Source: Candidatus Thalassarchaeum betae (GTDB lineage Archaea > Thermoplasmatota > Poseidoniia > Poseidoniales > Thalassarchaeaceae). From it: a DNA stretch of 48,482 nucleotides. The notes beneath the pieces were generated by a model. That model saw nothing but the letters and a program-made list of their open reading frames with translations. It was not told the origin of the DNA and ran no database searches. The stretch is taken from the NCBI GenBank assembly GCA_022447095.1, contig JAKUUP010000009.1, positions 1 through 48,482 on the forward strand. Reading direction: 5' to 3'. A program made the position numbers and the translations under genes. Each line of letters starts with the position of its first letter. The stretch's first letter is position 1. This document shows, in pieces, positions 1 through 48,482 of the stretch.

Positions 1-525
1 CTCAAAGATTGTGGTATCTCCTATGCCATCGTTCGTCCGACCGTCCTGTTCGGAGGAGGCAGGAATGTGCTCGTGAATAATATCGCATGGATGCTTCGAT
101 ACATCCCCGTATTCGGGTTGTTCGGATGGGGGAACTACCCTCTACAGCCGGTCCATGTTAGGGATGTTGCGAGGATTGCAATCGAACTGGGTGCCCGTGA
201 CGATGATATCACTCGCGATGCCACTGGTCCGGAAACCTACCTCTACAAGGATTTCATCAAGTTAATCGCCAAAAGCATGAGTGTGCGACGTCTGATACTC
301 CCGATGCCCGCAATCATGGCCTGGCTGGCTGGCTGGGTCATGGGGCTGTTCCTCAAGGACATGGTGATTACTCGTGGCGAGATTCGCGGATTGATGCAGG
401 GCCTCGTCGCCTCTGATGAAGAGCCACTCGGAGAAATCTCATTCAGTGAGTGGGTTGCCGAGAAAGGGTCTGAACTGGGTAAGCACTACTACAACGATCT
501 GGAAGAGCGCGAATACCGAACATAG
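1..525 (+). CDS. NAD(P)-binding SDR/epimerase-like protein, NDUFA9-like (5' end cut by window)
   Basis: The reading frame is open from base 1 and ends at TAG 523-525, so only the C-terminal ~174 residues are seen. The remaining part has the IVRPTVLFGGG segment and the QPVHVRDVARI segment that are typical of atypical short-chain dehydrogenases of the NAD-dependent epimerase / complex I NDUFA9-like group. In these families that region closes the substrate side of a Rossmann fold. The Rossmann glycine motif and catalytic Tyr/Lys would be upstream and cannot be checked. A hydrophobic stretch (LILPMPAIMAWLAGW) in the C-terminal half could touch the membrane. The exact substrate is unknown. GTG at 67 is an internal codon here, not a believable start. 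Confidence 0.75.
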   Translation, partial: LKDCGISYAIVRPTVLFGGGRNVLVNNIAWMLRYIPVFGLFGWGNYPLQPVHVRDVARIAIELGARDDDITRDATGPETYLYKDFIKLIAKSMSVRRLILPMPAIMAWLAGWVMGLFLKDMVITRGEIRGLMQGLVASDEEPLGEISFSEWVAEKGSELGKHYYNDLEEREYRT

Positions 526-575
526 ACTACCCTCTGAAACACACCGTTGAAGTCTAGGGTCTTCCTCTCAACTTC

Positions 576-701
576 ATGCTTGAACAGGTCGCGGCATTCA
601 TTGCCGTACTCCTAATCATTCCAGGTTGGGCTATAGCACTCATTGCAATATTCGCATATCTCTGGAGAATTCTATCTAGATCCGATCGGTCATCTGAATG
701 A
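576..701 (+). CDS. Small single-span membrane protein candidate, 41 aa
   Basis: An ATG at 576 opens 41 codons ending in TGA at 699-701. The product starts MLEQVAAFIAVLLIIPGW, continues hydrophobic to about residue 30 and ends in a polar arginine/serine tail (RSDRSSE), which looks like one membrane helix with a basic cytoplasmic end. It fills most of the gap between the SDR gene and the convergent antiporter gene. No clear Shine-Dalgarno site is seen. It is unrecognised; it could be a chance open frame, because hydrophobic composition alone is weak evidence. Confidence 0.35.
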   Translation: MLEQVAAFIAVLLIIPGWAIALIAIFAYLWRILSRSDRSSE

Positions 702-765
702 CCATTTGTCAAGAAAGAAAGATGAGACCCATTGACTTGTAGGTGAGTCAGGGGGTAACTTATGT

Positions 766-1896
766 TCAGGGGTGGAACAAGAAGGCCGCGCCTAGGACGA
801 CATAGGCGCCTAGAAGCAGAGCTCCCTCCAGCCAGTTCGACTTCCCATCTGAGGCGATGATATTTACGATTAGCACAGCGAGGAATGCCGATACCGTCTC
901 GAGCATACCGAACTCGAATGTGAGTGGGACTCCGAGAATCCATGCGATGATAATCATCATAGGTGCTACGAAGACTGCTATCTGCGTTGACGATCCCATC
1001 GAGATCGCGAACGAGAGGTCCATCTTGTCCTTGGCAGCCACGGATACGGCGGTGAAGTGCTCTGCTGCGTTACCGAAGAGAGGTAGCAGGATGACACCGA
1101 TGAACAAGTGTGGTAGGCCCATCTCATCGGCGGCGGTCTCCACTGAGTGAACTAGAACCTCGGCCATCCATGAGACCAGTACGGTAGCGACAACCAGCAG
1201 TATGATGGCGTCGCGTTGGCTCATCTCGGGATTCTCATGGTCGTGTGACTCCGTAGCGAACAACTCGACATGGGTTCTGAACTGGAAGAACAGGAACAGC
1301 CCGTACATAATCAGCAGGACTACTGCAGCGATGTGACTGAGATTGGTCACTCCATCAGCACCTTCTTGGCCCCCGACGGTGGAATTGAACACCGCTGGGA
1401 TGATCAGCACCATCATAGCCAGCAGCAGGAGTGATCCGTTCGAGCTAACTTGCGTCTCCGAGAACTTCTGCTCTGAGTGGTGGATTCCCCCCCACACGAA
1501 GGCTAACCCCATGACTAGCAGCAGGTTCCCGAGTATGCTCCCAATCAGGCTTGCCTGCACCAGATGTATCATGGTGGACTCGGTCGAACTGCCAACGGCT
1601 GCCTGCGACGCAGCGTAGATGGCCAAGAACGCGATGATCATCTCGGCGGCATTACCGAAGGTAGCGTTCAGAAGGCCGCCGACCGACTCGGAGGTCCTCA
1701 GGGCAATCTCCTCTGTCGCCCTGCCCATCAGGAAAGCCAGCGGCATGATCGCCACCAGCGATGAGAAGAAGGCCATGGATTCGTCGTGCTCCACGTAAGC
1801 GTAGTAGCAAGTCGCTGGCAAGGCGAGGAGTAGAATGTTGAGTTTGGTGACCCTGGGATCCATTGCGCGAACCCAACTGATGTGGCCATCGGACAT
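766..1896 (-). CDS. Ca2+/H+ antiporter (CaCA superfamily, CAX/ChaA type)
   Basis: Membrane antiporter expected to export Ca2+ in exchange for protons. Both inverted alpha-repeat motifs of the CAX family are visible: GRATEEIALRTSESVGGLLN followed by ATFGNAAEMI in the first half, and LPLFGNAAEHFTAVSVAAKD followed by GSSTQIAVFVAP in the second half, including the paired acidic residues (Glu of GNAAE) that bind the cation. About ten to eleven hydrophobic segments span the ~376 residues, the usual family length. The start chosen is ATG 1896, preceded by AGGTTGAG; ATG 1863 is also possible. A longer version from 1947 would run into the divergent kinase gene's promoter. The gene converges on the SDR gene and diverges from the AK6-like kinase. 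Confidence 0.88.
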   Translation of the reverse strand: MSDGHISWVRAMDPRVTKLNILLLALPATCYYAYVEHDESMAFFSSLVAIMPLAFLMGRATEEIALRTSESVGGLLNATFGNAAEMIIAFLAIYAASQAAVGSSTESTMIHLVQASLIGSILGNLLLVMGLAFVWGGIHHSEQKFSETQVSSNGSLLLLAMMVLIIPAVFNSTVGGQEGADGVTNLSHIAAVVLLIMYGLFLFFQFRTHVELFATESHDHENPEMSQRDAIILLVVATVLVSWMAEVLVHSVETAADEMGLPHLFIGVILLPLFGNAAEHFTAVSVAAKDKMDLSFAISMGSSTQIAVFVAPMMIIIAWILGVPLTFEFGMLETVSAFLAVLIVNIIASDGKSNWLEGALLLGAYVVLGAAFLFHP

Positions 1897-1985
1897 GCCG
1901 CTCAACCTGCGGCTGGTTGGGAGGATGGTCAATATTGCGCCGGCCACGCGCAGTATTCATGGCTTCCTTACTGGCCGGGGGGCTT

Positions 1986-2528
1986 GTGACCGGTGACTTT
2001 CGCCTCGCTCTGACTGGTACCCCTGGTACGGGGAAGAGTACCGTAGCACGGAACCTCTCTGAAAGGGGGTACACGGTGGTTTCAGTTGAGTCTTTAGCGC
2101 GCGAGCATGAATGTCTGGGCGAGGTCGACCCTGCAGATGGAGCGAGGTCCATCGACCTCGACATGTTGCACGACTCACTTGCACCTGGATGGTCCTCGCC
2201 GCCTGAACATCCGGTCATCATCGACGGTCATCTGTCCCATCACCTCCCCAGCGATGCCGTGGTCGTGCTGCGCTGCTCGCCAGATATCCTTGAAGCGAGG
2301 CTCGTAAGCAGAGGTTACTCAGCCGAGAAGACACAGGCCAACTGCGAGTGGGAGTTGCTCGGTGGAGCGTGGAACGAGCGCGAGAGGGGGTCCGCGTGGA
2401 TCGAGTTCGACACCACGGACAGCGATGTCTCCTCTGTCGTCGAGTCTCTGTCGCATTGGATATCAGATGGCTTCAAGCCAGCAAGCCCGGGCTCGGTGAT
2501 TGACTGGGTAGCCCGTATGGAGGAGTGA
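1986..2528 (+). CDS. AK6/Fap7-type adenylate kinase
   Basis: A 180-residue P-loop kinase of the archaeal/eukaryotic AK6 family, whose members transfer phosphate between ATP and AMP and, in yeast (Fap7), take part in late small-subunit ribosome maturation. The Walker A motif GTPGTGKST lies close to the N terminus, the family motif IDGHLSHHLP is present near the middle, and the lid-type stretch RLVSRGYSAEKTQANCEWE follows. GTG 1986 is preferred because it gives the family's usual length with only a few residues before the P-loop strand; ATG 1959 in frame would add a hydrophobic MASLLAGGL that looks out of place. The stop overlaps the region just before the next gene, suggesting co-transcription with the phosphatidyltransferase. 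Confidence 0.85.
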   Translation: MTGDFRLALTGTPGTGKSTVARNLSERGYTVVSVESLAREHECLGEVDPADGARSIDLDMLHDSLAPGWSSPPEHPVIIDGHLSHHLPSDAVVVLRCSPDILEARLVSRGYSAEKTQANCEWELLGGAWNERERGSAWIEFDTTDSDVSSVVESLSHWISDGFKPASPGSVIDWVARMEE

Positions 2529-2530
2529 GA

Positions 2531-3205
2531 ATGTTCGAGAAGATGAGGGGGGTTTGGACCAAGGCCATCGAGCCCCTCGTGCAGAAACTTGGCAATCTCG
2601 ACCCAAGCGTCCTGACTTGGGGTAGCCTAGTAGTCGCCCTCTTGGCCTTCTACATGCTCTCAGATGCCGGCCTCGACAACAACGGCGCGACGATGATCGG
2701 CTTGGCCGTTCTGCTCATCATGTTCGCCGGGGTGCTGGACGCTCTCGATGGAGCTCTGGCTCGGCACCAAGGCGTCGATAGTCCGTACGGCGACTTCCTC
2801 GATCACACAATCGACAGGGTCGTCGACGTCGGCCTTGTGATCGCCATAGGGATGAATGTGGCCTTCGTCGACGAATTTAGTTCTGGCCTCATTGCTGCTG
2901 TCCTGACCCTGTTCGGCTCCTACATGGGAACGCAATCCCAATCGGTAGGGCTCGACAGGATTTACGGCGGCTTCTCTCGGGCTGACAGGATGGTGCTCAC
3001 TCTCGCCTGTCTCATCGCCGCCGCTTGGCAAGCATACTCCGGAGGAGCGGGTATCGATGTCAGCGGCATCGAATACGCCGACTGGCTGATGCTGGGCAAC
3101 ACGAATCTCAACGGTATGACCGCCGCTCTGGCCGTCTCGGCCTGGGGAGGGGTCTACACCTTCCTCGTCCGCTTCATCAAGACGCGTAATCAGTTGCTGG
3201 GCTGA
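2531..3205 (+). CDS. CDP-alcohol phosphatidyltransferase (archaetidyl-headgroup transferase type)
   Basis: An integral membrane enzyme that swaps CMP in a CDP-activated lipid or alcohol for another alcohol, used in phospholipid headgroup synthesis. The complete signature D-x2-DG-x2-AR-x8-G-x3-D-x3-D is present (D70, D73, G74, A77, R78, G87, D91, D95), which supplies the metal-binding aspartates. Around six hydrophobic helices follow. The 224-residue length fits archaetidylinositol-phosphate synthase and relatives, but the substrate cannot be told from sequence. Start ATG 2531 is favoured because GGAGG (2519-2523) sits seven bases upstream; the gene begins three bases after the kinase stop, so the two are probably one operon. 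Confidence 0.87.
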   Translation: MFEKMRGVWTKAIEPLVQKLGNLDPSVLTWGSLVVALLAFYMLSDAGLDNNGATMIGLAVLLIMFAGVLDALDGALARHQGVDSPYGDFLDHTIDRVVDVGLVIAIGMNVAFVDEFSSGLIAAVLTLFGSYMGTQSQSVGLDRIYGGFSRADRMVLTLACLIAAAWQAYSGGAGIDVSGIEYADWLMLGNTNLNGMTAALAVSAWGGVYTFLVRFIKTRNQLLG

Positions 3206-3236
3206 CGGCTTGTGTGGGTCCCCATTGAAACACGCC

Positions 3237-3257
3237 CCTCCCGCCGAAGGCGGGGGG
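3237..3257 (+). terminator. GC-rich hairpin between the phosphatidyltransferase gene and ftsZ
   Basis: Bases 3237-3245 pair with 3249-3257 around a GAA loop, a nine-pair stem with one G-T wobble. It lies 32 bases after the phosphatidyltransferase stop and 17 bases before the ftsZ ATG. There is no T-run after it, so it may be a processing or stability element or a structured leader rather than a classical terminator. Confidence 0.5.
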
Positions 3258-3274
3258 TAACGGTTATCCTCTCT

Positions 3275-4408
3275 ATGACTCGCCTCGGCTTTGTGGACAT
3301 CGTTGAGAGAGCTGCGGCTTTTGACCCTAACATCGTCAGGCCGAGCGACCAAGGCGACATGAAGAACGATGCGGAACTGAAGAGCCTCCTCAAGTCGCTG
3401 CAACCTAAGATACGGGTGTTTGGCTGCGGAGGCTGCGGCTCCAACACCGTTGCGAGGCTCGAGCTTGAGGGGTTGTTCGACGGGACCTATGTCAAGGGGC
3501 TGGCAGTGAACACCGACGCCCAGCACCTGCTGCGGGTCAATGTCGAGAACAAGGTATTGATTGGTCGCTCTGCCAGAGGCAGGGGGGCCGGTGGCGACCC
3601 TGAGAAGGGAGAGCAGGCCGCATACGAGTCAGAGCGGACGCTCAATACGGAGGTCGAAGATTGCGACCTGGCATTCATCACAGCGGGATTGGGAGGTGGC
3701 ACTGGGACAGGGAGTGCCCATGTTGTTGCTCGGCTGGCTCGTTCAGCAGGAGCACTGACCATCGCCGTGGTGAGTTATCCCTTCCTCTCGGAGGGGTCTC
3801 TGCGGAAGCAGAATGCAGAATGGGGTTTGGAGAGGTTGCGGGAGGTGTGCGACACAGTCGTCGTGCTTCCCAACGAGCGCCTCCTCGAAGTCGACGGGGT
3901 ACGAGACCTGCCTCTAGACGCTGCATTCCGCGTCGCAGACGAGTTGCTGATGAGGAGTATTGCCGGAGTCTCCGAGATGCTATCCAAGGAGGGTGTGGTC
4001 AACCTTGACTTCCAAGACCTCCGCTCCGTGATGGAAAATGGGGGTGGTGTGGCGGTGATCGGACTTGGAGAGGCGAAGGGCGAAGGCAGCGCCGAGAAGG
4101 CCACGGAGGAGGCTCTGGAATCACCGCTTCTGGATGTCGATATCTCCGATGTCCGCGGCGCTCTGGTCAACGTCGTCGGCGGACCCACCCTGTCACTCGG
4201 GGACGCAGAACTGTGCGCTAAGTTGATCGGAGACAAGATCAATCCCTACGCTAGGATAATCTGGGGTGCCACCACCGATGATACGATGGGGGATCAGATT
4301 AGGGTTCTGCTAGTGCTGACGGGTGTGAAGAGTGAGCAGATCGACGGTGCGACACAGCACACCCAGATGCGTAACCTCACTCAGCGTAAGGTCGAGTTCG
4401 TGAACTGA
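3275..4408 (+). CDS. ftsZ: Cell division GTPase FtsZ (euryarchaeal type)
   Basis: Tubulin-superfamily GTPase that polymerises into the division ring. Visible landmarks are the nucleotide-binding FGCGGCGSNT segment (residues ~49-58), NTDAQHLL, the tubulin signature GGGTGTG (~140-146), and the T7 loop NLDFQDLRSVM with the catalytic aspartates. Overall order and the C-terminal IIWGATTDD segment match euryarchaeal FtsZ rather than CetZ. The start at ATG 3275 gives an N-terminal extension of ~44 residues before the first strand, similar in size to that of methanogen FtsZ; a later ATG at 3359 is possible. The short C terminus (TQRKVEFVN) has no obvious bacterial-style FtsA/ZipA binding tail. Confidence 0.95.
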   Translation: MTRLGFVDIVERAAAFDPNIVRPSDQGDMKNDAELKSLLKSLQPKIRVFGCGGCGSNTVARLELEGLFDGTYVKGLAVNTDAQHLLRVNVENKVLIGRSARGRGAGGDPEKGEQAAYESERTLNTEVEDCDLAFITAGLGGGTGTGSAHVVARLARSAGALTIAVVSYPFLSEGSLRKQNAEWGLERLREVCDTVVVLPNERLLEVDGVRDLPLDAAFRVADELLMRSIAGVSEMLSKEGVVNLDFQDLRSVMENGGGVAVIGLGEAKGEGSAEKATEEALESPLLDVDISDVRGALVNVVGGPTLSLGDAELCAKLIGDKINPYARIIWGATTDDTMGDQIRVLLVLTGVKSEQIDGATQHTQMRNLTQRKVEFVN

Positions 4409-4428
4409 ATGAAGTCGACAATGGATTT

Positions 4429-4446
4429 CGAGCCCCTTAGGGCTCG
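4429..4446 (+). repeat. Hairpin CGAGCCCCTTAGGGCTCG upstream of secE
   Basis: Seven-pair stem (4429-4435 with 4440-4446) with a CTTA loop, placed after the ftsZ stop and about ten bases before the TTAAAT promoter element. Nearly the same sequence with one inserted G occurs on the minus strand at 17348-17366 next to another start region. Confidence 0.55.
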
Positions 4447-4455
4447 CCCGGCGTG

Positions 4456-4463
4456 CTTAAATG
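4456..4463 (+). promoter_or_regulatory. Probable TATA-like box for secE-spt5
   Basis: CTTAAATG lies 38 bases before the secE ATG. With the archaeal TATA-to-start spacing of about 25 bases, transcription would begin near 4485, leaving a short leader containing a G-rich ribosome-binding stretch (GGGGG before the ATG). Confidence 0.4.
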
Positions 4464-4500
4464 GGGTCTGTCGGTCGCCGGGTCGCTTTGGGGGTTAGTC

Positions 4501-4764
4501 ATGGCTATCGAAAGTTCCAATGTCGGTCCGATAGAGGAGACTGTGCAGGGCTGGCAAGATGGAATCGAGGGGCGCGTTCGTAGCCTCCAGACCGGATCTT
4601 ACGCCCGAATCCTCAAGATGGCTAGGAAGCCATCGAAGCAGGAGTTCCGCCAGACCGTGATAGTCTGTGGTATCGGGATGTTTATCCTCGGCGCCATCGG
4701 ATTCGTAATGCTGTGGTTGATGGATAGTGCCTTCCCGTCCTTCTTCGGTTGGCTCACCGACTAA
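4501..4764 (+). CDS. secE: Preprotein translocase subunit SecE (Sec61 gamma)
   Basis: Small tail-anchored subunit that clamps the SecY channel. The 87-residue product has an amphipathic N-terminal part, the conserved ILKMARKPSKQEF segment, and one C-terminal membrane helix (VCGIGMFILGAIGFVMLWL), exactly the archaeal SecE pattern. ATG 4501 is chosen because upstream codons in the open frame add a second hydrophobic segment that the family does not have, and because the promoter element lies between. It sits directly before spt5, the usual archaeal order, 12 bases apart. Confidence 0.92.
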   Translation: MAIESSNVGPIEETVQGWQDGIEGRVRSLQTGSYARILKMARKPSKQEFRQTVIVCGIGMFILGAIGFVMLWLMDSAFPSFFGWLTD

Positions 4765-4776
4765 TGAGATGATTAC

Positions 4777-5643
4777 ATGTCTGATGCTTTCACTGTCTAC
4801 ATCCGTAATGGGGAGAGGGTCCTGCTGATGCAGCGAGCTGATGGAGTCGCAGACTTCCCCGGGGCTTGGGACGGAATCTACGGAGTCGGAGATCCGGAAG
4901 ATTTGGACGCCGTCATCGCTAGGATTACCGAAGTCACTGGAATTGATGCAGAGAATCTCGAATACGTCCGTACTGGAGGCGCTCGAGGCCTCGCTTATGG
5001 AAACCGCCTCCAAGACGTCGCTCCGGTGCTCTTCGTCAGCGGAGTGGACGAGATCGATGCACGAGGCCTGTACAAGGGATTCGAATGGATCGACCCCGGC
5101 GATATCCAAAACAAGGAGTACGCCACTCCTCAGATCCGTGACATGTACGGAGACGTTGCTTCTTTCCTGTACATCCTCAAGACCTCTATCGGACAGGAGC
5201 AGAATGTTGCTAGGGAAATTCAAGCAAGGCTCTCTGGAACCGGTTCGCTCAGGGATATCCAAGACGAGGTCTTCGGTGTTCTCAGTCCGCACTTCATGCG
5301 TGGCTACATCTTCGTCGAAGCTTCTGCTCTGCACCATGTCGAGAAACTCATCGGGCGAGTTGGGGTCTCCACCACGCCAATGAAGAACTGTCGCAAGGTG
5401 CTCGGCGGGGAGTCTCCTTTGGGTGACGTCCTACCCTACCTCGAGCCGAAGGCGGCTACTGCCGGCATCGAAGAGGGTTGCATCGTGGAAATTCATGGCG
5501 GTGCCTTCCGCGGACAGGCTGCACGCGTAACCCGTGTTACCGAGTCCAAGGAAGAGGTTACGGTCGAGCTTTTCGAGGCGGCCGTTCCTGTGGCTCTGAC
5601 GGTGCGCGCCGATCAGGTTAGAGTGACTCAGCGCGTTGAGTAG
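4777..5643 (+). CDS. spt5: Transcription elongation factor Spt5 with N-terminal Nudix-like domain
   Basis: Residues ~129-222 form the NGN domain (FLYILKTSIGQEQNVA ... GYIFVEA), which binds the RNA polymerase clamp with Spt4, and ~228-285 form a KOW domain, the normal archaeal Spt5/NusG layout of ~150 residues. Residues 1-~125 are extra and read as a Nudix fold: VLLMQRADG, PGAWDGIYGVGD, a Nudix-box-like stretch at 36-56 ending ITEVTGI, and FEWIDPGDIQ with TPQI. The box keeps the glycines and one glutamate (E52) but lacks the REx2EE residues, so it is probably not catalytic. No stop or strong ribosome site separates the parts; an internal ATG at 5143 could start a separate NGN-KOW product but has no Shine-Dalgarno. 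Position between secE and uL11 supports the Spt5 call. Confidence 0.88.
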   Translation: MSDAFTVYIRNGERVLLMQRADGVADFPGAWDGIYGVGDPEDLDAVIARITEVTGIDAENLEYVRTGGARGLAYGNRLQDVAPVLFVSGVDEIDARGLYKGFEWIDPGDIQNKEYATPQIRDMYGDVASFLYILKTSIGQEQNVAREIQARLSGTGSLRDIQDEVFGVLSPHFMRGYIFVEASALHHVEKLIGRVGVSTTPMKNCRKVLGGESPLGDVLPYLEPKAATAGIEEGCIVEIHGGAFRGQAARVTRVTESKEEVTVELFEAAVPVALTVRADQVRVTQRVE

Positions 5644-5652
5644 CGTTGAGGC

Positions 5653-5667
5653 ACGCCCTACGGGCGT
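5653..5667 (+). terminator. Short hairpin after spt5
   Basis: ACGCCC pairs with GGGCGT around a TAC loop, ten bases after the spt5 stop and about twelve bases before the TATA-like box of the uL11 gene. There is no T-run. Confidence 0.45.
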
Positions 5668-5678
5668 TGCATCACTCT

Positions 5679-5687
5679 CAAATATGG
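5679..5687 (+). promoter_or_regulatory. Probable TATA box for the ribosomal stalk genes
   Basis: CAAATATGG lies 42 bases before the uL11 ATG, placing a predicted start of transcription near 5708-5712. This suggests the ribosomal protein genes have their own promoter apart from secE-spt5. Confidence 0.45.
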
Positions 5688-5713
5688 AAAGCAGGTCGGC
5701 GGGGCGCACTTAC

Positions 5714-5720
5714 AGGAGGT
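5714..5720 (+). promoter_or_regulatory. Strong Shine-Dalgarno site fixing the uL11 start
   Basis: AGGAGGT ends eight bases before ATG 5729. It is the clearest ribosome-binding site in the window and shows that the shortened uL11 frame begins here. Confidence 0.8.
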
Positions 5721-5728
5721 TGTCACGA

Positions 5729-6007
5729 ATGTCTGCACGTAACGAAACGCCGCACAAGGTGATTCAGACGCTGGGGCAGAAGACGTGTAACGGCTCCTGG
5801 GAAGAGGCTTCGGAGAACCTGACAATGGATCAGGTAAAGAAGATTGCAGAGGACCAGAAGGGCCGCCTGACAGGCGCTGATCTGTACGCTCGTTGCCGCG
5901 AGGTCATGGGTACCTGCGTCTCGATGCGAGTGCATGTTGAGGGTATGACTCCGAAGGATGCCCTGCAAGCAATGAGTGAGGGGAAGTTTAGCGAACATTT
6001 CAATTGA
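5729..6007 (+). CDS. rpl11: Ribosomal protein uL11, C-terminal domain only (N-terminal domain absent)
   Basis: The 92-residue product contains the rRNA-binding C-terminal domain of uL11: NLTMDQVKKIAEDQ, then REVMGTCVSMRVHVEG, then a C-terminal helix. That domain binds the GTPase-associated region of 23S rRNA. Archaeal uL11 is normally ~155-165 residues; here the N-terminal ~65-70 residues, including the proline-rich PGPPLGPALG helix region that contacts elongation factors, are missing. The first ~30 residues begin near the inter-domain linker. The bases from the Spt5 stop to the ATG hold a hairpin, TATA-like box and perfect Shine-Dalgarno, not a frame-shifted N-terminal domain, so the shortening looks genuine. 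Gene order (spt5-uL11-uL1-uL10-L12) confirms identity. Confidence 0.88.
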   Translation: MSARNETPHKVIQTLGQKTCNGSWEEASENLTMDQVKKIAEDQKGRLTGADLYARCREVMGTCVSMRVHVEGMTPKDALQAMSEGKFSEHFN

Positions 6008-6059
6008 GAGTTCACGGATTGCGGGAGAGGGTTTCCTCGTTGACCGCAGAGGTGGTAAA

Positions 6060-6704
6060 ATGCAGGAAAACATTCAGACGGCGATTCAACAGGCGCTCGA
6101 TGACTCGCCGGAACGCAAGTTCGTCGAGTCCGTCGAGATTGCATTCACCCTCAAGGACGTCGACCTGAAGAATCCCGCCAACAGGATTCAGGAGGAAGTT
6201 AGGCTGCCCTCCGGAAGGGGCAAGCCGATTCGCATCACGATGTTTGCCGGCGGCGAGATGGCTACCAAAGCCAAAGCCGCAGGAATCGACGTCATTGATC
6301 CAGCCACCATCGAGGACATCGCTGGCAACCGACAGCAGGCCCGTAAGATAGCCAACAAGAGTGACTTCTTTCTCTCTGAAATCCCCCATATGGGAACCGT
6401 CGGTAGATTCCTTGGAGTGGTATTGGGACCCCGAGGCAAGATGCCGCGCCCTGTCCCACCAAACCTTGACCCTGGGATGATCGCTGCTGGACTCAAGGAT
6501 ACCGCGGTCGTCAGATCGCGTGACAGGATCACTTTCCATACCGCTGTGGGCTCGCGCGAGCAGGGGCTCGACGACCTTACTACCAACGCAATGGCCGTTT
6601 GGAACAGGGTTACGGGCAAGTTGGAACGGGGGGCGAGCAATATCCGCTCCTGCTACATCAAGACCTCAATGGGTCCCTCCGTCAAGGTGGAGGTGATTGA
6701 GTGA
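6060..6704 (+). CDS. rpl1: Ribosomal protein uL1
   Basis: Builds the mobile L1 stalk of the large subunit near the E site and in archaea also represses its own mRNA. The 214-residue length is normal. The conserved LGPRGKMPRPVP segment, FFLSEIPHMGTVGRFLGVV before it, and the C-terminal SNIRSCYIKTSMGPSVKV are present. Start ATG 6060 is chosen because AGAGGTGG (6048-6055) lies just upstream and because longer versions overlap the uL11 gene. Its TGA overlaps the next ATG by one base (TGATG). Confidence 0.95.
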   Translation: MQENIQTAIQQALDDSPERKFVESVEIAFTLKDVDLKNPANRIQEEVRLPSGRGKPIRITMFAGGEMATKAKAAGIDVIDPATIEDIAGNRQQARKIANKSDFFLSEIPHMGTVGRFLGVVLGPRGKMPRPVPPNLDPGMIAAGLKDTAVVRSRDRITFHTAVGSREQGLDDLTTNAMAVWNRVTGKLERGASNIRSCYIKTSMGPSVKVEVIE

Positions 6705-7648
6705 TGTCTAAAGCAGCCCCTTGGAAGAAAGACCGAGTGTCCGAACTAGCCGAGATACTCAGCGGTGATGGCATAGTTGGTATCGTGGACATCGGCGGGG
6801 TTCCTGCAGACAACATGCTCGACATGCGCAGTTCTCTGCGCGAGCAGATGACGATGACCATGGCGAAGAAGACTCTGATCAAACTCGCTTGGGAACAGGC
6901 TGGTCGTTCCGAGGAGGAGTTGGAGGAGTTGTTCGAGGGCGCTATCCAGCCTTGTATAGTCCATTCCGATTCGCTGAATGCTTTCGAGTTGTTCGCTGAG
7001 TTGGAGAAGACGCGTCAGGGCCGTGCCGCCAAGGAAGGCGAGTTGGCCCCTATCGACATCGTCGTCGAGAGTGGTCCGACAGAATTCGGGCCGGGTCCCA
7101 TCGTCGGCGAGTTCAACGCCGTTGGAATCCCGGCCAAGATAGACAGAGGTAAGGTCGCTATTCAGCAGACTGTTACCGTTGTCAACGAGGGCGATGTGAT
7201 TAATGGTGATCTAGGAATCATGCTATCCAAGCTGGGGATTACACCAATTGAGATCGGACTCATCTTGACCGGTGCGATAGAGGGCGGCTTCCTGTTCCCC
7301 GCTTCTTCACTCAGACTCGATACCGATGGATTTCGAAACGATGTGTTGACTGCGGCGTCCGGCGCCTTCAATCTGGCTTGTAACACCCGCTGGTTCTCTA
7401 CTGCCACCATACCAACCCTGCTGTCCAAAGCCAGCAGCGAGGCCATGGCAGTCGCCATCGAAGCGGGAGTCGTCAACGATGATACCGCATCCATATTCAT
7501 CGCACGCGCGAACGCGCATGCCATGGCCATCGCTGGCCAATTAGATTCCTCAGCGCTTGATAGTGCTGACGCCGCCGCCTCCGATGCGGCTGACTCGGAT
7601 GGTGCTGCTGAAGCATCAGCCGAGAAGGAAGTGGGGGAAGAGGAGTAA
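6704..7648 (+). CDS. rplP0: Ribosomal protein uL10 (P0), stalk base
   Basis: P0 anchors L12 dimers to 23S rRNA beside uL11. The 314-residue product has the uL10 rRNA-binding domain (residues ~1-100), the archaeal/eukaryotic insertion (PGPIVGEFNAVGIPAKIDRGK region) and C-terminal helices with repeated alanine-rich segments that fit the L12-binding spine, then an acidic alanine-rich end. The usual archaeal terminal GLxxLFG peptide shared with L12 is absent; the protein ends EKEVGEEE. ATG 6704 is used (a GTG at 6701 is also in frame); GGTGGAGGTG upstream serves as the ribosome site. It is translationally coupled to uL1. Confidence 0.94.
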   Translation: MSKAAPWKKDRVSELAEILSGDGIVGIVDIGGVPADNMLDMRSSLREQMTMTMAKKTLIKLAWEQAGRSEEELEELFEGAIQPCIVHSDSLNAFELFAELEKTRQGRAAKEGELAPIDIVVESGPTEFGPGPIVGEFNAVGIPAKIDRGKVAIQQTVTVVNEGDVINGDLGIMLSKLGITPIEIGLILTGAIEGGFLFPASSLRLDTDGFRNDVLTAASGAFNLACNTRWFSTATIPTLLSKASSEAMAVAIEAGVVNDDTASIFIARANAHAMAIAGQLDSSALDSADAAASDAADSDGAAEASAEKEVGEEE

Positions 7649-7702
7649 GCGGGGTTCGATGAACTGGGCTATCTCTTCGATTGGAAAAAATAGGTGAAAT
7701 AA

Positions 7703-8017
7703 ATGGAATATGTATATGCTGCAATGCTACTGCACTCTGCTGAGAAGAACATTGACGAAGACGCTGTCAGCGCGGTCTTGACCGCTGCTGGAGTGGATGC
7801 TGATGGAGCCCGTGTGAAGGCGCTCGTCGCGTCCTTGGGCTCTGTCGACATAGGTGAGGCCATGGCTACCGCCGTGGCAGCTCCTGTGGCTTCGGCCGCC
7901 CCTGCCGCCGCTGGTGGCGGTGGTGCTGAGGCGGCTCCGGCTGAGGAAGCAGTTGCAGAGGAAGAGGAAGAAGATGATGGCGCGGGCTTTGAAGGCCTGG
8001 GCTCACTCTTCGGATGA
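7703..8017 (+). CDS. rpl12: Ribosomal protein P1/L12, archaeal stalk protein
   Basis: Archaeal L12 dimers hang on P0 and recruit translational GTPases through their C-terminal peptide. The 104-residue product starts [15 protein letters not shown], has the dimerisation helices (~1-60), an alanine/glycine hinge, a glutamate-rich stretch and the terminal GLGSLFG peptide. AGGTGA at 7692-7697 is the ribosome site. It closes the ribosomal cluster 54 bases after P0. Confidence 0.95.
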
Positions 8018-8050
8018 TTCTGCACAGGAACGATGTGACGCGAAGCCGCT

Positions 8051-8554
8051 ATGGGCGAGAGCCTAGACGACGAGACGATGGCATCTAGCCGGTTGCTTGA
8101 GATTCCCGTCAGCATCGCCCCTACCGATGCCGTCCGTGCTCTGCGTCTGCTCGGTGAGTCGCGTGGTTGGAGCATGCGCCGCATCGAGGAATCGAGGATG
8201 GTCCACAGATGGGCCATTGTGGCCCCCATATCGGGGCAGGCGAGGGTGCTCGGTCTGGTTGTGGACGGTGGTGAGGCCGCGGGACTTTCGATACGCTCCT
8301 GGTCCTACACCCCCGGCTCGGCCGGCAGACTCTCGACCGTCTCCTTCGAGATCCCCCGTCAATTAGAGGGTGAGAAGTGGGGCTCTTTGTTACGGGAATG
8401 GAGTGATTCGTTGCCTCGTTGCCCTTGGAAGTGGAGTTTCGGCGAGCGTTCGATGATCGGTTATTTCCTACCTGAGTTCCGTCGCTCCAGAGTACTTTTT
8501 CGAGGTGAGAGAGTCGATGTTGATGATTGGCGGGGCGACGAATCTGTTACATGA
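8051..8554 (+). CDS. Uncharacterised 167-aa protein
   Basis: The family is not recognised. The sequence is soluble, with no signal peptide or membrane span, tryptophan- and arginine-rich, and begins after a short polar lead with a SRLLEIPVSIAPTDAVRAL segment that could start an alpha/beta domain. It follows L12 by 33 bases on the same strand, so it may be transcribed with the ribosomal genes, but coding quality and spacing alone say nothing on function. Composition is like its neighbours. Confidence 0.65.
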   Translation: MGESLDDETMASSRLLEIPVSIAPTDAVRALRLLGESRGWSMRRIEESRMVHRWAIVAPISGQARVLGLVVDGGEAAGLSIRSWSYTPGSAGRLSTVSFEIPRQLEGEKWGSLLREWSDSLPRCPWKWSFGERSMIGYFLPEFRRSRVLFRGERVDVDDWRGDESVT

Positions 8555-8587
8555 TGGATTTATCATCCGTCCAGCCTTCTTGCCACC

Positions 8588-9712
8588 ATGAGGAGCAGAG
8601 CCGCTCTGGTGACTCTGCTTCTGCTGTGCGGTCCGCTGGCCGGCTGTGCCGGCCCGCCCGATGAGGACGAGGACGGGGTCACGGACGAACTCGACCTATG
8701 CTCTCTGACTCCAATCGATGAGCTGGTGAACGACAGCGGTTGCTCGGCAAGTCAGAGAGACGGAGACGGAGATGGTATCTCAGACGCTGGCGACCTCTGC
8801 ATGGAAACTCCTGCCGACGAGATTCCCAACGAGAGTGGATGTAGTGCGACCGAGCGGGACGGCGATGGGGATGGTTTCGCCGACGCGGACGACTCGTGTC
8901 CCTCCACTCCTGCTAACGAAACCACTGCCAGTGACGGCTGTGCGGACTCCGAGGTCGATATGTCGATGCGTCCCTGGTGGTGCCACTCGACGGGCACCGG
9001 TCACGGCGAAGGTCAAGAGCACGGCGATCACCTCGCCCCTGCCTACCATGGGATGACGAAGGGGATGCTGTCATGGCAGGACTGTATCGATGTCTCAGAG
9101 CAGTTCGGGGATGCCATCGAGTGGGCGATGCAGTGGCCCACAGTCGCAGACGCCGAAGGGGACGGTTTCCACATGGCTGTGGACTACGTCGAAGGGATGG
9201 GTACACATCACGTACGGCTCGGGAACTTCTCGATGGATGCCGACTTCGACTCTCTCGACCCCGAATTCCCCGACACTAGGATGGATGACGTATTCGATTT
9301 CGGTCAACCGGAGTTCCTGATGTACGCCAGCAACGCGCAGGATGCAGAGTTAGTTGGATTCGCATGGTACGTGAAGACTGATTCCGAGAACCCACCAACG
9401 GGTTTCCCCGGTGACAACGATTGGTGGCACGTCCACCAAATGCTATGCTTCACGAACTCAAGCTTCCAGGTGGCCGGTGAGGACATCACCGACGAGGAGT
9501 GCCATTCCAGGGGCGGGACTAATGTGCATCTGGACGATTACTGGATGACCCACGCATGGATCATCGAGCCATGGCTTACCCAATTCGACGTCTTCACCAA
9601 CCATCACCCGTGCCTGAAGGGAGATGGGGCGGAGACTAATTTTGAGGACTCCTGCTGGGATGAATCGGTTAACGGAAGTGGCGATGATGAGGGTAGTGAG
9701 CACAACCACTAG
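8588..9712 (+). CDS. Lipoprotein with three TSP3-like calcium repeats and a His/Trp-rich domain
   Basis: A signal peptide with lipobox LAGC (Cys20) predicts a lipid-anchored surface protein. Residues ~24-120 hold three ~32-residue units of the thrombospondin type 3 kind (DGDGDGISDAGDLC pattern, each ending with GC), which in that family bind Ca2+ and stiffen when loaded. The remaining ~250 residues are rich in His, Trp and Asp (HSTGTGHGEGQEHGDH near the start of that part, EHNH at the end) with several cysteines; the fold is not recognised. Binding of divalent metal by the histidines is possible but only inferred. It starts 33 bases after the upstream gene. Confidence 0.75.
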   Translation: MRSRAALVTLLLLCGPLAGCAGPPDEDEDGVTDELDLCSLTPIDELVNDSGCSASQRDGDGDGISDAGDLCMETPADEIPNESGCSATERDGDGDGFADADDSCPSTPANETTASDGCADSEVDMSMRPWWCHSTGTGHGEGQEHGDHLAPAYHGMTKGMLSWQDCIDVSEQFGDAIEWAMQWPTVADAEGDGFHMAVDYVEGMGTHHVRLGNFSMDADFDSLDPEFPDTRMDDVFDFGQPEFLMYASNAQDAELVGFAWYVKTDSENPPTGFPGDNDWWHVHQMLCFTNSSFQVAGEDITDEECHSRGGTNVHLDDYWMTHAWIIEPWLTQFDVFTNHHPCLKGDGAETNFEDSCWDESVNGSGDDEGSEHNH

Positions 9713-9799
9713 TCACGAGTAGTTTGGCGAACGGGTCCGTTAGAATCAGACGATGAGAGTGTTTGATAGGGGGCGTGCTGACCGCGATACGGGACAGCG

Positions 9800-10474
9800 A
9801 TGGACTTCGAGGACCTAGTCAACACACCTCGCAAGATACGCATGCTTAGCATCAGTGTTGCTTTCTTGCTCGCTTTCCCCATCTATTTCCAGATAATGCC
9901 GTCACTGATTGATGACGAGATGATGGGTGGTGGGTCGTCTGGCCCGTCGGGCAAGTGGACCGTTGGTTTCGTCGAGACTCCCATAACCATGCAAGAGTCC
10001 CAAGTCCTCGGTGATGGGGACACTCATGACACATTCTTCGATGTGATGGCAGAGCTCGACATCGGCTACATCGAGTTGAATGTCGACTGCAACGACAACG
10101 ACGACCCCGGGCCAGGGTTCACCGACAGCGTCGACGGGAGCAGTGACGTCAGTGGAGCAGAGGGTGAGTTCGAGGACCAAGAGGCGGGCGGTCCTTGCTC
10201 GGGGGGCGACTCCGGCTTCACGATGAGGTGGGATGTGACTCACAATTACACAGGCCAGAACATTACTGTCGAGGACATGAGCGAGGGGCAGATCCGCTCG
10301 ATGTGGAACGACGGTGGGTTTGGAGAGGGGACATGGGCTGCTACCATCACTGCTGATATCAGCACGGCTCCGATCGTAGGTGGATTCGTTGATTCCGATG
10401 AAGAATACGACATCACATGGACGGCGATGACTTACGAACTCATGCTGGAGCCGGTCGTCGAGGTCGAGACCTGA
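9800..10474 (+). CDS. Uncharacterised membrane-anchored extracellular protein, 224 aa
   Basis: One N-terminal membrane helix (MLSISVAFLLAFPIYFQIM) after ~14 cytoplasmic residues, then an acidic, glycine-rich exterior domain with two cysteines (VDCNDNDD and GPCSGGD) that could form a disulfide and acidic runs (DNDDPGPG) that could bind Ca2+. No family is recognised. Its TGA abuts, with no spacing, the stop of the convergent GTPase gene (TGATCA at 10472-10477). Confidence 0.7.
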   Translation: MDFEDLVNTPRKIRMLSISVAFLLAFPIYFQIMPSLIDDEMMGGGSSGPSGKWTVGFVETPITMQESQVLGDGDTHDTFFDVMAELDIGYIELNVDCNDNDDPGPGFTDSVDGSSDVSGAEGEFEDQEAGGPCSGGDSGFTMRWDVTHNYTGQNITVEDMSEGQIRSMWNDGGFGEGTWAATITADISTAPIVGGFVDSDEEYDITWTAMTYELMLEPVVEVET

Positions 10475-11761
10475 TCACGTCTTGGCGTAGATGCTGATAA
10501 CGTCCCCGTTCTGGATTTCGTGCTCTGCTCCGATGACTCTCGAGCTGCGAGCGTCGACAGCGCGGATGAAGCCGTCCCCGAGATCGGTGTGGACGGCGTA
10601 GGCCAGTCCCTTGGCGGTCGTCCCCTCTGGCACAAGTAGAGCGTCCGGAAGCATGTTTCCCTCACCGTCCACCCAGTGGGTCTCGTCTTGGACTGGGTAG
10701 GCTACTCTGCGGCTCAATGTACCGAATACGACTTGGGAAAGGAGTCCGAAGAGGCCGCCGCCCTCCCACGAGCCGAGTGACTCGGCTATCGAGGAGAGTG
10801 CTTTCCTCTGTGCCTGGGAGAGTTTCTCCTCGCCCTCCGGGGTGATTTCGAACGTGGACTCCCCTGGACTGTGCTCGATCAGCCCTGCTTGCGAGGCCCT
10901 GCTCAGAGCCAGTTCTGCTTCGGCGCTTGTAGGCAGGAGGATGCTTCCTTCTCTGCTGATCAACTCCGACAGAGGGGCCCATGAGCCGGAGTGGGCCCTG
11001 TCCGCCTTGTTAGCGGCAATGGAAATTGGGAACAACTCGGCTCGAACCGCCGATGCCATCGCAGTTAGTTCCGCATTTCCCCAGGTCCACGGGACCCCGG
11101 AGTCGGGGTGCTTGGATTGTACAGCATTGAAGCCGGCTGAGACATGCTGCTCAGTGGCTCCTATGCCTGTGAGTTGGTCTACGACGTAGTCCACCAAAGC
11201 ACGATCGCCCTCGGACTGCACCTTTCTCGCACCACGCTTCCAGCCAGTGCTCAGGATGCCGACAATCCAAGCCTCCATCTCTTCAATCAGGAACCTGTGC
11301 TCCTCGATGGGGTCTGAGCCGTCACTTCCAACGGGATTACCTTCTATATCGGTTGAACCGGAGACATCCACGACTTGGATTAGAGCGTCGCAGCGAGCCA
11401 AATCCGAGAGGAACTGGTTGCCCCTGCCCTTACCCTCGTGTGCACCGGGAACCAGTCCCGCTACATCGACTAGAGTTACCGGGACGAGTCGTCGGTAAGC
11501 GTTGCAAGAACCCGAATTGGGAGTGCAGATGCTGCCTTTTCTGGGGTCGTCATCTGAAGTCGGTTCCAGTCGCCCCGCCGTCTCCTTGCGTCTACGCAAC
11601 TCAGAGCATGCACAGGGAGAGAGTAGCGGAAGCCACGCCACTCCGACGTTAGGCTCGATGGTAGTGAATGGGTAGTTGGCGATGTCGACGGGCGTCTCAG
11701 TCATGGCGGAGAACGTGGTCGACTTACCCACGTTCGGCTTGCCGACCAGCCCTATCCGCAT
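10475..11761 (-). CDS. YchF/Obg-like GTPase with TGS domain (archaeal type)
   Basis: A 428-residue translation-associated GTPase of the TRAFAC Obg/YchF group. Motifs in order: G1 GKPNVGKST, the YchF-type NYPFTTIEPNVG (G2), DVAGLVPGAHEGKGRGNQFL (G3), NKAD (G4) and TSAEAE (G5), then a helical region and a C-terminal TGS domain (LLVPEGTTAKGLAYAVHTDL). A cysteine-rich insert (CAC ... C ... C) lies between G2 and G3, as in archaeal members. Start ATG 11761 gives MRIGLVGKPN, placing the P-loop at the very N terminus as usual; an upstream in-frame codon at 11824 would overlap the previous gene's end. Confidence 0.9.
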   Translation of the reverse strand: MRIGLVGKPNVGKSTTFSAMTETPVDIANYPFTTIEPNVGVAWLPLLSPCACSELRRRKETAGRLEPTSDDDPRKGSICTPNSGSCNAYRRLVPVTLVDVAGLVPGAHEGKGRGNQFLSDLARCDALIQVVDVSGSTDIEGNPVGSDGSDPIEEHRFLIEEMEAWIVGILSTGWKRGARKVQSEGDRALVDYVVDQLTGIGATEQHVSAGFNAVQSKHPDSGVPWTWGNAELTAMASAVRAELFPISIAANKADRAHSGSWAPLSELISREGSILLPTSAEAELALSRASQAGLIEHSPGESTFEITPEGEEKLSQAQRKALSSIAESLGSWEGGGLFGLLSQVVFGTLSRRVAYPVQDETHWVDGEGNMLPDALLVPEGTTAKGLAYAVHTDLGDGFIRAVDARSSRVIGAEHEIQNGDVISIYAKT

Positions 11762-11820
11762 GGCATCCCCTGCAAGTGAACCGGGGCACTCGCTCTCAAG
11801 GTGACGGTCGGGGCGGCTGC

Positions 11821-13485
11821 TCACAACTCTGTGGCGCTTCCGGCGTCGTCGCTCTCTCCAACTGGTACCACCGTTGTATCCAGATTCGCCCCCCCGGCTA
11901 GGATTCTGCGCACGGAAGTGGGGGAGGCGAGCGAGTACGACTCCGGAGAGATGCTGCTTGAGGTATCTCTGACCGAGTCCACTTTGACTCCACGAAACAG
12001 GCCACTGACAGCGTTGAGTGAATGCATCACTGCGCCGACGGCGGTGCCGTAGAAGAGTACTGCGCCGACGACACGAAGTTCACCTGACAGCGAGCTCGGG
12101 TCCTCAACGGTAGCTTCTATCAGAGCCATGTCGATCATATCAGCCATCATGGTAACCGTCAGGCCGAGGAAGGCGCCCCCTGCCATCATCCAGAATGCCC
12201 AGCGGGCACGATTGCGGGACAGCAAATGCCTGCCAGTCACAGTAGGGAACAGATGCAGGGCGGCCCCGAGAGAGAATGGCACCAATATCAACCAGATTAC
12301 CATCAGCAGTAGAGTACCAGCAAGTCCGGAGAACTCCGGTGTCGCTGTGAACGCATCAGATTGAATGAACAGAGAACCGATGGCTAGCGGCAGCAGCATC
12401 GAGGCCCCTAGGTTCAGTTCCGCGATGCCGGCTGAATCGGCGTTCTCGACGAAGGCATCTCCCCCTCTCAGTGTGATGAGCACATTGGCAGCTAGAGCCA
12501 TGATCGGTATTGTCGCGAGAGCCATCAGGAAGGCAGCGACCAAATTGTCCTCCGAAGTCACGAGGAGTTCCCCGAAATTCAGCCCGAGCATGTCTGCCGC
12601 CATCCTGCCGTCGATGTCACCCATCGGGTTGATGGTGGCTATTGAGCCAACTAGTACTGCGGCTGCGAGTGATCTGGACCACAATGGGTTACCAGAGGCG
12701 CTGGATGATGTGTAGAGTGCTATTCCGGCAGCTGAAGCGAAGAAGAAAGTGCCACCGACCATGTGCCCGAGAAGCCATTGGCCGACACCGGTCTCGACGG
12801 AGCCAGAGACGAATACCGCAACCGTAGCTACCGGGTCCGCCAGCAGACCGAAGATGATCAGCCATCCCGGTATTGCTAGCGCGCCTTGGCGCTTGGAGAC
12901 GGTCAGAAGTTGATTGGTTATGATGGCTAATAACGCTACAACCTGCATCACTGTACCAACGAAGATGATTTTGATACCCAGTACCTCGGAGTCGTGTGCC
13001 CCTATCACCAAAACCAGCACGGAAATGGTCCAGAGAAACGAGACTAGCGCTGCGTTCTTCTCGCTGGCGAGTTCGGTTCGGGCGAGCCGCGGTAGAATAT
13101 GCAGTCCAGCGCCAATCAGAAGCATCCCGATACCACCGTAGAGGGCTGCGTAGTTGCCTGCGTACAGGAGAGAACCGGATGTGGGGTTGTAGCCCCAGGC
13201 GGACAGGCTGTGCAGTGCCAATGGGTCATGCATCATCCAGAGTCCTTCGAAAGTCAGCGTGGAGGCAGCCAAAAGCCAGAGCAGCCCTTGCATAATCCAA
13301 GCCTTCGAGGCAGAGCCAGGTCTTCCCTCGACGAGGTCGATTCCCGGGCCAAGCGCCTTCTCGAGCATGAACATCCCCATGCTCTTGGAGACGTCGTTGA
13401 ATATCGACAGCCCGTTCTGCATCAAGAAGTAAGTCAGCAGCATGAGGGCCCAAAAGACCGCCATTGATGTCAGAACGTCGTCCAT
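11821..13485 (-). CDS. Polytopic membrane protein resembling heme-copper oxidase subunit I, ligands mostly missing
   Basis: A 554-residue protein with about twelve hydrophobic helices. Two segments recall cbb3/heme-copper oxidase subunit I: GQWLLGHMVGGTFFF with His241 (compare the helix VI W-x-GH-N CuB ligand) and LHLFPTVTGRHLLS followed by ARWAFWMMAGG near residues 410-430 (compare the P-x-x-GR ... FW stretch after helix X). Yet the helix II heme-b histidine, the HH pair of helix VII and the H-x-H of helix X are not seen in the matching places (for example GNYAALYGG where an HT is expected). It would then not be a working oxidase. Homology is inferred from pattern only. Followed by YchF; preceded nine bases upstream by a small membrane protein gene. 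Confidence 0.6.
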   Translation of the reverse strand: MDDVLTSMAVFWALMLLTYFLMQNGLSIFNDVSKSMGMFMLEKALGPGIDLVEGRPGSASKAWIMQGLLWLLAASTLTFEGLWMMHDPLALHSLSAWGYNPTSGSLLYAGNYAALYGGIGMLLIGAGLHILPRLARTELASEKNAALVSFLWTISVLVLVIGAHDSEVLGIKIIFVGTVMQVVALLAIITNQLLTVSKRQGALAIPGWLIIFGLLADPVATVAVFVSGSVETGVGQWLLGHMVGGTFFFASAAGIALYTSSSASGNPLWSRSLAAAVLVGSIATINPMGDIDGRMAADMLGLNFGELLVTSEDNLVAAFLMALATIPIMALAANVLITLRGGDAFVENADSAGIAELNLGASMLLPLAIGSLFIQSDAFTATPEFSGLAGTLLLMVIWLILVPFSLGAALHLFPTVTGRHLLSRNRARWAFWMMAGGAFLGLTVTMMADMIDMALIEATVEDPSSLSGELRVVGAVLFYGTAVGAVMHSLNAVSGLFRGVKVDSVRDTSSSISPESYSLASPTSVRRILAGGANLDTTVVPVGESDDAGSATEL

Positions 13486-13494
13486 GGCAATCCC

Positions 13495-13773
13495 TCACTC
13501 GCTGGTGGCCTCCGTCAGCATGGTGGCTATTATCGCAAAAGCCCCCAGCATGACACCTAGGATAAAGAACCAGATTCCGGAGTCGAAAACTCCCTCGAAC
13601 ACAGGTAGTATCTCTGAAATCACCGGCAATTCCCGTCCTGGATAGAGGATGCCATGTAGGACTAGGAGCGATAGGGCTGTGACTAGCCCGAAGGCCAAGA
13701 CGACCCAGGATGAGGCCGGTTCCTTCTCACCTTGCAGGAACTCTCCTACCGCCTCAGAGTTGCCCTCAGACAT
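13495..13773 (-). CDS. Small two-helix membrane protein, possible partner of the oxidase-like protein
   Basis: A 92-residue product with a polar, acidic N terminus and two membrane helices (WVVLAFGLVTALSLLVLHGI and IWFFILGVMLGAFAIIATM). It starts at ATG 13773 and ends nine bases before the start of the oxidase-like gene, so the pair is probably co-transcribed and may form a complex. The family is not recognised. Confidence 0.6.
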   Translation of the reverse strand: MSEGNSEAVGEFLQGEKEPASSWVVLAFGLVTALSLLVLHGILYPGRELPVISEILPVFEGVFDSGIWFFILGVMLGAFAIIATMLTEATSE

Positions 13774-13823
13774 CTTGGTCCCTCACCCTTGACCCAATGG
13801 GAATGATGCTACCACCGGAGATT

Positions 13824-13870
13824 GCACCTTAAGCATTGGGCGAGGGACTTCGTCCCTCGCGCTAAGGTGC
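13824..13870. repeat. Compound inverted repeat between the RaSEA gene and the small membrane-protein gene
   Basis: An inner nine-pair stem (13840-13848 with 13852-13860, TTC loop) is flanked by outer arms GCACCTTA (13824-13831) and TAAGGTGC (13863-13870). The right outer arm reaches into the end of the RaSEA gene (stop at 13862-13864). On the minus strand it follows RaSEA like a terminator without T-run, and GCTTAAGG (13834-13827) within its left arm could serve as promoter element for the next gene. Confidence 0.5.
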
Positions 13871-14995
13871 GCGAGCTAGGTCGACGGGGGAGCCCCTTCT
13901 ATCGACCCCAGTACCCAGAGGCGTCGGCAGACTCAGGTCGTTGTCGACCTCGGTCCTCCAGACCCTCTTGCAATCACAGTCCAAGCCTGCGAATTCGCCG
14001 ATGTCGCCTGAGACCGAGTATCTCTCTATGGCAGCGACGATATCCATATCGCAGGCTCCGCAGTTATGCGCGCCCCTGATCCGGCCTCCCGCGGTTGGGT
14101 GGACTATGATGCGGGCGCCGGCTCTCAAGACGTCGTCATGGACTTGCTCAAGCATCTCGACCAGCGACCACAGCCAAGGCGGGCGGTACTCGCGATTGCG
14201 GAATAGGCGCTCTACGATGGTTCGCTTCTGGATGTTCATTGGATTGACTGAGACATCGTCCGAGAGGGGTGCGACCTGACTGATCCACTTGCTGGTGTGT
14301 TGGAGGGCGTCGCCCTCGGACATGAAGGGGGGCTTGAACAGGAGATAGGTCTTGACACGGAGTCCATTCTCCCTCAGCATGTCGATGGAGCGATGCCATT
14401 GCTTCGTGGAGAATCCCTTGTTGACATGGAATCTCAGCACTGTGTCGTCGTAGGCCTCCAAACCTATCGCCACAGTGCAGCCAGGGTGTCGCTCGGCCAC
14501 CCAAGCAAGCTTCTCAGGAGTGCACATCTGCGCCTGGGCCTCGATTACGAGATGCAGGTCTCGCTCGTGGGTCTCCTTGAGAATGGCCTCCTGCCATTCG
14601 GGCGGATTCTCTCGGTCTTCGAAGAAGGTCCCGGAGGTGTACACCTTCACCATGCTGCAGCCCTCGAAGTCGTCGAGCCTGCGCTTCGACTCCTCCCACT
14701 GGGCGAACAGGTCGTCAGCGGTCACATCGTCACGCACGTCGTTGAAGTAGCCGCAGAAGGTGCAACCCGACTTCCACCACCAGACGCAGCCGCGAGTGCG
14801 GAAGATCACGGTGGCAGCGGTGCACGGTGTTCCGTCAGGCAGTATTTCAGGAGTCTTGTAGACAGTCGCAGGCTCGGTCGCGTCCCATGACTCGCGAATC
14901 CTGACCGAGTCGGCGGAGTTCTCGGGGGCCTTGACCAGATGGTGGACCTTGACGGCCTTCGAGCCGTCGCCCAGCATCCCCGATGCTTGTGCCAT
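13862..14995 (-). CDS. raSEA: Archaeosine biosynthesis radical SAM protein RaSEA
   Basis: Radical SAM enzyme of the RaSEA family, which in archaea converts the lysine-adducted preQ0 made with ArcS into archaeosine at tRNA position 15. The cluster-binding cysteines appear as RGCVWWWKSGCTFCGY (C70, C78, C81), the long first spacing being typical of this group rather than CX3CX2C. Further conserved stretches: MVKVYTSGTFFE, AIGLEAYDD, KTYLLFKPPF, and a C-terminal C-x2-C region (HNCGACDMD) with DCDC. The 377-residue length is slightly above the family's ~350. No arcS or tgt gene is in the window. It faces the divergent hexapeptide gene. Confidence 0.85.
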   Translation of the reverse strand: MAQASGMLGDGSKAVKVHHLVKAPENSADSVRIRESWDATEPATVYKTPEILPDGTPCTAATVIFRTRGCVWWWKSGCTFCGYFNDVRDDVTADDLFAQWEESKRRLDDFEGCSMVKVYTSGTFFEDRENPPEWQEAILKETHERDLHLVIEAQAQMCTPEKLAWVAERHPGCTVAIGLEAYDDTVLRFHVNKGFSTKQWHRSIDMLRENGLRVKTYLLFKPPFMSEGDALQHTSKWISQVAPLSDDVSVNPMNIQKRTIVERLFRNREYRPPWLWSLVEMLEQVHDDVLRAGARIIVHPTAGGRIRGAHNCGACDMDIVAAIERYSVSGDIGEFAGLDCDCKRVWRTEVDNDLSLPTPLGTGVDRRGSPVDLARAP

Positions 14996-15003
14996 GGCGC
15001 TGC

Positions 15004-15017
15004 CGTCGCCGGCGACG
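15004..15017. repeat. Perfect 14-bp palindrome in a divergent promoter region
   Basis: CGTCGCCGGCGACG is self-complementary with no loop and lies nine bases upstream of the RaSEA start codon and 67 bases before the divergent hexapeptide gene. It could be an operator for either gene. GC-rich palindromes also arise by chance, so this is tentative. Confidence 0.3.
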
Positions 15018-15039
15018 ACTTGAGGGTGCCGTAGACGAT

Positions 15040-15047
15040 GCTTTAGG
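15040..15047 (+). promoter_or_regulatory. Possible TATA-like element for the hexapeptide gene
   Basis: GCTTTAGG lies 37 bases before ATG 15085, at about the same distance as the secE element GCTTAAAT. A GGGGTG ribosome site follows close to the ATG. Confidence 0.3.
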
Positions 15048-15084
15048 GTCGTAGTTAGGTGACAGGGGCGCGGGAAGGGGTGAC

Positions 15085-15807
15085 ATGCGGGGCTTCCATC
15101 TGATACAGAACGTCCTGTCTGTGCTGGTGATGCTGTTCATCGCAGTGATCTGGGGGATTTCGGCTGCTCCTGGCTATCTCATCGTGATGTGGATCAGGGA
15201 CCGCGTGGTCGGCGAGGGTCTGCTAATGGAGGCTATAGGAACGGGCATTGGGATCGGTCTGGGCTACCTCTGCTGGGGAATCTGCATGGTCTTGCTCTGT
15301 GGGTTTCTGGGTGGACTATTACGGCCCAGACTCGATGAAGGCAGGGTGCCTCTGGAGTCGTTTACAACAATCCAATGGGCTTGGTCAATGATATTCCACC
15401 GCTCTGCCCTGCTCTTCCTGTGGGTGCTTGTACCCTCATTCCTCGGCAACGTGTACTACAGATTGATGGGGGCAAAGATCGGCAAGGGCGCCCAACTGAA
15501 CACGGACAATATCAACGATGCGGGGATGGTGACTCTCGGGGAAGGGGTCGTGATGGGTGGTCACGCCACCATCAACGCGCACCTCACTGAGAAGGGCGAG
15601 CTGGTGCTGTCCCCGGTCAAGGTCGGTGACGGTGCTTTGCTAGGTACGGGAAGCATCGTTCAGCCCGGATGTGTGATCGGGGAAGGCGCTGTAGTTGCAT
15701 CTAGGGCCGTGGTGCCAAAATGGACCGAGATTCCCCCTGGAGAGATCTGGGGCGGGATACCTGCTAAGTGCATCAGGCTGGCTGACGGTACGAAACCGGG
15801 TGATTGA
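15085..15807 (+). CDS. Membrane-anchored hexapeptide-repeat acyltransferase-like protein
   Basis: The first ~130 residues hold three to four membrane helices; the rest is a left-handed beta-helix of hexapeptide repeats (IGKGAQLN, MVTLGEGVVMGGHATINAHL, VKVGDGALLGTGSIVQPGCV, IGEGAVVASRAVV) ending in the usual PPGEIWGGIPAKCIR stretch. Such enzymes move acyl or acetyl groups; the layout is like the terminal region of NRPS-associated membrane transferases. The substrate is unknown. Preceded by GGGGTG and co-oriented with the zinc-finger gene that starts at the very next base after its stop. Confidence 0.8.
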   Translation: MRGFHLIQNVLSVLVMLFIAVIWGISAAPGYLIVMWIRDRVVGEGLLMEAIGTGIGIGLGYLCWGICMVLLCGFLGGLLRPRLDEGRVPLESFTTIQWAWSMIFHRSALLFLWVLVPSFLGNVYYRLMGAKIGKGAQLNTDNINDAGMVTLGEGVVMGGHATINAHLTEKGELVLSPVKVGDGALLGTGSIVQPGCVIGEGAVVASRAVVPKWTEIPPGEIWGGIPAKCIRLADGTKPGD

Positions 15808-16701
15808 ATGACCAAGTGCAAGGGCTCCAATGAGGATGGTTCAATTTGCGGGCGGAACGCCATGTACAAGTCCGAATACTGCAAGGGTCACCAAGTCCAG
15901 GATTCGTCCGTAAACCTCTGCATGGGTAAGAGCCCGGCTGGCAAACCCTGCTCTAGGTTAGCGCTCGAAGGCTTTCTATTCTGCAGGCAGCACAGGGTCC
16001 AGATAGCTGATCTCGAAAAGCTCCAATGCCCCCGGGGATGCGGTCTGCTAACTTACAAATTGTTAGGCAACAAAGGCGGGTACTATGTTTGCAAAGAATG
16101 CAAAGGTTCAGCTCTAAATGCAAAAATGATGGAAACAAGGCTTTCGGAGCACGTTGGAACCCTCAACGAGCTTCTTGAGAGTGGTGAGGAGTGTTCTCTG
16201 AAGTGCCCTAATTGCGAGAGGAAGATGCTAGAGTTCAGAGTGGCCTACGTAATCGAAGGAGGAGGCGGGCCCGGGTTTGGTGGCGGCGGCATCCCCACGG
16301 GGGGTGGCGGGGCAGGAATAATTCTCGGTATCGTTCTAATCGCAGTAATTGTAGCAGCTTCTGAAGCCTCCAAATCCAAGTCGGGTGGCGCCGAATATGA
16401 CCAAACTACCAGGGAGACCATGCTAATCGATGGGTGTCGAGAATGCGGGACATTCTGGTTCGATGGCAATGAGTTGAGTATTGCACGTCAAAGCGTTTCA
16501 ATCGAGGGCAGGAGTCCAGCAGATTTTGCTCGAATCGAGGCTGAGGAGAAGGAGAAGGAAGAGGCTCGGGCGTTGGCAAGAGATTCGAGGGGGAGGGCTG
16601 CCAACACGACGTGTCTGCATATCGACGAAAAGAACGGTAAGAAATGTCGACGAGTCACATTTCGACGTACTGAGTACTGCTACATGCACCAGTCGGAGTG
16701 A
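15808..16701 (+). CDS. Multi-zinc-finger membrane protein with split zf-TFIIB-like motif
   Basis: The 297-residue protein has three copies of a C-x~9-C-x~10-C-x2-H finger (residues 4-28, 38-62 and 269-294), similar to the small DUF5763-like module. In between are CPRGC (74-78) with CKEC (95-98), and CPNC (133-136) with CREC (210-213) followed by GTFWFDGNEL, the two halves of a zf-TFIIB-like ribbon. Those halves are separated by ~70 residues holding a glycine run and a membrane-like helix (IILGIVLIAVIVAASEA, 171-187). A charged helix (~240-262) precedes the last finger. Function is unknown; nucleic-acid or protein binding at the membrane is possible. Base composition is locally less GC-rich than its neighbours. 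Confidence 0.7.
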   Translation: MTKCKGSNEDGSICGRNAMYKSEYCKGHQVQDSSVNLCMGKSPAGKPCSRLALEGFLFCRQHRVQIADLEKLQCPRGCGLLTYKLLGNKGGYYVCKECKGSALNAKMMETRLSEHVGTLNELLESGEECSLKCPNCERKMLEFRVAYVIEGGGGPGFGGGGIPTGGGGAGIILGIVLIAVIVAASEASKSKSGGAEYDQTTRETMLIDGCRECGTFWFDGNELSIARQSVSIEGRSPADFARIEAEEKEKEEARALARDSRGRAANTTCLHIDEKNGKKCRRVTFRRTEYCYMHQSE

Positions 16702-17346
16702 TCAGGACTCGTTCGCTTCGGACTCGTCGGTGTCGCCCTCGTCATCGCCGTCTACGAGGTCCTCGACCTCTTCCGCGATTGAATCAAGCGCCTCTTCCAT
16801 GCGCTCCTTGAAGGTCTCTGACTTGTCCATGATATCCTTGGCCGCCTCGACTGCTCTGTCTATCATGCTGTAACGGGTGTTCATCGCCTCGCTCAGATCC
16901 TCGAACAACTGCATGTGCTGGACGTACCAGTCGTCTCGGGCCCCGAGCTCTGCGTTGGCCACCCGGTTGGACTCGTCGAGTTCCTCGGCCAGCTCGAAGA
17001 CACGTCCTAGACGCGCTGATTCGCGAGTGTACATCTCCTCCATCTTCTCGAGCTCGGGCTCCAAGTGCTCGACGCGCTTGGCGGTCTTGGCTCCCACGAT
17101 TTCGATGTCGTGGATCTTCGCCTCCTTGTCCGAGAGCAGGGACTCCAGCCCCTCCTTGTCGATCTCCTTGTCGATGGCTTCCTTCTCGAGGACCTCTATG
17201 ATCGCCTTCCTCTCTTCGAGCTCTTCCTCGGCCTTCTTGTAAGCGACGTACAGCTTCTCCAAGCGGTCGGTCTCCTCGGCCAGTCTCTCCTCTAGTTGGC
17301 CGATACGCGTCTCAGGCGTGATAGTGCCTTCCTCATCCTCACTCAT
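16702..17346 (-). CDS. Acidic coiled-coil protein, 214 aa
   Basis: Nearly the whole protein is predicted helix with strong heptad character (EERLAEETDRLEKLYVAYKK, EELEERKAIIEVLEKEAIDK), then an acidic tail (DGDDEGDTDES). No enzymatic motif, signal peptide or membrane span is seen. It could be a structural or SMC-like accessory protein, but similarity of coiled coils is not informative. Start ATG 17346 is chosen because a hairpin lies directly upstream; the open frame reaches further but with arginine/proline-rich, unlikely residues. The stop abuts the convergent zinc-finger gene stop (TGATCA). Confidence 0.7.
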   Translation of the reverse strand: MSEDEEGTITPETRIGQLEERLAEETDRLEKLYVAYKKAEEELEERKAIIEVLEKEAIDKEIDKEGLESLLSDKEAKIHDIEIVGAKTAKRVEHLEPELEKMEEMYTRESARLGRVFELAEELDESNRVANAELGARDDWYVQHMQLFEDLSEAMNTRYSMIDRAVEAAKDIMDKSETFKERMEEALDSIAEEVEDLVDGDDEGDTDESEANES

Positions 17347-17347
17347 A

Positions 17348-17366
17348 CGAGCCCTCAAGGGGCTCG
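17348..17366 (-). repeat. Hairpin next to the coiled-coil gene start, near copy of the secE hairpin
   Basis: On the minus strand it reads CGAGCCCCTTGAGGGCTCG, a seven-pair stem with a five-base loop ending one base before the ATG. It differs from the element at 4429-4446 only by one extra G in the loop. Here it would be in the mRNA leader or even overlap the ribosome entry site. Confidence 0.5.
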
Positions 17367-17378
17367 ACCGGTGCATCT

Positions 17379-17386
17379 GCTTTAAC
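17379..17386 (-). promoter_or_regulatory. Possible TATA-like element for the coiled-coil gene
   Basis: Read on the minus strand, GGTTAAAG/C lies about 33-40 bases before ATG 17346. The spacing fits an almost leaderless transcript. Confidence 0.25.
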
Positions 17387-17428
17387 CTCGGCGGAATTAA
17401 TCTCATGTCGGCACGGGGTTAGCCGGCA

Positions 17429-18841
17429 TCATCCAGAGACTGCGGCCACGGTTGCGGACAGCACCGCAGTGAGCCTCTTTGAGGATGGGATATGCAGCTT
17501 CTCGTCGGGGCCGTGTGCGTTGTTTCCGGGCCCAGATGAGCCAGTGCATAGGAACGTGGCTTCCGGATACTTGCCCTGCATCATTGCCATGAACGGGATT
17601 GTGCCGCCTGTCCATGACGCCAGCGGAGGCAGGCCGGTGAGTGCCATCGAGGCCTCGTTGATCGCCTTGCTGACGGCACCCCCGAGTGGCGGGGCGTGGA
17701 AGCCGTCAGCGCAGGAGTCCGGGGAGAATGTGACCTCGGCCCCGTAGGGCGGGTCGGCCTCCAGGATCTGCTTGGCCCTCTCGAGAACCGATTCGGAATC
17801 GACTCCGGGTGGGATCCTGAAGCTGAGTTTCAGGTCGGTGTTTGTTCGCAGGACGTTTCCCGCTACTTGGACCGACGGCATGCCGTCCGCACCGATTATT
17901 GACAAAGTGGGCTGCCAGTTCATCGCGAGTATCATGTCCGCGGTTGAGTCGGCAACTCGGACTAGGGTGTCGACAGTCGGGAGTTGTTCCCAGACGCTGT
18001 TGCCGACCACCTCGGCCAAGGCCGCTGCCTTGTCACGAATATCGGCGCCGATCTCGACGTGCATCTCCGGGACAAGGACCTCTCCGGTGGAGGAGTCCTC
18101 CACCCTGTCAAGGAGCATTCTCTGAATCCTGAACGAGGATGGTATCGAGCCGCCTGAGGTTCCCGAGTGGATGCCCTCGTGGGAAACGCGGACGGAGAGG
18201 GTCCCTGAGACCAGACCCCTGAGGGCTTCGGTCATCCAAACGTGGTCATAGTCGGGGCCGCCACTGTCCAAGACCACGATCATGTCCGGATCGCCTAGTT
18301 CCTCACTCAGCGCATCCAAGTATGGCGGTAGGTCGAATGAGCCGGACTCCTCACAGGTCTCGATCAGGAAGGCGCAGCGGGGGTGCGGAATGCCCGCTTC
18401 CTGGAGAAGTCGGATCGAGGTCACGCAAAGGTACCCCCCGTAGCCGTCGTCGACGGAGCCCCTCCCGTAGAGCCATGGATCTCTGCGAACTGCCTTCAGT
18501 GGGTGGAGTCCATCGGACCAGAGTTCCGGCTTGGATGGCTGCTTGTCCAAGTGCGAGTAGAATATCACCTCTCCTGGACCGGTGCCCTCGATGGTGACCA
18601 GCAGGACCGGGGACTTGTCCTCAATGCGGTGGACTTCGTGGCTCAGACCCGCAATCCCCTGCTCATCGAGCCATGCGCAGAACAGGTCTATTGTGGCGTC
18701 CAGCTCTCCTAACTCCGCCCAGTTCGGCTCGAATAGGGGGGAGAGGGCGTGTATCTCGATGAAATCGGACAAACTGGGCAGGATTGACGTCTCCCAGAGT
18801 TCGTCGCTGCGCTGGACAAGCGCATCGAGGTCTGGCCCCAT
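17429..18841 (-). CDS. M20-family metallopeptidase / dipeptidase
   Basis: A 470-residue zinc peptidase, expected to hydrolyse dipeptides or deacylate amino acids in the cytoplasm. Metal ligands and catalytic residues are in order: YSHLDKQP (His97, Asp99), GRGSVDDGYGG (Asp131/132), ETCEES with the Glu pair 164-165, LDSGG (Asp), and a C-terminal GPGNNAHGPDE with the last His. The lid domain lies between (~215-335). Length matches carnosinase-type M20 members rather than shorter DapE. Substrate cannot be told. It precedes the coiled-coil gene on the same strand. Confidence 0.88.
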   Translation of the reverse strand: MGPDLDALVQRSDELWETSILPSLSDFIEIHALSPLFEPNWAELGELDATIDLFCAWLDEQGIAGLSHEVHRIEDKSPVLLVTIEGTGPGEVIFYSHLDKQPSKPELWSDGLHPLKAVRRDPWLYGRGSVDDGYGGYLCVTSIRLLQEAGIPHPRCAFLIETCEESGSFDLPPYLDALSEELGDPDMIVVLDSGGPDYDHVWMTEALRGLVSGTLSVRVSHEGIHSGTSGGSIPSSFRIQRMLLDRVEDSSTGEVLVPEMHVEIGADIRDKAAALAEVVGNSVWEQLPTVDTLVRVADSTADMILAMNWQPTLSIIGADGMPSVQVAGNVLRTNTDLKLSFRIPPGVDSESVLERAKQILEADPPYGAEVTFSPDSCADGFHAPPLGGAVSKAINEASMALTGLPPLASWTGGTIPFMAMMQGKYPEATFLCTGSSGPGNNAHGPDEKLHIPSSKRLTAVLSATVAAVSG

Positions 18842-18885
18842 GGGCTTGTTGTGTGGTCTTCAGCACAAGGACTCTTCGACAGCAC

Positions 18886-21800
18886 TCAACTCTCGGCAGG
18901 GCCGCATATCGGGAGCGAGCCTCGGTGGAACGGGCAGCTCTCACAGACCGAGGCTGCCTCCCCCGACAGCCTAGCGAAGTCCGATAGCGGCACATCGGAT
19001 GAGAGCGCCATGCGAGCCGTTCGGGCTAGCAGGTCCTCAAGATCGTCCAAGGACTCGTCCAGGATGTCCTCGGGGTACTCGACCATTCTGCCGGTGACAC
19101 CTATCAGAATGGCTGGTGGAAGGACCTCCCTGTACGGGAGGTCCGCATCACGCTTGGCGTTCTCGATACTCTGCAGAGCGCGGTAGTACAGTGCCAGTTG
19201 CATCCTGTGCCTCCTCAGGATATCCTCCTCGGCCTCGCACGCCGGGCCGGGCTCCTCGGAGCCCATCGCGGCGAGCAGTCCGTCCGAGGTCCCGTAGTGC
19301 ATCCTCCCGGCCTCCTCGGTCTTGAGATCGATCGGTCGGATGGTCGAGGCCTCTGGCGTCCTAGTGCACAGGACGAGGTCGATCACCCCGCTCATCTCTA
19401 CGGTGGCCCCGTCCAGCAGCGTGAGGGGCTCGGGCCCTTCCGGGCTCCATCTGTGACGGACCATCCCCCCGAGGTCAGCCGGCAGTGCGATGTGGAAGGG
19501 CATCTCCGTGCGCAGACCCTCGAGGACGTGGTCATCCACGGCAGTTCCCGATACCAAGGCCCCCACAGGGCCGGCTTGCACTCGTTCGACCATGGTCCGC
19601 ACGAGTCGGGTGGTGTGCTTCTCGTCTGCCTGCGGCGGCAGGAGTTCCCTGAACACGACACTGTGGAAATCAGGGTCGGCCATCCTGTCCTCGCGCAACG
19701 AGGTCCATGATCCAAGGAGAGGTCTGCTGGGTCCGTTTTCGCCGGGTCCGGGATTTCCGATTCCTATCTCCACGAGCCTGTGGAAGATGGTTCCGAAGGT
19801 GGCGGGGTCGACGTTCTCGGGCATCCCGTCGTCGGCTGTCCTCTTACCTCCTGGGATGATGGGTTCAGGGTCCATACCGCCTCTGGTCTCGAACCAGTGG
19901 CGACGGGAGCAACTCTGGAAGACCGGGAGCTTGCTGGGGGTGATTCGGATTCGAGGGGGCGTCTCCTTCCGGGCCTCGGGAAGCACAGGCGCTCCTCCCT
20001 CGGTGGAGGTGCGGGCGGCATCATCGAGTCTCTCGATGCGTTGGAGCGGAGTCAGCACGTCGCTTGGTTCGCCGTCTAGGGCATCGAAGCAGTCCGGATG
20101 ATGGATGACGAGCATTCCCGAGAGGGCGGGGTCCTCTCCCAGTGAGGCTTCGGCGAGCATCCTCCCCGGGTCGAAGATGCGCTGCCCGCGGGTCTTGATC
20201 GGCGGCTCGTCCTCGTCATCGTCCGCATCGAGCCAGGGGGAGTTGCTCTCGCCCCGTCGCCAAGAGCCTTGGCGCAGTGACTCTATCCACATCTGACCGA
20301 GTTGCGGTATCGACTGGTCGTATGTCCACGGTACACTCAGACCGTTTCCAGCGGACCATTCTGTTCCCCTCGGCGAGCCTACGATGATCAGCCGCTCCTC
20401 TGCCCTCGTTGCACCGACATAGAGGAGTCTGCGGGCCTCGGCGCTCTTGCGGGCTTGATGGAGTCTCCTGACGTGCGACCAGAGAGCGGACTTCGGTGAG
20501 TCTTCTGTTGACCACGGCTTCGGGTTGCCAGCGAAGAGTTCGGGACTTACAATCAGTCGGCTGCGATCCTCGTTCCTCAGATTGGTCTGCCTGTTCGAGA
20601 ACACGTCCGCTAGTATCACCACCTTCGCCTCCAGCCCCTTAGCGCTGTGGATGGTCATCACTCTCACAGCGTCACTGGGAGGTACGGTAACTGCCTCTAA
20701 GGCGTCCGAACTGCGCTCGCGCAGGTGGCGGACCCTGTCTGCCAGAACCATCGGGTCGCCCCCGACCTCGATGGACATGGAGCGGATGACCTCGACTATC
20801 TGCTCGACGTCCTGTCGTGAGACCGGATCGGGGTATGCAGTGAGGATATCCGACCTGTCGATGGTCTCTTCCAACAGGTCGATGAGCCGCCCGGAGCGGG
20901 AGAGTTCGGACCACCTCTCCACCAGTGCTCGCTGCCGCTCGTTTACAGTGTGCTCCGAGAGTCTGGTCAGCAGGTCTTCTCCGCGCTCCGAGCCGTCGAT
21001 GAAAGTCTGTAGCTGCGCGTCATCGAGGCCGATCAGAACAGAGCGGGCGACCCAAGCAGCGTGATGACGGGAGCGTGGTCTGGCGATGAACTGCAGCAGT
21101 CCTTCCAAAGCATGGGTCGCCGGTCTGTCTAGCAAGCCTCCCTCGCGGTCCGCCTGAGCGGGTATCCCTAGGTCGAGGAGGTGTCGGATGACGGTGTCCC
21201 TAATCTTCGGCCTGGTAGGCAGGAGTATCATGATGTCACTTGGAGAGACGGTTTTCTCGGCGTCAATCTGATGCCATTGCCCGTCCGCCGAGCGGACTCT
21301 CACCGGTGAGGCTTCGATCATGCTTCGGACACGCAGGGCGATGAGTAGAGCCTGCCTCTCCATGGAATCAGGCCTGCCCGGACCGAAGGGGTCCAGTGGT
21401 ATTGTCAGGTCGGTTGTCGGATCGGACTCGCCGCCGGTGCTCAATGGACATAGCCACTCGATCGAGCCGGGTTTATCCTGCTTCTCGGGACTCGCGTACA
21501 GGGTCTGGGGGGTCGCATAAAAATCGCCATTGGGGAAGTGGCGATGCCTGTGACAAAAGACATCGTCCCACCACTCGTTCATCACCCTCAGCAGCCCACC
21601 CTCGGTTCGGTAGTTGACTTGGAGTGAAATCAGTCCCTCCCTGCGGGCTTCCACCTCAACACCACCAGGAGCGGGGAGGTTTCTGTCAGTCGCGTCGAAG
21701 GGTATCCAAGCGACTAGGTCGCGGCCGCCCTTCTCCATGTGCTCAGAGGCGCTCGCGATGGTGATTGCATGGGCGTTTCGGGGGTCGCGGCTGTGTGTGT

Positions 21801-23817
21801 CGCTCCGGAGTGCAGGTTTGCGAGTGAGTTCGGGTACGCTGGCGAACTCGTGGGAGTTGACCTTTCTGAGGTAGTTTGCGAATTCGAGGAAGCCGGTGAC
21901 CTCGGCCTGCCTGAAAGCGTAGATGCTCTGCTTGACGTCGCCGACATAGCAGACCGTGGGTTGCCATGGGGTGTCGGGGGTCCGTGGGTCGCCTTCTTCG
22001 TTCAGGCGCTCCCCCCACAACCTTGACAGGAGTCTCCACTGCAAGGGGGAGTTGTCCTGGGCCTCGTCTATGATGAAGGCCCTGTACCTCCGCCTGATTC
22101 TCCTCAGCAGATCGAGTCTGCTCTCCAGATCGGCGCGAATGGCACCGAGATGAGAGGCGGAGTCCCCGGCTCTGCTCGGATCAGACTCAAGTGCGGCTAG
22201 TGCGGTGAATGCCGCCTCAATGTGGTCATCGCGCCACGGGCTGTCGGCCAGAGAGTCCAAGGCACGCTGAATGGATGGGTGGTAGAAGGTCCTGCAGGCC
22301 GTCGGGCAGTTGGCGAGGAGCAGGTCGCCAGCGAGTCTCTGAATGTCATCGAAGTCATGCACCTCGTCACGCTCCTTGAGCTTCTGGACCACGCCTTGGA
22401 ACCCCAGATGAACGAGGTACAGGTCCTGCAGGTTGCGCACCTCTGCCTCGAGCGTGAAGTAGTGCTGATCGGCTCTGGGCCTCTGAAGGCGTTCTGGCAA
22501 CGGGATAGGCAGTGGGGTGAGCGGGGACTCCCAACCAGTAGGGGTCGCTGGGGGGGTGGAGTCGTCAAGCAGCAGGGCAATCCGCGAGAAGTGTAGCAGG
22601 AGTTTGCCTCGGTCGGTCGACCATGTCGTCTTCAGTGTCGATATGAGATCTTTCATGCTGTCTCGGACATGTTCCTTCGTGTTCTTGTTGGCAATCTCGG
22701 AGAACTTGCCTATGCCCGGTACCCAGGAGTCCGAGGGGAACTGAGTATAGGGGAAGAAAGATGGTTTTGGTCCCATCAGGCTGGCAGAACTGACTGTGCA
22801 CACTAGGACGTGGCTCAACCAGGTCAACTGCTCCCATGCCTCAGCGGGCGGTCCGTTCCTCTCCAAGGAGTCCAAGCACGCCATCCTAGACTCGGCTGTC
22901 CATCCTCCTGCGGCAAGCACCGCAGTGTTCTCCCTGACCAATTCACAGAATTCCGAGATGATTCGATGAACCTCTTGCACGTGCTCGGCGATGTCGTCGG
23001 GATCGATGGTTGCCATGATCTGCTGATGTAGCAGTTCGGGTGTGATTCTGCCATCCTCGTCCATGATTCTGCGTGCGGCCTCCTCGATGAACAGAGACCG
23101 TCTGACTAGGCTGCGCAGGACGCCAGCGGCTGACCTTCGGCCCGAGTAGTGGCGGGCGATCCTGTCCCGGGCGGCGAGCACCTCGGGGGCGATGTGGGCG
23201 GGAATACCGGCATCCACGGCATCTCCGATGTGCGATGTCGAGCTTGGTAGCCTCCACAGGGTGTTGAGAGCGGAGTCAATCAGCAATATCCTGCCTGCTT
23301 CAGAGATGTTCTCGCGGCTGAGAGCGTCACCCAGTATGCCGCGATAGGGTGCTACGAGTTGATTGAGGAACGAGTCGATAGTTCCTATCGGGGCGTCCTC
23401 GAGCAGCGTCAGCAGCTGCTCGCCGAAGCCCTCGTGCCTGATTCTAGGGTCGCTCCGGTGGGTGCCGTCATCACCTGTTGGGCCGGGTCGCAGCCGGGCA
23501 ACGGTCCGTCGCAGACGGTCCCTCATCTCATCCGCCGCCCGGTTGGTGAAGGTCAGTAGCACGACCTCCCCCGGGAGCATGCCGCCCCACTCGCGCAGAT
23601 CCATGCGCTCGGAGGCAGGAGCTAGGATCATTCCTCCTTGCAGCCTCGATGGCCGCTCCGGCTGAGGAAGGAGTCTGGTAGCTCGCTGGTCCTCGGCGAG
23701 ATAGTGCTCGATGACCCGATCGATGATGGTGCTGGTCTTTCCTGTGCCAGCCCCAGCGTCGATGACGATGTGGGCATCCAGATTCAACGCCAGTCTCTGT
23801 GCAGTATTCAGACGCAT
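18886..23817 (-). CDS. AddA-like UvrD-family helicase with C-terminal Fe-S type nuclease domain
   Basis: A 1643-residue superfamily 1A helicase with a complete motor: Walker A AGAGTGKT (21-28), motif Ia LTFTNRAADEM, Walker B IIDEAQD (~584), motif III GDVKQSIYAFRQAE, motif IV NYRTEGG, motif V TIHSAKGLEAKVV and motif VI YVGATRAEER (~1130). The C-terminal ~350 residues are a PD-(D/E)XK nuclease: IDLKT (~1495), Q-x3-Y (QLALYYRAL), and cysteines FQSC (~1302) with CESCPFHRGSLPIC (~1620) that look like the four-Cys iron-sulfur staple. Bacterial AddA is ~1230 residues and usually lacks that staple, so this is a larger variant. Predicted to unwind and resect DNA ends with the neighbour, whose stop overlaps this ATG by one base (TGATG). 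Confidence 0.88.
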   Translation of the reverse strand: MRLNTAQRLALNLDAHIVIDAGAGTGKTSTIIDRVIEHYLAEDQRATRLLPQPERPSRLQGGMILAPASERMDLREWGGMLPGEVVLLTFTNRAADEMRDRLRRTVARLRPGPTGDDGTHRSDPRIRHEGFGEQLLTLLEDAPIGTIDSFLNQLVAPYRGILGDALSRENISEAGRILLIDSALNTLWRLPSSTSHIGDAVDAGIPAHIAPEVLAARDRIARHYSGRRSAAGVLRSLVRRSLFIEEAARRIMDEDGRITPELLHQQIMATIDPDDIAEHVQEVHRIISEFCELVRENTAVLAAGGWTAESRMACLDSLERNGPPAEAWEQLTWLSHVLVCTVSSASLMGPKPSFFPYTQFPSDSWVPGIGKFSEIANKNTKEHVRDSMKDLISTLKTTWSTDRGKLLLHFSRIALLLDDSTPPATPTGWESPLTPLPIPLPERLQRPRADQHYFTLEAEVRNLQDLYLVHLGFQGVVQKLKERDEVHDFDDIQRLAGDLLLANCPTACRTFYHPSIQRALDSLADSPWRDDHIEAAFTALAALESDPSRAGDSASHLGAIRADLESRLDLLRRIRRRYRAFIIDEAQDNSPLQWRLLSRLWGERLNEEGDPRTPDTPWQPTVCYVGDVKQSIYAFRQAEVTGFLEFANYLRKVNSHEFASVPELTRKPALRSDTHSRDPRNAHAITIASASEHMEKGGRDLVAWIPFDATDRNLPAPGGVEVEARREGLISLQVNYRTEGGLLRVMNEWWDDVFCHRHRHFPNGDFYATPQTLYASPEKQDKPGSIEWLCPLSTGGESDPTTDLTIPLDPFGPGRPDSMERQALLIALRVRSMIEASPVRVRSADGQWHQIDAEKTVSPSDIMILLPTRPKIRDTVIRHLLDLGIPAQADREGGLLDRPATHALEGLLQFIARPRSRHHAAWVARSVLIGLDDAQLQTFIDGSERGEDLLTRLSEHTVNERQRALVERWSELSRSGRLIDLLEETIDRSDILTAYPDPVSRQDVEQIVEVIRSMSIEVGGDPMVLADRVRHLRERSSDALEAVTVPPSDAVRVMTIHSAKGLEAKVVILADVFSNRQTNLRNEDRSRLIVSPELFAGNPKPWSTEDSPKSALWSHVRRLHQARKSAEARRLLYVGATRAEERLIIVGSPRGTEWSAGNGLSVPWTYDQSIPQLGQMWIESLRQGSWRRGESNSPWLDADDDEDEPPIKTRGQRIFDPGRMLAEASLGEDPALSGMLVIHHPDCFDALDGEPSDVLTPLQRIERLDDAARTSTEGGAPVLPEARKETPPRIRITPSKLPVFQSCSRRHWFETRGGMDPEPIIPGGKRTADDGMPENVDPATFGTIFHRLVEIGIGNPGPGENGPSRPLLGSWTSLREDRMADPDFHSVVFRELLPPQADEKHTTRLVRTMVERVQAGPVGALVSGTAVDDHVLEGLRTEMPFHIALPADLGGMVRHRWSPEGPEPLTLLDGATVEMSGVIDLVLCTRTPEASTIRPIDLKTEEAGRMHYGTSDGLLAAMGSEEPGPACEAEEDILRRHRMQLALYYRALQSIENAKRDADLPYREVLPPAILIGVTGRMVEYPEDILDESLDDLEDLLARTARMALSSDVPLSDFARLSGEAASVCESCPFHRGSLPICGPAES

Positions 23818-26800
23818 CAGAAATCATCCTCCATCCTGACTTCGCAGACGTTGCTGACTGAGCAATACCTGCACACGCCCTTAGACGGGGTAGGGTGCAC
23901 ATTGCCAGAAGCGGCCCGCGCAGCGACCCTCAGGGCAACCGACAGTCGCTGTGCCAGCCATGCCCTGAAGGGGTCACTGGCTGGTGAGGGGGGCTCGTCA
24001 GCGAACCTGTGGAGGCTTGTAGTGAAATCTGTGCGTGTGCCCACTTGCAGCTTTGAATGAGAAGCGGAGTACTGTGGAGACATCTCAAGCCTGTGCTCGG
24101 TGTTGTGGCTGAACAGAGAGATTCCAGCCGCTACTACCAGATCGCCGGGATGGGCGATCTCCCAGGCTCTTGCATAGAGTGCTAATTGCAATTCGTCCAA
24201 CAGGCCGTCGGAGTGGCGGTCCTTCGCCGACTTCGACTCCGAGGTCTTGAGGTCCCTGATGGCGACGAGTCGGCGAGGTTTCCAATCTGAGTCGTGGACT
24301 CTGATAGGCGCAACGTTCTCGTCACCTCCGTTGTCCACCCATGCGTTCCCCTTCTCGTCAATAGGCAGTAGGTCGACACGATCTATGTAGCCCCGCACCC
24401 GGATAGGAGGCAATACCTTCCCCCCCGTCAGTTCAAGCGGAAGGGAGATTTCGATCCCGTCCTCGTCGTGGCTCGTCATGCTCCACTCGACAGAGACAGG
24501 CGCCGCGTCGCCGAGCTTGCTCTCAGCCCTCACAATGGTGCCAACCCTTCCTGCGGGAGGGATTGGTCTAGGGTCCGCCAGCCAACTGTTCCAGTCTTCA
24601 CGGTCCATCCCAGTAAGGACCCTTAGCCTGTGGGTGGAAACAGCATCGGACCTGTCGAGCCACGGTGCCCGTGAATCGAGTGACTCGAGGGCCATTTGCA
24701 TCAGTTCGTTCTCGTCTTTTCCCGACTGAGCTACGCTCTTGACTGACCCGTTGTCCTCGAACTCTCGCTCTTCCCCGATGGCGAAACCGAGAATCCCGCA
24801 CAGCATGTCGTGGTGAACGAGATGCAGGAGTTCTCCGTGTGTACGGGGGTCCAAGTCTTCCGCCTGCAGCTCCTCTTGCTCAACCTTTAGTCCTCTTGAG
24901 AGCCATCCCATCCTAGGGCACTTGAGCCAGTCATGGAGCCTGCTGGCCGACCAGATGGCGACCTCCTGCTCCGCCCCCGAAGAGTGTCCGTGCCTCGAGT
25001 CGCTGACCGTCGAGCCCGAGGCTAGGGGAGTGAATGGTCGAGGGTCGAGTGTGGGAGTCCTCTTGCCTGCCTTAGTGTGACCCCCAATCACTGGCCACCT
25101 AGCATGGGCGCGCGGCGGCTCGATACTAGGTGGGGTCTTTCGAGCGAGGTCCGAGCGCTCGAACGAGAAGAGGTGGGGAGTGGCAGAGTCTGGTAGGTAA
25201 CCGTCATCCTCCGAGCGACTGGGTTGCCTCCTCTCGCGATCGCGCTGCAACTGCAGGTCAATCGAAATCGAGATTGAGTCGGGGTTAATCGGCAGGTGAA
25301 CCGGGGGTCTCATGCACCTGAGCAGGCTTCCATCCGATTGTCGGAAGTCGCGTGGGCTCACCGGTAGGCTGGGATGTGGGTCAAGGACCTGCGCCTCATC
25401 GTCGGGGTCGTTGACACTGGCCCACTCCCTGATTGGCGCTGCGGCAGGGGATGCGTCATCGAGACTCGGGTCGAGCAGGATGACTTCTGGGGCAGCCGCG
25501 AGAAGATGTTCGAGATGGTGGCGGGCATCGCGCACAGGCCCGTCAGGCCTGAGCAGATCCAGCGAGTGGCGCTCCTCGTCGCCGAGGAAGGGCATCTTCG
25601 GGACTCTGAGATCCCAAGAAGAACTCGATAGGTTCGCTAGGATGACCAACTCCGCAGTGCACCCCAAAGCATCGGAGGGAGTCATGATTCTGACTCCACT
25701 GGTGGCGTTAGAGCCACCCTGCTGGATGCTCGATGATTGAATCAGAGAAGTGAACTCATCCACCCATTCAGAACCAGATATGGGAGGTTCCTGCCCGATG
25801 CTGTCCTGCATCGCCCTCAAAGCCCTATGGTCCCTGACGACCGCTTGGACGACTGCGGCTGGCGATAATCCCTCGCCATCGCACATCTCCATCGCCGATT
25901 CGAGGTCAACAAGTCCGAACGTGGCTAACAGCCACTCATCCCCGACCGATGTTGGCTCGCTCAGTGGTAGGATTTTTCCGGTGTGGCAGCCCACTCTGAC
26001 ACGCTCTTCGGCGAGAGCCGTTCGGTCCTCGTCTCTGAGCAGCGGGCTCAGTGAGTTGGCCACGCAGAGGAGCCACCACTGAGTTGATTCTTTCTTGATT
26101 ATGTCTCGTTCTGAGAGTGGTGGTCTCGACATCGTCTGGAGCCACCTACTAAGGGCTCCGGGGCCGCCTAGGACGTGCTCGCCACGGGCGAGCTCGGTGA
26201 GTAGGTCAGGGTCCGCATGTGGTCGGATCCTAGACTCGGAAGGGTGCTGCTCGGGCTCGTCGAAGACGCTGATTGAGCCTTGCAGCGAGAGGGAGCGTAG
26301 TCCCTCAAGGGAGAATGCGTCGGGACCGTGTGCCAGATTGGCAAGCGATTCCAGCCAGTGCCCCAGTGAGTGCGAGGAGACCTGTGCTGGCATAGGGGTC
26401 ACGGGGATTCCGAGGTCGCGCAGCGCGCGCTCCCACCGAGGCCTGTTGACCTCCAAAGCCGGATCCATGATGAAGATTCGATTGCTTGCATTCAATTCCA
26501 GACTATCGCGCGCCAGACCGATCGCCGCATCAAAGGAGTGTTCCTCCCTCTGCAGAAGCAGTCGTCTGACATCGCCTTTCTGTTCAGATGCGTCAGGCTG
26601 GTGGCGCGGGACCCAACTAGGCAGCTCGGCAGATGCCTTGATCGGATGCTCGTCCAGCAGCAGATAGCCGTGGTGGCCGAGCCTGAAGTTGCCCGGATGC
26701 GTCAACTGGTGCATAGGGCAGTGCCTCGAAAGGGCCAGCAATATCTCCGTATTGGCTCGGGGGATACCAGGGGCGTGATCCAACATTATGATGCCGTCTA

Positions 26801-27407
26801 AATCAGTGAGAGTGAACGGCATGGAATCGCTTTCCAGTCCCTCGACTATGCGTGAGGAGACCATGTCGGGATGGGTTCCTCGGAGTTTCTTCTCGAGTCT
26901 CCTGATTATTGCCCTGAAAGCCACTATACCAGGGCCGTCCCAGTTCCCCGCTGCGGCCTCCATCGAGAGGAATGAGTGCAGTTCGGCCAGAGCTGCTGTC
27001 TTCCCTCTGCCCCAATGCATGTCCGGCAGTGGATTGATCAGAGGGAAAGCGAGTCTGGCCGCCTCCCGGCGGCACGCCTCGTGCAGTATCAGATTGAAGG
27101 CGCCCTCCTTGTCCAGCACCCTAGGCAGCCGTAGGTCAGCGACCAAAGAGGACTTCAGCGACTCGATGGTGTGGTGCAACGTGCGGTCAATAGCTCCTAT
27201 CTCGTCAATCTCAGACAGAGTCTGCCTGCGTGATTCCTCACTCGGATATAGCACCAGAATTCGACCGGATGCATCTGATTCTCCTTCCCTCGGGCCCAGT
27301 GCCTGTCGCTTCATGTGCAGCACGAGCCAATGCGGGATGGCTCCGCAGTGGACCTCCTCGCTGGTAACCTGATGAGAGGCTGTGGAACTCATTGCATCAC
27401 CGAGCAT
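23817..27407 (-). CDS. AddB-like nuclease/inactive helicase partner with Fe-S cysteines
   Basis: A ~1196-residue protein placed just upstream of the AddA-like gene. The N-terminal part reads like a decayed helicase fold (ILVLYPSEESRRQTL; no Walker A can be seen), with an AddB/RecC-like stretch CTAELVILANLSSSSW in the middle. The C terminus is a RecB-family nuclease: DLKT (~1061), Q-x3-Y (QLALYARAWE), and cysteines KCPRM (~839) plus CRYCSVSNVC (~1187-1196), the spacing of the AddB iron-sulfur cluster. Together with the neighbour it would form an AddAB-type end-resection complex with two nucleases. Start: ATG 27407 is preferred (TTG 27434 is further upstream; ATG 27392 is also possible). Confidence 0.82.
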   Translation of the reverse strand: MLGDAMSSTASHQVTSEEVHCGAIPHWLVLHMKRQALGPREGESDASGRILVLYPSEESRRQTLSEIDEIGAIDRTLHHTIESLKSSLVADLRLPRVLDKEGAFNLILHEACRREAARLAFPLINPLPDMHWGRGKTAALAELHSFLSMEAAAGNWDGPGIVAFRAIIRRLEKKLRGTHPDMVSSRIVEGLESDSMPFTLTDLDGIIMLDHAPGIPRANTEILLALSRHCPMHQLTHPGNFRLGHHGYLLLDEHPIKASAELPSWVPRHQPDASEQKGDVRRLLLQREEHSFDAAIGLARDSLELNASNRIFIMDPALEVNRPRWERALRDLGIPVTPMPAQVSSHSLGHWLESLANLAHGPDAFSLEGLRSLSLQGSISVFDEPEQHPSESRIRPHADPDLLTELARGEHVLGGPGALSRWLQTMSRPPLSERDIIKKESTQWWLLCVANSLSPLLRDEDRTALAEERVRVGCHTGKILPLSEPTSVGDEWLLATFGLVDLESAMEMCDGEGLSPAAVVQAVVRDHRALRAMQDSIGQEPPISGSEWVDEFTSLIQSSSIQQGGSNATSGVRIMTPSDALGCTAELVILANLSSSSWDLRVPKMPFLGDEERHSLDLLRPDGPVRDARHHLEHLLAAAPEVILLDPSLDDASPAAAPIREWASVNDPDDEAQVLDPHPSLPVSPRDFRQSDGSLLRCMRPPVHLPINPDSISISIDLQLQRDRERRQPSRSEDDGYLPDSATPHLFSFERSDLARKTPPSIEPPRAHARWPVIGGHTKAGKRTPTLDPRPFTPLASGSTVSDSRHGHSSGAEQEVAIWSASRLHDWLKCPRMGWLSRGLKVEQEELQAEDLDPRTHGELLHLVHHDMLCGILGFAIGEEREFEDNGSVKSVAQSGKDENELMQMALESLDSRAPWLDRSDAVSTHRLRVLTGMDREDWNSWLADPRPIPPAGRVGTIVRAESKLGDAAPVSVEWSMTSHDEDGIEISLPLELTGGKVLPPIRVRGYIDRVDLLPIDEKGNAWVDNGGDENVAPIRVHDSDWKPRRLVAIRDLKTSESKSAKDRHSDGLLDELQLALYARAWEIAHPGDLVVAAGISLFSHNTEHRLEMSPQYSASHSKLQVGTRTDFTTSLHRFADEPPSPASDPFRAWLAQRLSVALRVAARAASGNVHPTPSKGVCRYCSVSNVCEVRMEDDF

Positions 27408-27458
27408 ACGCGATGGAAGGGCGGGGTTATTCAACCCAACTGAGGATGAATCGCGTCC

Positions 27459-28445
27459 TCAGGTAGATAGACGCTTCCTGCGGGAAGGCAGAAGGGCTGC
27501 GAGGAAGCAAATCAGGACGGTAAAGATGCCGGGAGCGGGCAGGGGCCAATCAGGACCGCAGCAGTCAATTGTAGGCGAAGACCAATCGATTAGGAGCAGG
27601 ACAGAGACGTCATCCCCATCCCACGCTGCGGGGACTTGGGCTAATCCAGTTCCCTCGAGGTCGTTGAGCTCAATCGCGTCGTGCAGCACGTGCAGGTAGT
27701 CGCCTATTCCATTCGAGCCATCCGGGAAGCTCGCGCTGTCCTCGACGAACAGGAGCCATGCGGTCAGGATCATGGGGGAGTCCCCGGATCCCGGGCCGCT
27801 TGGTTGGCTGGCGTTCCACGAAAATTGCATGATTCGGGTCTCGGAGTCGTATGAGGTGACAGATAGCCTCGCAGACCCGGTGAAAGAGGTATGGCCCGCG
27901 TTGAGGGAGGTGGAATAGTCGCTGACTAGGCTACTTGAGCTCGGTGATGTTCCCAGATGCAACCTCTCGCCATCGAACACCGTGGAAGGAGCCACTCTGG
28001 ACATCCCTGTCTCTGCTGTCGAGGCGCCGCCGTAGGTAGACTCCCAGCGATGCTCAGTGGCATTGTTGCCGAAGGGGTCCTCAGGTTCCGACCTGTGCCT
28101 GTGGTAGTGGATGCGAATCACGTCGGAGTCGCCGATGGCTTCGTCTAGTGCGTTTTCGGTGATTACGCAGTTTTCGCACCAGGTCGCGGTGTAGACCTCA
28201 ACGACTGGGTACATATCGGAGACATTCATCGAGACCTCGGTATACGTGGTCTCATTGCTGAGCGGAATCGCCAGAGCGCCTATCGTCCCCCCGTTGACTC
28301 CGATCCTGGCATCCTGCCACATCGAACTGTCCTCGCTGTTGGCGACGGCTTGAGTAGAGGACGCGAGGAGCAGCGCGACGAGAAGTAGAGATGCGTTTCT
28401 CACGCCAGTCGCTGAACACAGCGATATTGAATGCTTCCGGGTCAT
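27459..28445 (-). CDS. Secreted thioredoxin-fold protein with C-terminal membrane anchor
   Basis: A signal peptide ([17 protein letters not shown]) leads to an exported domain with [14 protein letters not shown], the redox CxxC of a thioredoxin fold, then an Omp28-like layout (IRIHYHRH, later VAPSTVFDG in the cis-Pro position) and a ~100-residue beta-rich part. The C terminus is [19 protein letters not shown] then SRRKR: a Pro-Gly element, one membrane helix and a basic tail, the arrangement of archaeosortase/exosortase sorting signals. Role: extracellular disulfide exchange, inferred. Its ATG overlaps the stop of the upstream threonine aldolase gene (ATGA). Confidence 0.75.
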
Positions 28446-29533
28446 TGAGCGGCTTCGAACGCGGCGATCGCACGGTCGATATCCTCGTCAGTGACGTGCA
28501 GGTGCACCACCGCCCTGACTGTCGAGATGTCCCCGTAGTCGACCCCCTGCTCTAGGTCCAAGACATCGATGCCCCGCTCGCCTAGGTTTTCGACCAGAGC
28601 CTTCGCGCCGCCCTTCTTGCAGTCGATGTAGACCATGTTCGACTGCACCGCGCCGAGGTCGATTGAGTATGCCTCCATGGAGTTCACCGCCTCGGCGAGC
28701 CTCCGGGCTCGTGCGTGATCCTCTGCTAACCTCTCGATATTGTTCTCCAAGGCGTAGACTCCAGCGGCTGCAAGCACACCCGCCTGTCTCATCCCTCCAC
28801 CGAACATCTTGCGCCACCTGTGGGCCTCAGCGATGGTCGCGGCGTCTCCGACCAAGACGGAGCCGACGGGGGCACCGAGGCCTTTGGACAGGCATATCGA
28901 GATGGTGTCGAAGTCCCTGACCATACGAGCGGCATCAACACCGCTGGCGATTACGGCATTGAACAGCCTCGCGCCGTCGAGATGGGCTCGGCAGTCGTTT
29001 GAGTGGGCGACCTCGCAGATGGCGTCCAGCGTGTCCTGGTCGTATATCGAGCCGCCGCCTACATTGGCGGTGTTCTCGACACATATGAGTGTGCACTCAG
29101 GATAGTGCGAATCGCTTCCTGCGACCTTGCGGATCGCCATTTGGACATCCTCGGGTGACATCAGCCCTCGATGACCCTTTACTAGGGATATCGAGCATCC
29201 TGAGAGAACGGCGTAGCCGCCGGCCTCATACATGTAGATGTGGCTCTTGCGATGGGTTACGATCTCGTCACCCGGTCTGGTCTGCGATTTGATTGCGACG
29301 GCATTGGACATCGTTCCGGAGGGGACGAACAACGCAGCCTCCTTTCCTAGCATCTCTGCTATTCGGTTCTGTAACTCTATGACTGTGGGGTCATCGCCGA
29401 GTACATCGTCGCCGACCTCTGCTGCTGCCATCACCTCGCGCATCGCGGATGTAGGCTGCGTGACGGTGTCGCTGCGCAGGTCGATACGGCCACTCGGGTA
29501 GTCTCGCACGGAATCTCGCGGAGAATCCCTCAC
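28442..29533 (-). CDS. ltaE: Low-specificity L-threonine aldolase
   Basis: PLP enzyme cleaving L-threonine or allo-threonine to glycine and acetaldehyde. Hallmarks: [52 protein letters not shown] and the PLP lysine in [12 protein letters not shown]. The 363-residue length is slightly above normal because of ~16 extra N-terminal residues from GTG 29533; no nearer ATG exists before the conserved start of the fold. Transcribed with the thioredoxin-like gene. Confidence 0.92.
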
Positions 29534-29553
29534 ATATCAAGTACGCTCGCCAC

Positions 29554-32500
29554 TCAATTGCTGCTCGGGGGGCGTTTTCTCCGCTTCCCTTTCGGTGGCC
29601 TGCGCCTGCGTTGCTTGCCTTTGGGGGGTCGCTTTCTGCGCTTGCCCTCCTGGGTACCCAAATGACCGAGATTTGGATCTATTTTCTTACTGCGTTTTGG
29701 TGCCTTCTCCTTTTTCTGCGAGTTCATGTACATCGCAGTGAGGCCTACCACTGCGAGGGCCGCTGCCCCTCCGATGATTAGCATCGAATTGTCCGCTTCG
29801 ATGCAACTGGTCTGGCCTCTGAGGGGCTGGGTCGCGCCATCGGTGCACTTACTCTGATCGGTGGCAGCCGATTCAGCGACATAGTGATCGACTTCGGCCG
29901 GCTTGCAACTCATCTTGCCGCTGCTGTCCTGATAAGTCCCTGGCTCGCAGGGAGAGGGATAGAGCGCTGCGCTCGTGGAGACGTAGTACCCAGGCTCGGC
30001 GTCGATGCATTCGTGCTGTCCGCCCGAAGTCTGGTAGGTTCCACGTTCGCATGGAGTCTGAGAGGGGGATCCCATTGAGGGTACGTAGTATCCGTAATCC
30101 GCTTCGATGCATTCAATCTGCCCACTGTCGGGCTGGTAGGTTCCACGCTCACAGGCAGTCGGCACGGATGCTTCGTGCTCGGAGACGAAGTAGCCGGGCT
30201 CGGCGTCGGTGCAGGACGCCTGACCGATCGAGGACTGGTATGTTCCTAGATAGCAACCGGTCTGCCCGGCAGAGCCAGAGTAGGGTACGTGGAATCCGTA
30301 GTCGGCTTCCATACAGGCGGTTTGGCCGATCGAAGACTGGTAAGTACCGGGTGAACACGGTATCTGCTCCGCGGCCCCGGTCTGGTCGGTATAGTGCCCG
30401 ATTTCGCTATCCAGGCATGTGGCCGCACCGGAGTCCGGTTGGTGCTCTCCGGCTTCGCAGGCTGTCTGGCTGCTCGCCCCTGAGTCGGGTACGTTATGCC
30501 CGGGGTCTGCGGCCATACAGTCATCCATCCCGCCCTCGGATGCGTAGGTACCCGGATCGCATGGATATTGATTGAAATTGCCAGGGCCGGATGCGTGGTG
30601 GCCTGTGTCGGCATCGATGCAGTGGTCGGAGCCCGGATCGGGCTGGTAGGCCCCCGCAGGGCAAGGGATCTCGAATGCTGTTCCCGGTGCTGGAGCGTAG
30701 AACCCGGGATTGACCAGCGAGCACCCTATCGATGCCGGAGTAGGCTGATGGGACCCTGTTGGGCAGGCAACCTGCTCTATTGCCCCTGAGTCGGTAACAT
30801 AGTAGCCCGTGTCAGCCGGAAGACATGCGTCCCGTCCGGTCGATGGCGAGTAGGCCCCGGGCTCGCAAGCAAACTGCTCTGCAGAGCCGAAACCCGGCGC
30901 GTAATGCCCCTCCGATGCTGAGAAGCAGCCGGACTGGCCGGCCACTGGCTGGTAGGTTCCCGGAGAGCACGCGGTCTGGTCGAGTTGCCCAGTCTCGGAG
31001 ACGTAGTGCCCCGGATCGGCATCCAAGCAGGATGGTTGTCCGGTGTCAGGCTGGTAGGTTGTCGGTGCACAGGGTGTCCCGGAGACTGAGCCTGCATCGC
31101 TGTACTGGCCCCGGTCGACATCCAAACACGAAGTTTGTCCATAGTCCGGTTGGTAGGTACCTGGCGGACAGTCGGTCTCGGTGATCGAGCCAGTTGAATT
31201 TGTGTAGTGACCGGGAGTAGTATCGTAGCACGAGCTCTGTCCGGTGTCGGGGTTGTAGGTCCCCTCGGGGCAAGGGAATTCCTCGGTCATACCGTGTTCA
31301 GGAACGTAGTGGCCCGGAGACGCGTCAACGCAATGGAGGTCGAACAGATACTGGCCCGGAGGGCACGAACTGACAGGCCACGGGGTCGAATCAAATATCG
31401 AGAGGATGCCGTCGTGGTCAGCGTCCCTCTCACCCAAGGAGGCATGGCCTCCGGATGTAGTATTTTGACCGGACAGGTCGACCCACGCAGGAATGTCACT
31501 ATCTCTGGGCTCCACAGCGATACTATCCCAACCCAAACCGAGCTCGCCTTGTTCGTGCGATCCCCAGCAGTGCACTGAGGCGTTGGATACAATCGCACAG
31601 GTGTGATAACTGCCTGTAGTGATGACGTGCACGCCCTGACCTCCTGGCATGGAGACACTGGTTGGCAAGGGTCGGCTTGTACCCGTGGTCCCATCGCCGA
31701 TTTGGCCATAGGAGTTGTTCCCCCAGCACCAAGCGCTGTTGTCATCCAGAATTGCACAGACGTGTTCCAGTCCCCCTGCAATCGAAATCGCGGTTCGGCC
31801 CGCTGGCAGGGAGGCATACCTAGCGGTGAGGGAGGTTGCTGTGTAGGTTCCATCTCCGAATTGTCCGTTTTGGCCCCGACCCCAGGAGACCACGCTGCCG
31901 TCATCCAGTATTGCGTAAGTCGTCTGCTGTGATCCAGAGATCGCGGCTATAGTACGGTTTGAAGGGACGGCTGTGACTGCTGTCGGTTCGTCCACATCAA
32001 CGAAATTTCCAATGCCTAGTTGGCCGTAGTTGTTGCTGCCCCAGCACACCGCACTACCGTCGTCGAGGACGGCGCAGGAGTATTGGGAGCCGCCTGCCAG
32101 TGCAACGGCGGAGCGGCCTGGGGGCAAGTTGATGCCCACAGGTCCTTGAGTCGCATCAACAGGGGCGTTTCCGTTTCCTATCTGCCCCATGTTGTTCTGC
32201 CCCCAGCACCACACCGATTGGTCATCCATGATAGCGCAAGAGTGGTGTAGGCCAGGTGAGACCTGTATGGCTGTTCTTGCGCTTGGCATATTCGTTTGAA
32301 GTGGAGTATTTTGCCCCCCTCCCCACCAGCAGTGAGGGTCGCCGCCCGGGGAGGTATCGCACCCGATCTGGTTCTGGCCGTTCTCACCCCATCCTTGGAT
32401 CGAGCCGTCAATCATAATCGCTATGCCGAAATGCCCGTAAGAGTAAAACTCGGTGGCTAGAGATGGCCCGCCACTGTATCCCAGTTGAACATATCCTGGC

Positions 32501-32835
32501 ACATGCTGGTCTGACCAGGAGCCGTTTCCTAGTTTCCCGGTGGCTCCGTCCCCCCAACATTTCATTGTCCCATCCTGATGGGCTGGCGTAGCGGTGCTCG
32601 TTTCGTCCAGCACCACGCACGTGAAGTAAGAGGACGCGGCTAGTGTCGAATCGGAATAAATCGAGCCTTCTTGAGACCCGGGGGAGTACAAGCCCGAATG
32701 AGCCTCAAGGGCGGGCTTGTCATCGGCCAATTCGGCTCTTTCATCGTGGTACAGGGTCGCTGAAGCTGACATGCCCAGAAGCAGAACAACTAGGAGTATC
32801 GGGAGGGCGTTTGAGGGTCTGTTCGGCTGGCGCAT
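29554..32835 (-). CDS. Giant surface protein: RCC1 propeller, 16 GCC2/GCC3-like Cys repeats, membrane helix, basic repeat tail
   Basis: A signal peptide (ALPILLVVLLLGMSASA) from ATG 32835 precedes seven RCC1-type units (CWGxxxxGQLGxG pattern, about 31500-32560), which should close one seven-bladed beta-propeller. Next come sixteen ~31-residue units of the form C-x2-GTYQ-x4-G-x3-C (about 29800-31370), as in the GCC2/GCC3 (ephrin-receptor-like) family, the first unit being divergent; each has a cysteine pair likely to be disulfide-bonded. One membrane helix (MLIIGGAAALAVVGLTAMYM) follows, then a cytoplasmic tail of lysine/arginine with RR[KR]RPPKGK repeated. Adhesion or receptor roles are guesses. 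About 1093 residues. Same strand as threonine aldolase, 20 bases apart. Confidence 0.82.
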   Translation of the reverse strand: MRQPNRPSNALPILLVVLLLGMSASATLYHDERAELADDKPALEAHSGLYSPGSQEGSIYSDSTLAASSYFTCVVLDETSTATPAHQDGTMKCWGDGATGKLGNGSWSDQHVPGYVQLGYSGGPSLATEFYSYGHFGIAIMIDGSIQGWGENGQNQIGCDTSPGGDPHCWWGGGQNTPLQTNMPSARTAIQVSPGLHHSCAIMDDQSVWCWGQNNMGQIGNGNAPVDATQGPVGINLPPGRSAVALAGGSQYSCAVLDDGSAVCWGSNNYGQLGIGNFVDVDEPTAVTAVPSNRTIAAISGSQQTTYAILDDGSVVSWGRGQNGQFGDGTYTATSLTARYASLPAGRTAISIAGGLEHVCAILDDNSAWCWGNNSYGQIGDGTTGTSRPLPTSVSMPGGQGVHVITTGSYHTCAIVSNASVHCWGSHEQGELGLGWDSIAVEPRDSDIPAWVDLSGQNTTSGGHASLGERDADHDGILSIFDSTPWPVSSCPPGQYLFDLHCVDASPGHYVPEHGMTEEFPCPEGTYNPDTGQSSCYDTTPGHYTNSTGSITETDCPPGTYQPDYGQTSCLDVDRGQYSDAGSVSGTPCAPTTYQPDTGQPSCLDADPGHYVSETGQLDQTACSPGTYQPVAGQSGCFSASEGHYAPGFGSAEQFACEPGAYSPSTGRDACLPADTGYYVTDSGAIEQVACPTGSHQPTPASIGCSLVNPGFYAPAPGTAFEIPCPAGAYQPDPGSDHCIDADTGHHASGPGNFNQYPCDPGTYASEGGMDDCMAADPGHNVPDSGASSQTACEAGEHQPDSGAATCLDSEIGHYTDQTGAAEQIPCSPGTYQSSIGQTACMEADYGFHVPYSGSAGQTGCYLGTYQSSIGQASCTDAEPGYFVSEHEASVPTACERGTYQPDSGQIECIEADYGYYVPSMGSPSQTPCERGTYQTSGGQHECIDAEPGYYVSTSAALYPSPCEPGTYQDSSGKMSCKPAEVDHYVAESAATDQSKCTDGATQPLRGQTSCIEADNSMLIIGGAAALAVVGLTAMYMNSQKKEKAPKRSKKIDPNLGHLGTQEGKRRKRPPKGKQRRRRPPKGKRRKRPPSSN
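29800..31370 (-). repeat. Coding tandem array of GCC2/GCC3-like units
   Basis: About 93-bp periodic coding units, sixteen copies, visible as repeats of C-x2-GTYQ and GHYV-type segments. Copies differ at the base level; units 11-12 share the peptide GTYQSSIGQ exactly and may be recent duplicates. Expansions or contractions between strains are likely. Confidence 0.7.
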
Positions 32836-32942
32836 GTGGCCCTGACTACTCTGTCGAGATTTAACGATTGTTCGTGCACCCTTGGAATACTGCGAATCCC
32901 CAGAGAGGTCAAACTCATTTGTATGCGGCCTCACGGCGAGGC

Positions 32943-34247
32943 GTGGCAGAGCGAAAAGGCGTACAAGACCATACCGAAGACGCTGAAACCCGTCAAGTGG
33001 AGTCGTTCCTATCTGACAACTGCCCTCCGATGGGGATCTACGAGACGCTGTACGCGTTCAGGGATTCGTTCGGCAGTTTCATGGGCACCGAAGGCACGCA
33101 CCCGTGGTCGCAGGGATTCCCCCTGACCACTCCGCTGGAGAAGTTCGGGGGGCCCCCTCTTCCAGCGAGCGTCGACGTCACCTGGGAGGACCGCTTCTAC
33201 CCCAAGGCCTGGGGGCATCCGGAGTTGCGCGAGGCCATTGTGGAGTACTACAACTCGCGATACGGATCGACGATCACGCCCGAGAACGTCATGGTCTTCG
33301 CGGGAGGGCGGCCTGGGATCTACACCGTGATGGCCTTCCTCAAGGAGCATGTCAAGGTGAGGATCGGGAACATCGAGTGGCCGGCGTATCTCGACATCCT
33401 TACACAGACAAATACCGAGTACGAAATCGTCCCGTTCACCAAGGACAACGGCTTCCACCCTAGCAATTCAGAGTACTTCGACCGCTCTGGGGTTGGCGAC
33501 GAGACGAGTCTGATGCCCGTCATCTCGAATCCTCAGAATCCATCCGGCCAGACGCGTTCAGGAGAGGAGCTCAGGGAGCTCATCGAGATGGCTGAGCAAC
33601 CCGGCAACGGTATCCTTCTCGACGAGGCGTACGAGATGTTTCACTCTCCCTCAGTCAGTGGTATAGAGTTCGTTCAGGATCTTGACAACGGCAACGTGTT
33701 CCTCGCGGGGGCCTGCACCAAGGGGCTGCAGTCTCCGGGAATCCGCATCGGTTGGATCATCTCCAGCAAGAGGAACATCGAGACGATGTCAAACTACTCC
33801 AGTTTCGGCATGGGTGGCGTGAGCCACCCCTCGCAGCACTACGCCGTCAAGCTGCTTGAGCCCAGCCGGGTAAAGCAGGCTCGGAAGGCCGTGGAGCAGC
33901 ACTACAACTGGCAGCGGGAGCGATACGGTGAGGCATTCGAGGACATGGGGCTCGGCGTCTACACCGGGAACGGCGGGTTCTACCACTGGCTCGAACTCCC
34001 CGAAGGGATGACTAGTGCGGAGCTCAACCGGCGGCTGTTCAAGCGCGGTGCCGCGATCATATGTGCTTCTGATTGCGACATGGCCCGTCCTCATTCGAAG
34101 GACCCAAACTATGAAACGCCATACTCTCGATTCTTCCGCTTCTCCTTCGGACCTTTGTTACCAGAGACGTTTGAATCCGACATTCAACTGTTCAGCGAGG
34201 TGCTTGAGAAGTACAAGCTCGATGTCGATCACTCGGCGGGCGAGTAG
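32943..34247 (+). CDS. PLP-dependent class I/II aminotransferase
   Basis: Fold-type I aminotransferase. Landmarks: FAGGRPGIYTVMAFL, ISNPQNPSGQT (substrate/PLP loop), LDEAYEMFH (PLP Asp/Tyr), GACTKGLQSPGIRIGW with the Schiff-base lysine, and the C-terminal arginine stretch RFFRFSFGP. The amino donor cannot be told. GTG 32943 is the preferred start because it leaves room for the divergent RCC1 gene's promoter and gives 434 residues; ATG 33030 is an alternative. Its end overlaps the convergent cysteine dioxygenase gene by 19 bases. Confidence 0.87.
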   Translation: MAERKGVQDHTEDAETRQVESFLSDNCPPMGIYETLYAFRDSFGSFMGTEGTHPWSQGFPLTTPLEKFGGPPLPASVDVTWEDRFYPKAWGHPELREAIVEYYNSRYGSTITPENVMVFAGGRPGIYTVMAFLKEHVKVRIGNIEWPAYLDILTQTNTEYEIVPFTKDNGFHPSNSEYFDRSGVGDETSLMPVISNPQNPSGQTRSGEELRELIEMAEQPGNGILLDEAYEMFHSPSVSGIEFVQDLDNGNVFLAGACTKGLQSPGIRIGWIISSKRNIETMSNYSSFGMGGVSHPSQHYAVKLLEPSRVKQARKAVEQHYNWQRERYGEAFEDMGLGVYTGNGGFYHWLELPEGMTSAELNRRLFKRGAAIICASDCDMARPHSKDPNYETPYSRFFRFSFGPLLPETFESDIQLFSEVLEKYKLDVDHSAGE

Positions 34248-34807
34248 ATGTTGTAAGCGTGGAGCGGTGGAGTGTAGATATGCAGGTTGACGAGTTCCGA
34301 ATCGGTGTCATTTGAGACGCGATGGATGTCCGGCTCCTCCGCAGCGCATACCTCTCCGGGCTGATAATGCCTGACGTTTATCGGGTATGCGAGCCCTTCT
34401 TCGTTGGTCTCGTAGATCGTCTCCGTCGAGACCCCGTCGACGATGAGGAAGGCACAGTCGCTGCCAACGTGGTCATGGATGGGCGTCTCCTGCCCTGGAG
34501 TCCAGCATATTGCGACGAGTTCGTAGAACTCGGAATTCTTGACCACGTTCCTCTGGTAGCCGTCATCGGCGTAGCCGATGCACCCCTTGAGTGCTGCAAG
34601 GTTGACCTCGGTGGACTTGAGGTGCATATCGAGCTCATCTAAGCCCGGTCTCCTGTCGATCGAGTCCAACCACTCCACTAAGCCTGAAAGGCCTGAGCAT
34701 TCCGAGAGGAGTTCGTTTCGAACCTCTGGTTCGAGTGCTACTTGGGTGACCATGTTCGGTCGGGGGAGGTGAGCCCCTGATGACGATTCCTGAGCAGAAA
34801 GGCTCAT
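34229..34807 (-). CDS. Cysteine dioxygenase (type I, cupin)
   Basis: Cupin enzyme oxidising L-cysteine to cysteine sulfinate with Fe(II). The first cupin motif is CWTPGQETPIHDHVGSD (H-D-H iron ligands), followed by CAFLIVDG and STETIY, and the second motif is DIHRVSN with the third histidine. Length 192 residues is typical. ATG 34807 is chosen because the open frame further upstream is low-complexity and would cross hairpins in the intergenic region. It could also be a related thiol dioxygenase acting on mercaptopropionate or similar thiols. Confidence 0.88.
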   Translation of the reverse strand: MSLSAQESSSGAHLPRPNMVTQVALEPEVRNELLSECSGLSGLVEWLDSIDRRPGLDELDMHLKSTEVNLAALKGCIGYADDGYQRNVVKNSEFYELVAICWTPGQETPIHDHVGSDCAFLIVDGVSTETIYETNEEGLAYPINVRHYQPGEVCAAEEPDIHRVSNDTDSELVNLHIYTPPLHAYNIYSPAE

Positions 34808-34828
34808 TTGTGATCTAGGGCCATTCAG

Positions 34829-34843
34829 CGGTGCGTAGCACCG
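34829..34843 (-). other. Leader hairpin upstream of cysteine dioxygenase
   Basis: Six-pair stem CGGTGC/GCACCG with a three-base loop, 21 bases before the ATG on the minus strand. Together with ACACCT (34855-34860) and AGGTGT (34880-34885) this makes the leader unusually structured. Confidence 0.35.
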
Positions 34844-34907
34844 TGGTTGTAAAAAACACCTACTGTGGGGGACGGTATCAGGTGTATTTTCGGACACTGG
34901 CGTTCGG

Positions 34908-34927
34908 AAAAAACCCCCTTTAGGGGG
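34908..34927 (-). terminator. Hairpin followed by T6 on the minus strand
   Basis: CCCCC (34914-34918) pairs with GGGGG (34923-34927) around TTTA; on the minus strand the stem is followed by TTTTTT. It would stop minus-strand transcripts coming from antisense of the aquaporin-like gene before they reach cysteine dioxygenase. Confidence 0.45.
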
Positions 34928-34954
34928 GCGTGCTTCCGGATTTCGTAGGTTCCT

Positions 34955-34963
34955 ATTATAAAT
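34955..34963 (+). promoter_or_regulatory. TATA box for the aquaporin-like gene
   Basis: ATTATAAAT is the best TATA-box match in the window, 49 bases before ATG 35012, placing the start of transcription near 34985. AGGTGGG (34992-34998) then GTAGGA provide a ribosome site. Confidence 0.55.
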
Positions 34964-35011
34964 CGTCGTGAAAGCCGGCAATCACTCACTTAGGTGGGTA
35001 GGAAATAAAGA

Positions 35012-35569
35012 ATGGTAGATACAGACACAATGATGAATGAAATGGGCGGGGCCTTCATGGTTGCCTGGCTCGCAGGTGGAGTGGGTGACCTTGGTGGTGC
35101 CCTAGTGCTAGCTGCGGCTTGGATGGCTATAGGCGGCGCTCACATACTGCCAATGATCACTTGGTGCCACATAATGACTGGCGACCTAGCTGATGGTGAT
35201 GCTTGGCAAGACAATGGAAGCCGCCTGGTTGCTCAGGTTATCGGAGCAGTACTAGCTGTAGTGCTAGTGACTCAGGGCGAGTCGTCCGCAGTCACTGCCC
35301 CAGACATGTGGGGAGTTGACGACATGTGGGGACCACTAGGCCTGATTGCCGGTGGTGCACTGCTGTGGACCGTCTATGACCGCTGTGACGCATGGGTCAC
35401 CGCCTTCGTCGTGTTGGCGTTGGGCACCATGGTCGGCGGCGCGTCGGGCATGGCATCCAACATAATGGGCGATGGCGGCGACATAGTCGCTATGGCAAGC
35501 AATTGGGTTATGGACGGCGTAATGGTCGGCCTCGGCGCAATGGCTTCTGTCAAGATCTCAGAAATGTGA
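35012..35569 (+). CDS. Aquaporin (MIP)-fold membrane protein lacking both NPA motifs
   Basis: A 185-residue hydrophobic protein. The N-terminal half matches the MIP pattern: NEMGGAFMVAW (compare E-x-x-GTF), then AIGGAHILPMITWCHIMTGDL, where MIPs have SGAHINPAVT...LLTG. The second half has GTMVGGASGMASN where MIPs have GASMNPARS. So the GAH and GAS scaffolds are kept while N-P-A becomes L46-P47-M48 and M147-A148-S149, and the selectivity-filter arginine is N150. About six short helices fit into less than the usual ~230 residues. Transport of water or glycerol is therefore doubtful; another solute or a structural role is possible. It has a good TATA box, ribosome site and two downstream hairpins, suggesting strong expression. 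Homology is inferred by eye. Confidence 0.6.
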   Translation: MVDTDTMMNEMGGAFMVAWLAGGVGDLGGALVLAAAWMAIGGAHILPMITWCHIMTGDLADGDAWQDNGSRLVAQVIGAVLAVVLVTQGESSAVTAPDMWGVDDMWGPLGLIAGGALLWTVYDRCDAWVTAFVVLALGTMVGGASGMASNIMGDGGDIVAMASNWVMDGVMVGLGAMASVKISEM

Positions 35570-35605
35570 TCGTCTAGGAAACTGGATACAGGCAGAATTA
35601 CGTAA

Positions 35606-35640
35606 GGCGGACTGGGGGGCAAACGCCTCCCAGTCCAGCC
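35606..35640 (+). other. Long perfect hairpin after the aquaporin-like gene
   Basis: Twelve consecutive pairs (35609-35620 with 35625-35636, one G-T) around an AAAC loop, extended by GGC/GCC after a bulged A. No T-run follows; it probably protects the mRNA 3' end or works with the next hairpin. Confidence 0.6.
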
Positions 35641-35647
35641 GCATTAC

Positions 35648-35690
35648 CCCACCGTCTAGAGCGTTCGCTCACGGTGGGTTTTCTCTCGTT
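35648..35690 (+). terminator. Hairpin plus T-rich tract, terminator of the aquaporin-like gene
   Basis: CCCACCGT (35648-35655) pairs with ACGGTGGG (35671-35678), with an inner GAGCG/CGCTC stem, followed by TTTTCTCTCGTTTCTC. It lies just before the 3' end of the convergent pth2 gene. Confidence 0.65.
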
Positions 35691-35692
35691 TC

Positions 35693-36037
35693 TCACTTGA
35701 CTAGCGGAAGACTGCTCGTCAGTGGGTCGATTTCGGAGCGTGGCCCCGGACCTATCCCAAGAACGGTGACTGTGCCAGCGGGGATCTCGGTATGGCCCGC
35801 ATCAGTCACCATGTAACAAACCAAGCCACACACCCTTGCATCTCCGAACAGCCTCCTGAGGGCTTCGAGGTTCGTGGCCGTGCATACGACTTTTCTGGCT
35901 CCCTCCTTCATGTAACGCTTGAGCATACGGGGCTCCTCGCGCTTGGCCTTGAGGACGCATTCGGCCACAGCGTGGCCACACTGGGCTGCGAGCTTGCCCC
36001 TCGAGAGGTCGAGGTCATCGCGTGTGACCAGCACCAT
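35693..36037 (-). CDS. pth2: Peptidyl-tRNA hydrolase Pth2
   Basis: Archaeal/eukaryotic-type enzyme releasing tRNA from prematurely dropped peptidyl-tRNA. The family start pattern MVLVTRDDLDLSRGKLAAQC followed by GHA is clear, with VVCTATNLEALRRLF, TDAGHTEIPAGTVTVLGIGP and a final ID-PLTSSLPL segment. The 114-residue length is normal. ATG 36037 is preferred over the upstream TTG 36064, which would overlap the previous gene. Last in a row of same-strand genes from MCM. Confidence 0.94.
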   Translation of the reverse strand: MVLVTRDDLDLSRGKLAAQCGHAVAECVLKAKREEPRMLKRYMKEGARKVVCTATNLEALRRLFGDARVCGLVCYMVTDAGHTEIPAGTVTVLGIGPGPRSEIDPLTSSLPLVK

Positions 36038-36044
36038 CGTGAGT

Positions 36045-36701
36045 TCAGACTCGGTTCGTGGCAACGTCGTTCACCGCCATTGAGGCCGGGGCCGCAAGGT
36101 GCCTAGTCATGATGTCGCTGACCGGATTCGCGAGCCAAGCGACGAAGGCGACATTGCTGACGGCGTGCAGCATATCGTACGGGATGCCCGCCATCAGGTA
36201 CACTAGGAACACATCTGTGCTCAAGGAATGGAGTGCGCTGAGAGATACGACCCAGTCGAAGGCAAAGGCGGATGCTGCTGCCACTGCTGCAAGTGCAGGT
36301 AGGGAGAGTCGCCCGTTCACATAGAGTCGTTCGGAGAGCAGGGCTCCGGCTATTCCAACCGCAGACCATCCGATTGCCTGGTAGAAGGACCACAGGCCGT
36401 GGCCTAGAATTAGATTTGAGCCCAGAGCGACGGCAGTGGCTAAGGCAATTGATCGGGGAGCACCAAAATGAATCCCGGCCAACAGCACGATGACCGTGAC
36501 GGGTTGGACGTTGGGTATCGGGTCCAGTAGAACGCGTCCGGCGATGGCGAATGCGCCCAGCATGGTGAGGATGATCCAATCGCTTCCGGAGGAGAGTCTC
36601 TGCTCCGCCCTCCACAGTGCCCAGCCGATAATCGAGAGCATTACGACGTTGATAGCAAGCATGGCATGAGGTCCAAGTACCACCGCGTGTGCATCGAACA
36701 T
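36045..36701 (-). CDS. ECF transporter substrate-binding (S) component-like protein
   Basis: A 218-residue membrane protein with about six helices. GRVLLDPIPNVQPVTVIVLL followed by AGIHFGAPRS, then LGSNLILGHGLWSFYQAIGW and GIAGALLSE, matches the S-component pattern of energy-coupling-factor transporters of the cobalamin/CbrT-like group (IPNVKPVT...). S components bind a vitamin and pair with an EcfAAT module; none of those genes is in the window. The ligand is unproven, but the neighbouring DUF4430 domain points to cobalamin. Seven bases upstream of the pth2 start. Confidence 0.7.
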   Translation of the reverse strand: MFDAHAVVLGPHAMLAINVVMLSIIGWALWRAEQRLSSGSDWIILTMLGAFAIAGRVLLDPIPNVQPVTVIVLLAGIHFGAPRSIALATAVALGSNLILGHGLWSFYQAIGWSAVGIAGALLSERLYVNGRLSLPALAAVAAASAFAFDWVVSLSALHSLSTDVFLVYLMAGIPYDMLHAVSNVAFVAWLANPVSDIMTRHLAAPASMAVNDVATNRV

Positions 36702-36760
36702 ATGCGCCCCCCTACTCAGTGCGATTCAACTCGCCCTTGATGGTTGTCCTTGAATCGGTT

Positions 36761-37381
36761 TCACCAGGTGTCCACACGCCATGTGATGACGCTGTCAGAA
36801 TCTAATTCCAGATCCGTGATTCCTACCATCGAAAGACCCCCGTTATGGTAGAGTGACCAGTACGCACCTCCGAAGTCTCCGGTCATTAAACTGGGGTCAA
36901 TGCCGCCGATCGAGTTCACCATCAGGCCGAAAGGGAACACTGTGGTATTGAGTTCAAGGCTGTTCCCAGATGTCTTGACTGCCGTGTTGAGAAGGTTCCA
37001 CCCGTTGTTGTAGCCGGAGAACCCCCCTACGCAGACCCCGGTTTCGTTCCAGTCATCGTCGGTCATGAACTCCGTGCCGTCGTTATCGATGTGATGGCGT
37101 CCGTCATCGAAGCCGGTGGGCGCATATCCCTCGGGGAAGTGGAAGCAGACTACCTGCTCCCCCTCCCAGATATCGGGTAGACCGTAGTGAGGGTCGTCCT
37201 CCTCGTCAACTAGTTCAGAGGTCATCCTCGCCCACTCTGTGGTGATCGTCGAGAATGACAATACTAGTAAGATGAGCCACGTTATTGAGAGAGCCCTGAG
37301 CCTGTTCTCATCCTGAACTGAGTTGGCTACTATCATAGTGAGAAGCACGAAAAAGGCTACCAGACCAATCAGTTCAGACAC
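36761..37381 (-). CDS. Membrane-anchored extracellular protein with DUF4430 (transcobalamin-like) domain
   Basis: Two N-terminal membrane helices (residues ~4-20 and ~28-45) precede an exterior part of ~155 residues. Its C-terminal ~110 residues follow the DUF4430 pattern: NNGWNLLNTAVKTSG, FGLMVNSIGGID, GAYWSLYHNGG and a final DSVITWRVDTW. In intrinsic factor and transcobalamin a related beta domain covers cobalamin. Two cysteines (VVCFHFPEG, GVCVGGF) could pair. Located directly before the ECF S-component gene on the same strand, suggesting a capture protein for that importer. Confidence 0.65.
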   Translation of the reverse strand: MSELIGLVAFFVLLTMIVANSVQDENRLRALSITWLILLVLSFSTITTEWARMTSELVDEEDDPHYGLPDIWEGEQVVCFHFPEGYAPTGFDDGRHHIDNDGTEFMTDDDWNETGVCVGGFSGYNNGWNLLNTAVKTSGNSLELNTTVFPFGLMVNSIGGIDPSLMTGDFGGAYWSLYHNGGLSMVGITDLELDSDSVITWRVDTW

Positions 37382-37418
37382 GGAGTTGCGAATCTGCGGA
37401 ACCGGTTATTGAACAATA

Positions 37419-39521
37419 CTAGTCATCCAACTCGGATAGTTTTCTGCGCAGCGCTTCGCTGACCGTCTTGCCGTCCGCCGAGCCACCGAGCTTTTGCATA
37501 ACCACACCCATCAACGGACCCATCGCGCCCATTCCGCGCTCCTTGATCATGTCCATACTTTCTGCGATTGCTTCGTCGACAGCCTCCTCGACAGCCCCTG
37601 TATCAGCCGGAGTGAATCCATCTTCCTCGGCCTGCTGCGCGAACCACTCCAGACGCTTCTCGAACACGGTGTCGGTGAAAGAAGGGCCCTCAAGCCAGAG
37701 TTTGCGAGCCAAGGGAACCAATCCCTCACGAGTGATGATGTCCTCCTCGCGCGCGTGCACGGCTAGTGTGAGAATCGGCCAAGGGACATTTGATTCGTCG
37801 CGTCCGGTGCCTTCCGCTATCTCAGCACGGGTGTTGTCCAATATTGCGGAGGCCAACGCCTTTGCTGGAAGTGAGGGGCATCCGCAGGGTCCTCCCTCAA
37901 CTCCGGTAATCAGGGCGTCGTCCATCTCCGAGCCGAGGATTGCTTCCATCTGGTTTTGAGATAAGTCAAGGCTCTGCAGCCTCTCTCTCCTCTGTTCGGT
38001 GGTGAGAGGCAGGTTATTCCGGATACTGTCCCAATGCTCGAGAGATATATCCAGAACTGGGATGTCGGTCTCAGGGTACATCCTTGCTCCCCCAGGAAGG
38101 GGCCTCATAGCCGTCGTCGTACCGTCCTCGGGCTGACCCTTTCGGATGACGACATTGCGGACCTCCTGAGGAATCCTGTGATAGGCGCGCCTCGCTCGCT
38201 GGATGACTGATTCCAATGCGAGTTCGGACTGCCATGACGGAGCGATGCAAAGTGCGAAGGCGTCCGAGTCGTTGAGTGATAAGGAGTCACGAACTGCGCC
38301 CACCTCGGCATTGGTGATTCCATAGGCGGGCAATTCATCAGAATGAAAGATTCCTGCGACTCCGGCAAGTTTGGCAGCACTGGCCAACTCCCTGCCGAGC
38401 CTTGGTAGTTGGGAGTTGTCGGAGTCAGTCTCCTTGGTCCCCAGTTTTCCCGAGAATCCGGGCAGAGCCACGGCCTGCATTACCGAGCCGTCCCCGAGGG
38501 AGTGCTGCACCATGTCTGATTCGCAGTCAGCGAACAGGTCCGAGAGATCGTGGACCTCCAGAAGTAGGCGTGATGCTGCGGCCGCTGCTACTCTATTCTC
38601 CACCGGTATCTCGTCATCATCCCTATTAGGAGGCAGTGGTGGCAGATTGGCTTCATCACGGAGTTCGTTAGCCAAGCGGTACATGTGCAACTGACGAGCC
38701 ATCTCAAGACTGATTATCCGCGGTATCCAATCGAGATCCTGGCATCCCTTGATCTCGACTCTATCCCCACAGGCAATGCTCACGTTGAGGTCTTGGCGAA
38801 TCGAGCCGAGTCCCCTTCTGACTCGGCGTGTGTCCCTCAGCAGAGTTCCCAAGGCTAGTGCTGTCTCCTTGGCGTGTTCTGGAGTCTGGACTTCTGGGGC
38901 GGTAGCGACCTCCACCAGTGGCATTCCCAGTCTGTCGAGAGTATATACGACTGTGTCGCCGGAGAGAGAGGACTGGGTGTCTAACTTTCTAGCTGAGTCC
39001 TCCTCCAAGCATATCACATCGACCCCGACGTCTCCCGTAGGGGTGGTGACGTTGCCATCTGTAGCGATCAAGGTCGTCCGTTGGAACCCACTGGTGTTGG
39101 AGCCATCGACTACTGTCTTGCGCATTGCTTGAAGCGCAGGGACTGGTTTAGCCTCCATCATCGCAGCCATGGTTAGAACGACATTGACCGCATCGTCGTC
39201 GTGTTCGAGAGGTGGGGCCTCGTCCAACTCGATCAGCCCGGCATTGGGGGGCTGGACATAGACGAAGGATCGGTTTCGTCTCTGTTCGAAGCGGGCGGCT
39301 ACGTCAATCTTCCCGGCCTCGCCCTCAGATGCCCTGAGCCGTCGATTTGAGCGCGCCCAGTCGTCTGGGACCTCGTCGATACTGTAATCGAAGAGTTCGC
39401 TGGGCATTCTAGAATGCAACTTCCCAGTTGCCAGTTGCTGGTGAATCTCAAGCCCGCACATGAAGCCCAGACCGACTGGATCTAGGTTTCCTGAGTCAGT
39501 TACTTCACCCAACGGCTCCAT
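37419..39521 (-). CDS. gatE: Glutamyl-tRNA(Gln) amidotransferase subunit E
   Basis: GatE with GatD turns Glu-tRNA(Gln) into Gln-tRNA(Gln) in archaea. The GatB/E kinase-like catalytic core is visible: CGLEIHQQL, PPNAGLIELDEAPPLEHD (with metal/ATP residues), KTVVDGSNTSGFQRT, then GLGSIRQDLNVS and RVEIKGCQDLDWI. The AspRS-like GAD insert lies ~300-430, then ARMYPETDIPVLDI, and helical plus YqeY tail domains (MGAMGPLMGVVMQKLGG). The 700 residues are longer than the usual ~620-630. ATG 39521 is chosen; TTG 39563 would overlap the MCM stop. No gatD is in the window. Confidence 0.92.
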   Translation of the reverse strand: MEPLGEVTDSGNLDPVGLGFMCGLEIHQQLATGKLHSRMPSELFDYSIDEVPDDWARSNRRLRASEGEAGKIDVAARFEQRRNRSFVYVQPPNAGLIELDEAPPLEHDDDAVNVVLTMAAMMEAKPVPALQAMRKTVVDGSNTSGFQRTTLIATDGNVTTPTGDVGVDVICLEEDSARKLDTQSSLSGDTVVYTLDRLGMPLVEVATAPEVQTPEHAKETALALGTLLRDTRRVRRGLGSIRQDLNVSIACGDRVEIKGCQDLDWIPRIISLEMARQLHMYRLANELRDEANLPPLPPNRDDDEIPVENRVAAAAASRLLLEVHDLSDLFADCESDMVQHSLGDGSVMQAVALPGFSGKLGTKETDSDNSQLPRLGRELASAAKLAGVAGIFHSDELPAYGITNAEVGAVRDSLSLNDSDAFALCIAPSWQSELALESVIQRARRAYHRIPQEVRNVVIRKGQPEDGTTTAMRPLPGGARMYPETDIPVLDISLEHWDSIRNNLPLTTEQRRERLQSLDLSQNQMEAILGSEMDDALITGVEGGPCGCPSLPAKALASAILDNTRAEIAEGTGRDESNVPWPILTLAVHAREEDIITREGLVPLARKLWLEGPSFTDTVFEKRLEWFAQQAEEDGFTPADTGAVEEAVDEAIAESMDMIKERGMGAMGPLMGVVMQKLGGSADGKTVSEALRRKLSELDD

Positions 39522-39559
39522 CGTCCTCAAGCGCGCAGAGGCAGTACTGTTCAATAGAC

Positions 39560-41731
39560 TCAACGGGCGAATGAATACACATCATTGGTGGGACTGAACA
39601 GTTCGCCGCTCATCCGCATCCTCGAAAGCACCTCGTCGACAGTGGTTTCAGGTATGTTTGTGGATGTGGCTCTGCTATAGATTTCGTCGAGATGGGCCTT
39701 CCCGTCCCGCTCAACGCATATGTCTCTGACAAGCTGTCTCACGACGGCGTTCGCATTGCGGACCCTTGTCGAGACACCGGAGTACAACTCTGACTCGTCC
39801 TCGATTCCTGATTCCTCCCTCCAATGCCTGAAGACAGCGAGGGCGACCTCGGCGTCATCAGCCGTGGCAACCTCCCTCAGATGCATCCGGGCGTGTGCCT
39901 CAGTCAGTCGTATCAGAGCCTCGAGGGCACGAGGGGTGATTGGGATGACTTCTGCCTCGTCGCCCGGCTGACGCCCGCTGTCCTCGTGGGCGAACTTCTG
40001 TCTCTCATCAGTGTAGTATCCTAGGAGCGTGGCTGTGGCGTCTTTATTGAGGTCAGGATGGATGTTGCGCTTCGCATATGCGATGAACTTGCGCAGAAAC
40101 TCAAGAGTGAGGTGTTCGATGTCGTCCACGCCCGTTGCGAATATCTGGTCCTTCTGCCCCTCTGTCGGGTTCAGTTCCAAGGACTCCTCGACCTTTGACT
40201 CGCTGACTCCCTTGGTGCGAGTCTTCAGCATGTGCCTAGCAATCCTCTCGTCGTCCTCGACTCGAATCTCGTCCCTGATCATCCAGATGATATCGAAGCG
40301 GGAGGCGAGGGGAGGAGGGAGGCCGGTCTCGTTGTAGGAGCGCATGACGCTCTGGTTCGGTCCGCGTTTGGAGAAGCGGCCATCCTTCGGGTTGGCGGCC
40401 GCCAGAATAGCGCATCTCGCGGGCAGAGTAGCCGTTATCCCCCCCTTGGCCACGTGTATTTGCTGCTGCTCCATCGCCGGATGCATTGTACGACGGTCAT
40501 CATCGCTGATCTTGTCGAACTCATCGATGGCGGCCAGTCCTCGATCAGAGAGCGGGAGGATACCCGCCTCAAGAGCGAATCTGCCGTCACCGAAGGCATC
40601 CCTTACCGCAGCCGCGGTCAGTCCGGCTCCTGACACCCCTCCTCCGGAAGCCAATTTACCCCGAGGGGAGAGTTTTGACATGTAATCCAACAATTGCGAC
40701 TTGGCTACACCGGGGTCTCCCATCAGCAGAATGTGAATGTCACCACGGAGGCGCGTCCTGTCTGGGTTGACCCTCCTGACGCCACCGAAGAGTTGCAGAG
40801 CCAGAGAGCGCTTCACATAGTGCATGACTCCGGTGGCGAAGATGGACGGCGCGATTGATTGTTGCATGAGCCTCATTAGGTCCTCGCGCTGAGAGATCTC
40901 GATGATTTCATCTCTCTCTTCCTCGGTGATTTTGATTTCGTTGAAGGGTGTGTTTTCATGCTCTGAACTGATCAGATGATAGATGATGTCGAACATCGGC
41001 GTCTTCTTCCTACTGCGGACCTCGCTGCGAACCACGGGCATGAGATTTGCGACAATCCTCTCGCCTGGGAGGTGTCGATTGACCTGATCTCCCTCCACTA
41101 AGACAGAGCCCCGGGTGGGCTGAGCCCCGCTGGGAACGTTCTCAGGAAGCTCTTGGATCTCTATCCACTGATTGTTTACCATCCTCGAGATGTTGACCAC
41201 GAGATTAAATCTGGTTGGATTTTCCTTGGAGTTCCTGCTCCCTCCGCATCCAGAATGCTCTGGTGGGCATCTTAGTGGCTCGACGAGTTCTCTCTCGTTC
41301 TTCTGATTCATCTCGATGGTGTTGCCACACGCCTCGCAGGAGAATACAGCCATGTGGAGGCGGGGCTTGAGGTCGGAAATCTTCGTGATGATGGCTTCGA
41401 CGCTGCGCAGACGCTCGATATCGGCGGTACCGATGTCCCGCAGTGATCTTCGGCTGTCCCGAGGTAGTTCTCCCACACGTAGCACTGCATCAATCTGCTC
41501 ACCTCTCTCTCGACATATTTCAATGAGAGTCTGAGTGCCACGATCGAGTATCTGTCGAGGATGCTCGAGGACATCTTCGGCAAATTTGGGGTCCCATCCC
41601 TGCAACTCGTGAAAGGGCACCTCTACGTACGGGGGTGACTGTTTTGAGAGCAGCATGACGATGTCGTCTTCCTTGGCCTCGGTTAGGAAGGTACGCCACC
41701 TTGATGGAGAGTCATGCTCAGCCATAGTCAT
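39560..41731 (-). CDS. mcm: Replicative DNA helicase MCM
   Basis: A 723-residue hexameric helicase. The N-terminal domain contains the zinc-binding cysteines (SCEACGNT ... LRCPPEHSGCGG), the AAA+ core has Walker A GDPGVAKSQLLDY, Walker B LAAIDEFDK, sensor 1 AAANPKDGR and the arginine finger SRFDIIW, and a C-terminal winged-helix region closes the protein. Slightly longer than typical archaeal MCM (~660-700). ATG 41731 is preceded by GGTGG; ATG 41725 is also possible. First gene of the run to pth2. Confidence 0.96.
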   Translation of the reverse strand: MTMAEHDSPSRWRTFLTEAKEDDIVMLLSKQSPPYVEVPFHELQGWDPKFAEDVLEHPRQILDRGTQTLIEICRERGEQIDAVLRVGELPRDSRRSLRDIGTADIERLRSVEAIITKISDLKPRLHMAVFSCEACGNTIEMNQKNERELVEPLRCPPEHSGCGGSRNSKENPTRFNLVVNISRMVNNQWIEIQELPENVPSGAQPTRGSVLVEGDQVNRHLPGERIVANLMPVVRSEVRSRKKTPMFDIIYHLISSEHENTPFNEIKITEEERDEIIEISQREDLMRLMQQSIAPSIFATGVMHYVKRSLALQLFGGVRRVNPDRTRLRGDIHILLMGDPGVAKSQLLDYMSKLSPRGKLASGGGVSGAGLTAAAVRDAFGDGRFALEAGILPLSDRGLAAIDEFDKISDDDRRTMHPAMEQQQIHVAKGGITATLPARCAILAAANPKDGRFSKRGPNQSVMRSYNETGLPPPLASRFDIIWMIRDEIRVEDDERIARHMLKTRTKGVSESKVEESLELNPTEGQKDQIFATGVDDIEHLTLEFLRKFIAYAKRNIHPDLNKDATATLLGYYTDERQKFAHEDSGRQPGDEAEVIPITPRALEALIRLTEAHARMHLREVATADDAEVALAVFRHWREESGIEDESELYSGVSTRVRNANAVVRQLVRDICVERDGKAHLDEIYSRATSTNIPETTVDEVLSRMRMSGELFSPTNDVYSFAR

Positions 41732-41776
41732 GTATTTCTCGCCACCGGGCTTCGCGGCTCCGTTGTGGGGGCCTAT

Positions 41777-41812
41777 GAACAGTGCGGAAGGAAATTCCTA
41801 CCCCTACTGTTC
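41777..41812. repeat. Nested symmetric inverted repeat between mcm and the PPC gene
   Basis: GAACAGT (41777-41783) is mirrored by ACTGTTC (41806-41812); centred on the same point is AGGAA-A-TTCCT (41789-41799). Two concentric palindromes in a divergent promoter region suggest a dimeric regulator's operator, about 45 bases upstream of the mcm ATG. Confidence 0.4.
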
Positions 41813-41950
41813 CATTGGAGAGAATCAACTCGAACGGGCTTGCGAATGAGGCACTGGACGCTTCCACTGCAGAGTCTCTCTTAACCACGCCGCGCCCATA
41901 GGAAATCGACGTTGCGTGGCATTCAAGCACCGTTACACAATCGCCCACTC

Positions 41951-42403
41951 ATGGAACACACGCGTTCAGGAAGTGACATCCTCGTGCGAATTGACCCTGG
42001 GGAAGAAATTCACGCGGTACTAAAGGAACTGGCAGATGATCTTGGATTTGATGCGGCCGCTATCACAAGCGGTATTGGTCGAACTCGTGAAAATCAATAT
42101 GGCTACATGGATGAGGAAGGCGTTTACCAAAGACGGTCTTTGGACCTCCCATCAGAATTGGTGAGTCTCTCCGGCAATATTGCTCGCACGCTGGAAGGAG
42201 ACGCATTCACTCATATCCACTGCTGCTGGTCTGATGATGACAATAACGTCCATGCTGGTCATTTGTTTCAAGCGACGGTTCATGTTGTAGCTGAAATACA
42301 CATCAGGGTCATGGATCATGCCTCCATGACGCGATGTCCTCTTGCTGAGTTTGAGTTGTTGGGTCTGGAATTTGGCAAATCGGTCGGTCATGTTGAGAAA
42401 TAG
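41951..42403 (+). CDS. PPC/DUF296-domain protein
   Basis: A 150-residue single-domain protein of the PPC family (the domain found next to AT-hooks in plants, alone in prokaryotes). Pattern: RIDPGEEIHAVLKELADDLG, AAAITSGIGRTRE, LPSELVSLSGNIA, FTHIHCCWSD, NVHAGHLFQATVHVVAEIHI. Prokaryotic PPC proteins form trimers and may bind metal through the His residues (HIH and GHL). The role is unknown. ATG 41951 is used. Base composition is poorer in GC than neighbours, which might mean recent arrival. Confidence 0.8.
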   Translation: MEHTRSGSDILVRIDPGEEIHAVLKELADDLGFDAAAITSGIGRTRENQYGYMDEEGVYQRRSLDLPSELVSLSGNIARTLEGDAFTHIHCCWSDDDNNVHAGHLFQATVHVVAEIHIRVMDHASMTRCPLAEFELLGLEFGKSVGHVEK

Positions 42404-42456
42404 TCGTACCGATGATGGGAGTTCTTACGGCTCTCTTTCTGTGGTATCGAATAATC

Positions 42457-43176
42457 TCAGTCGCCGGTGCCACCGAGGAAGTACTCGGCGATCTCTGGGT
42501 CGGTCAGTATGTGGCTGGCATCGCCGGTGTGGACCATCTTGCCGCTGGCCATGATGTAACCTCGATCAGAGCGTGACAGAGAGAGGCGGGCGTTCTGCTC
42601 GACGATGAGGACCGTGATGCCCTGCTCTCGGAGCGAGTCGATGCGATCGATGATCTGCTGCTGGTAGAGAGGTGAGAGGGCGGCGGTGGGCTCGTCGAGC
42701 AGAAGGAAACTGGGGTCGGAGATGAGTGCGCGAGAGATGGCGAGCATCTGGCGCTCGCCGCCCGAGAGCGAGGCTGCTAGGTCGTGGACCCGGTACCGCA
42801 GGTCGGGGAACATGTCGAGGGCTCGCTCGATTCTCTCATTGAGAGTCCTGGTGTCCAGTGTGTTGCCGCCCATCTGCAGGTTCTCCTCCACGGAGAGCGA
42901 GGGGAACACGTTGTCCACCTGCGGGACGTACGCTATGCCGTGGTTGACGAGTTGGTCGGTCCTCCATCCCGAGACGTCCCTGTCACGGTACTCGATGTCG
43001 CCGGCGTAGTAGGTGGCGATTCCGAAGATGGTCTTGATCAGCGTCGACTTGCCGCAGCCGTTGGGGCCGATGACGGTGACGAACTCCCCCTCATCGACGT
43101 GCATGTCTATGCCGTGCAGAATCTGTACCGAGCCGTAGCCCCCCTCGAGGTTCTTGACTTCTAGGACTCTGTTCAT
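42457..43176 (-). CDS. livF: Branched-chain amino-acid-type ABC transporter ATPase LivF
   Basis: ATP-binding subunit of 239 residues with Walker A GPNGCGKST, signature LSGGERQ, Walker B FLLLDEPTA and switch His (VEQNAR region in place of the usual H-loop histidine, a LivF feature). Its start overlaps the end of livG by four bases, so the genes are coupled. Substrates of this transporter group are branched-chain amino acids, amides or urea; which one cannot be told. Confidence 0.92.
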   Translation of the reverse strand: MNRVLEVKNLEGGYGSVQILHGIDMHVDEGEFVTVIGPNGCGKSTLIKTIFGIATYYAGDIEYRDRDVSGWRTDQLVNHGIAYVPQVDNVFPSLSVEENLQMGGNTLDTRTLNERIERALDMFPDLRYRVHDLAASLSGGERQMLAISRALISDPSFLLLDEPTAALSPLYQQQIIDRIDSLREQGITVLIVEQNARLSLSRSDRGYIMASGKMVHTGDASHILTDPEIAEYFLGGTGD

Positions 43177-43961
43177 GCATCTTCCTCCTGTGACTCTCCT
43201 GCCGCACCCAGGTAGGCCTCGATGACTTCCCTGTTGCCCCTGACCTCGTCGGGCGTGCCCTGCATCAGTATCTCGCCCTCCTTCACGACGATGATGCGGT
43301 CGACGCCCTGTCTCAGGATGAAGTCCATGTTGTGCTCGATGATCAGCACGGAAATGCCGGTGTCATCGACTATCTTCCTCAGGTTGTTGAATATCTTCAT
43401 GGCGAGCGGGCCGGCGACACCCGCTACCGGCTCGTCCAGCAGCAGCAGTTGCGGGTCGCCCATCATCGAGCGGCCAATGTCGACCAGCTTGCTCTGCCCG
43501 CCTGAGAGGTCGCTGGTCAGGTTATGGGCCATGTGTGGAACCTCGAGTTGGTCGAGCACCGAGTACGCCTTAGCTAGACGTTTCTCTTCATCAGGTCGGC
43601 TGCCTGGCATCAGCAGCGCTTGAAGTGGGTTGGGGGAGAACTGCTTTCTCGGAGGCACCATCAGGTTCTCTATGACCGTCATCTGGCGCCATAGCCTAGT
43701 GTGCTGGAATGTTCTGGTCAGGCCCAGCTTCTGAATCTCGTCCGGCCTCTTGTCGGAGACGTCCCGCCCGAACACCTCGACGGTTCCGGCGGTCTTGTCT
43801 AGAAGTCCACTGATGCAGTTGAAGATGGTCGACTTGCCGCATCCGTTCGGTCCGATGAGGCCTACGAACTCGCCCTCACTTATCTCGAACGAGACGTCCT
43901 CTACGGCGACCAGCCCCCCGAACACCTTCCGGAGTCCATCGACTTTGAGAGCGGCACTCAT
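43173..43961 (-). CDS. livG: Branched-chain amino-acid-type ABC transporter ATPase LivG
   Basis: 262 residues with Walker A GPNGCGKST, the LivG-type TRTFQHTRLW Q-loop, signature DLSGGQSKLVDI, Walker B LLLLDEPVAGV and the H-loop LIIEHNMDFIL. The C-terminal GTPDEVRGNREVIEAYLG is the typical LivG/F dimer end. It overlaps livHM upstream and livF downstream by four bases each. Confidence 0.93.
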   Translation of the reverse strand: MSAALKVDGLRKVFGGLVAVEDVSFEISEGEFVGLIGPNGCGKSTIFNCISGLLDKTAGTVEVFGRDVSDKRPDEIQKLGLTRTFQHTRLWRQMTVIENLMVPPRKQFSPNPLQALLMPGSRPDEEKRLAKAYSVLDQLEVPHMAHNLTSDLSGGQSKLVDIGRSMMGDPQLLLLDEPVAGVAGPLAMKIFNNLRKIVDDTGISVLIIEHNMDFILRQGVDRIIVVKEGEILMQGTPDEVRGNREVIEAYLGAAGESQEEDA

Positions 43962-46900
43962 CCCGCATCACCTCTATCTGGTCGGTCTGGACGACTAGGC
44001 ACCTCGGGCAGGAGGCCCTTGGGGTTGTACTTGAGGGAGAACACGATCATGCAGCCGATGAGGAGGACCTTGACGTATGCCATGTCGGTGAGGATGACTC
44101 CTCCGATGAAGCCCTCGTCGATGGACCTCTCCCCCAACAACAGATGGTTTGCCAAGAACACCGCGGCCCCGGCAAGACCGAGTTCGACCATCCCCCATTT
44201 GTTGGCCAATAGCCCAATTACGGCTACCAGGAAGAAGGTCTCCAGGGGTGTGATGTACGGCCAGAACCAGAGGTCGCTGCCTGTTACGAGCCATTCGAAC
44301 AACTGGTCGATTTTTGCAGCGGTATCGTTCAGCGGCAGGTCCGAGGATCCTTGACCTGCTACGAGGACGTTGAACACGAATTCCATCAGCACGTAGATGA
44401 ATGCGCCAATGACCATTCCCTTGTTGTTGGCCGCACCCCCGATTACGAAGGCGGCCCACACTAGGAACGTCGACCTCGCGGGGGCCATGAATGATGGTTG
44501 GAAGCCAGTCAGCTTCCAAGCCCACAGGGCCCCGGCAAAGGCGGCTATGGCAGCACCGAGTGCGAGGCTCGCGGCCTTGTGGGTCAGGACGTCGTGACCG
44601 TGGTGCTGGGCGACTTCCTCGTCCTCCCTGATCGAGCGCAGGATTCGTCCCCATGGTGACTTGAGAACGGTCTCAAGGAGCCACCAAATGAGGATGAGGC
44701 TGACGATGCCGATGAAGGCCAGTAGCAGCATGTATGGCGCCGGCTCGCCGAGTTCCATGGAGTACGAAGTCGCCTCGTACAGGAACTCTCCATCGACGGA
44801 TCCTCCCCTATCATCGAGCACTGGGATGTCCGAGCGCCCCAGCTTCTCGGCAGGGCTGCCTATCCCTATGACCTCCGAGCATTCCAAGGGGCTCAGTAGC
44901 TCACCGGCTTCATCGACAGGGGTCTTACTTCCGCAGAACCACCAGTTCTCGAACGGCTGCGCATACCTGGAAATACCGATTGATGAACCCCAGGAGCCTG
45001 CCCTCAGAAGGGGCTCACCCATTAGCAGGACTCGGACTATCTCCCCCAGCGAGATGGTGACTATGGCGAAGTAGTCCATCCTCAGTCTGGCTGTGGGGTA
45101 AGCCAGAAGCCATCCGAAGGCCGCCGAGAGGAGCACCCCCGCGATGACTGCCCAGAAGATTGGCCAGTCGTACCCGTGAAGTTCCTTGGGGGCGGTGAGG
45201 ATGCCGACAGTGATTGCCCCCACCCCAACGAAGAATATGACACCGAAGTTGACCATGCCCGTAACGCCGGTATGCAGATTCAGCGAGAACGCCATCAGGG
45301 AAAAGATGGACAGAGTTAGGAGGACGTTAGAAACCTGAAGGACCTTGATGAAGCTCTGGTTCTCAGATTCAGCCACTGGCAGCCACTCCACGAACAGCAG
45401 GAGGAACACTAGCAGGGAGAGGAACATGGCCCATGAGCCGAAGGGGCTCTCTCTGCCATGGGGGGCCAGACGTCTCAGTTCCCCTAGGCCCGAATCTCCC
45501 GAAAACGCAGCGAGGACAGCGAGACCAACAATCCAGAGCAGCCCGAGCACTAGGAGGGCTCTCCCGAAGAACGGCGGAAGTGCTGAGATGAGGATTACCA
45601 CCAAGACGGCTAGGAGTATGTACCTCCCTTTGCGGTCGAATCCCGACTGGAACCTGTCCAGACTGTCGTACAGCGATGTGTGGAACGAATCCAAGGGTGC
45701 CTTGGCCGAACCGATAGTCTGGGTAAAGGCCACCGATCCAGAGTTTCTCGACTGGGTGATAGGGGCAGTAAGCCTGTCCATGAAGTCATTTACCGGACGC
45801 AGGGCGTCGTCGTCACGTCCCTTGAGCAGATGGTATCCCTCGACGACTGCAATCAGCCAGACCAGAATCGGGACGGCGGGCCAGATGGCATCTCCGAGGC
45901 TCACGAGGTTGTCAACCAGCGCGAGCTCGGTGTTCATCAGGTCCAGCCACGAGTTGTTCAAATCGACGAGTGCGTCTGCGAGCCACTGTTCTGCAGCGGT
46001 GGCGTCCAAGTCGCTGGGGGGGCTGCTCTGCACATCGGAGGCGGTGAACGGGGAGTCCTCCAGGATGAACTGTCCTTCCGTCCTGCCGGTCAATAACTCG
46101 AAATTCGTGGCCACTCCTTCGGTGGCCTGGCAGTCGTCGGAGCAGGCCCCATGGGCGAACGAGTTGTCACTGATGAAACGGGTGATTCTGCTAATCACAT
46201 AGGCGGCGACCGTCGCTATCATCATCGATTCGCCACGGGCGTTCTTCCTCTGCTGGAAGTTATGCGCCCCCAATGCGCCTAACGGGGATATGGCGAGGAG
46301 CGCGCCCCACGGCTTGGACGGCTGCTCCTCGGCTCGTTTGCGTAACCTGTCGACTTTCCATTTCTCGTAGGCGTCCCCGATGCCCTCCGGCATAATCATC
46401 AGGATTGCGACTAGGAAGACATAGGGCATCACCCCGTCCAGAGCGGTGTAATTGGATCGGCCCAGAGGCAGCCCGATGCCAATCAGCACGGGGGAAGAGA
46501 GGGCTCTGACGAAGCCGCCGATCAGCGAGCCGACGATGGCCCCTGGAATCGAGCCGATGGTGCCTAGGACGATCACCGCGAAAGACGGCAGTAACAGTGT
46601 GAAGGCGGTCTCTGGGGTGAATCTCAGAGTCATCGCGAAGATGGCTCCCCCCATTCCTGATATGCCTGCGGACAGGAAGGCGCTGGTGAGTTGGATGCGC
46701 TCGACGTTGATCCCGCTGCTGGCTGCTAGGTCGGGGTTGTCGGCTACGGCCCTCATCCTGCGCCCGAGGCGTGTCTTCCTGAGCAGGATCAGCAGTAGGA
46801 TGACGGAGGAGAAGACTAGGACGGGTATAGCGCCCTTGTAGTAAGCGTAGCCGGTAGTGGCCTCGGTCAAACAGTCGTTGGCAGCATTATAGACATCAAA

Positions 46901-47887
46901 GAGGGGGGTGCTGGCTTCGCTTTCCAGCCTCTCGAGGACGCCGTCCCCGTCGATGTCGGTGCATTCCCCGAGGGTAGGGCCGTGGGTGTACGTCTCGCCC
47001 TCTTCGAGGTCCCTGACGCCTAGGTTCAGTCGCAGCTTCTGAGTTGGTATGTCCCACCTCAAAGATGGGACCCTCCAATCGGCATCCGGCTCGAACATCT
47101 TCTTGCCTGCTCCGAAGCGGAGATAGGTGATTGCCCTCAGGACCAGAGCAACGCCCAAGGAGGCAATCATCATCACCCGCGGGGATGCCTCCTTCTTGCG
47201 GAAACCGCGGTACACGAGCCTGTCGATTATGATACCAGCGAGGCCGGTGAGCACGAACGCGGCGACGAGCGTCCAGAGGAGGACCGACCACGCCAGTGTG
47301 CCGTCCAGAGGCGCATCGTACATCGGGAAGAAGTACTCCGACCAGACCATGACCATCGAGAGGTACATGCCGAGCATGAAGAGCTCACTCTGGGCGAAGT
47401 TGCCGTAGCGCTGGACCTTGTAGGTGAGAGTGAGCCCGACAGCGATTGCGAGGTAGGTGGACGACCAAGTGAGCGTCGATGTGCTTATGGAGATGAGGTC
47501 AAAAGTCAGCCTGACGTCATCGTTAAGCCCCTTGAACAGATTGTCCAGAGTAAAACCAACTATGAACAGCAGGAACAGGGGAGATAAGGCGATGCTAATC
47601 GACCTAGGCCAACCGGCCGGAACGTCGTCGAACAGAATCTTGACTAGTAAGAATCCTCCTGATATCGACTCAAGGGACTGCAGCAGCCAGACCATGTCAT
47701 TGGGTATCTTGCCCCCTGCGATCGAATCTACTAGGTTTAGCAGTCCCGAGCCGTACAGCAAGCCGATGTTCGCTTCTATGAGAATCAGCAGGGCGATGGC
47801 TGTCCTGCGTTGTCCTCTGGAGAGCGCGCGCCACCTTTCCAGTGCTGCTTGTACTGGTGTCTCAGACATGGGGGTCACCAGACGCAT
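43958..47887 (-). CDS. livHM: Fused LivH-LivM permease of the branched-chain amino-acid-type ABC transporter
   Basis: A 1309-residue protein joining both permeases. The N-terminal half is LivH-like with its EAA loop RTRLGRRMRAVADNPDLAAS; the C-terminal half is LivM-like with EAA loop KSPWGRILRSIREDEEVAQH and the GMVNFGVIFFVGVGAI start. Extra parts: an exterior insert in LivH with CTDIDGDGVLE (a Ca2+-loop-like motif), a ~250-residue middle region with cysteines (GACSDDC) and helices, and an exterior insert in LivM (WWFCGSKTPVDEAG ... PLECSE). LivH and LivM are normally separate proteins of ~300 and ~350-400 residues. Start ATG is 47869 or the upstream codon at 47887. Partners livG and livF overlap downstream. 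Confidence 0.9.
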   Translation of the reverse strand: MRLVTPMSETPVQAALERWRALSRGQRRTAIALLILIEANIGLLYGSGLLNLVDSIAGGKIPNDMVWLLQSLESISGGFLLVKILFDDVPAGWPRSISIALSPLFLLFIVGFTLDNLFKGLNDDVRLTFDLISISTSTLTWSSTYLAIAVGLTLTYKVQRYGNFAQSELFMLGMYLSMVMVWSEYFFPMYDAPLDGTLAWSVLLWTLVAAFVLTGLAGIIIDRLVYRGFRKKEASPRVMMIASLGVALVLRAITYLRFGAGKKMFEPDADWRVPSLRWDIPTQKLRLNLGVRDLEEGETYTHGPTLGECTDIDGDGVLERLESEASTPLFDVYNAANDCLTEATTGYAYYKGAIPVLVFSSVILLLILLRKTRLGRRMRAVADNPDLAASSGINVERIQLTSAFLSAGISGMGGAIFAMTLRFTPETAFTLLLPSFAVIVLGTIGSIPGAIVGSLIGGFVRALSSPVLIGIGLPLGRSNYTALDGVMPYVFLVAILMIMPEGIGDAYEKWKVDRLRKRAEEQPSKPWGALLAISPLGALGAHNFQQRKNARGESMMIATVAAYVISRITRFISDNSFAHGACSDDCQATEGVATNFELLTGRTEGQFILEDSPFTASDVQSSPPSDLDATAAEQWLADALVDLNNSWLDLMNTELALVDNLVSLGDAIWPAVPILVWLIAVVEGYHLLKGRDDDALRPVNDFMDRLTAPITQSRNSGSVAFTQTIGSAKAPLDSFHTSLYDSLDRFQSGFDRKGRYILLAVLVVILISALPPFFGRALLVLGLLWIVGLAVLAAFSGDSGLGELRRLAPHGRESPFGSWAMFLSLLVFLLLFVEWLPVAESENQSFIKVLQVSNVLLTLSIFSLMAFSLNLHTGVTGMVNFGVIFFVGVGAITVGILTAPKELHGYDWPIFWAVIAGVLLSAAFGWLLAYPTARLRMDYFAIVTISLGEIVRVLLMGEPLLRAGSWGSSIGISRYAQPFENWWFCGSKTPVDEAGELLSPLECSEVIGIGSPAEKLGRSDIPVLDDRGGSVDGEFLYEATSYSMELGEPAPYMLLLAFIGIVSLILIWWLLETVLKSPWGRILRSIREDEEVAQHHGHDVLTHKAASLALGAAIAAFAGALWAWKLTGFQPSFMAPARSTFLVWAAFVIGGAANNKGMVIGAFIYVLMEFVFNVLVAGQGSSDLPLNDTAAKIDQLFEWLVTGSDLWFWPYITPLETFFLVAVIGLLANKWGMVELGLAGAAVFLANHLLLGERSIDEGFIGGVILTDMAYVKVLLIGCMIVFSLKYNPKGLLPEVPSRPDRPDRGDAG

Positions 47888-47933
47888 ACGCGCCCGTCTG
47901 ACGCTGTCTGTGTACGGTAATCATTGTTGGGGG

Positions 47934-47966
47934 GCACCACGGCGGGCAGTTAGCCCGCCGTGGTGC
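47934..47966 (-). other. 14-bp perfect hairpin between livK and livHM
   Basis: 47934-47947 pairs fully with 47953-47966 around a five-base loop. On the transcribed minus strand it follows livK and precedes livHM and is not followed by a T-run, so it probably stabilises the livK mRNA end or partly stops transcription, giving more binding protein than permease. Confidence 0.65.
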
Positions 47967-48007
47967 TTTACGTTCCCAGTTCCTATTCAGTTACTGAGGA
48001 CTCAGGC

Positions 48008-48482
48008 TTACTGTACGCCGCCCTCTAGCGACCAGAATCGGTCGCAGTCGAACGAGACAGTTCCATCGCTTCCTGCGTTGAAGGTTCCAACACAGTATCC
48101 GTTGCCGCCTACATCTCCACCTGCGGTGAAGGTGTGGACGCCGCTGGCGCCTACGAAGCCTTGACCGACAGCCGATATCAGCGCGCTGAGAGGCGTACCC
48201 TCAGGGCTTGAGAAGCTGGCGAACACCGAGAACATGACGATGATCATAGCGTCGAACGCCTCGGCAGTGTAGATACCTTCAGCGCAGTCAGGCACGGCGC
48301 CGCACAGGGCAGCGAAGGCCACCGAGCGCTCGTTCGGCGTAGCCGAAGCGGGCTTGGTGGCAACGATACCGTCGCACAGAGTCGGGTCGGACATCGATGC
48401 GCACAGTCCTTCCTCAGCGACACCGTCGCCTCCGAAGATCTGTCCGGAGAAGCTCTGAACTGCGAGCTCCTCTACGATGGCC
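48008..48482 (-). CDS. livK: Periplasmic-type substrate-binding protein LivK-like, C-terminal part (runs off window)
   Basis: The frame is open to the last base, so the gene continues beyond the window. The visible ~157 residues include DGVAEEGLCASMSDPTLCDG, then GIYTAEAFDAMIIVMFSVFA, the usual TAxxYDA segment of type I periplasmic binding proteins, followed by LISAVGQGFVGASGVHTFTA and GDVGGNGYCV with a final DRFWSLEGGVQ. Several cysteines suggest disulfides in an exported protein. Position ahead of livHM-livG-livF identifies it as the transporter's solute receptor. Methionine 48394 is internal, not the start. Confidence 0.85.
   Translation of the reverse strand, partial: AIVEELAVQSFSGQIFGGDGVAEEGLCASMSDPTLCDGIVATKPASATPNERSVAFAALCGAVPDCAEGIYTAEAFDAMIIVMFSVFASFSSPEGTPLSALISAVGQGFVGASGVHTFTAGGDVGGNGYCVGTFNAGSDGTVSFDCDRFWSLEGGVQ

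Follow-up and report, generated by a model that had tools for sequence, protein, structure and literature searches.

A degenerate Nudix domain at the N-terminus of the elongation factor Spt5 in Poseidoniales archaea

Spt5/NusG is the sole transcription factor conserved across all life. The textbook architecture of archaeal Spt5 is an NGN domain plus one KOW motif (PMC3382729, PMC11616081); in T. kodakarensis the NGN domain carries Spt5 on the polymerase and also contacts the non-template strand immediately upstream of the bubble, and the KOW motif bridges to FttA (PMC11616081). Nudix proteins that bind without cleaving have been described elsewhere: CFIm25 binds RNA but has no hydrolytic activity (PMC3695940), and MsNrtR has lost its hydrolase activity, yet ADP-ribose releases it from DNA (PMC6800001). 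The Poseidoniales protein reported here shares with archaeal Spt5 (P. furiosus 3p8b, M. jannaschii 4zn1, T. kodakarensis 9bct) the domains of its residues 129-288, the secE/rpl11 operon position and the presence of an Spt4 gene, but carries an extra Nudix domain of ~120 residues ahead of NGN. Like NrtR (Nudix-wHTH), it has a degenerate Nudix domain of similar fold on a transcription protein, a likeness of fold rather than of tested sequence kinship; however, NrtR is a promoter-specific repressor with a C-terminal winged-helix DNA-binding domain, whereas the C-terminal part of Nudix-Spt5 is NGN-KOW, a general elongation factor. CFIm25 (NUDT21), which belongs to the RNA 3'-processing machinery and also has a Nudix domain devoid of catalytic glutamates, resembles Nudix-Spt5 in fold, but is a separate, eukaryotic, RNA-binding protein and not a fused archaeal domain. 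The C-terminal Nudix domain of MUTYH, a Foldseek match, is likewise accessory to a protein that acts on DNA, although MUTYH is a DNA glycosylase and not a transcription factor.

The window, i.e., the whole stretch of DNA analysed here, comprises 48,482 nucleotides of a Candidatus Thalassarchaeum betae contig (JAKUUP010000009.1). The open reading frame at 4777-5643 on the plus strand, which also carries all other features given with coordinates below, encodes a single protein of 288 residues made up of a Nudix fold and a normal archaeal Spt5, as identified with Pfam and TIGR00405. With ftsZ further upstream, the gene order is secE, Nudix-spt5 and rpl11, and then rpl1 and rplP0. Directly upstream lies secE (4453-4764, Pfam SecE), whose start codon is uncertain; rpl11 (5729-6007) encodes a uL11 of 92 residues that consists of the RNA-binding C-terminal domain only (Pfam PF00298 alone). 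No Rfam elements were detected within the window, and a search for a phage origin of the fusion gave no match. The Spt5 half was recognized by the TIGR00405 Spt5 equivalog model with 110.2 bits against a cut-off of 69.95, spanning residues 132-286. Within residues 129-288, NGN (residues 131-193, 5167-5355; PF03439) exceeded its own Pfam cut-off, while the KOW motif (residues 236-264, 5482-5568; PF00467) taken alone scored 19.4 bits, slightly below its cut-off of 22.3. The gene for the partner protein Spt4 was also found (PF06093, E 6.9e-12) and is present in the other Poseidoniales tested, which rules out that the Nudix domain replaces a lost Spt4.

An earlier note, made from the letters of the sequence, had read the residues ahead of NGN as a Nudix fold fused to Spt5 (NGN + KOW) in this one frame, and had proposed structure prediction as a check. 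Both the fold and the fusion were borne out. For residues 1-128, Pfam NUDIX (PF00293) gave 23.6 bits, above its cut-off of 21.1 (E 5.5e-5, covering 4-120), so that we place the degenerate domain at residues 1-120 (4777-5136). Just 8 of 18 fused members tested match this model singly, as one would expect if the domain is degenerate. When a profile was built from unfused relatives only, the domain of the window scored 51.2 bits, compared with 6.0 for the best of 2000 shuffled sequences. AlphaFold2 modelled residues 1-128 from 38 homologues with a mean pLDDT of 82 and a pTM of 0.79, showing Nudix strands and helices; in a full-length prediction NGN was poorly modelled. The Foldseek matches listed for this model all have the Nudix fold (RppH, NudI, M. 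mazei MutT 3grn, NrtR and the MUTYH C-terminal domain), with TM values of 0.74/0.69 for 3grn, 0.77/0.64 for E. coli RppH and 0.74/0.63 for the NrtR Nudix domain 3gz8. Sequence searches of the PDB returned weak Nudix matches only. Taken together, the Pfam match, the predicted structure, the Foldseek matches and the distance between 51.2 and 6.0 bits argue that the resemblance to Nudix is not due to chance.

A fused frame of this kind could arise from a misassembly, or from a wrong start that joins two genes. We consider this ruled out with near certainty, given that the frame is shared among relatives and that a ribosome-binding motif is found at the outer start only. The fusion occurs in 58 of 60 close relatives and in all 25 high-quality ones, a few matches being fragments at contig ends, and the same open frame was recovered in 139 proteins from independent metagenome-assembled genomes (MAGs) and single-cell genomes. 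The survey of related genomes that the earlier note had called for thus uncovered a common fusion and not separate genes. Two Nudix-only frames (G006, G088) stop at contig ends, and one match (G052) starts 4 bases from such an end. Of 111 homologous genes, 95 have a Shine-Dalgarno (SD)-like motif before the outer (Nudix) start; at the internal Met that precedes NGN, such a motif was seen in a single gene out of 124. Production of a second polypeptide from this internal Met123 is unsupported, as the other 123 genes have no ribosome-binding motif there; moreover, 13 of the 124 have no ATG at this position, and 8 of those 13 have no TTG either. The simplest reading is a single polypeptide containing both Nudix and Spt5.

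A class-wide search detected the full-length fusion in both Poseidoniales families, across 22 genera, and no complete Spt5 recovered from these families lacks it. We infer that the second of these families is Poseidoniaceae and that the neighbouring third family of the class is marine group III; Spt5 of this neighbouring family has no Nudix domain and begins with a short acidic stretch. In a sample of 243 genomes, no Nudix domain was found at Spt5 in any other Thermoplasmatota family. In the phylogenetic tree, the fused proteins of both families form one clade (SH-aLRT 100), which groups with an unfused Nudix family with moderate support (SH-aLRT 91) on a long stem of 1.57 changes per site. 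As a single fused clade spans both families, the simplest history is one origin on the Poseidoniales stem. One MAG assigned to Thalassarchaeaceae contains a second Spt5, without Nudix and 42% identical to the query, which resembles the MGIII type and probably lies on a contaminating contig.

The unfused family indicates where the domain came from. Outside the order, a profile of the fused domain found its best matches in small Nudix proteins from other members of Thermoplasmatota, with E values as low as 4e-18; these relatives scored 33-63 bits, while 35 other Nudix proteins of the same organisms reached at most 18. Profile-profile alignment of the fused and unfused families covered 122 columns with a probability of 99.1 and an E value of 4.8e-19, i.e., the homology runs from end to end over ~120 residues. 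The unfused proteins, which are not linked to Spt5, have an intact GX5EX7REUXEEXGU box and a DWE motif, whereas the fused domain has neither motif. In MGIII-like genomes the intact relative adjoins an amino-acid-kinase-family gene, which we read as isopentenyl phosphate kinase, near a ribosomal-protein-like gene. In other families, the Nudix domain is fused behind an aconitase-X (AcnX) swivel domain in one protein, an arrangement that Pfam confirmed in L294; in G420, too, both domains share an ORF. Mevalonate 5-phosphate dehydratase is the type II enzyme of aconitase-X (PMC8184944), and the swivel domain fused to Nudix is of the small-subunit type of this enzyme. By context, the unfused family is linked to isoprenoid (mevalonate) metabolism and not to RNA ends. 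A profile of the unfused family found no unfused orthologue in 18 Poseidoniales genomes, and in 17 of them its best match was the Spt5-fused domain itself; the gene either moved into spt5 or was copied there with the original then lost. As a separate observation, Poseidoniales and MGIII-like genomes contain an aconitase-X swivel domain within a long frame of ~550-640 codons, which suggests that the two subunits are here a single fused chain.

The remnant Nudix box occupies residues 36-56 (4882-4944; GVGDPEDLDAVIARITEVTGI) and ends in ITEVTGI, as the earlier note had it. Its further claim that the box is degenerate and misses most catalytic glutamates holds well beyond this one protein. In the window, R49 stands at catalytic E16, E52 at E19 and V53 at E20. 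Among 116 unique fused proteins, E16 is replaced by arginine in 115 and E20 is never a glutamate (C, S, A, V or T), while E19 is kept in 105; in the intact unfused relatives these three positions are glutamates in 22, 23 and 23 of 23 proteins, respectively. The fused box is also shortened, so that the intact pattern is not matched, and the DWE near the domain end, found in all or nearly all unfused relatives, is gone. All but one of the Mg-binding acids are lost. The case for an active Nudix hydrolase whose catalytic site is unusual, working on nascent RNA 5' ends or on nucleotides at the polymerase, could draw on the retained E19, through which residual metal binding is possible, and on the presence of RppH among the Foldseek matches, but the arginine at E16, the missing E20, box E and DWE and the shortened box make such an enzyme highly improbable. 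By its residues, the fused domain would lack catalysis.

Loss of the active site has not been followed by decay of the domain. Scaffold residues of the Nudix fold are kept (L16, R20, W31, G36, G55, W104), and several residues that are not fixed in the unfused family have become invariant in the fused one (R10, D32, R49, R70-G71, Y99, D106), although divergence is lower among the fused proteins than among the unfused ones, so that part of these invariants could reflect shared ancestry. A fusion-specific motif, W31-D32-G33 (4867-4875), emerged from the comparison of fused and unfused proteins; it is present in 116 of 116 fused proteins, with W31 common to the unfused relatives and D32 gained. 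Simple dN/dS estimates, for pairs in which dS could be estimated, gave 0.04-0.14 for the Nudix part and 0.01-0.03 for NGN-KOW. Most pairs are close to saturation in dS; the most suitable one (dS 0.76) gave 0.14 and 0.02. By these ratios the Nudix domain is under purifying selection. One could argue that it is a passenger, an accidental fusion without function of its own that persists as the start and translation signals of spt5 now precede the Nudix part. The several-fold faster evolution of this part relative to NGN-KOW and the loss of the active site are in line with such a history. We nevertheless regard it as improbable: no complete gene in the two families lacks the domain, dN/dS is well below 1, the fusion-specific invariants are spread across the domain, and the fold is still confidently predicted. 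The combination of lost catalytic residues and low dN/dS indicates, as far as sequence can tell, a domain that is dead as a standard Nudix enzyme, yet maintained.

As dead Nudix domains are known as binding modules in CFIm25 and MsNrtR, we favour a binding module here too; a sensor of metabolites is the chief alternative. In our preferred reading, to which we assign a probability of about 0.62, the domain is a non-catalytic module, derived from a mevalonate-linked Nudix protein, that binds to a partner of the elongation complex, either a protein or a nucleic acid. In an ancestor of Poseidoniales, such a Nudix protein would have become joined to the N-terminus of Spt5 within the secE-spt5-rpl11 operon. 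After the fusion, the metal site would have been lost, one catalytic glutamate giving way to an arginine that became fixed. Tethered ahead of NGN, the domain would sit on the elongation complex. It may have exchanged catalysis for binding and would travel with NGN on RNA polymerase, its most likely contact being a protein or nucleic-acid partner of that complex. Sensing of a nucleotide or an RNA 5' end, the role raised in the earlier note, is possible. In the rival reading, the domain would bind a small molecule, either a nucleotide or an isoprenoid diphosphate, but leave it uncleaved, with R49 supplying the phosphate-binding charge of the lost metals. It would then modulate elongation or termination by way of NGN, much as the dead Nudix domain of NrtR senses ADP-ribose. 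The retained pocket scaffold, the basic residue fixed at the metal site, the NrtR Nudix domain among the Foldseek matches and the link of the source family to mevalonate genes are all compatible with a sensor, but the metal-ligand acids are lost and the residues shared with the relatives may be purely structural, and we judge it a credible but unlikely explanation. For the binding module that we prefer, a metabolic Nudix origin together with lost catalysis leads to concrete, testable predictions on binding.

The gene next to spt5 has changed as well. The N-terminal domain of uL11 is otherwise universal. None of the 16 Poseidoniales genomes tested has L11_N, whereas all 9 of the other Thermoplasmatota tested and all 14 control genomes do; the truncated uL11 was seen in both Poseidoniales families. 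The gain of Nudix by spt5 and the loss of a domain by rpl11 fall on the same stem and in adjacent genes. It is tempting to speculate that Poseidoniales rewired a transcription-partner interface through both changes, and that the Nudix domain adds a regulatory contact to the elongation complex; candidates for the partner include FttA, the termination nuclease, as well as the ribosome or a metabolite of the isoprenoid pathway. We hold this broader proposal to be doubtful. A search of the open-access literature, with few subscription journals and preprints covered, found no report of the Nudix-Spt5 fusion or of the uL11 truncation in Poseidoniales. A fixed, ancient accessory domain in a group of ocean archaea that ranks among the most abundant (Marine Group II) indicates that even the core factor Spt5 can gain modules.

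The statement in the earlier note that archaeal Spt5 is normally just NGN + KOW stands as a description of the textbook architecture, but does not extend to many other Thermoplasmatota, whose Spt5 proteins have a different, unrelated domain of ~110-130 residues ahead of NGN. Given this second, unrelated pre-NGN domain, docking at the N-terminus of Spt5 may be a general feature of the phylum. Homology of that domain to Nudix is ruled out (hhalign probability 0.1-0.2). By its look it is beta-rich or beta-sandwich-like, and hhalign relates two of its subgroups to one another as homologues (E 7e-11).

Follow-up and report, generated by a model that had tools for sequence, protein, structure and literature searches.

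A Poseidoniales clade of divergent MIP-superfamily homologues without either NPA motif or the filter arginine

The window analyzed here, a stretch of 48,482 nucleotides from Candidatus Thalassarchaeum betae, carries an open reading frame on the plus strand (35012-35569) that begins with ATG and encodes a product of 185 residues. This open reading frame is a genuine gene. Upstream lies a divergent cysteine dioxygenase-like gene (34229-34981, minus strand) and downstream a convergent PTH2 gene, an arrangement that is conserved in several genera and replaced in others. Elsewhere in the window, we also noted an 1126-residue protein encoded on the minus strand (29554-32934) with RCC1 repeats and a region of ephrin-receptor-like cysteine-rich repeats, judged unusual for an archaeon.

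Alignment of the region upstream of 11 orthologues revealed a TATA box, TTATAAAT, at 34956-34963 (plus strand), which is kept in most close orthologues, in agreement with a sequence-only reading of this locus; TTATATAC or a similar sequence is found in several more distant members. A leader stem-loop (34984-34999, plus strand) is located ~28 nt from the TATA box, and thus close to where the mRNA is inferred to begin, and just 5´ of the ribosome site. The stem-loop forms in all 10 leaders folded (L001-L010), and variants that preserve pairing of the stem (CTCAC/GTGAG and CTCGC/GCGAG) are present in other, more distant genera; elsewhere in the window's genome, the pattern has only two matches, both imperfect. 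This structure possibly is a regulator or a stabilizer of the mRNA 5´ end. The ribosome site that had been read follows the TATA box and is purine-rich, the GTAGG of the window being weaker than the GAGGAGG of the orthologues. On the 3´ side, two GC-rich inverted repeats span 35609-35678 (plus strand) in the space that separates the gene from the convergent PTH2 gene, the first at 35609-35636 and the second, read from the sequence, at 35647-35678 and followed by TTTTCTCT. These repeats agree with the terminator previously proposed, although a terminator consensus scanner flagged neither of them on the plus strand. The gene may be well expressed, on the basis of promoter and leader conservation only.

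The window protein alone matched none of the Pfam and NCBIfam models searched and gave no meaningful chain match in the PDB; with no single-sequence model match, automatic annotation probably leaves the protein nameless. Its relatives are recorded under Marine Group II and other Euryarchaeota metagenome-assembled genomes, one of them named Ca. Thalassarchaeum betae. The lack of single-sequence matches would be in line with an unrelated membrane protein of six helices whose composition resembles that of MIP channels, as would AlphaFold2 models that returned no aquaporin fold. At the level of the family, similarity to PF00230 and to solved aquaporins is present. Among 60 members, 12 matched Pfam MIP (PF00230) at E ≤ 1 (best E 4e-5) and four matched TIGR00861 (best E 4e-4), while the profile built from all 60 had the aquaporins AQP1 and AQP0 as its sole PDB matches at E ≤ 1, albeit weak ones (E 0.04-0.8). 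When the family profile was aligned with Poseidoniales MIPs by hhalign, 178 columns were paired with a score of 50.3 (E 7.5e-7), compared to scores of at most 19.0 for the controls: the profile reversed, its columns shuffled eight times, and three other membrane families.

Bridging groups were also found. Six of the seven members of a group termed B match Pfam MIP, one of them covering positions 11-220 of the 222 in the profile, and the group B profile matches the window gene (E = 3.2e-11). Group D, which belongs to a different family of the class Poseidoniia, matches Pfam MIP at 8e-23, and its profile hits the window's genome once (E = 6.2e-5), at coordinates that are unlisted and that we assume to be those of the window gene. 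MIP-typical positions kept in the 60-member alignment are TM1 Glu10, GAH, Pro47, Thr50 and TM3 Gln75. The near full-length profile match well above the shuffled and membrane controls, the bridging groups with intact NPA1 and the restriction of PDB matches to aquaporins make an unrelated protein very improbable, and the family almost certainly descends from MIP channels, as the profile-profile comparison proposed in the sequence-only reading now indicates.

The NPA motifs are usually regarded as what makes aquaporins work. In the window, residues 41-48 read GGAHILPM and align with the MIP half-helix GAH-x-NPA; the first half-helix motif itself, GAHILP (residues 42-47), is encoded at 35135-35152 (plus strand). 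At this motif, the family reads SGAh-iLPvvT where aquaporin-1 reads SGAHLNPAVT. In the group to which the window protein belongs, which we denote subfamily A, the motif is GA[H/D][I/V/L]LP, with the Asn replaced by an invariant Leu46 and the Pro kept as Pro47 in all 60 aligned relatives. Since Leu46, Pro47, Thr50, Trp51 and Met147 (35450-35452, plus strand) are each invariant in the 60 relatives, the motif-less state is neither due to chance nor specific to the window; the invariant positions number 19 in total.

At the second motif position, GGAS (residues 142-145; 35435-35446, plus strand) replaces Asn-Pro-Ala-Arg in the window, and the family has T/G/D-G-A-H/N/S. The register was taken from intermediate sequences by two full-length MAFFT alignments with groups D, E and B, an alignment of the C-terminal half only, and hhalign of group B versus MIPs; the region reads DVNPGVSIGSML in group D, LTGAGDIGGML in group B and LTGAHEMGASI in subfamily A. 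Unlike these alignments, an earlier family-versus-MIP hhalign placed a gap at motif 2, and we infer residues 142-145 as the likely rather than certain register, one drawn from alignments that cross a gap. Met147 then sits five residues past the lost second Asn. A register in which GMAS takes the place of NPAR, proposed earlier, was rejected, as the alignments with intermediates favor NPA-R at G142-G143-A144-S145. Under either register, the aligned sequences indicate that the Asn, Pro and Arg of motif 2 are missing. The filter Arg position is occupied by Ser in the window and by His, Asn, Ser or Ala in the aligned relatives. The loss of the filter Arg along with the two NPA motifs, noted earlier from the window, holds across the alignment, with Leu-Pro-x and [T/G/D]-G-A present instead of the two motifs. 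Given that these signature features were tested and found missing, subfamily A is filed as a divergent MIP-superfamily homologue rather than an aquaporin. On the evidence of the open reading frame, the group B and D profile matches and hhalign, the product of 35012-35569 (plus strand) is an NPA-less MIP-derived membrane protein.

Rather than the single odd gene first described, the window protein belongs to a Poseidoniales clade that is old and widespread and includes paralogues. It occurs in 93 of the 148 genomes examined in the window's family, in every one of the 13 from the window's genus, and in some of the sister family; relatives were not found in the viral contigs, phages and plasmids searched. 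In a tree of 69 sequences, subfamilies A, B and C formed a single clade (100/99) with Leu or Ile at the position of the first Asn, and nearest to it were groups E and F (97/90), which keep NPA1, have NPG or NAA at motif 2 and lack the Arg. This tree, rooted by choice on canonical MIPs, sampled from a single class and accompanied by a program warning of long branches, suggests that the filter Arg was lost before the second NPA, and that the first NPA was lost last, once, in the A/B/C ancestor. The motif losses are, as judged from the alignments, old and family-wide. The A/B/C clade within the MIP superfamily is found in the Poseidoniia and apparently is undescribed; a description was not found in the literature, a weak absence given that unrelated "NPA" words swamped part of the search.

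Several other MIP types were observed in these archaea. Groups E and F (L166-L170, from the sister family) have an intact NPA1, NPG or NAA at motif 2, and Ala, Thr or Pro in place of the Arg. The group D MIPs (L115, L116, L143-L158) keep NPA1 and mostly have NPG with Val or Ile in place of the Arg. A second common Poseidoniales MIP type (L117-L122, L129, L130) has two NPA motifs and Val at the filter Arg position. We also noted genes of the A/B/C clade in tandem: A then B at 5105-6621 of L112, A, B and then a canonical MIP at 1700-4103 of L131, and C then B at 3699-5114 of L086.

Relative to canonical MIPs, the protein is shortened in both halves; by an alignment count made by eye, the distance from the TM1 Glu to the Gly of GAH is ~32 residues versus ~46. 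The missing hallmark residues might be expected of a decaying channel gene near disappearance. However, the frame is open and the protein is under purifying selection across species: among seven orthologues, the diverged pairs had dN of 0.06-0.18 and dS of 0.40-1.18, with dS of 0.7-1.2 in most diverged pairs and dN/dS of ~0.1-0.2 in most pairs. Together with the presence of the gene throughout the genus and the invariant positions across the 60 relatives, these values leave decay scarcely credible and bear out the suggestion that the gene is maintained; a pseudogene was rejected on the grounds of the open frame and purifying selection.

To follow the topology, we counted Lys and Arg residues using helix ends taken from the MIP alignment rather than from a topology program. 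The three predicted outer loops have 0.00, 0.07 and 0.03 such residues per protein, compared to 1.57 for the N-terminus, 0.88 for TM3 (inner start), 0.90 for loop D and 0.63 for the C-terminus. This distribution agrees with the N-in, C-in topology of aquaporins. In an internal-repeat test, the two halves aligned with GGAH near GGAS (E 0.019), an E equaled by one of 10 shuffles. AlphaFold2 models from two runs with 11 input sequences had mean pLDDT values of 44 and 48, very low confidence, and aquaporins were absent from the Foldseek and VIA matches to them, the models being too poor to inform. We infer that the protein is inserted in the membrane and, with good confidence, predict that the hourglass fold is kept.

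With these residues lost and the gene kept under selection in all sampled genomes of the genus, the protein probably has a role other than classical water transport. The explanation we consider best overall, though tentatively and at somewhat less than an even chance, is that of a MIP-derived six-helix protein with motif losses and a shortened chain that most likely is a passive pore. Such a protein would have lost its signature elements in the order filter Arg, second NPA, first NPA, with shortening of both halves, and would probably be oligomeric. A Leu on one half-helix and small residues on its counterpart would stand in for the Asn pair, and a small residue or His for the filter Arg; together, these changes would make the pore less polar and remove its positive barrier. 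Conduction, which is a guess, is slightly favored because the filter positions have turned to small residues or His, not bulky ones, in the 60-member alignment and because the gene persists in genomes from which other MIPs have gone, both indirect considerations. The functional reading we adopt, with less confidence, is a passive pore with a non-polar center for small neutral molecules, the substrate likewise being a guess; candidates would be ammonia, CO2, hydrogen peroxide, and short polyols or amides, and the protein would not be a strict water channel.

The invariant Leu at the pore center could, on the other hand, block the pore. Together with the loss of both Asn and the Arg, it speaks for a MIP relative that keeps the fold but does not conduct, serving as a structural, sensing or partner subunit, for instance in mixed oligomers with a tandem B protein or a canonical MIP. 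In genus g10, B indeed lies downstream of A on the same strand (L053, L073, L082, L112), and L131 adds a canonical MIP. However, the window's genus has subfamily A without B, and a MIP scan of seven of its genomes gave a strong NPA-type match in one (G108), weak matches in three, which probably are the window protein's own gene, and none in three, so a partner is not generally available. The small residues at the former filter positions also are unlike a plug. We regard a non-conducting role as unlikely, if the most serious alternative to a pore.

Less likely still is a channel permeable to cations or protons, in which acidic outer loops attract cations once the positive barrier formed by the Arg and the NPA Asn pair has been removed. 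Per protein, the predicted outer loops do carry ~7 acidic residues against 0.1 basic ones, but acidic surfaces are frequent in marine and salt-adapted proteins. A central Leu would be unfavorable to ions, and a free cation leak would be expensive for the cell. In favor of such a channel, proton exclusion in aquaporins has been attributed in part to the filter Arg and to helix dipoles focused at the NPA motifs (PMC4814140).

Returning to the passive pore, we found that its neighborhood names no substrate when neighbors are compared across genera; as a guide it was rejected, the neighbors being divergent or convergent and different in other genera. Of 60 genomes of the window's family, 54 lack Pfam Amt/Rh, whereas it is present in each of 14 control genomes, which counts for a neutral-molecule pore, though weakly, because two genomes (G108 and G116) have both Amt and the window protein's gene. 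A bolder version, which we hold to be rather improbable, is a new archaeal channel class: the aquaporin scaffold, having lost the two NPA motifs and the Arg, would form a short hydrophobic pore, by itself or jointly with the tandem B protein, and would take over the exchange of gas or ammonia in abundant surface-ocean archaea, most of which have no Amt.

The host group is abundant in surface seawater but uncultured, and little is known of how these archaea exchange solutes and gases; none of the profile libraries searched names the window protein. With MIP channels (PF00230; E. coli AqpZ and GlpF, archaeal AqpM), the family shares near full-length homology, the TM1 Glu and the TM3 Gln, and subfamily A shares the GAH-x-x-P-x-x-T half-helix and the predicted N-in/C-in topology. 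Unlike these channels, subfamily A has NPA in neither half, lacks the filter Arg and has lost the TM4 Glu, and its 185 residues compare with 231 for AqpZ and 281 for GlpF (PMC6912568). Prokaryotic MIPs with altered NPA motifs include those of Segniliparus rotundus (TPV/VPA) and Sulfolobus (NPN/NEA) (PMC6912568). They share deviations in both halves, and the Segniliparus protein has both Asn replaced; as described, they keep the Pro or Asn of motif 2 (PMC6912568), whereas in subfamily A the Asn, Pro and Arg of motif 2 are all lost, across an archaeal clade. Among unorthodox eukaryotic aquaporins, AQP11/12, SIPs and Plasmodium AQP2 share an atypical motif 2 or filter. Plasmodium AQP2, with NPM and Phe in place of Arg (PMC10622946), keeps both Asn-Pro pairs, unlike subfamily A, and AQP11/12 have been described as animal-only, without prokaryotic relatives (PMC6912568). 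The ammonia-permeable AtTIP2;1 offers a similar idea, an altered, wider filter that passes ammonia (PMC4814140), but retains the NPA motifs and the filter Arg. Loss of both Asn therefore has precedent in one bacterial protein (PMC6912568). What is new, within the reach of our searches, is the absence of the two motifs and the Arg throughout a conserved archaeal clade, together with the existence of intermediates; a clade that keeps the scaffold, with living intermediates of partial loss, provides a ready series for testing the role of each element.
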